This document shows, piece by piece, positions 1 to 42,500 of a stretch of 42,500 nucleotides of DNA. The stretch is taken from contig VGCI01000005.1 of assembly GCA_016870095.1 (NCBI GenBank), positions 1 through 42,500 on the forward strand, written 5' to 3'. The notes under the pieces are model-generated. The model did not search any database. It saw only the letters and a list, made by a program, of their open reading frames with translations, and had not been told where the DNA came from. The position numbers were made by a program, and so were the translations under genes. Position 1 is the stretch's first letter; each line of letters starts with the position of its first letter. This DNA is from Alphaproteobacteria bacterium (GTDB lineage: Bacteria; Pseudomonadota; Alphaproteobacteria; Paracaedibacterales; VGCI01).

Positions 1-1191
1 ATGACGAAAGCGAAATTTGAGCGGAATAAGCCGCATTGTAACATAGGAACGATTGGTCACGTTGATCATGGGAAGACATCATTGACAGCCGCGATAACGA
101 AGATATTGGCAGAGAAGGGTCAAGCGAGTTATACAGCGTATGACCAGATTGACAAAGCGCCTGAAGAAAGAGCTCGTGGGATAACGATATCGACGGCGCA
201 CGTTGAATATGAGACTGATAATCGTCACTATGCGCACGTTGACTGTCCAGGTCACGCTGACTACGTAAAGAATATGATCACTGGAGCGGCGCAAATGGAT
301 GGCGCGATATTGGTTGTATCAGCAGCTGATGGTCCGATGCCCCAAACCCGTGAACATATTTTGTTGGCGCGCCAGGTTGGCGTTCCTGCGTTGGTAGTTT
401 TTATGAATAAGACGGATATGGTAGATGACAGCGAGTTGTTAGACTTGGTTGAGATGGAAATTCGAGATTTGCTAACGTCGTATGGTTATCCTGGGGATGA
501 TATTCCGATTATCCGCGGGTCAGCGTTATGTGCTCTTGAAAGCCGAGATCCTGAAAAAGGAGCGGATGCGATTAAGAAGTTGATGGATGCTGTGGATGCA
601 TCTATACCGCAACCTGAGCGCCCGAAGGATCGTCCGTTTTTGATGCCGATAGAAGATGTGTTTTCGATATCGGGCCGAGGAACGGTTGTGACGGGTCGCG
701 TTGAGCGTGGCGTTGTGAAGGTTGGTGAAGAAGTTGAGATTGTGGGACTTCATGCGACGACGAAGACGGTTGTTACGGGAGTTGAAATGTTCCGCAAGCT
801 TCTGGATCAAGGAGAAGCTGGTGATAACATTGGAGCCCTATTGCGCGGAACGAAGCGAGAAGAAGTTGAGCGTGGTCAAGTATTGGCAGCGCCTGGTTCT
901 ATCAACCCGCATACAGACTTTGAAGCGGAAGCTTACATATTGACGAAAGAAGAAGGGGGCCGCCATACACCGTTTATGACGAACTACCGTCCTCAATTTT
1001 ACTTCCGTACGACGGATGTGACGGGAATGGTGTATTTGAAAGAGGGAGTTGAGATGGTGATGCCTGGCGATAACATCGCGATGAAGGTAGAATTGATCGC
1101 TCCGATTGCGATGGATGAAGGATTACGGTTTGCGATTCGTGAGGGTGGCCGAACTGTTGGGGCCGGTGTGGTCTCAAAAATCTTAAAGTAA
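1..1191 (+). CDS. tuf: Elongation factor Tu, copy 1
   Basis: EF-Tu, the GTPase that delivers aminoacyl-tRNA to the ribosomal A site. At 396 residues it has the usual family length. The GTP-binding motifs are complete: GHVDHGKT at residues 19-26, DCPGH from residue 81 and NKTD at 136-139, followed by the two beta-barrel domains. The copy lies upstream of tRNA-Trp and secE-nusG, the place tufB holds in E. coli. It matches the second tuf at 16611 except for one synonymous base (C at 1164, T at 17774). Codon use is distinctive: by hand count GCG is 21 of 36 Ala codons and ACG 19 of 28 Thr codons. The gene starts at the first base of the window, so its promoter and ribosome binding site cannot be seen. 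Confidence 0.98.
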
Positions 1192-1196
1192 AACAT

Positions 1197-1218
1197 TAGG
1201 TTTCTCTTGAGAAACCTA
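1197..1218. repeat. Perfect inverted repeat after tuf copy 1
   Basis: TAGGTTTCTC (1197-1206) and GAGAAACCTA (1209-1218) are perfect reverse complements separated by two bases. The repeat starts 5 bases after the tuf stop codon. No T run follows, so it is not a classical intrinsic terminator. It could protect or process the tuf transcript 3' end, or act as a weak terminator. Confidence 0.6.
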
Positions 1219-1247
1219 TAGACAATTAAGGCAGAAGTGCGGTAAAA

Positions 1248-1279
1248 GAAACAGCTACCTATAAAATGTTAGCTGTTTC
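1248..1279 (+). terminator. Hairpin between tuf and tRNA-Trp, possible terminator
   Basis: GAAACAGCTA (1248-1257) pairs perfectly with TAGCTGTTTC (1270-1279) across a 12-base loop. Only a short, interrupted T stretch follows. It is the second of two hairpins between tuf and tRNA-Trp and could end the tuf transcript or be a processing site. A possible extended -10 box (TG, one base, TTATAA at 1309-1317) lies between it and the tRNA. I saw no convincing -35 box. Confidence 0.45.
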
Positions 1280-1338
1280 CTTGTGATCAAAGAGGTGAAA
1301 CTATCTCTTGTTTATAAGGTACTTCTATTTGTTTTTGT

Positions 1339-1415
1339 AGGAGTGTAGCTCAATTGGCTAGAGCGTCGGTCTCCAAAACCGAAGGTTGGGGGTTCGAGAC
1401 CCTCCACTCCTGCCA
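1339..1415 (+). tRNA. trnW: tRNA-Trp (anticodon CCA)
   Basis: A full cloverleaf can be folded by eye. The acceptor stem AGGAGTG (1339-1345) pairs with CACTCCT (1405-1411), G1412 is the discriminator base and CCA is encoded at 1413-1415. The anticodon stem is TCGGT/ACCGA, with loop CTCCAAA and anticodon CCA at 1373-1375. The T arm contains GGTTCGAGACC. It sits immediately before secE, as tRNA-Trp does in many proteobacteria, and could be processed from the same transcript as secE-nusG. Confidence 0.97.
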
Positions 1416-1460
1416 AAATTTGAGTGCATTTAAAGTAAATTTTCGAGTAATGGGTGGTAA

Positions 1461-1685
1461 ATGCAAATGAGTGCGGATCGAAAAAAAACTGGAATACAGC
1501 AAGCATTTGAATTTATTCCACAAGTTCGTCAAGAGGTTAAAAAAGTTGCTTGGCCGTCACGGCGGGAAACACTCATGACGACAGCATTTGTCTTTGGTTT
1601 TGCTGCTATTGCAGCGGTATATTTTATGTTGGTGGATCAAGTCGTTTATCGAGTCGTCCACTCGATCTTGGGATTTGGGAGCTAA
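1461..1685 (+). CDS. secE: Preprotein translocase subunit SecE
   Basis: Small essential subunit of the SecYEG protein-export channel in the inner membrane. At 74 residues it is the short single-span form. The conserved amphipathic segment (EVKKVAWPSRRE, about residues 29-40) precedes one membrane helix (TAFVFGFAAIAAVYFML). Two in-frame ATGs compete, at 1461 and 1467. GGGTGG at 1452-1457 lies very close to the first and at a more normal distance from the second, so the protein may start MSADRKK. nusG follows 12 bases later, the standard secE-nusG pair. Confidence 0.96.
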   Translation: MQMSADRKKTGIQQAFEFIPQVRQEVKKVAWPSRRETLMTTAFVFGFAAIAAVYFMLVDQVVYRVVHSILGFGS

Positions 1686-1697
1686 GGGAATTTTTGA

Positions 1698-2228
1698 ATG
1701 GCTCTGCGTTGGTATGTTGTAAATGTCTATTCTGGTTTTGAGAAAAAAGTAGCTCAAGCCATACAAGAACAGGCAGAAAAAAGTGGTCTTGGTGACCGTT
1801 TTGAAGAAATATTAGTTCCTTCAGAAGAAGTGGTTGAGGTTCGTCGTGGGGTAAAGGTAAGTTCTGAAAAGAACTATTTCCCGGGTTACGTCCTTGTGAA
1901 AATGGAATTGACAGACGAAACTTGGCATTTGGTAAGAAATATCCCAAAGGTCTCAGGATTCCTGGGTGGCAAAGGAAAACCTTCGCCAATATCTGAAGCC
2001 GAAGTTAGCCGTATTTTGCGTCAAGTTCAGGATTCAATTGAGAAGCCTCGTCATTCTGTCATCTTCGAAATTGGAGAACAGGTGCGGGTTAGTGATGGTC
2101 CCTTTACATCATTTGCTGGTGTTGTGGAAGAAGTTGATGCAGAAAAAGCACGTCTTAAAGTTTCTGTTATGATTTTTGGTCGACCCACACCTGTAGAGTT
2201 GGAGTTTGGTCAAGTGGAAAAAGCTTGA
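1698..2228 (+). CDS. nusG: Transcription termination/antitermination protein NusG
   Basis: NusG binds RNA polymerase, suppresses pausing and links it to Rho or to the leading ribosome through S10. The 176-residue protein has the usual two-domain layout: an N-terminal NGN domain opening with [16 protein letters not shown] and containing FPGYVLVKM, then a C-terminal KOW domain ([19 protein letters not shown], about residues 130-148). The end of the gene lies inside a perfect inverted repeat, so the last codons and the stop codon are also part of a terminator-like hairpin. Confidence 0.98.
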
Positions 2229-2244
2229 TAAGTATCAAGCTTTT
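2219..2244 (+). terminator. Terminator hairpin overlapping the nusG stop codon
   Basis: AAAAGCTTGATA (2219-2230) and TATCAAGCTTTT (2233-2244) are perfect 12-base complements with a 2-base centre (in practice a 4-6 base loop). The 3' arm ends in TTTT. The nusG TGA (2226-2228) lies within the 5' arm, so a ribosome finishing nusG would cover it. It separates secE-nusG from rplK-rplA. Confidence 0.6.
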
Positions 2245-2277
2245 GTGCGTTTATGTTAGATTTAAGAAATAATGGTG

Positions 2278-2305
2278 TTGTCAGTTACTATTGAAAACAT
2301 AATTT
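2278..2305 (+). promoter_or_regulatory. Candidate promoter for rplK-rplA
   Basis: TTGTCA (2278-2283) and TAATTT (2300-2305) are 16 bases apart in the AT-rich gap after the nusG terminator. This is a by-eye sigma-70-like match. An overlapping alternative, TTGAAA (2291-2296) with TAACTT 16 bases on, is about as good. Confidence 0.3.
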
Positions 2306-2386
2306 ATTTTCATAACTTTATTGAATGCGAACAAGCATTTTATGAAGTGAAAGGCTAAGAATTGCACGTAAAAGAAAAGAGAATAT

Positions 2387-2415
2387 GTGGGAGCTTCAGC
2401 CAAGAAGCGTACCAC
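2387..2415 (+). promoter_or_regulatory. Candidate L1-binding hairpin in the rplK leader
   Basis: GTGG (2387-2390) pairs with CCAC (2412-2415), and inside it GCTT (2393-2396) pairs with AAGC (2405-2408). The two helices are separated by an asymmetric internal loop (GA opposite GTA). Two short helices with an asymmetric junction is the general form of L1-binding sites on 23S rRNA and on L11-L1 mRNA leaders. It lies about 70 bases before rplK, in the untranslated region where L1 autoregulation of rplK-rplA would act. The assignment rests on position and fold, not on a database match. Confidence 0.5.
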
Positions 2416-2485
2416 AGACTCAAAAATTTGAGAAAATGACAGGTTCAAGTAATTGTGACTTGAGCAAAATATTGAGGAATGAAAA

Positions 2486-2914
2486 ATGGCAAAGAAAATT
2501 GAGGGATACATTAAGTTACAAGTCCCGGCTGGAAAAGCCAACCCATCACCGCCAATTGGTCCTGCTCTTGGACAACGTGGTTTAAACATTATGGAGTTTT
2601 GTAAAGCGTTTAACGCGCAAACACAAAGCATGGATCCTGGTACGCCTATTCCCGTAGTTATTACGGTTTATGCAGATCGTACTTTTTCATTTATTATGAA
2701 AACGCCTCCTAATACCTATTGGCTTAAAAAAGCCGCTAAGATTGAGAAGGGGACAAAGACCGCAGGTCTTGAGAAAGTCGGTTCTGTAACAATGGCTCAA
2801 GTGCGGGAAATTGCGGAGAAAAAATTTCAAGATTTGAACGCTCACGATATAGATGCGGCTTGCCAGATGATTATTGGATCTGCTCGCTCTATGGGCTTGG
2901 AAGTGGTGGAGTAG
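2486..2914 (+). CDS. rplK: 50S ribosomal protein L11
   Basis: L11 forms part of the GTPase-associated centre at the base of the L7/L12 stalk. At 142 residues it is full length. The N-terminal proline-rich region ([19 protein letters not shown], about residues 17-35) and the C-terminal RNA-binding domain ending [12 protein letters not shown] are typical. GAGG at 2474-2477 is the ribosome binding site for the ATG. It is co-transcribed with rplA, which starts 6 bases after its stop codon. The 257-base gap upstream holds the nusG terminator, a weak promoter candidate and the probable L1 site. Confidence 0.98.
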
Positions 2915-2920
2915 ATTTAA

Positions 2921-3607
2921 ATGGTACACGTTGGAAAAAGACTGAAAAAAGCCCATGAAACAGTTCAGCCGGAAAAAGTATATCTTATTGAAGAAGCCGT
3001 AAAGCTCGTTAAGGCTAACGCGACAGCCAAATTTGATGAAACTGTCGAAATTGCAATCAATTTGAATATCGATTCTCGCAAATCAGACCAAAATGTTCGC
3101 GGTGTGGTTCAATTGCCGAACGGAACCGGTAAAAACTATCGTGTTGCTGTTTTTGCAAAAGGCCCTAAGGCTGATGAAGCTAAAAAGGCGGGTGCAGATA
3201 TTATTGGTGCTGAAGATCTCATGGAAAGAATTCAAAATGGCGACATGCCATTTGAAAGATGTATTGCAACACCTGACATGATGGGGCTTGTTGGCCGCGT
3301 GGGTAAAATTTTAGGCCCTCGTGGACTGATGCCTAACCCAAAATTAGGGACTGTAACGATGGATGTTGCTCAAGCGGTCGCTGCTGTTAAAGGCGGGCAA
3401 GTTGAGTATCGCGCAGAAAAAGGCGGTGTCATTCACAGTGGCATCGGAAAAGCAAGCTTTCAAGAAAAAGCTTTAATAGAAAATATTGCAGCTTATATCG
3501 ATGCTGTGCAGAAAGCCCGTCCAACAGGTATTAAAGGCTCTTTTATAAAGAAAATGACCTTGACCTCTACTATGGGCGTTGGTGTGCGATTTGAAATTCA
3601 AGCCTAA
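2921..3607 (+). CDS. rplA: 50S ribosomal protein L1
   Basis: L1 forms the mobile stalk near the E site and represses its own operon by binding the mRNA leader. The 228-residue product has the two-domain L1 fold, with the signature [15 protein letters not shown] at about residues 130-144 and the conserved end [11 protein letters not shown]. It follows rplK by 6 bases. After its stop codon comes a 344-base non-coding stretch with several RNA structures before rplJ. Confidence 0.98.
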
Positions 3608-3660
3608 ATAACAAAGAGGCCCGTGCGAAACAATTAGTTTTTTATGATTTAGAGTTAAGA

Positions 3661-3683
3661 AAAAAGATTCCTTAGAATCTTTT
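3661..3683 (+). terminator. Hairpin after rplA, possible terminator
   Basis: AAAAGATTC (3662-3670) and GAATCTTTT (3675-3683) form a perfect 9-bp stem with a CTTA loop, ending in TTTT. It is AT-rich and therefore weak. It sits about 55 bases after the rplA stop codon and could end part of the rplKA transcripts or mark RNA processing. Confidence 0.45.
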
Positions 3684-3728
3684 CAAAAGTTGAGGGTGAC
3701 AATGGTCTAGGCCATTTTGCCTCTCTAT

Positions 3729-3853
3729 TGACACGGTAACATTAATGCCGTGTCAGCCTGGTCCGAGACTGTGGGTCCTTTTATGGCAACATAAAAGTTT
3801 AATGGGTAACCGCCTGCATGAGACAGAAGGGAGAGACGTTTTGGCTCCTTCTG
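3729..3853 (+). ncRNA. L10-type ribosomal protein leader (rplJ autoregulation)
   Basis: This structured stretch between rplA and rplJ resembles known L10 leaders. An outer hairpin has TGACACGG (3729-3736) pairing with CCGTGTCA (3748-3755). A central part contains GGTCCGAGACTG, followed by an 8-bp hairpin CTTTTATG/CATAAAAG capped by a GCAA tetraloop (3778-3797). A further stem has CAGAAGG-GAG (3824-3833) pairing with CTCCTTCTG (3845-3853). In other bacteria the L10-(L7/L12) complex binds this leader to repress rplJL. The identification rests on motif memory and position; boundaries are approximate. Confidence 0.65.
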
Positions 3854-3865
3854 GGACAGAATCCA

Positions 3866-3890
3866 AAAATCACAGATTTTCTGTGGTTTT
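3866..3890 (+). terminator. Terminator-like hairpin inside the rplJ leader
   Basis: AAAATCACAG (3866-3875) pairs with CTGTGGTTTT (3881-3890) through a 5-base loop, with one G-T pair, and the 3' arm ends in four T residues. It lies after the L10-type leader and 61 bases before rplJ. In that position it could let L10 binding control transcription (attenuation) as well as translation. Strength is moderate because the outer stem is A-T only. Confidence 0.5.
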
Positions 3891-3951
3891 ATTAAAGAAA
3901 ACGCGGGAGGGATAAATCTTTTCCGTGAGTTTAACTGTTAGGGAGTGAAAA

Positions 3952-4452
3952 ATGGACCGTTTAGGAAAAGAAGAACTGGTCTCACAAATGCGAGAATCTC
4001 TGCAAAAGGCGTCCAGCGTTATCGTTGCACATCAAACAGGATTAACAGTAGCTGAGGCAACTCAACTACGTCGCAATATGCGTGGGGCAGGAGCTGAATT
4101 CAAGGTTTTAAAAAACACTCTTGCACAAATTGCCGTTAAAGGAACAAACCTGGAATCATTAAATCAATATTTCCAGGGGCCAACTGCATTAGGATACTCT
4201 CAAGATCCTGTTGCTGCGGCTAAAGTCTTGTCTAAGTTCGCAGATACGAACGATAAGTTATCAATTGTAGGCGGATACTTAGATGGTCAAGTTCTGGATG
4301 CTCAGGCAGTCAAGTATTTGGCAAACTTGCCATCCTTGGATGAATTGCGCAGTAAAATTATTGCTGTCATATCTACGCCTGCAACTAAATTGGCAGTTTT
4401 GGCAAAAGAACCTGCAAGACGTGTTGCTTGTGTATTAGCCGCACGGAGTTAA
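3952..4452 (+). CDS. rplJ: 50S ribosomal protein L10
   Basis: L10 anchors the L7/L12 dimers to 23S rRNA, forming the stalk that recruits translation factors. The 166-residue product has the conserved N-terminal rRNA-binding domain (LRRNMRGAGAEFKVLKNTLA, about residues 39-58) and the helical tail that holds L7/L12. GGGAG lies 9 bases before the ATG. It pairs with rplL downstream, and the long leader upstream carries the probable autoregulatory element. Confidence 0.97.
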   Translation: MDRLGKEELVSQMRESLQKASSVIVAHQTGLTVAEATQLRRNMRGAGAEFKVLKNTLAQIAVKGTNLESLNQYFQGPTALGYSQDPVAAAKVLSKFADTNDKLSIVGGYLDGQVLDAQAVKYLANLPSLDELRSKIIAVISTPATKLAVLAKEPARRVACVLAARS

Positions 4453-4505
4453 ATAGAACCTTAGAATCGTAAGCATTAATATTTTTAAGTTTAAGGAGTT
4501 AAAAA

Positions 4506-4880
4506 ATGTCAAATCTCGATAAAATCGTAGAAGATCTATCCAAGCTAACCGTTTTGGAAGCTGCAACTCTATCAAAAATGCTAGAAGAAAGCTGGGGCGT
4601 TAGCGCTGCAGCTCCTGTAGCTGCAGTTGCTGCGGTTGCTGGTGGCGGTGGTGAAGCTGCTGAAGCGCAAACTGAATTTACAGTTATGTTGATGGATGCA
4701 GGTGCCAACAAAATTAATACAATTAAGGAAGTTCGTGCCATAACAGGCCTTGGCTTAACAGAGTCAAAAACTTTGGTTGAAAGTGCACCCAAGGCTGTTA
4801 AAGAAGGCGTTTCCAAAGAACAAGCTGAAAAGTTTAAAAAGCAATTGGAAGACGCAGGCGCAAAAGTCGACATTAAATAA
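4506..4880 (+). CDS. rplL: 50S ribosomal protein L7/L12
   Basis: L7/L12 is the multicopy acidic stalk protein that stimulates the translational GTPases. The 124-residue sequence shows the N-terminal dimerisation helix, an Ala/Gly/Val-rich hinge (about residues 35-52) and the globular C-terminal domain containing [20 protein letters not shown], the surface that contacts EF-Tu and EF-G. It follows rplJ by 53 bases with AAGGAG before the ATG. An attenuator-like hairpin comes soon after its stop codon. Confidence 0.98.
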
Positions 4881-4903
4881 GCGATTATTTAATAAAAAAA
4901 TTG

Positions 4904-4932
4904 TGCGGGAAGAGTTTAATGCTCTTCCTGCA
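4904..4932 (+). terminator. Attenuator-like hairpin between rplL and rpoB
   Basis: TGCGGGAAGAG (4904-4914) pairs with CTCTTCCTGCA (4922-4932), 11 pairs with one G-T, around a 7-base loop. An AT-rich stretch with scattered T residues follows. In E. coli the rplL-rpoB gap holds an attenuator that lowers rpoBC transcription relative to rplJL. This hairpin is in the same place and probably does the same work. Confidence 0.6.
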
Positions 4933-4952
4933 TAATTCTATTTAAAAAACAA

Positions 4953-4979
4953 TTGATGTATTGCAGCTAAGTATATATT
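4953..4979 (+). promoter_or_regulatory. Weak promoter candidate before rpoB
   Basis: TTGATG (4953-4958) and TATATT (4974-4979) are 15 bases apart, about 100 bases before rpoB. The spacing is short and the match is by eye only, so this may not be a real promoter. Confidence 0.2.
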
Positions 4980-5081
4980 GTTTGGCTCAATAGATGAGTT
5001 GTTTTAGGTTGGGTGCTCAATAATTCAAGAAGCACGCCGAAAACTTGGTTTAAGCATCGTCAAAATTGAAAGAGGACATCT

Positions 5082-8000
5082 ATGGTAAGATCTTTCACTG
5101 GTCGGAAAAGATTTCGTAAAAATTTTGGTCGGATTGTTGAAGTGGCACCTATGCCCAATCTGATTGCGCTTCAAAAGTCTTCCTATGAAAACTTTCTGCA
5201 AATGCATGTACCACAAAATAAGCGTGAAAACATGGGGTTGCACGAGGTTTTCCGTTCTACATTCCCTATTAAAGATTTTGCTGCAAAATCTCAATTAGAA
5301 TATTTCAAATACGAGCTTGAAAAGCCAAAATATGATGAAGATGAATGTCGTCAAAGAGGTCTGACATATGCTGCGCCTCTCAAAGTCACCCTACGACTCA
5401 TAGTCTGGGAAACGGATGAAGATACAGGCGCCCGTTCTATTCGTGATATCAAAGAGCAAGATGTCTACATGGGCGATATGCCCCTGATGACAGATAGTGG
5501 TACTTTTATTGTCAATGGTATTGAACGTGTTATCGTTTCTCAAATGCACCGCAGTCCGGGTGTGTTTTTTGATCACGACAAAGGAAAAGCTCACTCATCA
5601 GGAAAATATTTGTTTGCTGCACGCGTTGTACCTTACCGTGGTTCTTGGCTTGATTTTGAATTTGATCCAAAAGATTTGATGCATGTTCGTGTTGATCGAC
5701 GACGTAAAGTTCCGGTCACCGTGTTCTTAATGGCATTGGACAGTGCGGAAACCGAGAAGTACCGCGAAGAATATGCGGCTAAAGAAGAACCCCTTCCTGC
5801 CCACCTCATTTCTGGAATGTCAAAAGAAGAAATTTTGAATTATTTCTACGAAATTATACCTTATAAAAAGAATAAAAAAGTCTGGCAAACCCCTTTTGAT
5901 GCTAATCGTTGGAAGGGCATCAAGTTGACTCGTGATTTAATTGATGCAAAGACAGGTAAGGTTGTTGCAGAAGCTGGAACAAAACTTACCCCAAGATTGG
6001 TTAAGAAATTTGCAACAGATGGTTTGACCGAAGTCCAGGCTGAATCCGAAGACTTAATTGGCCGATATATCTCCAAAGAATATGTGAATGAAGATACAGG
6101 TGAAATTTATATTGAAGCCGGTGAAGAAATTACAGAAGAAACATTGGTCATTCTCAATGATCTGAAAGTAAAAGATGTTTCTGTCCTCCATATCGACCAT
6201 GTTAATGTTGGTCCCTATTTATTAAATACTTTAAATGCTGATCGTAGCAATAACAGAGAAGATGCCCTCTTGGAGCTTTATCGTGTTATGCGCCCTGGCG
6301 AGCCACCCACCTTGGATGGGGCTGAAAATCTATTTAAAGGTTTGTTCTTTGATGCAGAGCGTTACGATTTATCCGCGGTTGGACGTGTAAAAATGAATGC
6401 ACGTCTTGGATTAAAAACTGTAGATACTTTAAGAACTTTGCGTAAGGAAGACATTCTCGTTATTTTGAAGACGCTGTTAGAGCTTAAAGATGGGCGCGGT
6501 GAAATTGATGACATTGATAACCTGGGTAATCGTCGTGTACGTTCCGTTGGTGAATTGTTAGAAAATCAATATCGTCTCGGCTTATCACGTATGGAACGTG
6601 CTATTCGTGATCGCATGAGTACCGTTGATATCGATACAGTCATGCCTCATGATCTTATTAATGCCAAACCTGCAGCCGCCGTTGTCCGTGAGTTTTTTGG
6701 ATCTTCTCAATTGTCACAATTCATGGACCAAACAAATCCTCTTTCCGAAATTACCCATAAGCGCCGTTTATCAGCATTGGGACCAGGTGGTTTATCACGC
6801 GAGCGGGCAGGCTTTGAAGTTCGAGACGTGCACCCAACCCATTATGGTCGTATTTGTCCTATTGAAACACCTGAAGGTCCAAATATCGGGCTTATCAATT
6901 CATTAGCCACTTATGCACGCGTTAACCAATATGGCTTTATTGAAAGTCCTTACCGTAAGGTTTCTAACGGAAAAGTTTCTAAAGATGTTGTGTATTTGAC
7001 AGCTATGGAAGAAGGCCGATACACAATCGCGCAAGCTAACATTGAAATGGGTGCTGATGGTACGATTAAGGATGAATATGTTACCTGTCGTCGTGCGGGT
7101 GAATTGAGCATTGTTCACAAAGACGAAGTTGGATTAATTGACGTGTCCCCTAAGCAATTGGTGTCTGTTGCCGCGTCCTTGATTCCTTTCCTGGAAAATG
7201 ACGATGCAAACAGAGCCTTAATGGGATCTAACATGCAACGACAAGCTGTGCCCCTTATTCGTGCGGAAGCTCCTCTTGTTGGAACCGGCATGGAGCATAT
7301 TGTTGCACGGGACTCTGGCTCAAGTGTCATTGCCAAACGATCGGGTGTTATAGATTCTGTAGATGGATTACGTATCGTTTTAAGAGTTACAGAAAAAGAA
7401 GACATTAAAGATTCCGCAGCGGGTGTTGATATCTATAATTTACAAAAGTATCAACGCTCAAATATGAGTACCTGTATTAATCAGCGTCCTCTTGTGAAAA
7501 AAGGCGACATCGTTAAAAAAGGCGATATTATTGCAGACGGACCTGCCACTGAACTTGGTGAGTTGGCTCTTGGGCAGAATGTTTTGGTCGGATTTATGTC
7601 ATGGCAAGGTTATAACTTTGAAGACTCCATTCTTCTCTCACAACGAATAGCTCAGGATGACATCTTTACATCTATTCATATTGAAGAATTTGAAGCGATG
7701 AGTCGAGACACGAAGTTGGGCAATGAAGAAATTACGCGTGATATTCCCAATGTCGGTGAAGAAGGTCTAAAAAATCTCGATGAAGCTGGCATTGTGTATA
7801 TTGGTGCAGAAGTCAATCCAGGTGACATATTGGTTGGTAAAGTAACGCCAAAAGGTGAAGTTCCGATGACACCTGAAGAAAAACTTCTTCGGGCAATCTT
7901 TGGTGAAAAAGCCTCAGATGTACGTGATACGTCTCTACGGGTTCCACCAGGGGTAACAGGTACTGTTGTTGAGGTGCGCGTATTTTCACGACGGGGTATT

Positions 8001-9257
8001 GATAAAGATGAACGTGCACTTGCTATTGAGCGGGCAGAAATTGATCGCCTTGCAAAAGATCGCGATGCGGAGCGTGTTATTTTAGAAAGAAGTTTCTATC
8101 AAAACCTGAAAGAAAGATTACTTGATCAAAAGGTGGTAACAGGGCCAAAGGGAATTAAAGCTGGCGCCAAAATCACTGAAGACTTGTTAAATGAGTTTAC
8201 AAATGGTCAATGGCGTCAAATTACAGTTAAAGATGATGCTGTTATGACAGAGATTGAAGCTATCAATCAGCAAATTGATGAGAACGTGACCCGTTTACAA
8301 GATTGGTTTGAGAATAAAGTTGATAAACTACGTCGTGGAGATGAGTTGTCGCCTGGTGTTCTTAAAATGGTCAAAGTCTTTATCGCTGTTAAACGAAAAA
8401 TTCAACCCGGCGATAAAATGGCGGGACGTCACGGTAACAAAGGTGTTGTTTCTCGAATTTTGCCGTTAGAAGATATGCCTTATTTAGAAGATGGCACTCA
8501 ACTTGACATTATTTTAAATCCACTTGGTTTGCCTTCTCGTATGAACGTTGGACAAATTCTTGAAACCCACATTGGAGGAGCTGCGGCTGGTCTTGGTCGT
8601 CAGGTTAATAACATGTTGGAACAGTACCGTAAGCAAGAATCTACAGTTGCAGATGTGCGTTCCACATTAAACAACATATATTCTCGTCCCGATGACCAAA
8701 CGGATATCAAACAAATGTCTGATGATGAAGTCTTGGAAATGGCACATAATTTACGCAAAGGCGTTCCTATTGCCACACCCGTTTTTGATGGAGCCCAAGC
8801 GGAAGATATCGAGGAAGCGTTAAAAGCAGCAGGACTCGACAGCAGCGGCCAACTTCCTTTGTATGATGGTCGGACAGGCGAACTATTTGATCGCAAAGTG
8901 ACTGTTGGCTACATTTATATGCTGAAACTGCATCACTTGGTTGATGATAAGATTCATGCGCGATCCATCGGACCTTATAGCTTGGTGACCCAGCAACCTC
9001 TTGGCGGTAAGGCTCAATTTGGTGGTCAAAGATTTGGTGAAATGGAAGTTTGGGCTCTTGAAGCTTATGGAGCAGCCTTTACCTTGCAAGAAATGTTGAC
9101 AGTTAAATCGGATGATGTCTCCGGCAGAACAAAAGCTTATGAGTCTATTGTTAGAGGAGATGACAACATGGAAGCAGGGGTTCCTGAGTCCTTTAACGTT
9201 TTGGTCAAGGAATTGCGGTCTTTAGGACTAAATGTTTCTTTTGAACAACAAATATAA
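5082..9257 (+). CDS. rpoB: RNA polymerase beta subunit
   Basis: Beta subunit of RNA polymerase, forming one side of the active-site cleft. At 1391 residues it has proteobacterial length. The rifampicin-binding region (about residues 537-575: [20 protein letters not shown], then [11 protein letters not shown]) keeps the usual drug-sensitive residues, including the Asp, His and Ser equivalent to E. coli 516, 526 and 531. Other landmarks are [39 protein letters not shown] and the C-terminal [20 protein letters not shown] precedes the ATG. The 201-base gap before it holds the attenuator-like hairpin, and rpoC follows after 24 bases. Confidence 0.99.
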
Positions 9258-9281
9258 TTTGATTGAAGGGTTAGATAAACC

Positions 9282-12200
9282 ATGAATGCTTTACGAAAAG
9301 TTATGGAGAACGTTGAGGTTGCGCCCGGCTTTGATGCAATTCGAATTTCCATTGCAAGCAGTGATCGGATACGGTCTTGGTCATACGGAGAAGTAAAGAA
9401 GCCAGAAACAATTAACTATCGGACATTTAAGCCCGAAAGAGACGGCTTATTTTGTGCTCGTATTTTTGGTCCGATCAAAGATTATGAATGCTTATGCGGA
9501 AAATATAAGCGTATGAAATACCGGGGGGTTGTTTGTGAGAAGTGCGGCGTTGAAGTCACTTTAAGCAAGGTGCGTCGAGATCGAATGGGTCATATTGAGC
9601 TGGCCTCTCCCGTTGCTCATATATGGTTTACCAAGTCATTGCCAAGTCGTATCGGTTTGCTAATTGATTTATCTCTAAAAGATTTGGAGCGCGTTCTCTA
9701 TTTTGAGAATTATATCGTTATGGATCCGGGAATGACTCATTTGAAAAAGGGTCAATTAATTTCTGAAGAAGAATTTATGAGAACTCAAGATGAGTTTGGT
9801 GAAGACTCTTTTTCAGCAGGAATTGGTGCAGAAGCTCTTAAAGTAATGCTTGTGGCTATTAATTTAGAACAAGAGCAAGAAAAGCTTCGTATTGAGATGG
9901 TCGATACAACGTCTGAGATTCGTCGTAAAAAATTGGTGAAGCGTCTCAAGCTTGTTGATGCGTTTTTAGAATCTAGCACACGTCCAGAGAGTTTGATTTT
10001 AGATGTCATACCGGTCATTCCTCCAGAACTTCGCCCTCTTGTTCCTTTAGACGGCGGTCGTTTTGCCACCAGCGATTTAAATGATTTATATCGTCGCGTG
10101 ATTAATCGGAACAACCGATTAAAGCGTCTCATTGAATTACGCGCCCCTGATATTATTGTTCGGAACGAAAAAAGAATGCTTCAAGAATCCGTTGACGCTC
10201 TTTTTGATAACGGACGACGGGGACGAGCTATTTCGGGTGCTAATAAACGACCTTTGAAATCATTAGCAGATATGTTGAAAGGAAAGCAGGGTCGTTTCCG
10301 GCAGAACCTTTTGGGCAAACGCGTAGATTATTCTGGTCGTTCGGTGATTGTTGTTGGTCCTGAGCTCAAGCTACATCAGTGTGGTTTGCCTAAAAAGATG
10401 GCTTTAGAACTCTTTAAACCTTTTATTTATGCTCGTTTAGAGAGATACGGCTTAGCAAATACTTTAAAAGCCGCAAAGCGAATGGTTGAAAAAGAGCGCC
10501 CCGAAGTTTGGGACGTTCTAGAAGAAGTTATTCGGGAACATCCTGTTCTTCTCAATCGTGCTCCTACGCTCCACCGTTTGGGAATCCAGGCTTTTGAACC
10601 TTTGTTGGTGGAAGGAAAAGCGATTCAATTACATCCGTTAGTTTGTGCTGCATTTAACGCAGACTTTGACGGTGACCAAATGGCTGTGCATATTCCTCTT
10701 TCATTAGAAGCGCAGTTAGAAGCTCGCGTTCTCATGATGTCAACGAACAATATTTTGAGTCCAGCCAACGGCCGTCCGATTATTGTCCCTTCAAAAGACA
10801 TTGTCTTAGGTTTATATTACTTGACATTAATGGCAGAAGGTCTGCCCGGAGAAGGAATGAACTTTGGTTCTTTGCTAGAAATTGAATTTGCCTTAGCAGA
10901 GAATATTGTGCACCTCCATACAAAAATTATGGCCAGAATATCAGTTCTTCAAGAAGACGGAACGGTAATTATTAAGCGTGTGGAAACTACTCCGGGACGA
11001 ATGCTTTTTGGTGAATTATTGCCAAAACACCCAAAAATTGGATTTAATCTGGTTAACCAAGAATTGACCTCAAAAGAAATTGCAAACTTAGTCGATGTTG
11101 TTTATCGCCATTGCGGACAAAAAGATACGGTTGTTTTTGTTGATAGAATTATGGGTATGGGTTTCACATATGCTACAAAGGGCGGCATATCCTTTGGTAA
11201 GGATGATCTCGTCATTCCACCCGAAAAAGAAAAACTCATCTCTCAAACAAAAACAATGGTATCAGAATTTGAACAACAATATGCAGATGGTTTAATCACC
11301 CAAGGTGAAAAATATAACAAAGTTGTTGATGCTTGGTCGCAATGTACAGATAAAGTCGCTGATGCCATGATGAAAGCAATTTCAAAAACACGTGCCGGTG
11401 AGCCTGTCAATGCAGTATACATGATGGCACAGTCGGGTGCGCGTGGATCCGTAGCTCAGATGAAACAGCTAGCGGGTATGCGGGGTTTGATGACGCGTCC
11501 GTCGGGTGATATTATTGAAACGCCGATCATATCAAACTTTAAAGAAGGTTTGACTGTTTTAGAATACTTCAGCTCGACCCACGGTGCCCGTAAAGGGTTA
11601 TCTGACACGGCGTTAAAGACAGCAAACTCAGGATATCTGACGCGTCGCCTTGTTGACGTGGCGCAAGATTGTATCATTACTGAGACAGATTGCGGAACAG
11701 ATAAAGGTATTATGCTAAGTGCAGTTATTGAAGGAGGAGACACTATTGCCTCTCTTTCAGACCGAATTTTAGGTCGAAGTGCTGCGCATGATGTAATTAA
11801 TCTCGTTACTGGTGAAGTTATTGTAAAGGCTGCACAATTAATATCAGAAGCAGATATTGAGGCTATTGAGGCTGCAGGTATAGATACGGTCATGATTCGC
11901 TCTGTGCTTACATGTGAAACAGTTTTCGGCATTTGTGCAAAGTGTTATGGTCGAGATCTGGCACGAGGTAAATTGGTTAATCAGGGTGAGGCCGTTGGTG
12001 TTATTGCTGCACAATCAATTGGTGAGCCGGGAACGCAATTAACAATGCGTACCTTCCACATTGGGGGAACAGCACAACGTGGTGCGGAACAGTCCAGCTT
12101 GGAAGCATCCTATCATGCCACAGTTACCATACGTAACAAGAACATTGTGAAAAATGGAAGTGGCTCTAACATCGTTTTGGCACGTAACAGTGAAATTGTT

Positions 12201-13463
12201 CTTATGGACGACCAAGACAGAGAAAAATTCCGTCATCGTATTCCTTATGGCTCACGGATCCTTGTTGAGGATGGTGAAAAAGTCAAGCCAGGCCAGCGTT
12301 TGGTTGAGTGGGATCCTTACACAATTCCGATTATCACAGAACGGGATGGAGTTGTTCATTTCGTTGATTTGGTGGAAGGACTTTCTATTCGCGAAATTAT
12401 AGACGAATCCACAGGTATTTCAAATCGCGTGGTAGTTGACTGGAAACAACAAGCTCGGGGTAGTGATTTGCGTCCTATGTTGAGCATTCGCGACAAAGAT
12501 GGAAATCCTGTTATCCTCCCTAACGGCATGGAAGCTCGCTATTTCTTGACTGTCGATTCCATTCTTTCAACAGAGAATAATGTAAAAGTACGAGCTGGTG
12601 ATATATTGGCGCGTATTCCTCAAGAGAAAACAAAGACGCGTGATATTACAGGAGGTTTGCCTCGTGTGTCAGAGCTTGTTGAAGCTCGTCATCCAAAGGA
12701 TGCTGCTATCATTGCGGAATTTGATGGACGTGTTGAATACGGCAAAGACTATAAAGCAAAACGTCGAATTTTTGTCATACCGACCGATGAAACCTTACAG
12801 CCAATGGAATACTTAATTCCAAAAGGGCGTCACATAACAGCTCATGAAGGAGATTATGTAAAAAGAGGAGATTTGTTGGTAGATGGCAGTCCTGTGCCTC
12901 ATGATATCTTGCGCATTTTGGGAATTGAAGCCCTGGCAACCTACCTTGTAACTGAAATTCAACAAGTCTATCGATTGCAAGGTGTGCGCATAAATGATAA
13001 GCATATTGAAGTGATTGCACGCCAGATGCTTCAGAAGTATGAAATTACAGATCCAGGGGAGACAATTCTAATTCGTGGCGAACAAATTGATCGCAGTGAA
13101 TTCGAGCAAGCTAATAAAGAAGCCGTTGCAAAGGGTCAAAAAGCAGCTAGCGGCATTCCTATTTTGCAAGGTATAACGAAGGCATCTCTGCAAACGAAGT
13201 CATTCTTCGCGGCGGCGTCATTCCAAGAAACGACAAGAGTCTTGACCGAAGCTGCAGTCTCTGGCAAGGTTGATGCACTTGTTGGGTTGAAAGAAAATGT
13301 CATTGTGGGACGTCTTGTGCCCGCAGGGACAGGAAGTATGGTTCATAGTTTACGTAAACTAGCAGCAGAACGTGACAGGGTTGCTATTGTAGATGTGCCA
13401 AGTGAGATTGAAGATTCTAGTGAATCCGAGATCGAGGTGCAGGAGCAAATGCAAATTACGTAA
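9282..13463 (+). CDS. rpoC: RNA polymerase beta' subunit
   Basis: Catalytic subunit of RNA polymerase, 1393 residues. The N-terminal zinc ribbon is intact ([20 protein letters not shown], starting near residue 71). The catalytic loop [12 protein letters not shown] lies near residue 458 and holds the three Asp residues that bind Mg2+. The bridge and trigger helix regions follow ([29 protein letters not shown]), as does the second zinc cluster near residues 876-890 ([11 protein letters not shown]). The tail after about residue 1370 is acidic and low-complexity ([16 protein letters not shown]). It is co-transcribed with rpoB. A new promoter lies just after its stop codon. Confidence 0.99.
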
Positions 13464-13494
13464 GGTTTTTTTATCGATAGTGATCGAGAAACCG

Positions 13495-13522
13495 TTGACT
13501 TATATAAATAGCGTGTTAGTAT
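13495..13522 (+). promoter_or_regulatory. Promoter for the rpsL (str) operon
   Basis: TTGACT (13495-13500) and TAGTAT (13517-13522) are 16 bases apart in the 140-base gap between rpoC and rpsL. It is the best sigma-70-like match in the window and lies about 80 bases before the rpsL start. It could drive the whole str-S10-spc-alpha block. Confidence 0.6.
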
Positions 13523-13603
13523 GCCATTTGCTGGGTATGTGTCAAAACTACTCACACGGTATGCTAGTGGAATTTTTGTAAATTTGTAAAAGGATGAAGG
13601 CTT

Positions 13604-13975
13604 ATGCCTACAATAAATCAATTGATTCGTAAACCTCGGGCCCCTAAAGGAGCCCGAAACAAAGTGCCGGCCCTTGAGGCGTGCCCTCAAAAGCGTGGTG
13701 TGTGTACCCGTGTGTTTACAACAACACCGAAAAAACCTAACTCAGCTTTACGTAAAGTTGCACGTATTCGTTTAACAAATGGATATGAAGTTACAGGGTA
13801 TATACCTGGTGAAGGGCATAACTTACAAGAGCACTCTGTCGTGTTGATACGCGGAGGTCGTGTAAAGGACTTGCCAGGTGTGAGATATCACATCATTCGT
13901 GGTGCATTAGATACACAAGGTGTTAAAGATCGTCGTCAATCTCGATCAAAGTATGGCGCTAAGCGTCCTAAATAA
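13604..13975 (+). CDS. rpsL: 30S ribosomal protein S12
   Basis: S12 lies at the decoding centre and affects accuracy and streptomycin sensitivity. The 123-residue product contains [20 protein letters not shown] with Lys43/Lys44 and [13 protein letters not shown] with Lys88, the residues found in streptomycin-sensitive proteins (E. coli Lys42 and Lys87). Asp89 of the KDLPG loop is the usual methylthiolation site. AAGGATG lies before the ATG. It opens the str operon, and rpsG follows 23 bases later. Confidence 0.98.
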
Positions 13976-13998
13976 GATTTAGTTAAGAGGGAAATACA

Positions 13999-14469
13999 AT
14001 GTCTCGTCGTCGCGCGGCTGAAAAAAAAGAAATCTTGCCAGATCCAAAGTTTGGAGACTTTGTGTTGGCTAAATTCATCAATAGTATCATGTCTAAGGGT
14101 AAAAAATCCACTGCAGAGCGGATTGTTTACGGTGCTTTAGAAAAAATGCAAGGACGTGGTGGAAAAAACGCCATTGATTTATTCCATGATGCGCTAGAAA
14201 ATGTAAGACCCGCTGTTGAAGTTCGGTCACGTAGAGTCGGTGGTGCTACCTATCAAGTTCCAACGGAAGTGCGACCAGAGCGAGCACAAGCATTAGCGAT
14301 TCGTTGGCTTATTGGCGGCGCTCGTAAAAGATCAGAAAAAACGATGGTTGATCGTTTGTCTGCTGAACTTTCAGATGCAGCAAATAATCGTGGTACATCT
14401 GTTAAAAAGCGCGAAGATACTCACAAAATGGCAGAAGCCAATCGTGCGTTTTCGCACTATCGTTGGTAA
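13999..14469 (+). CDS. rpsG: 30S ribosomal protein S7
   Basis: S7 starts assembly of the 30S head and contacts the E-site tRNA. The 156-residue protein opens [20 protein letters not shown] and contains [20 protein letters not shown] and the C-terminal [20 protein letters not shown], all diagnostic. In E. coli S7 represses str-operon translation through the rpsL-rpsG junction; the 23-base junction here is too short to show a clear site. fusA follows 9 bases after the stop codon. Confidence 0.98.
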
Positions 14470-14478
14470 GGGAAGAAG

Positions 14479-16554
14479 ATGTCAAGAACCACCCCTCTTA
14501 ATAAGTATCGCAATATTGGTATTATGGCCCATATTGATGCTGGAAAAACAACGACTACAGAGCGTATTCTCTATTATACAGGTCGATCCTATAAAATTGG
14601 TGAAGTCCATGAAGGTACCGCCGTTATGGACTGGATGGAGCAAGAACAAGAGCGCGGCATTACAATTACTTCTGCGGCAACAACTTGTTTTTGGAATGAT
14701 AATAGAATCAATATTATAGACACGCCAGGTCACGTCGATTTTACGATTGAAGTCGAGCGGTCGTTGCGAGTTCTTGATGGTGCAGTGGCTGTGTTTGACG
14801 GTGTGGCAGGAGTGGAGCCACAATCTGAGACGGTTTGGCGTCAAGCAGATAAATACCATGTGCCTCGAATCTGTTTTGTAAATAAAATGGATCGTACAGG
14901 TGCCAATTTTTATCGCTGTGTAGATATGATCGTGGATCGTTTGGGCGCGCGTCCTTTAGTGATTCAGTTGCCAATTGGTGTTGAAAGTGATTTTGTTGGT
15001 ATTGTTGATTTGGTTGCTATGAAGGCAATCATTTGGCAAGACGAAACGTTAGGCGCTAAATTCGACATAGTCGAAATTCCAGAAAATATGAAAGAAGCGG
15101 CAGAAAAATACCATGCCCAATTAGTGGAAATGGCTGTAGAGCTAGATGATGTTGCGTTAGAGAAATACCTAAATGGTGAAGAACCAACCATAGATGTTTT
15201 GAAAAATTGCATTCGCAAAGGCGTATTGCATGGAAAGTTTGTGCCTGTTATGTGTGGCAGTGCATTTAAAAATAAGGGTGTGCAACCGCTTTTGGATTGT
15301 GTTGTGGACTACCTTCCTTCGCCAGAAGATATTACTTCTGTCAAAGGCATATTACCAGATTCTGATGAGGAAGTTATCCGAAATGCAGATGATAAGGCGC
15401 CATTTTCGGGTCTAGCCTTTAAAATTATGACAGACCCATTTGTCGGGACATTAACTTTCGTTCGGGTTTATTCTGGAACCCTCGCAACGGGCAGTTACGT
15501 TCTCAATTCTACAAAAGATGAAAAAGAACGAACGGGGCGTATGTTATTAATGCATGCGAACAGCCGAGAAGATATTAAAGAAGCGCAAGCCGGCGATATC
15601 GTTGCGCTATGCGGATTAAAAAGTACGACAACGGGGGATACTCTGTGTGATCCATCTCATCCCGTTATATTGGAAAGAATGGAATTTCCAGATCCTGTTA
15701 TTGAAATTGCCGTTGAACCAAAAACCAAAGCTGACCAAGAAAAAATGGGTATTGCTTTGGCGCGACTTGCTAGTGAAGATCCTTCCTTCCGCGTAACATC
15801 TGATGTTGAATCAGGTCAAACTATTATAAAAGGAATGGGAGAGCTGCACTTAGAAATTATTGTGGATCGTATGAAGCGAGAGTTTAAAGTTGAAGCCAAC
15901 ATTGGTGCGCCTCAAGTTGCTTATCGTGAAACAATTACAAAAATTGGCGATATTGACTATACACACAAAAAGCAATCAGGTGGATCTGGTCAATTTGCTC
16001 GCATTAAATTGAAATTTCAACCTCTTGAGCCTGGTGAAGGGTTTGTGTTTGAGAATGAAATTGTGGGTGGAGCGGTTCCAAAAGAATATATTCCTGGTGT
16101 TATTAAGGGTCTTCAATCTTCACTTGATACGGGTGTTTTGGCTGGTTTCCCGGTCATAGATTTTAAAGCTATTTTGTATGATGGTAGCTACCATGATGTT
16201 GACTCCAGTGCTCTAGCCTTTGAAATTGCTGCCAGAGCGGCGTTCCGGGAAGGTATCCCAAAATGTGCCCCAAAGCTACTTGAGCCGATAATGAAAGTTG
16301 AAGTTGTAACTCCTGAAGATTATATGGGAGATGTTATTGGTGATTTAAACAGTCGTCGTGGACAAGTAACGGGCATGGATCAAAGAGCAAACGCACGCGT
16401 TATTATGGCTAAAGTGCCTTTAGCAAATATGTTTGGATATGTTAATACATTGCGCTCTATGTCGCAAGGTCGTGCACAATTTACAATGCTGTTTGATCAT
16501 TACGAACAAGTTCCACAGCATGTCGCAGATGAAATACGTGCGAAATCAAGTTAG
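14479..16554 (+). CDS. fusA: Elongation factor G
   Basis: EF-G is the GTPase that drives translocation on the ribosome and, with RRF, ribosome recycling. The 691 residues match full-length EF-G. The G motifs are clear: [13 protein letters not shown] (P loop, about residues 17-29), [18 protein letters not shown] and [10 protein letters not shown]. Domain IV and the C-terminal domain ([17 protein letters not shown]) are complete. GGGAAGAAG provides the ribosome binding site. Codon use (GCG 1 of 9 Ala and ACG 4 of 15 Thr in the first 140 codons) contrasts with that of the adjacent tuf. Confidence 0.98.
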
Positions 16555-16610
16555 AGTGTAGTAATAAAGAACTTTTTTGAAATTTATGGTTTGAAAGTTG
16601 AGAGGGTATC

Positions 16611-17801
16611 ATGACGAAAGCGAAATTTGAGCGGAATAAGCCGCATTGTAACATAGGAACGATTGGTCACGTTGATCATGGGAAGACATCATTGACAGCC
16701 GCGATAACGAAGATATTGGCAGAGAAGGGTCAAGCGAGTTATACAGCGTATGACCAGATTGACAAAGCGCCTGAAGAAAGAGCTCGTGGGATAACGATAT
16801 CGACGGCGCACGTTGAATATGAGACTGATAATCGTCACTATGCGCACGTTGACTGTCCAGGTCACGCTGACTACGTAAAGAATATGATCACTGGAGCGGC
16901 GCAAATGGATGGCGCGATATTGGTTGTATCAGCAGCTGATGGTCCGATGCCCCAAACCCGTGAACATATTTTGTTGGCGCGCCAGGTTGGCGTTCCTGCG
17001 TTGGTAGTTTTTATGAATAAGACGGATATGGTAGATGACAGCGAGTTGTTAGACTTGGTTGAGATGGAAATTCGAGATTTGCTAACGTCGTATGGTTATC
17101 CTGGGGATGATATTCCGATTATCCGCGGGTCAGCGTTATGTGCTCTTGAAAGCCGAGATCCTGAAAAAGGAGCGGATGCGATTAAGAAGTTGATGGATGC
17201 TGTGGATGCATCTATACCGCAACCTGAGCGCCCGAAGGATCGTCCGTTTTTGATGCCGATAGAAGATGTGTTTTCGATATCGGGCCGAGGAACGGTTGTG
17301 ACGGGTCGCGTTGAGCGTGGCGTTGTGAAGGTTGGTGAAGAAGTTGAGATTGTGGGACTTCATGCGACGACGAAGACGGTTGTTACGGGAGTTGAAATGT
17401 TCCGCAAGCTTCTGGATCAAGGAGAAGCTGGTGATAACATTGGAGCCCTATTGCGCGGAACGAAGCGAGAAGAAGTTGAGCGTGGTCAAGTATTGGCAGC
17501 GCCTGGTTCTATCAACCCGCATACAGACTTTGAAGCGGAAGCTTACATATTGACGAAAGAAGAAGGGGGCCGCCATACACCGTTTATGACGAACTACCGT
17601 CCTCAATTTTACTTCCGTACGACGGATGTGACGGGAATGGTGTATTTGAAAGAGGGAGTTGAGATGGTGATGCCTGGCGATAACATCGCGATGAAGGTAG
17701 AATTGATCGCTCCGATTGCGATGGATGAAGGATTACGGTTTGCGATTCGTGAGGGTGGCCGAACTGTTGGGGCTGGTGTGGTCTCAAAAATCTTAAAGTA
17801 A
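16611..17801 (+). CDS. tuf: Elongation factor Tu, copy 2
   Basis: Second EF-Tu gene, in its usual str-operon place after fusA. The protein is identical to copy 1. A line-by-line comparison of the 1191 bp shows one difference, GCC (1162-1164) against GCT (17772-17774), 27 bases before the end of the gene. Flanking sequences on the downstream side are unrelated. GAGAGGG lies 4 bases before the ATG. Near-identity of two copies 16.6 kb apart is best explained by gene conversion. It shares copy 1's GCG- and ACG-rich codon use. Confidence 0.98.
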
Positions 17802-17823
17802 AGATCTGGTGGGATGAATCTCA

Positions 17824-17829
17824 TATAAT
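17824..17829 (+). promoter_or_regulatory. Isolated -10-like TATAAT before rpsJ
   Basis: A perfect TATAAT lies 23 bases before rpsJ in the 51-base tuf-rpsJ gap. I see no acceptable -35 box 16-18 bases upstream, so an internal promoter is possible but unproven. Confidence 0.2.
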
Positions 17830-17852
17830 ATTTATTAGCGAGCAAGGGTAAA

Positions 17853-18161
17853 ATGGAAAAGCAAAACATACGAATCAGATTAAAAGCATACGATCATCGT
17901 TTGCTAGACCAATCTGTTAAGGAAATTGTTAATACAGCTAAGAGAACGGGAGCTCAAGTGAGAGGTCCCATACCTTTGCCAACTAATATTGGAAAATTTA
18001 CGGTTTTACGTTCACCGTTTATTGACAAAAAATCTCGAGAACAATTCGAGATTCGCACGCACAAAAGACTTATTGATATTATTGACTGGTTGCCTCAAAC
18101 AGTTGACGCTTTAATGAAGCTAGACTTAGCTGCTGGCGTTGATGTTGAGATCAAACTGTAG
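17853..18161 (+). CDS. rpsJ: 30S ribosomal protein S10
   Basis: S10 belongs to the 30S head and also binds NusG/NusB in antitermination complexes. The 102-residue sequence opens with [18 protein letters not shown] and contains [29 protein letters not shown], typical of the family. It is the first gene of the S10 cluster, 51 bases after tuf, with AAGGGTAAA before the ATG. rplC follows after 12 bases. Confidence 0.98.
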
Positions 18162-18173
18162 GAGCTAAGACCC

Positions 18174-18827
18174 ATGAGAACCGGATTAATAGCAGAAAAA
18201 ATAGGCATGACACAGATTTTTACCGCTGATGGAACGCAAGTTCCTGTCACGGTTTTAAAAGTCGATAATTGCTCAGTTGTGGCTGTAAGAACAGTCGAAA
18301 AGCACGGATACCAAGCTGTTCAGTTAGGCGCTAAGGTTGCAAAACCCCAGTCGCTAACAAAACCAATGCGAGGTTATTTTGCAAAGGCTGAAGTTGACCC
18401 TAAAGCTCAGCTATGTGAATACCGAGTTGATGACCAAAACATGTTAACAGTTGGCCAAATTGTAAACGTTGATATGTTTGCTCCGGGTCAATATATTGAT
18501 GTGACAGGGACGAGCGTTGGTAAGGGATTTGCTGGTGTTATGAAGCGCCATAACTTTGGTGGACTACGAGCATCACACGGTGTATCCGTTTCACACAGAA
18601 GTCATGGATCCACTGGAAATCGTCAAGACCCTGGAAAAGTTTTTAAAAATAAAAAAATGGCTGGCCACATGGGGGCAAGACGTGTTACTAAGTTGAATTT
18701 AAAAGTACATGATGTTGATGCAGAACGTGGGCTTATTTATGTAAAGGGAAGTGTCCCTGGAGCCCGCGGCAGTTGTGTTTATGTTAGGGATGCAATCAAG
18801 AAATCCCCTACAACAGCCGCTATATAA
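18174..18827 (+). CDS. rplC: 50S ribosomal protein L3
   Basis: L3 initiates 50S assembly, and its long loop reaches the peptidyl transferase centre. The 217-residue protein starts [16 protein letters not shown] and has the loop [20 protein letters not shown]. The Gln in this loop corresponds to the residue that PrmB methylates in other bacteria. The Lys/Arg-rich end [17 protein letters not shown] is typical. GGAGC lies before the ATG. rplD begins 36 bases after its stop codon. Confidence 0.98.
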
Positions 18828-18863
18828 TGCACGGTTACCTCTAAGGAATAACGGTATACGAAA

Positions 18864-19487
18864 ATGAAACACGAAGTTGTAAATATTCAAAATAAGAAGG
18901 TAGGGGACATTGAATTACCTGCTTCTATCTTCCAACAACCAGTTCGGGTTGATATTTTATCACGGGTAGTTGAATGGCAGCTGGCAAAACGTCGCTCTGG
19001 CAACCATAAAACAAAAGAAATCGGTGATATTAGTGGTACAACTAAAAAAATGTATCGTCAAAAAGGTACAGGCGGCGCACGTCACGGAAGTAAAAGAGGC
19101 CCACAATTCAGAGGTGGAGCTGTTATATTTGGTCCCGTAGTGCGCTCACATGCATATAGTCTGCCCAAAAAGGTTCGTGCCTTGGGATTAAAATCGGTCC
19201 TTTCTTCAAAGTTGGAGTCGGGAAATATAATTGTTGTCGATAGTTTTGAGATCAATCAACCCAAAACAAAAGAATTAAAAGCTATATTGGCTAAATTTGG
19301 TACTGAAAACATTCTTCTTATTGATGTCGATGCAACAGGTCTAACGAATACAGCATTAGCTGCGGGAAATGTTATGGGTTTTGACGTGCTGCCACAAATT
19401 GGAGCAAACGTATATGACATCATGCGTAAAGAAAAATTAATTTTAACAGTGGAAGCTGTTAAAGCTTTAGAGGCACGATTGAAATGA
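18864..19487 (+). CDS. rplD: 50S ribosomal protein L4
   Basis: L4 lines the polypeptide exit tunnel; in E. coli it also represses the S10 operon. The 207-residue product contains the tunnel loop [20 protein letters not shown] at about residues 60-79 and the conserved [20 protein letters not shown]. Its stop codon overlaps the rplW start (ATGA at 19484-19487), so translation of the two is probably coupled. Confidence 0.98.
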
Positions 19488-19846
19488 CACAAACAGAAAC
19501 TAAGACTAAAAAAGCCAAGAAAGGAACTGCATCGGCAAGCAATGCTGGTGACAAAAAAAACTTCGGGTTGCTTGATGTCATTAAATATCCAATCGTAACT
19601 GAAAAAAGCACCAATGCAAGTGAACACAATCAAGTCACCTTTGCTGTATCGATTACAGCAACAAAACCTCAAATAAAGTTGGCTATTGAGTCGGCTTTTG
19701 GTGTATCTGTAAAGGCTGTTAATACACTTGTCCGTAAAGGAAAAGTTAAAGTCTTTAAGGGTAGGCGCGGGGTTCAGGTAGACGTTAAAAAAGCCATCAT
19801 TACTTTAAATGACGGTCAACAGTTAGATCTTGGGGCAGGAATTTAG
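19484..19846 (+). CDS. rplW: 50S ribosomal protein L23 with N-terminal extension
   Basis: L23 sits at the tunnel exit and docks trigger factor and SRP. The core begins near residue 27 ([16 protein letters not shown]) and runs to the end of the 120-residue protein. The first ~26 residues (rich in Thr, Lys, Ala and Ser; [20 protein letters not shown]) precede the usual start of the family. The ATG is set by the 4-base overlap with rplD, and no internal ATG is available at the core boundary, so the extension is probably translated. rplB starts 2 bases after the stop codon. Confidence 0.95.
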
Positions 19847-19848
19847 AA

Positions 19849-20670
19849 ATGGGCTTAAAAAATTATAAAGCAACAACTCCTTCTCAGCGCCAACTCGTCA
19901 ATATTGATCGCAGCGAGTTATGGCCAGGTAAGCCTTTCAAAGGCTTGACTGAGGGAAAATCCAAAACGGGTGGACGTAACTGTCATGGCCGTATTACATC
20001 ATGGAACAGAGGTGGTGGTCATAAACAACGATATCGTTTGGTTGACTTCCGCCGAACCAAAACAAATGTTATGGCAACCGTGGAACGTTTAGAATATGAT
20101 CCCAATCGATCGGCTTTTATAGCATTGATAAGATATGAAGATGGTGAATATGCTTATATTCTTGCCCCACAGCGCTTAAAAGCTGGCGATCAAGTCATTG
20201 CTGGTGATAAAGTCGATATTAAGCCGGGAAACGCATTGCCATTGAAAAACATTCCCGTAGGGACTATTGTTCATAATATAGAGTCTAAAGTTGGTAAAGG
20301 TGGCCAATTTGCTAGATCCGCTGGTGCGTATGCTCAAATTGCTGGACGTGATTCAGGAAATACAATCCTTAAGTTATCATCTGGAGAGCTTAGATTGGTT
20401 AAAGGTGAGTGCACAGCGACTGTTGGTGCGGTATCAAATCCGGACCATCAAAATAGAAGTATTGGTAAGGCGGGTCGAAATCGCTGGTTAGGAAAGAAGC
20501 CTTGTGTTCGTGGTGTTGCTATGAACCCAATTGATCACCCGCATGGTGGTGGTGAAGGACGTACATCTGGTGGACGACATCCCGTTACACCTTGGGGTAT
20601 TCCAACAAAAGGCAAGAAGACTCGTAAGAATAAGAGAACATCGAAATTAATTATTAGACGCGCTAAGTAA
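19849..20670 (+). CDS. rplB: 50S ribosomal protein L2
   Basis: L2 is needed for subunit association and peptidyl transferase activity. The 273 residues show [20 protein letters not shown] near residues 44-63 and the C-terminal [20 protein letters not shown], which includes the conserved His near the catalytic centre. The C-terminus is Lys/Arg-rich, as is usual. It lies 2 bases after rplW and 13 before rpsS. Confidence 0.99.
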
Positions 20671-20683
20671 CGGAGACAATTCA

Positions 20684-20962
20684 GTGCCAAGATCAGTTTG
20701 GAAAGGCCCTTTTTTTGATCGATATCTTCTCAAGAAAGCAGAAGTAGCTCAAGGATCAGGCCGAAATGACGTAATAAAAACATGGTCCAGAAGATCAACT
20801 GTTTTGCCCCAGTTTGTGGGCCTAACTTTTGGTGTGCATAATGGCAAAAAATTTGTGCCAGTTTATGTAAGCGAAAATATGGTTGGTCATAAGTTTGGTG
20901 AATTTGCGCCGACACGTACTTATTATGGACATGGCGCAGATAAGAAAGCGAAAAGAGGCTAA
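20684..20962 (+). CDS. rpsS: 30S ribosomal protein S19
   Basis: S19 lies in the 30S head next to S13 and forms an intersubunit bridge. The 92-residue product is typical: [18 protein letters not shown] at the N-terminus, then [15 protein letters not shown] and the end [21 protein letters not shown]. The start is GTG at 20684, preceded by GGAGA. rplV begins one base after its stop codon. Confidence 0.97.
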
Positions 20963-20963
20963 T

Positions 20964-21314
20964 ATGGCATCTCAAACCACAGCGACGGCAATATTAAGAA
21001 ATGTAAGAGTGAGTCCTCGCAAGCTTAACCTTATTGCACAATTAATTAGAGGTAAGGATATTTCCCGAGCTTCTGATCTTTTGTCAAATTGCCAAAAGCG
21101 AGTATCACATGATGCTTATAAAACATTAATGTCTGCTGTTGCTAATGCAGAAAACAATCATGGTTTAGATATAGACCGATTGATAGTAGATGAAGCCTTT
21201 GTCGGACAATCTTTTGTATTAAAAAGATTTCATGCAAGAGCAAAAGGACGCGGCGCTGGAATTAAGAAGCCATTTAGCCATTTGACGATTATTGTACGCG
21301 AAAAAGAGGTATAA
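20964..21314 (+). CDS. rplV: 50S ribosomal protein L22
   Basis: L22 lines the exit tunnel opposite L4. From ATG 20964 it is 116 residues, starting [21 protein letters not shown] longer frame opens at 20883, but its extra 27 residues lie inside rpsS. The AGAGG at 20954-20958 fits the 20964 start, which is also one base after the rpsS stop codon. Conserved elements include [21 protein letters not shown] at the tunnel hairpin. Confidence 0.97.
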
Positions 21315-21319
21315 AGATA

Positions 21320-21997
21320 ATGGGGCAAAAAGTTAACCCTATAAGTTTAAGATTAGGTATTAATAAAACTTGGGATTCACGCTGGTACGCTGAAAAAGAT
21401 TACGCGACTCTGCTTCACCAAGATTTTAAGATTCGTAAATACCTTATGGAAAATTTGCAACAAGCGGGTATTTCTCGTGTCATTATTGAGCGCCCTGCTA
21501 AAAAAGCTCGCTTAAGTATCTATACAGCTCGCCCAGGCGTGCTTATTGGTAAAAAGGGTGCTGATATTGAGAAGCTCAAGCAAAAGCTATCAGAGATATC
21601 TAAGACTGATGTAACGATTAATATCGTAGAAGTTCGTAAACCAGAGCTTGACGCAAAACTTATAGCTGATGGAATAGCCCAACAAATTGAACGTCGTGTT
21701 TCATTTCGTCGTGCTATGAAGCGCGCGATGCAGTCTGCGATGAGACTTGGTGCGCTTGGCGTAAGAATTAACTGTTCGGGCCGTTTAGGCGGTGCTGAAA
21801 TTGCTCGTATGGAATGGTATCGTGAAGGACGGGTTCCTCTGCATACATTTCGCTCAGACATAGATTATGGTTTGGGCGTTGCGAAAACAACATACGGAAC
21901 ATGTGGAATTAAGGTTTGGGTTTATAAAGGTGAAATATTGGAGCATGATCCAATGGCTCATGAAAAGAGACTCAATGAAGGTACAACAGCTCGATAA
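21320..21997 (+). CDS. rpsC: 30S ribosomal protein S3
   Basis: S3 helps form the mRNA entry channel and its helicase activity. The 225-residue protein begins [14 protein letters not shown], carries a KH RNA-binding domain with [16 protein letters not shown] (about residues 73-88), and ends with the conserved [18 protein letters not shown] and [12 protein letters not shown] segments. It lies 5 bases after rplV, and rplP follows after 37 bases. Confidence 0.98.
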
Positions 21998-22034
21998 ATC
22001 GAGAGAGTTAACACTTATTTAAAGGAATGCTTCG

Positions 22035-22445
22035 ATGTTAGCGCCCAAAAAAAGTAAATACCGCAAGGCGTTTAAGGGAAAAATTCATGGAATGGCCAAG
22101 GCTGGTACTGAAGTTAGCTATGGTACCTATGGATTAAAAGCCTTGCAACCAGAACGTATTACTGCTAGACAAATTGAAGCAGCTAGAAGAGCTATAACGC
22201 GTCACATAAGACGTATTGGAAAAGTTTGGATTCGAATATTTCCAGATGTTCCGGTTTCTTCAAAGCCAGCAGAAGTCAGAATGGGAAGTGGTAAGGGTAA
22301 CCCGGAATATCAGATATGCCGAGTGAAGCCAGGTAAAATATTATTTGAATTAGATGGTGTGTCGGCAGAAATCGCCGAAGAAGCCTTTAAGTTGGCTGAT
22401 GCAAAATTGCCCATCAAAACTAAATTTGTAAAACGTATTGGTTAA
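22035..22445 (+). CDS. rplP: 50S ribosomal protein L16
   Basis: L16 helps position A-site tRNA on the 50S subunit. At 136 residues it starts [21 protein letters not shown] and contains [20 protein letters not shown], both hallmarks. AAGGA lies before the ATG. rpmC follows after 11 bases. Confidence 0.98.
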
Positions 22446-22456
22446 GGTGAAGTAAC

Positions 22457-22648
22457 GTGAAGTATCAAGAAGTATCAAATAAATCAACGAGTGAGCTTTA
22501 TGATAGCTTGTATAGCCTCAAGAAGGAACTATTGAATATTCGTATTCAAAGAGCCACGGGGACAGTTGCAAATACCTCACAAATTCGTAAAAATCGTCGT
22601 GATGTTGCCCGTATTAAGACACGGCTTGTCCAAGTGAATAAGAAGTAG
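22457..22648 (+). CDS. rpmC: 50S ribosomal protein L29
   Basis: L29 is a small helical-hairpin protein near the tunnel exit beside L23. The 63-residue product has the signature [20 protein letters not shown] at about residues 24-43, then [14 protein letters not shown]. The start is GTG at 22457, set by AAGGTGA at 22444-22450 and the full-length match. rpsQ follows after 14 bases. Confidence 0.96.
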
Positions 22649-22662
22649 AGCGGAGAGAATCG

Positions 22663-23052
22663 ATGCCATGTCGTGTACTACAAGGTGTAGTTGTTAGTGA
22701 TGCAAGTCACAAAACTATTGTTGTTCGGGTTGTTAAAAATGTTAAGCATCCAGTGTATAAAAAATATATTACACGTTCATGCAAGTACGCAGCCCATGAT
22801 CCTGAAAATCTTCATAAGACAGGTGATGTTGTAAAAATAATTGAATGTCGTCCTATATCGAAGACTAAAAAATGGCATGTAATGTCTGAAAATCAACAAG
22901 AGCATCCTTTAAAGTCTGAAACTGCTATTAAAAAGGCTGGTGGTTCAAATGCAGGGGGAGCGACTAAAGTATCTGGATCTGTAAAAAAGACGTCTGATCT
23001 TAAGTCTGAATCAGTAACAAATTCTAAAAGCGCAAAGGTGACAAAGCCATGA
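22663..23052 (+). CDS. rpsQ: 30S ribosomal protein S17 with long C-terminal tail
   Basis: S17 is a primary 16S rRNA binder. Residues 1 to about 77 match the usual protein: [18 protein letters not shown], then [29 protein letters not shown]. About 52 further residues follow, rich in Ser, Lys, Gly, Thr and Ala (for example [20 protein letters not shown]). The core is therefore normal and the tail unusual, since the family is normally about 75-90 residues. The frame stays open to a TGA that overlaps the rplN ATG by four bases, which argues against a frameshift artefact. Confidence 0.95.
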
Positions 23053-23417
23053 TTCAAGTCGAAACAAGGTTAGAAGTTGCCGATAATTCCGGTGCTCGCG
23101 AAGTACAATGCATTAAAGTATTGGGTGGCTCTAAAAGACGCTATGCTTCCGTTGGTGATATTATTGTGGTTTCAATTAAAGGTGCGCTTCCTAAGGGGAA
23201 AGTTAAGAAGGGCGATGTTCACAGAGCGGTTGTTGTTCGCACAAAACAGGCAATTCGTCGTCAAGACGGAAGTGAAATACAATTTGACCGTAATGCTGCA
23301 GTTTTAATTAGCAAACAAAATGAGCCTATTGGCACGCGTATTTTTGGACCCGTAACACGCGAATTAAGGTCAGTTGGTTTTATGAAGATTATTTCTTTGG
23401 CTCCAGAGGTATTATAA
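23049..23417 (+). CDS. rplN: 50S ribosomal protein L14
   Basis: L14 sits at the subunit interface and contacts 16S rRNA. The 122 residues start [20 protein letters not shown] and contain [18 protein letters not shown] and [17 protein letters not shown], as is typical. It overlaps rpsQ by four bases (ATGA), and its stop codon overlaps the rplX ATG by one base (TAATG). Both overlaps suggest translational coupling. Confidence 0.98.
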
Positions 23418-23737
23418 TGACTGCAGTAAAGTTTAAAATTCGCAAAGGCGATACTGTTATAGTTCGCACTGGACGTGATAAAGGTAAGAAGGGTGAAGTT
23501 CTTTCTGTTGTTAAGGAAGATGCAAAAGTATTTGTAAAAGGCATTAATGTGGTTAAACGTCACACAAAGCCAAGTCAAACAAATACAGGTGGTATCATTC
23601 AAAAGGAATTACCCATTCATATTTCAAATGTTGCTTTGTTAGATCCTAAAGATGGAAGTCCAACAAAAGTGGGTTTCAAAATTCAAAAAGATGGAACAAA
23701 GGTTAGATACGCTAAAAAAAGTGGCGATACATATTAG
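23417..23737 (+). CDS. rplX: 50S ribosomal protein L24
   Basis: L24 initiates 50S assembly. The 106-residue protein holds a KOW motif ([20 protein letters not shown], about residues 10-29) and the family pattern [32 protein letters not shown]. Its ATG shares one base with the rplN stop codon. rplE follows after 17 bases. Confidence 0.98.
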
Positions 23738-23754
23738 AATAGACGAGTACAATT

Positions 23755-24303
23755 ATGGCAAGGTTATATGATTTATATAAGGATGTAATCCGATCGCAGT
23801 TGATGAAGGATTTCAATTACACAAATGTTCTTGAAGTTCCCCGTCTTGATAAAATCGTGATCAATTCATGCGTTGGAGAAGCAACGCAAGATAGTAAAAA
23901 ACTACAGACTGTTGTTGACGAATTGACGGCTATATCTGGTCAAAAACCAGTGATAACAACTGCGAAGAAATCAATTGCACAGTTTAAACTGCGCGAAGGT
24001 ATGCAAATTGGTGCTAAAGTGACTTTACGTCGAGCACGTATGTATGAATTTATGGATAGATTGATTAATATCGCCCTTCCACGCGTACGAGATTTTAGAG
24101 GACTTTCACCTAAGAGCTTTGATGGTCATGGCAATTATGCTTTAGGAATTAAAGAGCAAATCATTTTTCCTGAAGTTGATTATGACAAAGTTGATAAAGT
24201 TCGCGGCTTTGATGTAATTATATGTACGACAGCAAAAACGGACGCAGAATGTCTTGCATTGCTGAAGGCCTTAAATCTTCCGATTATACAATCTAAGGAA
24301 TAA
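23755..24303 (+). CDS. rplE: 50S ribosomal protein L5
   Basis: L5 binds 5S rRNA and contacts P-site tRNA. The 182-residue product shows the family landmarks [21 protein letters not shown]-type loop ([20 protein letters not shown]), [18 protein letters not shown] and [20 protein letters not shown]. rpsN follows after 6 bases, as in the standard spc order. Confidence 0.98.
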
Positions 24304-24309
24304 TGAGTT

Positions 24310-24615
24310 ATGGCAAAACAAGGTTCAATTGAAAAAAACAATAGGCGTAAACTTCTTTCAAAGCGCGCAGAAAATAAGCGCAGAGCTTTGAAGAAAATAA
24401 TTTCTTCAAAGGTAACGCCAATTGAAGATCGCATAATGGCAACTTTAAAGCTTGCTGAAATGCCGCGCAATAGTTCTGCAACGCGTATTCGGAATCGTTG
24501 TTTGTTGTCAGGGCGTCCAAGAGGTTATCACCGTAAGTTCTCTCTTTCAAGAATTGCATTGAGAGATTTAGGGTCTGCAGGTTTAATCCCAGGTATTATA
24601 AAGTCGAGTTGGTAA
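24310..24615 (+). CDS. rpsN: 30S ribosomal protein S14 (zinc-free type)
   Basis: S14 belongs to the 30S head. The 101-residue form is the long C-minus type that lacks the zinc-binding CxxC pairs. The end RNRCLLSGRPRGYHRKFSLS, then RIALRDLGSAGLIPGIIKSSW, is diagnostic. It lies between rplE (6 bases) and rpsH (3 bases). Confidence 0.98.
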   Translation: MAKQGSIEKNNRRKLLSKRAENKRRALKKIISSKVTPIEDRIMATLKLAEMPRNSSATRIRNRCLLSGRPRGYHRKFSLSRIALRDLGSAGLIPGIIKSSW

Positions 24616-24618
24616 AAT

Positions 24619-25017
24619 ATGAATATTAATGATCCTATTGGAGATATGTTAACGAGAATTCGTAACGGTCAACGGGTTGGTAAAGCATCTGTTGAATCTC
24701 CTTCATCGTCAATGCGTAAAAATGTACTTGAAGTTCTAAAGACCGAAGGTTACATCAGAAATTATCGATCAGAAGAAGTGCGAAAAGGCATTGAAAAGAT
24801 CATTATAGAATTGAAGTATAGCGAAGGTTTGCCAGTTATAGAAACTGTTGTGAGAGCCTCAAAGCCAGGTCGGCGTCTTTATTGTGCTGTGAAGAAATTA
24901 AACAGTTATCGTAGCGGTCTGGGAATTAGTATATTATCGACCTCAAAAGGTGTAATGTCTGATATAGAAGCCAAAGTTCAAGGTGTCGGTGGCGAAATAA
25001 TCTGTCAAGTATTTTAA
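24619..25017 (+). CDS. rpsH: 30S ribosomal protein S8
   Basis: S8 binds the central domain of 16S rRNA; in E. coli it represses the spc operon. The 132 residues begin NDPIGDMLTRIRNGQRVGK and end GISILSTSKGVMSDIEAKVQ, matching the family. The usual last residues GGE-ILC(Y/F)VW are replaced by GGEIICQVF, a mild variation. rplF starts 9 bases later. Confidence 0.98.
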   Translation: MNINDPIGDMLTRIRNGQRVGKASVESPSSSMRKNVLEVLKTEGYIRNYRSEEVRKGIEKIIIELKYSEGLPVIETVVRASKPGRRLYCAVKKLNSYRSGLGISILSTSKGVMSDIEAKVQGVGGEIICQVF

Positions 25018-25026
25018 GGTATTAAT

Positions 25027-25560
25027 ATGTCTCGAGTTGGGAAAAATCCTATAAGTGTGCCTGCTGGTGTTACAGTTACAATTAACGCCAATGTCATAGA
25101 AGCGCAAGGAAAAACAGGTAAGGACTCTTATGAGTTTCCGGATCATGTTATCGTTGAGCGCAATGATAATGTAATTGTCGTTAAACCAAAATCTGGCGAA
25201 AAAATCGCTCAAATGATGTGGGGGACTGCACAACGTCGAATTGCAACTATGATATCTGCTGTAGATCAAGGCGCTGTTGTTAACTTAGAGTTGAGTGGTG
25301 TTGGTTATCGCGCCTCAGTGCAAGGATCAAAACTTGTATTGCAGCTGGGATATAGTCACGATATTGAATATCCCATTCCTCATGGAATTACGGTAAAATG
25401 TGAAAAGCCAACCTCAATTTCTATTACGGGACCCAGCAAACAAAAAGTGGGTCAAATGGCAGCAGAGATTAGGTCTTACCGGACTCCAGAACCTTATAAG
25501 GGAAAAGGGGTTATACGGCAAGGTGAGTTTGTTGTAAGAAAAGAAGGTAAGAAGAAGTAG
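25027..25560 (+). CDS. rplF: 50S ribosomal protein L6
   Basis: L6 lies near the sarcin-ricin loop and factor-binding site. The 177-residue protein has the standard duplicated fold: it starts [17 protein letters not shown] and ends [20 protein letters not shown]. It lies 9 bases after rpsH, and rplR begins 2 bases after its stop codon. Confidence 0.98.
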
Positions 25561-25562
25561 CC

Positions 25563-25925
25563 ATGATAGTATTAAAGAACGCACGAGATCGCCGTAAACA
25601 GAGAATTCGTACGAAACTGCGAAAGGTTAATTCTGGGCGATTAAGATTGAGCATATATCGCTCTAATTGTAATATTTATGCGCAAATAATTGATGATGAA
25701 AAATCAATTACGCTTGCAACAGCGTCAACAATTGACAAAGATATTAAAAAGTCATTGAAGAGTGGTTGTAATAAAGAGGCGGCAATTGCTGTCGGGCAAT
25801 TAATTGCAAAGAAAGCTGTTAAAGCAGGTATTAAAGACGTATACTTTGACAGATCGGGTTACCTGTATCACGGGCGTGTGAAAGCCCTTGCTGATGCAGC
25901 ACGTGAAAATGGACTGAGTTTCTAG
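25563..25925 (+). CDS. rplR: 50S ribosomal protein L18
   Basis: L18 binds 5S rRNA with L5. At 120 residues it has the basic N-terminus ([15 protein letters not shown]), the [20 protein letters not shown] segment and the C-terminal [25 protein letters not shown]. The first residues, [10 protein letters not shown], vary from the usual start, but no better start exists. rpsE follows after 9 bases. Confidence 0.97.
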
Positions 25926-25934
25926 GAAAAAACA

Positions 25935-26483
25935 ATGAGCAAAGTTACGAATACAGATAAAAACGTTAAAGAAGAGCAAGAGCTGATTGAAAAACTCGTC
26001 AGTGTCCGCCGCGTAACAAAAGTTGTTAAAGGCGGAAAAAACTTGCGTTTTTCTGCCCTTGTTGTGATTGGTGATGGTAAAGGTAAAGTTGGTTTTGGAG
26101 CGGGTAAGGCGCGGGAAGTTCCCGATGCTGTGCGAAAAGCGACTGAGCAAGCAAAACGCGGAATGATTCGCGTTCCTTTAAGAGAGGGGCGTACACTCCA
26201 TCATGACGTTAAAGGTAAATTTGGAGCCGGCAGTGTTAATTTGAGAATGGCTCCTCCCGGAACAGGTATTATTGCTGGTGGTCCTATGCGCGCAGTTTTT
26301 GAAGCCCTTGGTCTGCAAGATGTTGTTAGTAAGTCTGTTGGAACTTCAAATTATTATAACGTCGTTCGGGCAACCTTTAATGCTTTAACAAATATGACTT
26401 CACCACGTCAGATTGCTATGAAATTGGGTCGAAAAGTACCTGAAGTTGTGGCGCGTCGTGATGCGGCTTTGGCAAGGAGATAA
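25935..26483 (+). CDS. rpsE: 30S ribosomal protein S5
   Basis: S5 affects decoding accuracy and lines the mRNA entry. The 182-residue product contains the double-stranded-RNA-binding part [20 protein letters not shown]-type ([20 protein letters not shown]), then [20 protein letters not shown] and the second domain [20 protein letters not shown]. The N-terminus ([14 protein letters not shown]) is slightly extended, as in alphaproteobacteria. rpmD follows after 3 bases. Confidence 0.98.
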
Positions 26484-26486
26484 TAA

Positions 26487-26822
26487 ATGGCAGATAATAA
26501 AGTTACAAAGACTCCGGCTAAATCGACAAAAGCTTCGAAAGTGACTGATGAGTTATCACAGACTGAAGTTGCTGGTGCAGAAACCGCAAAATCTATAAAG
26601 TCTGAAGCAAAGCCAGTTAAATCCGAGGCTTCGCCAAAAGCAAAGCAAAGCATGGTTCGCATTAAACAAATTGGAAGCCCTATTCGTCGTGATCCGAGAC
26701 AACAACTTTATCTAAAGTCATTGGGACTGGGAAAGCTGAATAGGGAGCGTCAAATTATTGATAATTTATCAACAAGAGGTTTGCTTGATAAGTTACAGCA
26801 TATGGTTGTCGTTCTTGAATAA
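26487..26822 (+). CDS. rpmD: 50S ribosomal protein L30 with long N-terminal extension
   Basis: L30 is a small 50S protein, normally near 60 residues. Here the core begins near residue 56 (MVRIKQIGSPIRRDPRQQLY) and runs to residue 111. About 55 residues of Lys/Ser/Ala/Thr/Glu-rich sequence precede it, including the near-repeat SIKSEAKPVKSEASPKAK. The upstream ATG at 26487 has a good GGAGAT site and lies 3 bases after rpsE. The internal ATG at 26652 has no visible binding site, so the long form is probably made. Confidence 0.93.
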   Translation: MADNKVTKTPAKSTKASKVTDELSQTEVAGAETAKSIKSEAKPVKSEASPKAKQSMVRIKQIGSPIRRDPRQQLYLKSLGLGKLNRERQIIDNLSTRGLLDKLQHMVVVLE

Positions 26823-26842
26823 TAACGAATTGAGATAGTTAC

Positions 26843-27304
26843 ATGAGCATAAAATTAAATGAAATTAATGACAACTACGGTGCACGTACAAAGAAAAAGT
26901 TACGTGGTCGTGGTATTGGATCAGGATTGGGAAAAACATCTGGTCGTGGGGGTAAAGGTCAAACTGCGCGTTCAGGCGTCGCATTGAACGGCTTTGAGGG
27001 CGGTCAAAATCCTATTTATCGTAGACTTCCAAAGCGTGGATTCGTAAACATTCATGCCCAAAGTATGTTTGAGCTGACCTTTAGTAAAATTAATACTCTT
27101 ATTAAGAATAAAAAAATTGATCCGTCTAAGCCGATTGATCGAGAAATATTGATTGCCACGAGAACCATGAAGAAATGGTACGAAGGTATCAGTCTTATTT
27201 CTACAGGTAAGTTAGATCAAAAAGTCAATTTAGAGATTACACGTGCGTCAGCCTCAGCAAAAGCTGCAGTTGAAAAATTGGGTGGATCTATAAAGTTTGC
27301 TTAA
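26843..27304 (+). CDS. rplO: 50S ribosomal protein L15
   Basis: L15 is a late 50S assembly protein. The 153 residues start MSIKLNEINDNYGARTKKKL and carry the Gly/Arg-rich stretch GRGIGSGLGKTSGRGGKGQT (about residues 23-42), then GFEGGQNPIYRRLPKRGF, as expected. It is the last ribosomal gene before secY. The 182-base gap after it holds a weak hairpin and no gene. Confidence 0.98.
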   Translation: MSIKLNEINDNYGARTKKKLRGRGIGSGLGKTSGRGGKGQTARSGVALNGFEGGQNPIYRRLPKRGFVNIHAQSMFELTFSKINTLIKNKKIDPSKPIDREILIATRTMKKWYEGISLISTGKLDQKVNLEITRASASAKAAVEKLGGSIKFA

Positions 27305-27335
27305 GAGTTAGATTTAGGCTTAATCGTCAGTTTGT

Positions 27336-27362
27336 ACTCAAAAATGACTTTTGTTTTTGAGT
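27336..27362 (+). terminator. AT-rich hairpin between rplO and secY
   Basis: ACTCAAAAA (27336-27344) pairs perfectly with TTTTTGAGT (27354-27362). The stem is AT-rich and no long T run follows. It may give partial termination or mark RNA processing before secY. The rest of the gap is AT-rich, with several overlapping weak promoter-like matches such as TTGGAA, 17 bases, AGTAAT at 27424-27452. Confidence 0.35.
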
Positions 27363-27486
27363 TTAAGTGGTAATGTAAGGTTTGTTTTTCATATTAATGT
27401 AAAATTAAATGTAGTTTTAATATTTGGAATTCACGCCTTGTAAAAGAGTAATGTTAATAGCATAAATTATAGGCAAGGGGAACTGT

Positions 27487-28839
27487 ATGTCTTCTGCAAT
27501 CGAACAATTTGCATCTAGTATTAGTTTAAAAACTTTTACAAAGGCAGAAGACTTAAAGAAGAGAATCTGGTTCACTTTGTCAGCTCTTGTCATTTATCGT
27601 ATCGGAACGTATATCCCGTTACCTGGTATTAATCCTGAGGTTATAGCTGAATTTATTCAAAGAAATGCCGGCGGTATTTTTGGAATGCTTGATATGTTTT
27701 CAGGTGGTGCCGTTGGTCGTATGACAATATTTTCCCTTATGATTATGCCTTATATTTCCTCAAGCATTATTATTCAACTAATGACTTCCGTCTCCCCTCA
27801 CTTAGAAGCTTTAAAAAAGGAAGGTGAGTCAGGTCGTCGCAAGATCAATCAATATACACGTTATGGAACAGTATTTCTTGCATGTATTCAAGCTTATGGT
27901 ATTGCCGTAGGCCTCGAAAAACTTACCGGACACACGGGTGGTGGTGCTGTGCTTGATCCTGGCATGTTTTTTCGTCTTACAACCATGATTACATTAACAG
28001 GCGGTACGCTTTTCATTATGTGGTTAGGTGAACAAATTACTTCTCGAGGAATCGGCAATGGCATTTCCTTGCTCATTTATGCAGGTATCGTTGCTAACCT
28101 CCCTTCATCTGTGTTTAGAACGATCGAGCTAGGACGTACAGGTTCATTGTCGTTGCTTATCATTTTGGGTATTTTATTTATGGTAGCTCTTATTATTGCT
28201 TACGTTGTGTTTGTTGAGCGTGCACAAAGACGCATCCTCATTCAATATCCGAAAAGACAGGCCGCTCCCGATCGTCCTGCAACAGCACAAACCACACATT
28301 TGCCCTTAAAACTGAATAGTGCAGGTGTTATTCCTCCTATATTTGCTTCTTCCTTACTTATGTTCCCAGCAACTATTGCAGGCTTTTCTGCGGGAGGAAC
28401 ACCGGATAGTTGGTTAGGAATGATTGCTATTTATCTAAATCATGGGACGCCTTTGTACATAGTTCTTTATGTTTTCATGATCGTATTCTTTGCATTCTTT
28501 TACACAGCTCTTGTTTTTAATCCGGCAGAGACAGCTGAGAATTTGAGGAAAATGGGTGCGTATGTTCCTGGTGTGCGTCCTGGACCAAGCACGGCTAATT
28601 ACATTGATTACATATTAACAAGACTAACAGCTGTGGGTGCTATCTACCTAGCGTCGGTTTGCATATTGCCTGAGTTTATCTTATCACGTGTTGGCTCCTT
28701 GCCATTTTATCTTGGGGGAACCAGTATATTAATTGTTGTGAGCGTTACGATTGATACCATTAATCAAGTTCAATCCTATTTATTGGCACACCAATATGAA
28801 GGTCTGATCAAAAAATCCCGAGGAAGGGGAAAACGGTAA
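27487..28839 (+). CDS. secY: Preprotein translocase subunit SecY
   Basis: SecY forms the protein-conducting channel of the inner membrane together with SecE (encoded at 1461). At 450 residues it has the expected ten hydrophobic spans. Landmarks include IGTYIPLPGINPEVIAEF, the plug region GGAVGRMTIFSLMIMPYISS and the cytosolic loops QRRILIQYPKRQ and LRKMGAYVPGVRPG, with a basic C-terminus (KKSRGRGKR). AGGGGAA lies before the ATG. adk starts one base after the stop codon. Confidence 0.98.
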   Translation: MSSAIEQFASSISLKTFTKAEDLKKRIWFTLSALVIYRIGTYIPLPGINPEVIAEFIQRNAGGIFGMLDMFSGGAVGRMTIFSLMIMPYISSSIIIQLMTSVSPHLEALKKEGESGRRKINQYTRYGTVFLACIQAYGIAVGLEKLTGHTGGGAVLDPGMFFRLTTMITLTGGTLFIMWLGEQITSRGIGNGISLLIYAGIVANLPSSVFRTIELGRTGSLSLLIILGILFMVALIIAYVVFVERAQRRILIQYPKRQAAPDRPATAQTTHLPLKLNSAGVIPPIFASSLLMFPATIAGFSAGGTPDSWLGMIAIYLNHGTPLYIVLYVFMIVFFAFFYTALVFNPAETAENLRKMGAYVPGVRPGPSTANYIDYILTRLTAVGAIYLASVCILPEFILSRVGSLPFYLGGTSILIVVSVTIDTINQVQSYLLAHQYEGLIKKSRGRGKR

Positions 28840-28840
28840 A

Positions 28841-29512
28841 ATGATTCTCGTTTTCTTTGGGCCTCCAGGTTCAGGTAAAGGAACCCAAGCTCAAGCCTTG
28901 CAAAAAACGATAAAAGATTTGGTACATGTTTCAACAGGTGATCTTTTAAGGCAAGAAATAGCTTCTGGATCGGAAATTGGACGTAGCATTGCTTCTAAGG
29001 TTCAAGCAGGAGAATTTCCGAAAGATGAACTAATAATGCAAGTTGTTGCAAATGTTGTGGAAAAAAATGTTAAAAAAGATTTTGTTTTTGATGGTTTTCC
29101 AAGAACATTGAACCAAGCTATTGCATTTGATGCACTTCTTGGTGTAGAAAATTTAAAGGTTGATGTTGTATTTGACTTTGCTGTAAATATGAGCGAGCTT
29201 ATTGCACGTGTTACTGGGCGGTATGTTTGCCGGGAGTGTGGCGCTGTCTACCATGATGTGACGAAGAAACCAAAAATTGAGAGCGTTTGCGATCAATGTG
29301 GTTCTTCTCATTTTGATAGACGCCAAGACGATACGCCAGCTGTTCTCGAGAATAGATTAAAAATCTATCAAGAACAAACATTGCCAGCAAAACGCTTCTA
29401 CAGCGAGAAGGGTTTGTTAAAAAGTATTGATGCATCACTTCCTCAAGAGGAAGTAACGTCATTTATAAATGAAGCCATAATGAAGGCTGGGTTAATTAGA
29501 AGAGGAGAATAA
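28841..29512 (+). CDS. adk: Adenylate kinase with zinc-binding LID
   Basis: Adenylate kinase converts ATP + AMP to 2 ADP in the cytoplasm. The 223-residue protein has the P loop [10 protein letters not shown] (residues 7-16), the AMP-site segments STGDLLR and DGFPRT and the LID domain. The LID has four Cys (C130, C133, C150, C153) spaced CxxC...CxxC, so this is the structural-zinc form; E. coli Adk lacks these Cys residues. The secY-adk-rpsM position is common outside the gammaproteobacteria. rpsM begins one base after the stop codon. Confidence 0.97.
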
Positions 29513-29513
29513 T

Positions 29514-29891
29514 GTGGCTCGTATTGCTGGTGTCAACATACCGACACAAAAAAGGGTAGTTATAGCCTTAACGTATATTTACGGCATTGGTCCTGTGCGT
29601 TCAAAAGACATCATGAATAAAGCAGGAATTGATTTTAAGCGCCGCGTGAATGATCTGACAGATCAAGAAATTTTGAAGATTCGGGAAATTATTGATAGAG
29701 ACTATAAAGTTGAGGGTGATTTGCGCCGGGAAGTTTCAATGAATATAAAGAGACTAATGGATTTGGCATGTTACAGAGGATTAAGACACCGTAAAGGGTT
29801 ACCTGTTCGTGGTCAAAGGACTCATACAAACGCACGTACGCGCAAAGGCAAGGCAGTTGCTATTGCGGGTAAAAAAATGGTTGGTAAATAA
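29514..29891 (+). CDS. rpsM: 30S ribosomal protein S13
   Basis: S13 contacts P-site tRNA and forms intersubunit bridges. The 125-residue protein starts with GTG (29514) and reads [20 protein letters not shown]; the C-terminal [20 protein letters not shown] with its basic tail is standard. AGAGGAG lies upstream inside adk. An ATG at 29512 is in another frame and is not used. Confidence 0.97.
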
Positions 29892-29913
29892 GTAAAGGAT
29901 AATTGGGGCGATT

Positions 29914-30306
29914 ATGGCACAAAAACCAGTAGGTAGAGTTCGTCGACGAGAACGTAAAAATATCGTCAACGCAGTAGCTCACATTAATGCGACTTTTAAT
30001 AACACCGTTATCACAATTGCGGACGAGCAAGGAAATGCAATTTCCTGGTCATCTGCAGGTTCGGTTGGGTTTAAAGGATCTCGCAAATCAACACCATATG
30101 CAGCACAGCTCGCTGCTGAGGATGCTGGGAAGAAAGCATCTGAACATGGTGTCAGAAATGTTTCTGTGATGGTTAAAGGCCCAGGTTCGGGAAGAGAAAC
30201 CGCCTTAAGGGCTTTGCAGTCCGTAGGCTTTAATGTGACCATTATTCGTGATGTGTCTCCCGTGCCTCATAATGGGTGCCGTGCACCTAAGCGCCGTCGT
30301 GTATAG
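29914..30306 (+). CDS. rpsK: 30S ribosomal protein S11
   Basis: S11 lies on the 30S platform near the mRNA exit. At 130 residues it has [38 protein letters not shown] and the end [17 protein letters not shown], all typical. The 64-base gap to rpoA has no rpsD, which is encoded elsewhere, as in other alphaproteobacteria. Confidence 0.98.
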
Positions 30307-30310
30307 GTTT

Positions 30311-30334
30311 GACCATAAAGTTTTAACTTTGGTC
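30311..30334 (+). repeat. Small hairpin between rpsK and rpoA
   Basis: GACC-AT-AAAG (30311-30320) pairs with CTTTGGTC (30327-30334) around a TTTTAA loop, with a 2-base bulge. It lies 5 bases after the rpsK stop codon. It is too weak and lacks the T run needed for a terminator, so an mRNA-stability or processing role is as likely. Confidence 0.3.
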
Positions 30335-30370
30335 GTTCATGAATTTTGTTTTTAAGATTGGGGAAGATAA

Positions 30371-31390
30371 GTGCTTCAAAAAAATTGGCAGTCATTAATT
30401 AAGCCCTTCAAGCTGAATGTGCAGTTTGTCGATCCAGATTTGCGTGAGGCAGAAGTTGTAGCAGAACCGTTAGAGAGAGGGTTCGGGATGACTTTGGGTA
30501 ATTCCATACGTCGTATCCTTCTTTCCTCTATTCAGGGGGCAGCTATTACTGCTGTAAAAATAGACGAAGTTCTTCATGAATTTTCAACTATCCCTGGAGT
30601 ATTGGAAGATGTAACGGATATTGTTTTGAATCTCAAAACTGTTGGTGTTCGTCTACATTCTGAGACATCAAGAAAAATTCGTTTAAATGTGGCTCGTAGT
30701 GGTCCCGTTAAAGCTTCAGACATCATTTGTCCTTCAGAAGTAGAGATTCTAGATCCAGATGTTGTGATTTGTACACTTGATGAAGGTGGAAAACTCAATA
30801 TGGAAATGACGGTTGAAACTGGCAAGGGTTATGTACCGGCAGGACAACACATTCAAGAAGATAAGCCAATTGGCGTTATTCCTATTGATGCAATTTTTAG
30901 TCCCGTTAAGCGCGTTAGCTTCCGCGTTGAGCCAACGCGTGTTGGTCAACGTACAGATTATGATAAACTAACGATGCGTATTTTAACGGATGGATCTATT
31001 AAGCCCGATGATGCCGTTGCATTAGCAGCACGCATTCTTCAAGATCAACTTCAACAGTTTATCAATTTTGAAGAACCAAAATATGCCGAGCGTCAATCTG
31101 AAGCCTCAGATTTACCCTTCAACCGCAATTTGCTTCGTAAAGTTGAAGAACTCGAGCTTTCAGTTCGTTCTGCAAATTGTTTGAAGAACGAAAATATTCT
31201 GTACATTGGTGATTTAGTCCAAAAAACAGAAAATGAAATGTTAAAGACACCCAACTTTGGACGGAAGTCTTTGAATGAAATTAAGGAAGTTCTTGATGGT
31301 ATGGGCCTAACTCTTGGAATGCTTATTCCAAATTGGCCGCCAGAAAATATTGAAGAACTCGCTAAGAAGTTGGAAGATCCTTATACTTAA
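30371..31390 (+). CDS. rpoA: RNA polymerase alpha subunit
   Basis: Alpha subunit: the N-terminal domain dimerises and nucleates polymerase assembly, and the C-terminal domain binds UP elements and activators. The 339 residues show [20 protein letters not shown] near residues 36-55, [10 protein letters not shown], and the C-terminal domain (about residues 262-325) with [20 protein letters not shown] and [14 protein letters not shown]. The start is GTG at 30371 with GGGGAAG upstream. rplQ follows after 49 bases. Confidence 0.98.
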
Positions 31391-31439
31391 GAATTGTGGT
31401 ACACCAGATAAAATATGTACCCTATTGGAGATTTAGAAA

Positions 31440-31871
31440 ATGAGACATGGAATCAGTGGTAGAAAACTTAATCGCACAAGCGCTCACAGAAAAGCCTTGT
31501 TTGCTAATTTAGCTCAAGCTCTTGTCGAGCATGAGCAGATCACGACCACATTGCCAAAAGCAAAAGATCTTCGTCCTATTGTTGAGAAATTGATTACTTT
31601 AGGTAAGAAGAAGTCCTTAGCCGCTAGGCGTCAGGCTATTTCACAAATCCGTAGTGAAGAACTAGCAGCGAAACTTATGGGGCCTCTTGCTGATCGCTAT
31701 AAAAAACGCAATGGTGGATATATTCGTATTATTAAAGCCGGTTTTCGTTATGGTGATAATGCTCCCTTGGCGATCATTGAGTTGGTTGATCGTGACGAAG
31801 GCGCAAAAGGCGCAAAAGATATGGCCCGACTTTCGGGGCAAGAAAATATAGCCGAAGCCCCTGCAAAATAA
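31440..31871 (+). CDS. rplQ: 50S ribosomal protein L17
   Basis: L17 lies near the tunnel exit. The 143-residue product begins [20 protein letters not shown], contains [20 protein letters not shown], and has the C-terminal Ala/Lys/Glu tail often seen in alphaproteobacteria ([11 protein letters not shown]). It ends the ribosomal block and is followed 26 bases later by a strong terminator. Confidence 0.98.
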
Positions 31872-31897
31872 CAGTTTCTGAAGTGTAACTTCTAAGA

Positions 31898-31928
31898 AAC
31901 GGCCCTATAATTAAGGGCCGTTTTTTTT
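31898..31928 (+). terminator. Strong intrinsic terminator after rplQ
   Basis: AACGGCCCT (31898-31906) pairs with AGGGCCGTT (31914-31922) around a 7-base loop, and eight T residues run from 31921 to 31928. This is a classic Rho-independent terminator and marks the end of the str-S10-spc-alpha block. Confidence 0.93.
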
Positions 31929-31998
31929 ATTGAAAATTGGAATCTAAAGTGTATTTTATATATTCATATACAATTCAATTGCTCATGAAAGCCTATCC

Positions 31999-32832
31999 AT
32001 GACTCAATTTATTTACCAAGTTTGTATACTCATTTTGTTGAATACCCTCGGAATTTATGCGAGTGAGTCCAGTCTTTTGATAAAAGAATATCCATCGGGA
32101 AATATTGTTGTTGAGGAGGGATCTGTCGATGAGCAGGTATCTCCCTGTTCAACGTTTAAAATTGTTTTAAGTTTAATTGGTTATGATCAACAAATCCTTA
32201 TTAGTCAAACCAATCCAGTGTGGAAATTTCGTGAGGAATATTTATCATGGAATACTTTGCGTCTGCCAAATTGGGGGGTTGATCAAACACCGACAACCTG
32301 GATGAGACATTCGTGTGTCTGGTTCTCGCAAGTTCTCACGAAGCGCTTAGGTAGTGAAACATTCCAGCGCTACGTTCAGTTGCTTGGTTATGGCAATGAG
32401 GATTTGGAGGGCGATAAGGGGAAAAACAATGGTCTAACGCATGCGTGGCTATCAAGTAGCTTAAAAATATCTCCTAGAGAGCAGGTGAATTTTCTTCAAA
32501 AATTTATGGATCACAAGTTACCATTTTCTGATATAGCCTATAAGTTTACTCGAGACTTATTGTTTATTGAAGACTTACCCGGAGGTTATAAGCTCTATGC
32601 AAAGACAGGCTCAGGCTCCCACCGAATGGATAAAGGAGCGACTGTGAGTGTTTCCCGACCTATTGGATGGTTTGTTGGCTGGGTTGAGCCGCCAAAAGAT
32701 AAGCCTGGGCAAATTTTGACTTTTGCGAGTTTAGTAAAAGGACAGGATGGTGATGCTATCCCTGCACGTATTATGGCGAAGAATAATGCCACTGAGCGCC
32801 TCAAATCTCTTTTATTGAACAGTGCTCCCTAG
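31999..32832 (+). CDS. Class D (OXA-type) beta-lactamase, secreted
   Basis: Serine beta-lactamase that opens the beta-lactam ring in the periplasm; family membership is supported by motifs. A signal peptide covers about residues 1-21 (IYQVCILILLNTLGIYA). The motifs are in order: STFK at 51-54 (active Ser51; Lys54 is the residue that is carboxylated in the family), SCV at 105-107, YGN at 131-133, W150 before LSSSLKIS, KTG at 202-204, and GWFVGWVE. At 277 residues it has normal enzyme length, and no membrane segment suggests a BlaR-type sensor. It is a single gene after the rplQ terminator with no integron or IS. A loose promoter match is TTGAAA (31930) with TATTTT 16 bases on. Substrate range cannot be read from the sequence. 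Confidence 0.9.
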   Translation: MTQFIYQVCILILLNTLGIYASESSLLIKEYPSGNIVVEEGSVDEQVSPCSTFKIVLSLIGYDQQILISQTNPVWKFREEYLSWNTLRLPNWGVDQTPTTWMRHSCVWFSQVLTKRLGSETFQRYVQLLGYGNEDLEGDKGKNNGLTHAWLSSSLKISPREQVNFLQKFMDHKLPFSDIAYKFTRDLLFIEDLPGGYKLYAKTGSGSHRMDKGATVSVSRPIGWFVGWVEPPKDKPGQILTFASLVKGQDGDAIPARIMAKNNATERLKSLLLNSAP

Positions 32833-32845
32833 AGCGTTCATTTAT

Positions 32846-33472
32846 TTAATCTGGTATCATATAGAAGTCAGGATTAAATTTCTTTAATGCTTCGGTTAAT
32901 TTAGCCAAGGTTGAGTCTTTTTGAGAGCCAAATTGCACCTTAGTTGCTAATTTAGCAACCAAACTTTCCTCTTTTAAAGCTTCAGCTCCAAAAACAAGTT
33001 CTTTTCCATTAAGCGAGGATACCAAGCTATCAGTGAAATCAAAATTTCTGACAGCTTCACTTAAGGATATATCTTTTAGGGCTTCACGCGTGTCAAACAC
33101 AGAGACTTTTTCAACGAGGGAAAAAACAAGTTTCTTCGACAAAGCATCTATTAAGAGAGCATCTTGCGTATCGCTCATAACTGGAGAAGACTCCGGAGTG
33201 ATAAGTAGGGTTGTCAATTGTTCTGGTGTAAGAGATCGAAGTAAGGTATCAGCTTTTGTAACGTTGGGAGTGACATTATCTAAGTCTTTTAGAGAAAGTT
33301 TTGAGCCATTATTTTCTGCCATAACGACTTGCATTTTTGTGGTTACATCAACTTTTTCAATGTCATTTTCTTTAGCAACGCTGGGTGAAGAATAGGCAGC
33401 CCATGCAATATTTTGTGTACTACTGATACTCAAAATGAGACAACTAAGAATGAATGTAGATTTTATAGACAT
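32846..33472 (-). CDS. Unknown secreted helical protein
   Basis: I do not recognise this 208-residue protein. It begins with a probable signal peptide (MSIKSTFILSCLILSISSTQ, with a likely cut after AWA near residue 25). The rest is predicted by eye to be mostly helical, rich in Leu, Ser, Lys and Asp, with no Cys and no recognised motif. It ends in an Asn-Pro-Asp-Phe-Tyr segment. GGAGGG lies just upstream of the ATG, a strong ribosome binding site. It is convergent with the beta-lactamase gene, with a 13-base gap. A periplasmic or exported location is inferred. Confidence 0.75.
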   Translation of the reverse strand: MSIKSTFILSCLILSISSTQNIAWAAYSSPSVAKENDIEKVDVTTKMQVVMAENNGSKLSLKDLDNVTPNVTKADTLLRSLTPEQLTTLLITPESSPVMSDTQDALLIDALSKKLVFSLVEKVSVFDTREALKDISLSEAVRNFDFTDSLVSSLNGKELVFGAEALKEESLVAKLATKVQFGSQKDSTLAKLTEALKKFNPDFYMIPD

Positions 33473-33552
33473 TATACCCTCCTCAAACCTAGGTTATGAT
33501 GAATTGACTGTCTAATTAATCAAATTAGGGTGAAAAGGATAAAAATCAAGTC

Positions 33553-34521
33553 CTAACTATTGCCATTCCTTTGTTTATGCAGCCCGGCTCGATCTTTATA
33601 TTGGTTTATAAATATTGGTAAGAGTTTAAGGACTTCAGTCGTTTGGAGCATTTCTTTTTGTGGGCTGTATAGGTGGTGATAAAAAACGCCACGGGGTCCA
33701 ACAGCTTTGGGATCGTTTTTTCCAAAAAAGAGAGCTAAAACGGGACATAAACATGTTGAAGCGATATGCATGGGGCCCGTGTCGTTACCAATAGCAAAAG
33801 CTGCATGAGTTGCAACGGTAATAATGTCTAATAATTTGGTCTTGCCCGTTAGGTCTATGGCTTCGGGACATAATTCGGTCATGATATGATTATCTTCATC
33901 GGGGCCACCAACAATAACGGGTGTTAAACCAGCTTTAACAATAGCCATAGCAACTTCAGCATATCTTTCTAACGGCCAACATTTTGTATGGCGGTGTGCC
34001 GGAGAAGCTCCTGGTGCAAACAATACATAGGGGAACTTGACGGGAAAATCGGCAATATTACCTGAAAGACGTGTCAAATCTAAAGGAGGGAGATTAAAAA
34101 TTCCACCGGCTTCCAAAAGGCCACGGAGGCGGTCTTGATGGTAGGTTGGTGTGGTGGGAAGGGAATAGCGATGGGAGGCACCCCAAGCTGTTCCTACCCA
34201 TTCGGGGCGATGGATCATCCCAATTAGGTAAGAATAGAAATTAGTCCGATCGACCATTTGAAGATCATAAACCCGGTCAAAAGATCCAGACCGGAGTTTT
34301 TTTCGCATAGCCCATAAATTTTTAAGGTTAGTGATTTTTTTTCGTTCATCAAACCAAATGTCATCAAAGAAACCTAACTGTTTCGCAAAATTTTCATAGG
34401 GCTGTGTGGTGAGCAAAGTTAAATGATCTTGTGGGTGATGGTTGCGTATGGCCTCAAATCCTGACGTAGCTGCAAAAATATCTCCCAGAGCTCCCAACTT
34501 AATAATAAGGATGTGTTTCAT
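33553..34521 (-). CDS. GT9-family glycosyltransferase (heptosyltransferase-like)
   Basis: Likely transfers a sugar, often heptose from ADP-heptose, to LPS core or a similar envelope glycan on the cytoplasmic face of the inner membrane. The 322 residues open HILIIKLGALGDIFAAT, where Asp14 matches the GT9 catalytic base. They also carry FAPGASPAHRHTKCWPLERY near 168-187 and the donor-site motif GNDTGPMHIAS at 245-255. The start ATG overlaps the stop codon of the upstream GT4 gene by four bases, so the two are co-translated. The exact acceptor and donor cannot be told from sequence, so no gene symbol is given. Confidence 0.88.
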   Translation of the reverse strand: MKHILIIKLGALGDIFAATSGFEAIRNHHPQDHLTLLTTQPYENFAKQLGFFDDIWFDERKKITNLKNLWAMRKKLRSGSFDRVYDLQMVDRTNFYSYLIGMIHRPEWVGTAWGASHRYSLPTTPTYHQDRLRGLLEAGGIFNLPPLDLTRLSGNIADFPVKFPYVLFAPGASPAHRHTKCWPLERYAEVAMAIVKAGLTPVIVGGPDEDNHIMTELCPEAIDLTGKTKLLDIITVATHAAFAIGNDTGPMHIASTCLCPVLALFFGKNDPKAVGPRGVFYHHLYSPQKEMLQTTEVLKLLPIFINQYKDRAGLHKQRNGNS

Positions 34522-35636
34522 TCGACAAGTTCCTTATACAAATTAATGGTTTCAGTACACATACGGGAAAGAGAAAAGTGATCAGAAATATATTGACGCG
34601 CGTTTTCCCCCATGATTTGGCAATCTTGGGGGGACATTTTCATGACTTGAATCATGGCATCGGCTAAGGCTCTTGAATTGCCAGGTTGAACAAGGAACCC
34701 TGTCTTTTGAGGGATGCAGATTTCCGGGGTGGCTCCTTGGTTTGTGGCAATAATAATCCGTTCCATGGCCCCAGCTTCAGCTGTAATACGCCCAAATGCT
34801 TCTTCCACAAGAGATGGCGATACAATAAAGTCGGCAGCGGCATAAGCAATTTTTGGTTTTGATATGTAAGGGATAAGGCGAATGGGTAGGCCTTCAGATT
34901 GGTGTCTAATTTCGGCAGGGTAGGAGGAATTTTCTTGGTTTTCTCCAAGGATAACACCAACAATATTAGGATTACTAAGGCGTCGAATGGCATCGATAAA
35001 AATGCTTTGGCCTTTCAGACGTGATACACGTCCCGGAACTAAGAAAACTGTTGCTGTAGGGGGGATGCGCCATTCCTTTTTCAAATGCTCAACCTCGGAA
35101 GACGTAATGGTATGCGGATTAAATTCATCAAGATCAATGCCCTCACGGATCAAACTTACTTTTGAAAGAGCTTGTGGGTGATGATGTTCAATAGTTTTGT
35201 AAATAAAATCCGAAATTGCGATGATACGATCACCGCGCGCCATGACAGAATTATAAAATGTTTTCAATTTGTTTGTTGAGTGATATGCACCATGATACGT
35301 CGTAACTAGGGGTGTTTTCGTAAGTCGGGCGGCGAGAAGGGCGCTCCAAGCTGGGGCTCGCGAACGAGCATGAATCACATCTATATTATACTCTCGAATT
35401 ATTTTGGCTAAGTTATAGCCATTTCGAATGATTTGAATAGGATTTTTAGTTGTAAGGGGCAGGGGGAAGTGAGTTGCCCCCAGATTTTCTAATACAGGCA
35501 GAAGGTCCCCTCTTTTCGCAGCAACATAAGTGGTAGGGTAAATTTTTCGTAAAGCTGCAGCCATATCGAGGGTTACCCGCTCCACGCCGCCCATTTTTAT
35601 TTCGGGTATGACCTGTAATATTCTTAAGTTCGACAT
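34518..35636 (-). CDS. GT4-family glycosyltransferase (GT-B fold)
   Basis: Retaining glycosyltransferase of group 1. The 372-residue protein has KMGGVERVTLDMA near residues 14-26 (acceptor-side glycine loop), VPGRVSRLKGQSIFIDAI near 200-217, and the nucleotide-sugar motif E-x7-E (EAFGRITAE, Glu279 and Glu287). It pairs with the GT9 gene in one leftward unit, suggesting a common surface polysaccharide or LPS-core product. AAGGA lies before the ATG. A weak promoter candidate lies at 35660-35689. Confidence 0.9.
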   Translation of the reverse strand: MSNLRILQVIPEIKMGGVERVTLDMAAALRKIYPTTYVAAKRGDLLPVLENLGATHFPLPLTTKNPIQIIRNGYNLAKIIREYNIDVIHARSRAPAWSALLAARLTKTPLVTTYHGAYHSTNKLKTFYNSVMARGDRIIAISDFIYKTIEHHHPQALSKVSLIREGIDLDEFNPHTITSSEVEHLKKEWRIPPTATVFLVPGRVSRLKGQSIFIDAIRRLSNPNIVGVILGENQENSSYPAEIRHQSEGLPIRLIPYISKPKIAYAAADFIVSPSLVEEAFGRITAEAGAMERIIIATNQGATPEICIPQKTGFLVQPGNSRALADAMIQVMKMSPQDCQIMGENARQYISDHFSLSRMCTETINLYKELVE

Positions 35637-35659
35637 ACTTTAATCCTTATTCTGCAGGC

Positions 35660-35689
35660 AGTATAAAAGAGATCCATTTATAAAGTCTA
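35660..35689 (-). promoter_or_regulatory. Weak promoter candidate for the glycosyltransferase pair
   Basis: Read on the minus strand, TAGACT (35684-35689) and TATACT (35660-35665) are 18 bases apart, 24 bases before the GT4 start. The 216-base gap to the next gene (35637-35852) is very AT-rich; apart from this and a 12-base palindrome ATTATTAATAAT at 35816-35827, I see nothing in it. Confidence 0.3.
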
Positions 35690-35852
35690 GTTTTGTTCTT
35701 GATTCGCAGGCCATAATTTTTAATTGATTTTTAGTATAATTTCATTATTAATTATGTGTACATTATATACTTAAATATAAATCTCATTTTAATAATATAT
35801 TAATAGTAATGCCTTATTATTAATAATGTAACTTATAAATAGGAGCATTAAA

Positions 35853-36053
35853 ATGAAAAATTTATTAGCATTATTTACTTTGGTTGCTGGCATTTTGATA
35901 AGTGCAAATTCAGCTGAAGCATCCGTTAAGACTACTAATGTATTTAAAAGCATGGAAATTACTCAAAATAACCCTTGGGATCCTCGAGATAAACAACCTG
36001 TTAATGAAAATTCTCAAGATGAAGTTATCAATACTGAAATTGGAAGTGAATAA
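35853..36053 (+). CDS. Small secreted peptide of unknown function
   Basis: A 66-residue product with a clear signal peptide (MKNLLALFTLVAGILISANS, then AEA near residue 23). The mature part of about 43 residues is hydrophilic, contains NNPWDPRDKQPVNENSQDEV, has no Cys and is acidic at the end. AGGAG lies 9 bases before the ATG, and two hairpins, the second a strong terminator, follow, so it looks like an independently transcribed gene. I do not recognise a family. Confidence 0.7.
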   Translation: MKNLLALFTLVAGILISANSAEASVKTTNVFKSMEITQNNPWDPRDKQPVNENSQDEVINTEIGSE

Positions 36054-36083
36054 GAGATTCGCTCTTATAAATTTTAGGAGTCT

Positions 36084-36102
36084 ATTCACCATTTAGGTGA
36101 AT
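36084..36102 (+). repeat. Hairpin after the small secreted peptide
   Basis: ATTCACC (36084-36090) pairs with GGTGAAT (36096-36102) around an ATTTA loop. It has no T run and precedes the true terminator by a few bases, so it may stabilise the transcript 3' end. Confidence 0.5.
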
Positions 36103-36108
36103 GTAATA

Positions 36109-36150
36109 AGGTTGATCGATGAATTTTATCGATCAACCTTTATTATTTTT
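36109..36150 (+). terminator. Intrinsic terminator of the small secreted peptide gene
   Basis: AGGTTGATCGAT (36109-36120) pairs with ATCGATCAACCT (36128-36139) around a GAATTTT loop, giving a 12-bp perfect stem, followed by a T-rich tract (TTATTATTTTT, to 36150). It separates the peptide gene from mltG. Confidence 0.85.
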
Positions 36151-36223
36151 AATGCAATCCTCTTTCTCATTGTATCCATTCTTTCCAGTAGAATTCAAAT
36201 AAGAAAACCCCTACAATTTTATT

Positions 36224-37198
36224 ATGAGAAGCAAAATTGTAACATTTTTCTTGACGTTAAGCCTTGCCTCATTAGGGTGCGTGATCATTTTATGGGCTCC
36301 AGGGGGAGCATTAGCTCCCGGTCCAAACAATCAAGACGTAACAATTCTTATCGAAAAAGGCAGCGGTTTAACAGCGACAGCAGATGCTCTTGTTTCACAA
36401 GGCGTGGTTAAATATCCGTGGGGATTTGTGGCTGCTGTCATTTTTGCGGATAAGAAGGGGGCTCTTAAGGCAGGCGAGTATCTCATCCCGGCTCAAGCGC
36501 GGCCTATCGATATTGCGCACATACTGGCCAGTGGCAAAGTGATTGTTCATCAAGTTACCATTCCTGAAGGCTTAACGGTTACGCAGATCATTAAGATTGT
36601 AAAGGATGTTGACAATTTAAGTGGAGAGATTATTCGAATTCCGGAAGAGGGGGCCTTGCTCCCAGAGACGTATAGCTACGTTCGCGGAGAGTCTCGTGAG
36701 AAAGTATTATCTCATATGCGTCGGGCAATGACTCAAGCCTTGAAGGAAGTCTGGGGCAGTCGCTCTGCTGATTTTCCTCTGAAATCACCAGAAGACCTCC
36801 TTGTATTAGCATCAATTATAGAAAAAGAAACAGGTGTTGCAGCCGAACGTCCACGCGTTGCAGCGGTGTTTTTAAATCGATTAAAAAAAGGAATGAAACT
36901 TCAATCAGATCCGACGGTTATCTATGGCTTAACAAGAGGGGAAAAACCCTTAGGTCGTCTTTTGACCTTGAATGATTTAAAACATGTATCCGATTATAAT
37001 ACCTATGTTATCCCGGCCTTGCCTCCTAAGCCCATAGCATGTCCGGGTCTTAAATCTTTGCAGTCCGTCGTCAGTCCCGCCAAAACACCCGATGTATATT
37101 TTGTAGCGGATGGTACGGGCGGCCATGCTTTTTCTGCAACCTATGACCAACATCTGCAAAATGTTAAAGAATGGCGCAAAGTCCAAAAGACTGACTAA
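36224..37198 (+). CDS. mltG: Endolytic murein transglycosylase MltG
   Basis: MltG cleaves nascent glycan strands at the inner membrane and ends peptidoglycan polymerisation. The 324-residue protein has an N-terminal membrane anchor (about residues 5-24), the LysM-like part DVTILIEKGSGLTATADALV and the catalytic YceG domain with LLPETYSYVRGE (145-156) and LASIIEKETG (195-204), in which a conserved Glu (200 or 202) is catalytic. SDPTVIYGL and the end YFVADGTGGHAFSATYDQHL are diagnostic. No strong ribosome binding site is visible before ATG 36224. In many genomes it neighbours fabF or pabC, but not here. Confidence 0.93.
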   Translation: MRSKIVTFFLTLSLASLGCVIILWAPGGALAPGPNNQDVTILIEKGSGLTATADALVSQGVVKYPWGFVAAVIFADKKGALKAGEYLIPAQARPIDIAHILASGKVIVHQVTIPEGLTVTQIIKIVKDVDNLSGEIIRIPEEGALLPETYSYVRGESREKVLSHMRRAMTQALKEVWGSRSADFPLKSPEDLLVLASIIEKETGVAAERPRVAAVFLNRLKKGMKLQSDPTVIYGLTRGEKPLGRLLTLNDLKHVSDYNTYVIPALPPKPIACPGLKSLQSVVSPAKTPDVYFVADGTGGHAFSATYDQHLQNVKEWRKVQKTD

Positions 37199-37278
37199 AA
37201 AGTTGTTCTTCTTAATTTTCCTTTAATAAATTTCTTTTACAATAGAATGATAATTTATTGATAAGGGAGTTGATTGTT

Positions 37279-37983
37279 ATGAGCTATGAAAAGCAAGTAA
37301 AAGCAATTATAAGGTTTGCTCTTACCACCTTTAGTCTACTTTTTGTATTGGGAGCTTCCCATGCAAATGATAAATTTAGAAAAGCATTATTAGATCCGAC
37401 TGCCAACTTCGGTAAAAATCGTCCCTTAGATAACCTATTACGTGCAGCATCCGCAAAACCTGATAGTGCGGCTAAAGGTTTATTGCCAGAAGGGGATCAA
37501 GCCACAATTGGGCAAAAAATTCATGCACTTCGAAATATTATCAATTCAAATGCTCCTGCGGATCAAGCCGATAAAGCGCAAATAAAAGAAATTTTAGGCT
37601 TGAATATACCTGGCATTGGGCCAAGTGATCTCCATTTTTTTACAATGATTGCGGCTTCCTCTGGTTTATTGGAAACGCTTATAGAGGGAGAAAATACTTT
37701 AGAAAAAGGTATGGGAGCCGTTGCGGCCCACATAGCGAAAAGATCTGTCGATCCTCAAGATGCTGCCCATGGTAAACCCGCTCTGGTTCCTTTCCAACAA
37801 CTTGATGTTCTAACGGCTCTGATCAATAAATACGAGTTAGTCGTCAAAACAGGTAGGGTAGCTCTTTCTCACAATGATAAAATCTCCCTTGATGAGTTAA
37901 AATATGCCCTTGGGGTTTATGGTTATGGGGATCGTGAAAGTGTACGCTTGCTGAAAGCGTACCTTGAGGCTGCCCGGCGCTAG
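37279..37983 (+). CDS. Unknown secreted helical-repeat protein, paralog 1
   Basis: A 234-residue protein from ATG 37279; AAGGGAG lies 9 bases before it, which makes it a better start than the TTG at 37258. A signal peptide covers about residues 1-29 (RFALTTFSLLFVLGASHA). The mature part has two similar helical segments: residues 79-108 (KIHALRNIINSNAPAD, then IKEILGL) and about 177-212 (VLTALINKY, then LDELKYALGV). The first closely resembles residues 119-146 of the next gene's product. I do not recognise a family; a periplasmic or exported structural or binding role is possible but unproven. Confidence 0.75.
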   Translation: MSYEKQVKAIIRFALTTFSLLFVLGASHANDKFRKALLDPTANFGKNRPLDNLLRAASAKPDSAAKGLLPEGDQATIGQKIHALRNIINSNAPADQADKAQIKEILGLNIPGIGPSDLHFFTMIAASSGLLETLIEGENTLEKGMGAVAAHIAKRSVDPQDAAHGKPALVPFQQLDVLTALINKYELVVKTGRVALSHNDKISLDELKYALGVYGYGDRESVRLLKAYLEAARR

Positions 37984-38205
37984 AATCCTGAGATTCATTT
38001 AGAAAAGTACCACTGAGGTGCAGACTGTTTGTTGCAAAGAAAATAATGTTTGTGAAACGAAGTCAGTCAACCACTAGAGCCTATTCCAGGCTCTAAAAAA
38101 TTTCATGTTTTAAATAAATTAGTCATTTTTCTTATTCATATTTTTTTAATAATTATTGGATAATATGAAAGAGGATCATTCATTAATTATAAGGAGATTA
38201 TTGTC

Positions 38206-38874
38206 ATGAGCGTTACGAAAAATTCAAAATTAGGTAGAGTATTATTGGCGACAACAGTTATGGCTGCCCTGTTTGGTTTACCTGAAGCTGGTCATGGTCT
38301 AGATAGATTAGCAAAACAACAAGCTGCTCAAAAGCAAGAGCATGCAGCTTTGCAAGCTCGAACGCTTGACGGGGTTCAAGATCCGGTGAAATTTTTAAAT
38401 ACAGTAAATGATCCGATTGCAGCTCTCAGAGTACCAGCAGCTAACGGAAATCTATCTGACATCTTTAATAAAGCTATTGCGGTTGCGGGTAGTACAGCAG
38501 CAGTGCAATTAGCTGCTGTTAGATTGCCTGCTGCTGCAGCAATTACGCCTGCGATGAAAGCTAAAGTCTTTGAAGCAATACGCACTTCTGCAAATCCAGC
38601 TGATAGTGAAATTAAGAATTCAATTAAAACAGCTTTAGGACTTGATCATAGCGCTGCTTCAGATCCGTACTTAGAAATGTTTACCGACGAAGCTGTTGAG
38701 GCAACAATTATGAGAGACCTATTAAGGGATTTGGGAGGACGCACAAAAATAGCAAAAATAGAAAGTCTGTTGGCGAGACTAAATGCCGGTACTCATAAAG
38801 CCAACGATGGAACTCCCGTAGCAGCGGGTGTCGCTAATAATATAAGTCGGGCATTAAATCGCCTTGGATTATAA
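38206..38874 (+). CDS. Unknown secreted helical-repeat protein, paralog 2
   Basis: A 222-residue protein with a probable signal peptide (residues 1-30, LGRVLLATTVMAALFGLPEA). The mature part is Ala-rich and helical. KVFEAIRTSANPAD and IKTALGL (residues 120-146) match the segment in the upstream gene's product, and the last 40 residues (KIESLLARLNAG, then ISRALNRLGL) look like a further copy of the same module. AAGGAG lies 9 bases before the ATG. The 222-base gap before it holds only AT-rich sequence and one hairpin (38075-38095). Not recognised. Confidence 0.75.
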   Translation: MSVTKNSKLGRVLLATTVMAALFGLPEAGHGLDRLAKQQAAQKQEHAALQARTLDGVQDPVKFLNTVNDPIAALRVPAANGNLSDIFNKAIAVAGSTAAVQLAAVRLPAAAAITPAMKAKVFEAIRTSANPADSEIKNSIKTALGLDHSAASDPYLEMFTDEAVEATIMRDLLRDLGGRTKIAKIESLLARLNAGTHKANDGTPVAAGVANNISRALNRLGL

Positions 38875-38907
38875 AAACATTTAACGGTAAATATTTGGTT
38901 TAGTGAG

Positions 38908-38934
38908 AGGGGGAATCTGACGATTCCCCCTTTT
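38908..38934 (+). terminator. Intrinsic terminator after paralog 2
   Basis: AGGGGGAATC (38908-38917) pairs with GATTCCCCCT (38922-38931) around a TGAC loop, followed by TTTTCTT. It lies 33 bases after the paralog 2 stop codon and just before the end of the convergent beta-barrel gene. Confidence 0.88.
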
Positions 38935-38938
38935 CTTG

Positions 38939-39679
38939 TTAGATTTTCACAACCAAGCCGAGGTTGAAATAATGCACAGTTGGTTTTGTGCGAATATTAC
39001 TAAACTGCGTGGCTGAGTTAGTAACATTCGTTGTCTTTCGGGGATGTAACGCGATACGGTAATCAGTACGAAGGGACAAGCGTGGGGTTAGATCTGTTTC
39101 TAAACCGAATCCCGGTACAAAGGCGGTACTCGTTGTATTTTTGACGATCGAAAGGAGATTGGGATCAGTTGCTGCGACGGCTGCATTCCCAGTTCCATTA
39201 AAATTGGTTCGGAAGCGTCGGGATTCAAGGCCCAATTTTACATAAAGTTTGGTTGTTGGATTCATATAATACCCAAAATTGAATGTGCCACCCCAAGCAT
39301 TCGTTGTTTTAATAGATAAAAATTGTCCATTATCAGAAGTTGTTAATGGTGTAATATCTAAGGGAGCATTGGCATTTAGGGAAGAAAGAGAAGCAAGAAC
39401 TTCAAAACCAACCCAGGTGCACTGAAACCGTTTTCCAAATCCAACAAAAATATCGGCAGCAAAATTTTTGTCGCCTATAGTCGGGTTAAAGTTCTGGGGA
39501 ACATCTCCAAGAGCTGGTATGTTCCTGCGTACAGACAAATTACTTTTACCTGTTAGTGCCGTTCCGCCAAGGGCAGCGCCCGCATAAAAGCCACTTTTCG
39601 GATGATTGGCATGGGTAGATGTGGCAGCGAGGGTAACAAGACTTGCTACAACGAGACTACTTTTCAGTACTTTTTTCAT
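38939..39679 (-). CDS. Outer-membrane beta-barrel protein
   Basis: A 246-residue protein with a signal peptide (residues 1-25, KKVLKSSLVVASLVTLAATS, cut after THA). It shows the alternating amphipathic strands of a small (about eight-stranded) barrel: GFYAGAALGG, FAADIFVGFGKRF, WGGTFNFGYYMN, KLYVKLGLESRRF, AFVPGFGLETDL, LSLRTDYRIAL, VHYFNLGLVVKI. The last residue is Ile rather than the usual Phe. It is like OmpA/Opa-type surface antigens of alphaproteobacteria; the function is unknown. GGAG lies before the ATG. Confidence 0.82.
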   Translation of the reverse strand: MKKVLKSSLVVASLVTLAATSTHANHPKSGFYAGAALGGTALTGKSNLSVRRNIPALGDVPQNFNPTIGDKNFAADIFVGFGKRFQCTWVGFEVLASLSSLNANAPLDITPLTTSDNGQFLSIKTTNAWGGTFNFGYYMNPTTKLYVKLGLESRRFRTNFNGTGNAAVAATDPNLLSIVKNTTSTAFVPGFGLETDLTPRLSLRTDYRIALHPRKTTNVTNSATQFSNIRTKPTVHYFNLGLVVKI

Positions 39680-39722
39680 AAACTCAACTCCATAATTAAA
39701 AATTTAATTAAAATACTCTTAA

Positions 39723-39751
39723 AATTTAATATATGAAAATGTTAGATTCAA
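39723..39751 (-). promoter_or_regulatory. Promoter candidate for the beta-barrel gene
   Basis: Read on the minus strand, TTGAAT (39746-39751) and TAAATT (39723-39728) are 17 bases apart, 43 bases before the start of the outer-membrane protein. Only matched by eye. Confidence 0.4.
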
Positions 39752-39840
39752 CCCAAAATTCTAAAGGCATTATATTTTGCTGAATTACTGTGACAAAATT
39801 GTCCTATTCATTATGGTCAAGATGAGCAAGGGTACAAGGT

Positions 39841-40530
39841 TCAGGAAATACACCCACAAACATTTAAGGCTTCCCGCATGTGGTCGGGTGGTGCCGCTAC
39901 GACAGAAATGGAGGCCTTTTTCGGGTAAAGGGGAATTTCAAGAGATCGTGCATGCAGGTGGAGAAAGGCATTAGGCTCTGTCTCGCCAGATGAATCGTAA
40001 ATATAATCGCCAACAATGGGGTGCCCCAAGGCGGCACAATGAACTCGCAACTGATGAGTGCGTCCCGTTTGCGGTGTAAGTTCAACCCATGTCAAGCCAT
40101 CGCCCCGCCCCAGAACACGGTAATCTGTAATGGCGGAAATACCAAATTCCTCATCAACTTTCATCCACCAATGTTTTTTGCTGCTGGATTGTTTACTTAA
40201 AGGGAAGTCAATTCGCCCTTCATCCCGGGCGAAAGTGCCTTTTACAATAGCCCAATAGGATTTCTTAATTTGGTTGTTTTTAAATAGGACACCAAGACGT
40301 CGAGCGGCTTCTTTATGACGGGCCAAAATTAAGCAACCACTGGTGCCGCGGTCAAGACGATGGGCTAGGGTAGGCGGGTTTGGCAGCCCAAATTGAAGAG
40401 CAGGGAAATGGCGCTCTAAATTGTTTAACCCGCCATTTGCTGTGTGGACCGCAATCCCTGAGGGTTTATCCAACACAAGAATTAAAGCATCACGGTAAAG
40501 GATGCGGGCGACCATTTCTTCAGCTGTCAT
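39841..40530 (-). CDS. RluA-family RNA pseudouridine synthase
   Basis: Converts specific uridines to pseudouridine in rRNA or tRNA. The 229-residue protein has the RluA signature LAHRLDRGTSGCLILARHKE, with the catalytic Asp60, then LTPQTGRTHQLRVHCAALGHPIVGD. There is no N-terminal S4 domain, so it is of the short RluA/TruC type; the target base cannot be told. Its start overlaps the bolA stop codon by four bases (ATGA), so the two are probably co-translated. Confidence 0.92.
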   Translation of the reverse strand: MTAEEMVARILYRDALILVLDKPSGIAVHTANGGLNNLERHFPALQFGLPNPPTLAHRLDRGTSGCLILARHKEAARRLGVLFKNNQIKKSYWAIVKGTFARDEGRIDFPLSKQSSSKKHWWMKVDEEFGISAITDYRVLGRGDGLTWVELTPQTGRTHQLRVHCAALGHPIVGDYIYDSSGETEPNAFLHLHARSLEIPLYPKKASISVVAAPPDHMREALNVCGCIS

Positions 40531-40841
40531 CTTATGTCTTCTGGTGTTTGTAAATTGAGGGAAAGTGCGTGAATGGGGCCTGCCAATTCTTCTTTCAAAA
40601 TATCATGAACCATTCTGTACCTCTCTAACCGGGTGAGGGGGGTGAATAGTGCAGAGACAATTTTAATATGAAAATGAGTGCTTTGACCGTGTTCTACCCA
40701 AGGCTTGGCTCCAGCATGACTGGCATGCTTGTGGGATTCATCCTCAATTTCTAAAATAAGGGGACTCAAAGCTGTTGTTAATTTTGTTCTTAAAATATTT
40801 TCCATGACTGCATCGTAGAGAAAAGAGTGAGGTTTTTCCAT
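40527..40841 (-). CDS. bolA: BolA family protein
   Basis: BolA proteins act with monothiol glutaredoxins in iron-sulfur handling, and some bind DNA. The 104-residue product has the family pattern LEIEDESHKHASHAGA and the conserved segment STHFHIKIVSALFTPLTRLERYRMVHDILKEEL, shown here in part, with His residues available for cluster binding. A start at the second Met (residue 13, MENILRTKL) would match the family length more closely. It overlaps the RluA gene by four bases; the bolA paralog type is not certain. Confidence 0.9.
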   Translation of the reverse strand: MEKPHSFLYDAVMENILRTKLTTALSPLILEIEDESHKHASHAGAKPWVEHGQSTHFHIKIVSALFTPLTRLERYRMVHDILKEELAGPIHALSLNLQTPEDIR

Positions 40842-40890
40842 TATTTTCTGTGTTTTATACAGTTATTAAATAAAGAGCGGAGAAAAACTA

Positions 40891-41622
40891 TTATTTTTCT
40901 CGAAACCCCTGGGCCACCACATAAATTTCTGCGGAATCTTTGCGGCTTGCGGGCGGCTTAAAGTGACTCACTTTTGCAAAAGATTTTTTGAGGCGTGTTA
41001 AAAGAGTGGCTTCGGTTCCCCCTTGAAGAACTTTGGCAACAAACGTTCCCCCTGGCTTTAAAACGAGGAGAGCAAATTCATAAGCGGCCTCTACCAAATT
41101 CATAATACGAATGTGATCCACATCCGTCATTCCACAAGCTGGGGCTGCCATGTCACTTAAGAGGACATCTGCGCCACCCTTGAGGTTTTCAAGAATCATT
41201 TGAACCGTGGAGTCATTTGTAAAATCGGCGGTAAGGATTGTTACGTCCTTTAAGGGAGCCATGTCTTGAAGGTCGACGGCTATAATTTGACTTCCCAGAG
41301 TTGTTCCTTTCCTTGTGCCTACTTTTAATTTCTTTGCAGCAACTTGTGTCCACCCTCCGGGAGCGGCTCCTAAATCAATAATGGTAATCCCGGGTTTTAG
41401 AAAGTGGTATTTCGCATCGATTTCAATAAGTTTGAACGCAGCACGAGATCGATACCCTTCATCTTGTGCTTTGATAACATAAGGATCGTTTATCTGACGA
41501 ATCAGCCATTTCTTTGATGATGCTGTTCTTTTCCGGTTATCTTTAAGTTTGGTTTTGCCTACTTTCGAAGCGCTTTTACTTTTATTCTTTGCTTTTTGAG
41601 ATGGGCGCGGTGGTCGCGTCAC
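40891..41622 (-). CDS. rlmE: 23S rRNA (uridine-2552) 2'-O-methyltransferase RlmE (FtsJ)
   Basis: Methylates the 2'-OH of U2552 in the A loop of 23S rRNA using SAM. The 243 residues include the SAM-binding motif IIDLGAAPGGWTQVA (81-95) and the K-D-K-E catalytic tetrad: Lys64, Asp157, Lys197 and Glu232. The first ~35 residues are a basic Lys/Ser/Arg extension longer than in E. coli (209 residues). The start is GTG (41620-41622), three bases after the ppx stop codon, so it is probably in one unit with it. Confidence 0.93.
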   Translation of the reverse strand: MTRPPRPSQKAKNKSKSASKVGKTKLKDNRKRTASSKKWLIRQINDPYVIKAQDEGYRSRAAFKLIEIDAKYHFLKPGITIIDLGAAPGGWTQVAAKKLKVGTRKGTTLGSQIIAVDLQDMAPLKDVTILTADFTNDSTVQMILENLKGGADVLLSDMAAPACGMTDVDHIRIMNLVEAAYEFALLVLKPGGTFVAKVLQGGTEATLLTRLKKSFAKVSHFKPPASRKDSAEIYVVAQGFREK

Positions 41623-41625
41623 GGT

Positions 41626-42498
41626 CTATAGCTCCTCTAACAAATCCATTAATATACCTTCGCGAACGCCTCTGTCAGCAACGCGTAAGTAGGGCAATGC
41701 CCATACATCACAAATACCTTCCAATATAGCGGTACCCATTAACACAAGGTCAGCGCGCCCGGGTCCAATACAGGCGCTGTGAGAACGCTCCAATGGTGTC
41801 ATTTTAAGCAGATTTCCACAGACTTTATGGATATCGCTAAGTTGCAAGAACAGTCCATCTATGAAACGACGATCGTACTTTTGCAATTCTAAGTGAATAG
41901 CCCCAATCGTTGTGATCGTACCTGATGTACCCGCCATTTGAACTTGTCCATCTTCAATAAAGGCTTGAATATTGTTTTTGATAGAAAAACGACTGACTTC
42001 TTGCGCAACTTTTTGACGTAAGTCTTGGTAAATGCCAAACTCTGTAAATCGGGTGCCATAAATTTCACTCAACGTGACAACGCCAAAAGGAAGAGAGGCA
42101 CAGTCAATAACTTGAACAATAGGAATACGGGATCTGCGATTTTTAGGAGAGGGCATTAATTTTAGCCAAATGATTTCTGTACTGCCCCCGCCAATATCAA
42201 AGGCAACAGCATAGGGAACTTGGGGGTCAAGAATAGCGGCGCAGCCGGATAAAGCGAGCCGAGCTTCTTCAAGAGGAGTAATGACTTCAATATCAATACT
42301 AAGTTCTGCGCGAGCAAGACTCAATAGATCCTCACTGTTTTCGGCTCGACGGCACGCTTCGGTTGTAACGGCTCTAATTTTACTAACATTATTTTTGGCA
42401 ATTTTATCCCGACAAATTTTCAACGCATCAATGGTACGGGCGATGGCGCCTGGTTGTAATCTATTATTTGCCTGAATTCCTTCACCCAGACGAACCAC
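41626..42498 (-). CDS. Ppx/GppA phosphatase family protein, 5' end beyond the window
   Basis: Exopolyphosphatase or pppGpp phosphatase of the ASKHA superfamily. The visible 290 residues contain IRAVTTEACRRAENSEDLL, the phosphate-binding loop AFDIGGGSTEIIW near residues 98-110, and LPFGVVTLSE. The N-terminal part (the first phosphate loop) lies beyond base 42500, so the first visible Met is not the start. The family acts on polyphosphate or pppGpp; which substrate applies here cannot be decided from the part seen. Confidence 0.9.
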   Translation of the reverse strand: MVRLGEGIQANNRLQPGAIARTIDALKICRDKIAKNNVSKIRAVTTEACRRAENSEDLLSLARAELSIDIEVITPLEEARLALSGCAAILDPQVPYAVAFDIGGGSTEIIWLKLMPSPKNRRSRIPIVQVIDCASLPFGVVTLSEIYGTRFTEFGIYQDLRQKVAQEVSRFSIKNNIQAFIEDGQVQMAGTSGTITTIGAIHLELQKYDRRFIDGLFLQLSDIHKVCGNLLKMTPLERSHSACIGPGRADLVLMGTAILEGICDVWALPYLRVADRGVREGILMDLLEEL

Positions 42499-42500
42499 AC

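Follow-up and report, generated by a model that had tools for sequence, protein, structure and literature searches.

A probable, strongly diverged tandem pair of orphan proteins, probably exported and encoded beside mltG in a variable interval of one alphaproteobacterial species

Introduction

Gene families confined to a single species are common. The closest described counterparts of the gene pair analysed here are the lineage-specific exported orphan (ORFan) families of host-associated bacteria, which it resembles in the signal-peptide-like N-termini of its products, in its one-species range (as searched) and in its position in a variable slot, and from which it differs in that it comprises two tandem copies that have diverged and whose leaders match. 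A comparison is also offered by the source genome itself, in which contig C2 carries an array of beta-barrel genes: these too are tandem duplicates, probably exported, and one of their leader pairs matches about as well as that of our pair, but they are akin to a recognised Pfam family with members in congeners, whereas our pair has neither and is modelled as helical. A likeness to the phospholipase ExoU (PDB 4akx, 3tu3) goes no further than a profile match that is weak and spans alignment positions 83-232, and we rejected ExoU as a relative, as the match is not significant (E=0.1) and is taken as chance.

The source bacterium may be a Holosporales-like protist symbiont. In such symbionts the likeliest secretion route is a non-standard type VI system, and the secreted molecules are still to be identified (review, PMC11909080). 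No link of either protein described below to a type VI system was found.

Results

The interval between mltG and the pseudouridine synthase gene

The window, that is, the whole stretch of 42,500 nucleotides that was analysed, contains two neighbouring genes, here called P1 and P2, in the following setting.

36224-37198, forward strand: mltG (YceG family; PF02618, E=6.3e-77), the conserved left border
37279-37983, forward strand: gene 1 (P1), 234 aa; predicted mature part 205 aa, pI 8.7, no cysteine
38206-38874, forward strand: gene 2 (P2), 222 aa; predicted mature part about 192 aa, pI 9.3, no cysteine
38909-38940, no strand: G+C-rich hairpin GGGGGAATCTGACGATTCCCCC, then TTTTCTTGTT, where gene 2 and the outer-membrane gene converge
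38939-39679, reverse strand: outer-membrane beta-barrel gene (PF13505, E=1.1e-11), the third cargo gene of the interval
39841-40530, reverse strand: RluA/RluC-type pseudouridine synthase gene (PF00849, E=1.3e-33), the right border, conserved in three congeners

In three congeners mltG (69-71% identical) is conserved together with a block of pseudouridine synthase, BolA-like, FtsJ-like and Ppx/GppA-like genes, the last three names coming from our own inspection of the sequences. From mltG to the synthase gene, each congener has different DNA: G003 has there a gene for an exported protein of 348 aa that matches GNAT, G002 one for an exported protein of 635 aa that falls in no family, and G001 genes for a small protein and for a DUF4143 ATPase. 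Because the borders are conserved and the contents differ from congener to congener, we regard the P1/P2 pair as cargo of a variable interval. The nearest congener copies of the beta-barrel gene sit at other sites.

Upstream of mltG, G003 (L021, 9344-11395) and G002 (L022, 545-2299) encode large exported or membrane proteins; all that the window encodes there is one probably exported protein of 66 aa (35853-36053). The C2 array in the source genome (L032, 11429-16784) encodes six proteins, all of them small and probably exported, and the beta-barrel gene next to P2 resembles at least four of these.

The two genes and their products

Both open reading frames proposed by the first-pass annotation proved genuine, and they are neighbours that share their orientation and are alike in length (234 vs 222 aa). 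Codon statistics trained on other genes of the window fit the annotated frame of both, both have good Shine-Dalgarno sites, their G+C content matches the surroundings, and their first six bases are alike (ATGAGC). The start of P1 is likely the ATG at 37279 because AAGGGAG lies directly 5' of it. The hairpin downstream of P2, which was read directly from the sequence and had no entry in the automated scan, is likely a terminator; a search for RNA families gave zero matches in 36000-40000.

The N-termini of both products are signal-peptide-like, with positive charge followed by a hydrophobic stretch and with likely cleavage, read by eye, after ASHA in P1 and near AGHG in P2. The signal peptides previously assigned to both products therefore fit, as judged purely by inspection, and on this ground P1 and P2 are probably exported.

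The earlier statement that neither product has a known domain also stood, as neither has a Pfam, NCBIfam or significant PDB match; a PHROGs search returned one match only (E=0.14). AlphaFold2 models from single sequences reached a mean pLDDT of 40.3 (P1) and 45.0 (P2), values too low for a verdict on the fold. Both models consist mostly of helices, and those of the core lie roughly in the register of the alignment, at a low confidence that makes this no evidence of fold. Both proteins are probably helical, going by these models.

Similarity of the two proteins

37504-37683, forward strand: conserved core of P1, residues 76-135, pairing with P2 residues 114-173 at 30% identity
38545-38724, forward strand: conserved core of P2, residues 114-173

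The motifs on which the initial proposal of diverged paralogs was built are present at the spacing described, with KIHALRNIINSNAPAD from residue 80 and IKEILGL from residue 102 in P1, and KVFEAIRTSANPAD from residue 120 and IKTALGL from residue 140 in P2. The two cores match in BLASTP with E=0.005 (a single comparison), and identity over the shared part is a modest 26-30%. With the signal peptides removed, the mature proteins align over ~140 columns with a Smith-Waterman score of 65, a value reached in 44 of 50,000 full shuffles (p about 0.001) and, when both proteins were shuffled inside windows of 20 or 10 residues, in 15 and 18 of 20,000, respectively. The reversed-sequence control scored 35, and the top scores against 151 real proteins (58 for P1, 56 for P2) were likewise below 65. 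In terms of z, the P1-P2 value of 4.87 was exceeded by two of 302 real-protein comparisons (5.57 and 5.24, with lower raw scores).

This signal is concentrated in a 33-residue core, which alone gives z=6.1. Outside the core neither flank is significant by itself (z=0.13 for the N-terminal part, z=0.88 for the part after LGL), and the coding DNA of the two genes is not alignable. The similarity of P1 and P2 is beyond chance, by a margin that is not wide; the pairing withstood the comparison with shuffled sequences that the first-pass annotation had named as able to refute it.

The 5' leaders

37199-37278, forward strand: gene 1 leader, with promoter-like TACAAT and Shine-Dalgarno AAGGGAG, resembling the gene 2 leader
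38126-38205, forward strand: gene 2 leader, with GATAAT at 38159-38164 and Shine-Dalgarno AAGGAG

The 80-bp leaders of P1 and P2 align with a local score of 26. Dinucleotide shuffles score 13.7 +/- 2.4, and 26 is reached in 2 of 2000. Among the 2485 pairs formed by the leaders of 71 genes of the same genome, the P1-P2 pair ranks first, followed by two genes of the C2 array of outer-membrane proteins and, in third place with a score of 24, by P1 and the neighbouring outer-membrane gene. Given this third rank, part of the leader similarity may be common to the A+T-rich leaders of envelope genes. When 14 coding bases are added to the leaders, the scores are 33 for P1-P2, 25 for P1 and the outer-membrane gene, and 17 for P2 and the outer-membrane gene. 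With the 16 start-proximal bases left out, 60-bp leaders are not significantly similar (178 of 2000 shuffles reach the score).

A whole-genome search with the P1 leader gave no further strong copy. The shared start context GGAGNNNATTRTYATG has an exact match at one other place only, an FKBP-type isomerase gene, and thus reveals no further family members. Together with the protein alignment, the leader similarity supports the earlier proposal of diverged paralogs.

Search for relatives

No third member was found in the source genome, and no relative in the three congeners. Searches of 143 genomes with each protein as query gave no true relative: the P2 matches at E <= 0.01 in G137 and G068 were judged chance on inspection, the former containing one stop and the latter lying in an Arg/Gly-rich frame that is probably no real gene frame. 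Nor was a relative found in 42 genomes of the order, in a sample of 385 genomes of the class, among GTDB contigs searched with peptide patterns, in viral contigs, in plasmids (P1 query only) or in phages (P2 query only). A weak match on contig C1 of G003 (E=0.11) was rejected as a third member and taken as chance because it lies, in frame, within a gene that reads as dapB. Matches to a profile of the core at E 0.05-0.09 were also attributed to chance; they include an iron-sulfur protein and, in two genomes, a protein resembling aldolases. Within the reach of these searches the pair is thus confined to one species, and its description as an undescribed family agrees with their failure to turn up any relative.

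Other genes in the window and in a congener

The window also encodes, at 32846-33472 on the reverse strand, a probably exported 208-aa protein without a Pfam match, beside a transpeptidase/beta-lactamase-like gene; its leader is unlike those of P1 and P2. The probably exported 277-aa protein encoded at 31999-32832 on the forward strand matches PF00905 (E=9.5e-40), the penicillin-binding transpeptidase domain, and is about as long as a class D beta-lactamase. Two elongation factor Tu genes (1-1191 and 16611-17801) have an identical translation of 396 aa. In congener G003, a probably exported 255-aa protein (L027, 663-1430) is built from near-identical tandem repeats (SFNADDLLKGVTAGPLGLKAAQIQALKEE...).

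Discussion

The reading that we favour is that P1 and P2 are old, strongly diverged tandem duplicates, a view to which the protein and leader similarities point together. The duplication would have taken the leader, with its promoter and ribosome site, along with the coding part. Each gene would then give a small, probably helical protein of roughly 190-205 residues, which its signal peptide would export across the inner membrane. The pair occupies the slot between mltG and the pseudouridine synthase gene, in one species only within the range searched. Paralogy, export and one-species distribution, taken jointly and leaving the role aside, are in our judgment probable, with real room for error.

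The main competitor, which we consider rather unlikely, is that P1 and P2 are unrelated exported orphans that are adjacent by accident, the PAD...IK..LGL pattern being a coincidental likeness of two helical, Ala-rich sequences. The confinement of the signal to about 33-60 residues, with flanks that are not significant, speaks for such an accident, as does the occurrence of comparable z values in real-protein comparisons (2/302), and models of such low pLDDT (40.3, 45.0) are too poor to reveal a common fold. Yet fewer than one in 1000 shuffles that preserve local composition reach the P1-P2 score, and the leaders of the same two genes are the best match as well. Those leaders could instead mark P1, P2 and the adjacent outer-membrane gene as one expression class of envelope proteins, with P1 and P2 not paralogous. 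The third rank of P1 and the outer-membrane gene among the leader pairs speaks for such a class, but the class leaves the similarity at the protein level unexplained, the extended P1-P2 leaders score well above either pairing with the outer-membrane gene, and the genome-wide search turned up no other strong copy; we consider it improbable.

The first-pass annotation had gone further than tandem duplication and seen in each protein a repeated helical module, with a second, weaker copy near the C-terminus. LDELKYALGV and ISRALNRLGL do briefly resemble IKEILGL and IKTALGL, but the internal comparisons of both proteins are no better than shuffled sequence: the core against the C-terminus gives z=0.29 in P1 and z=1.13 in P2, and whole-protein self-alignment, used for repeat detection, gives p=0.61 and 0.31, respectively. 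The two C-termini compared with each other give z=-1.1. We therefore abandoned the repeated module, and a tandemly duplicated exported protein built on one appears to us very improbable.

As for what the proposed duplicates do, the likeliest role, as non-enzymatic periplasmic or surface proteins at an interface with a host or the environment and under fast turnover, is a conjecture that we hold weakly and that is more doubtful than the duplication itself; the host-facing position suggested in the first-pass annotation is likewise a possibility. Fast turnover would account for both the divergence of P1 from P2 and their one-species distribution. The broadest reading, in which the pair is a new exported helical family at the host interface and the mltG-rluC interval is a genus-wide cassette site for fast-changing exported proteins, seems to us unlikely.

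On their own, P1 and P2 would be one more orphan family with a putative function. If the finding is true, one interval of this genus would be marked as a site where exported, species-specific proteins arise and change, which would help in picking candidates for studies of symbiont and host.
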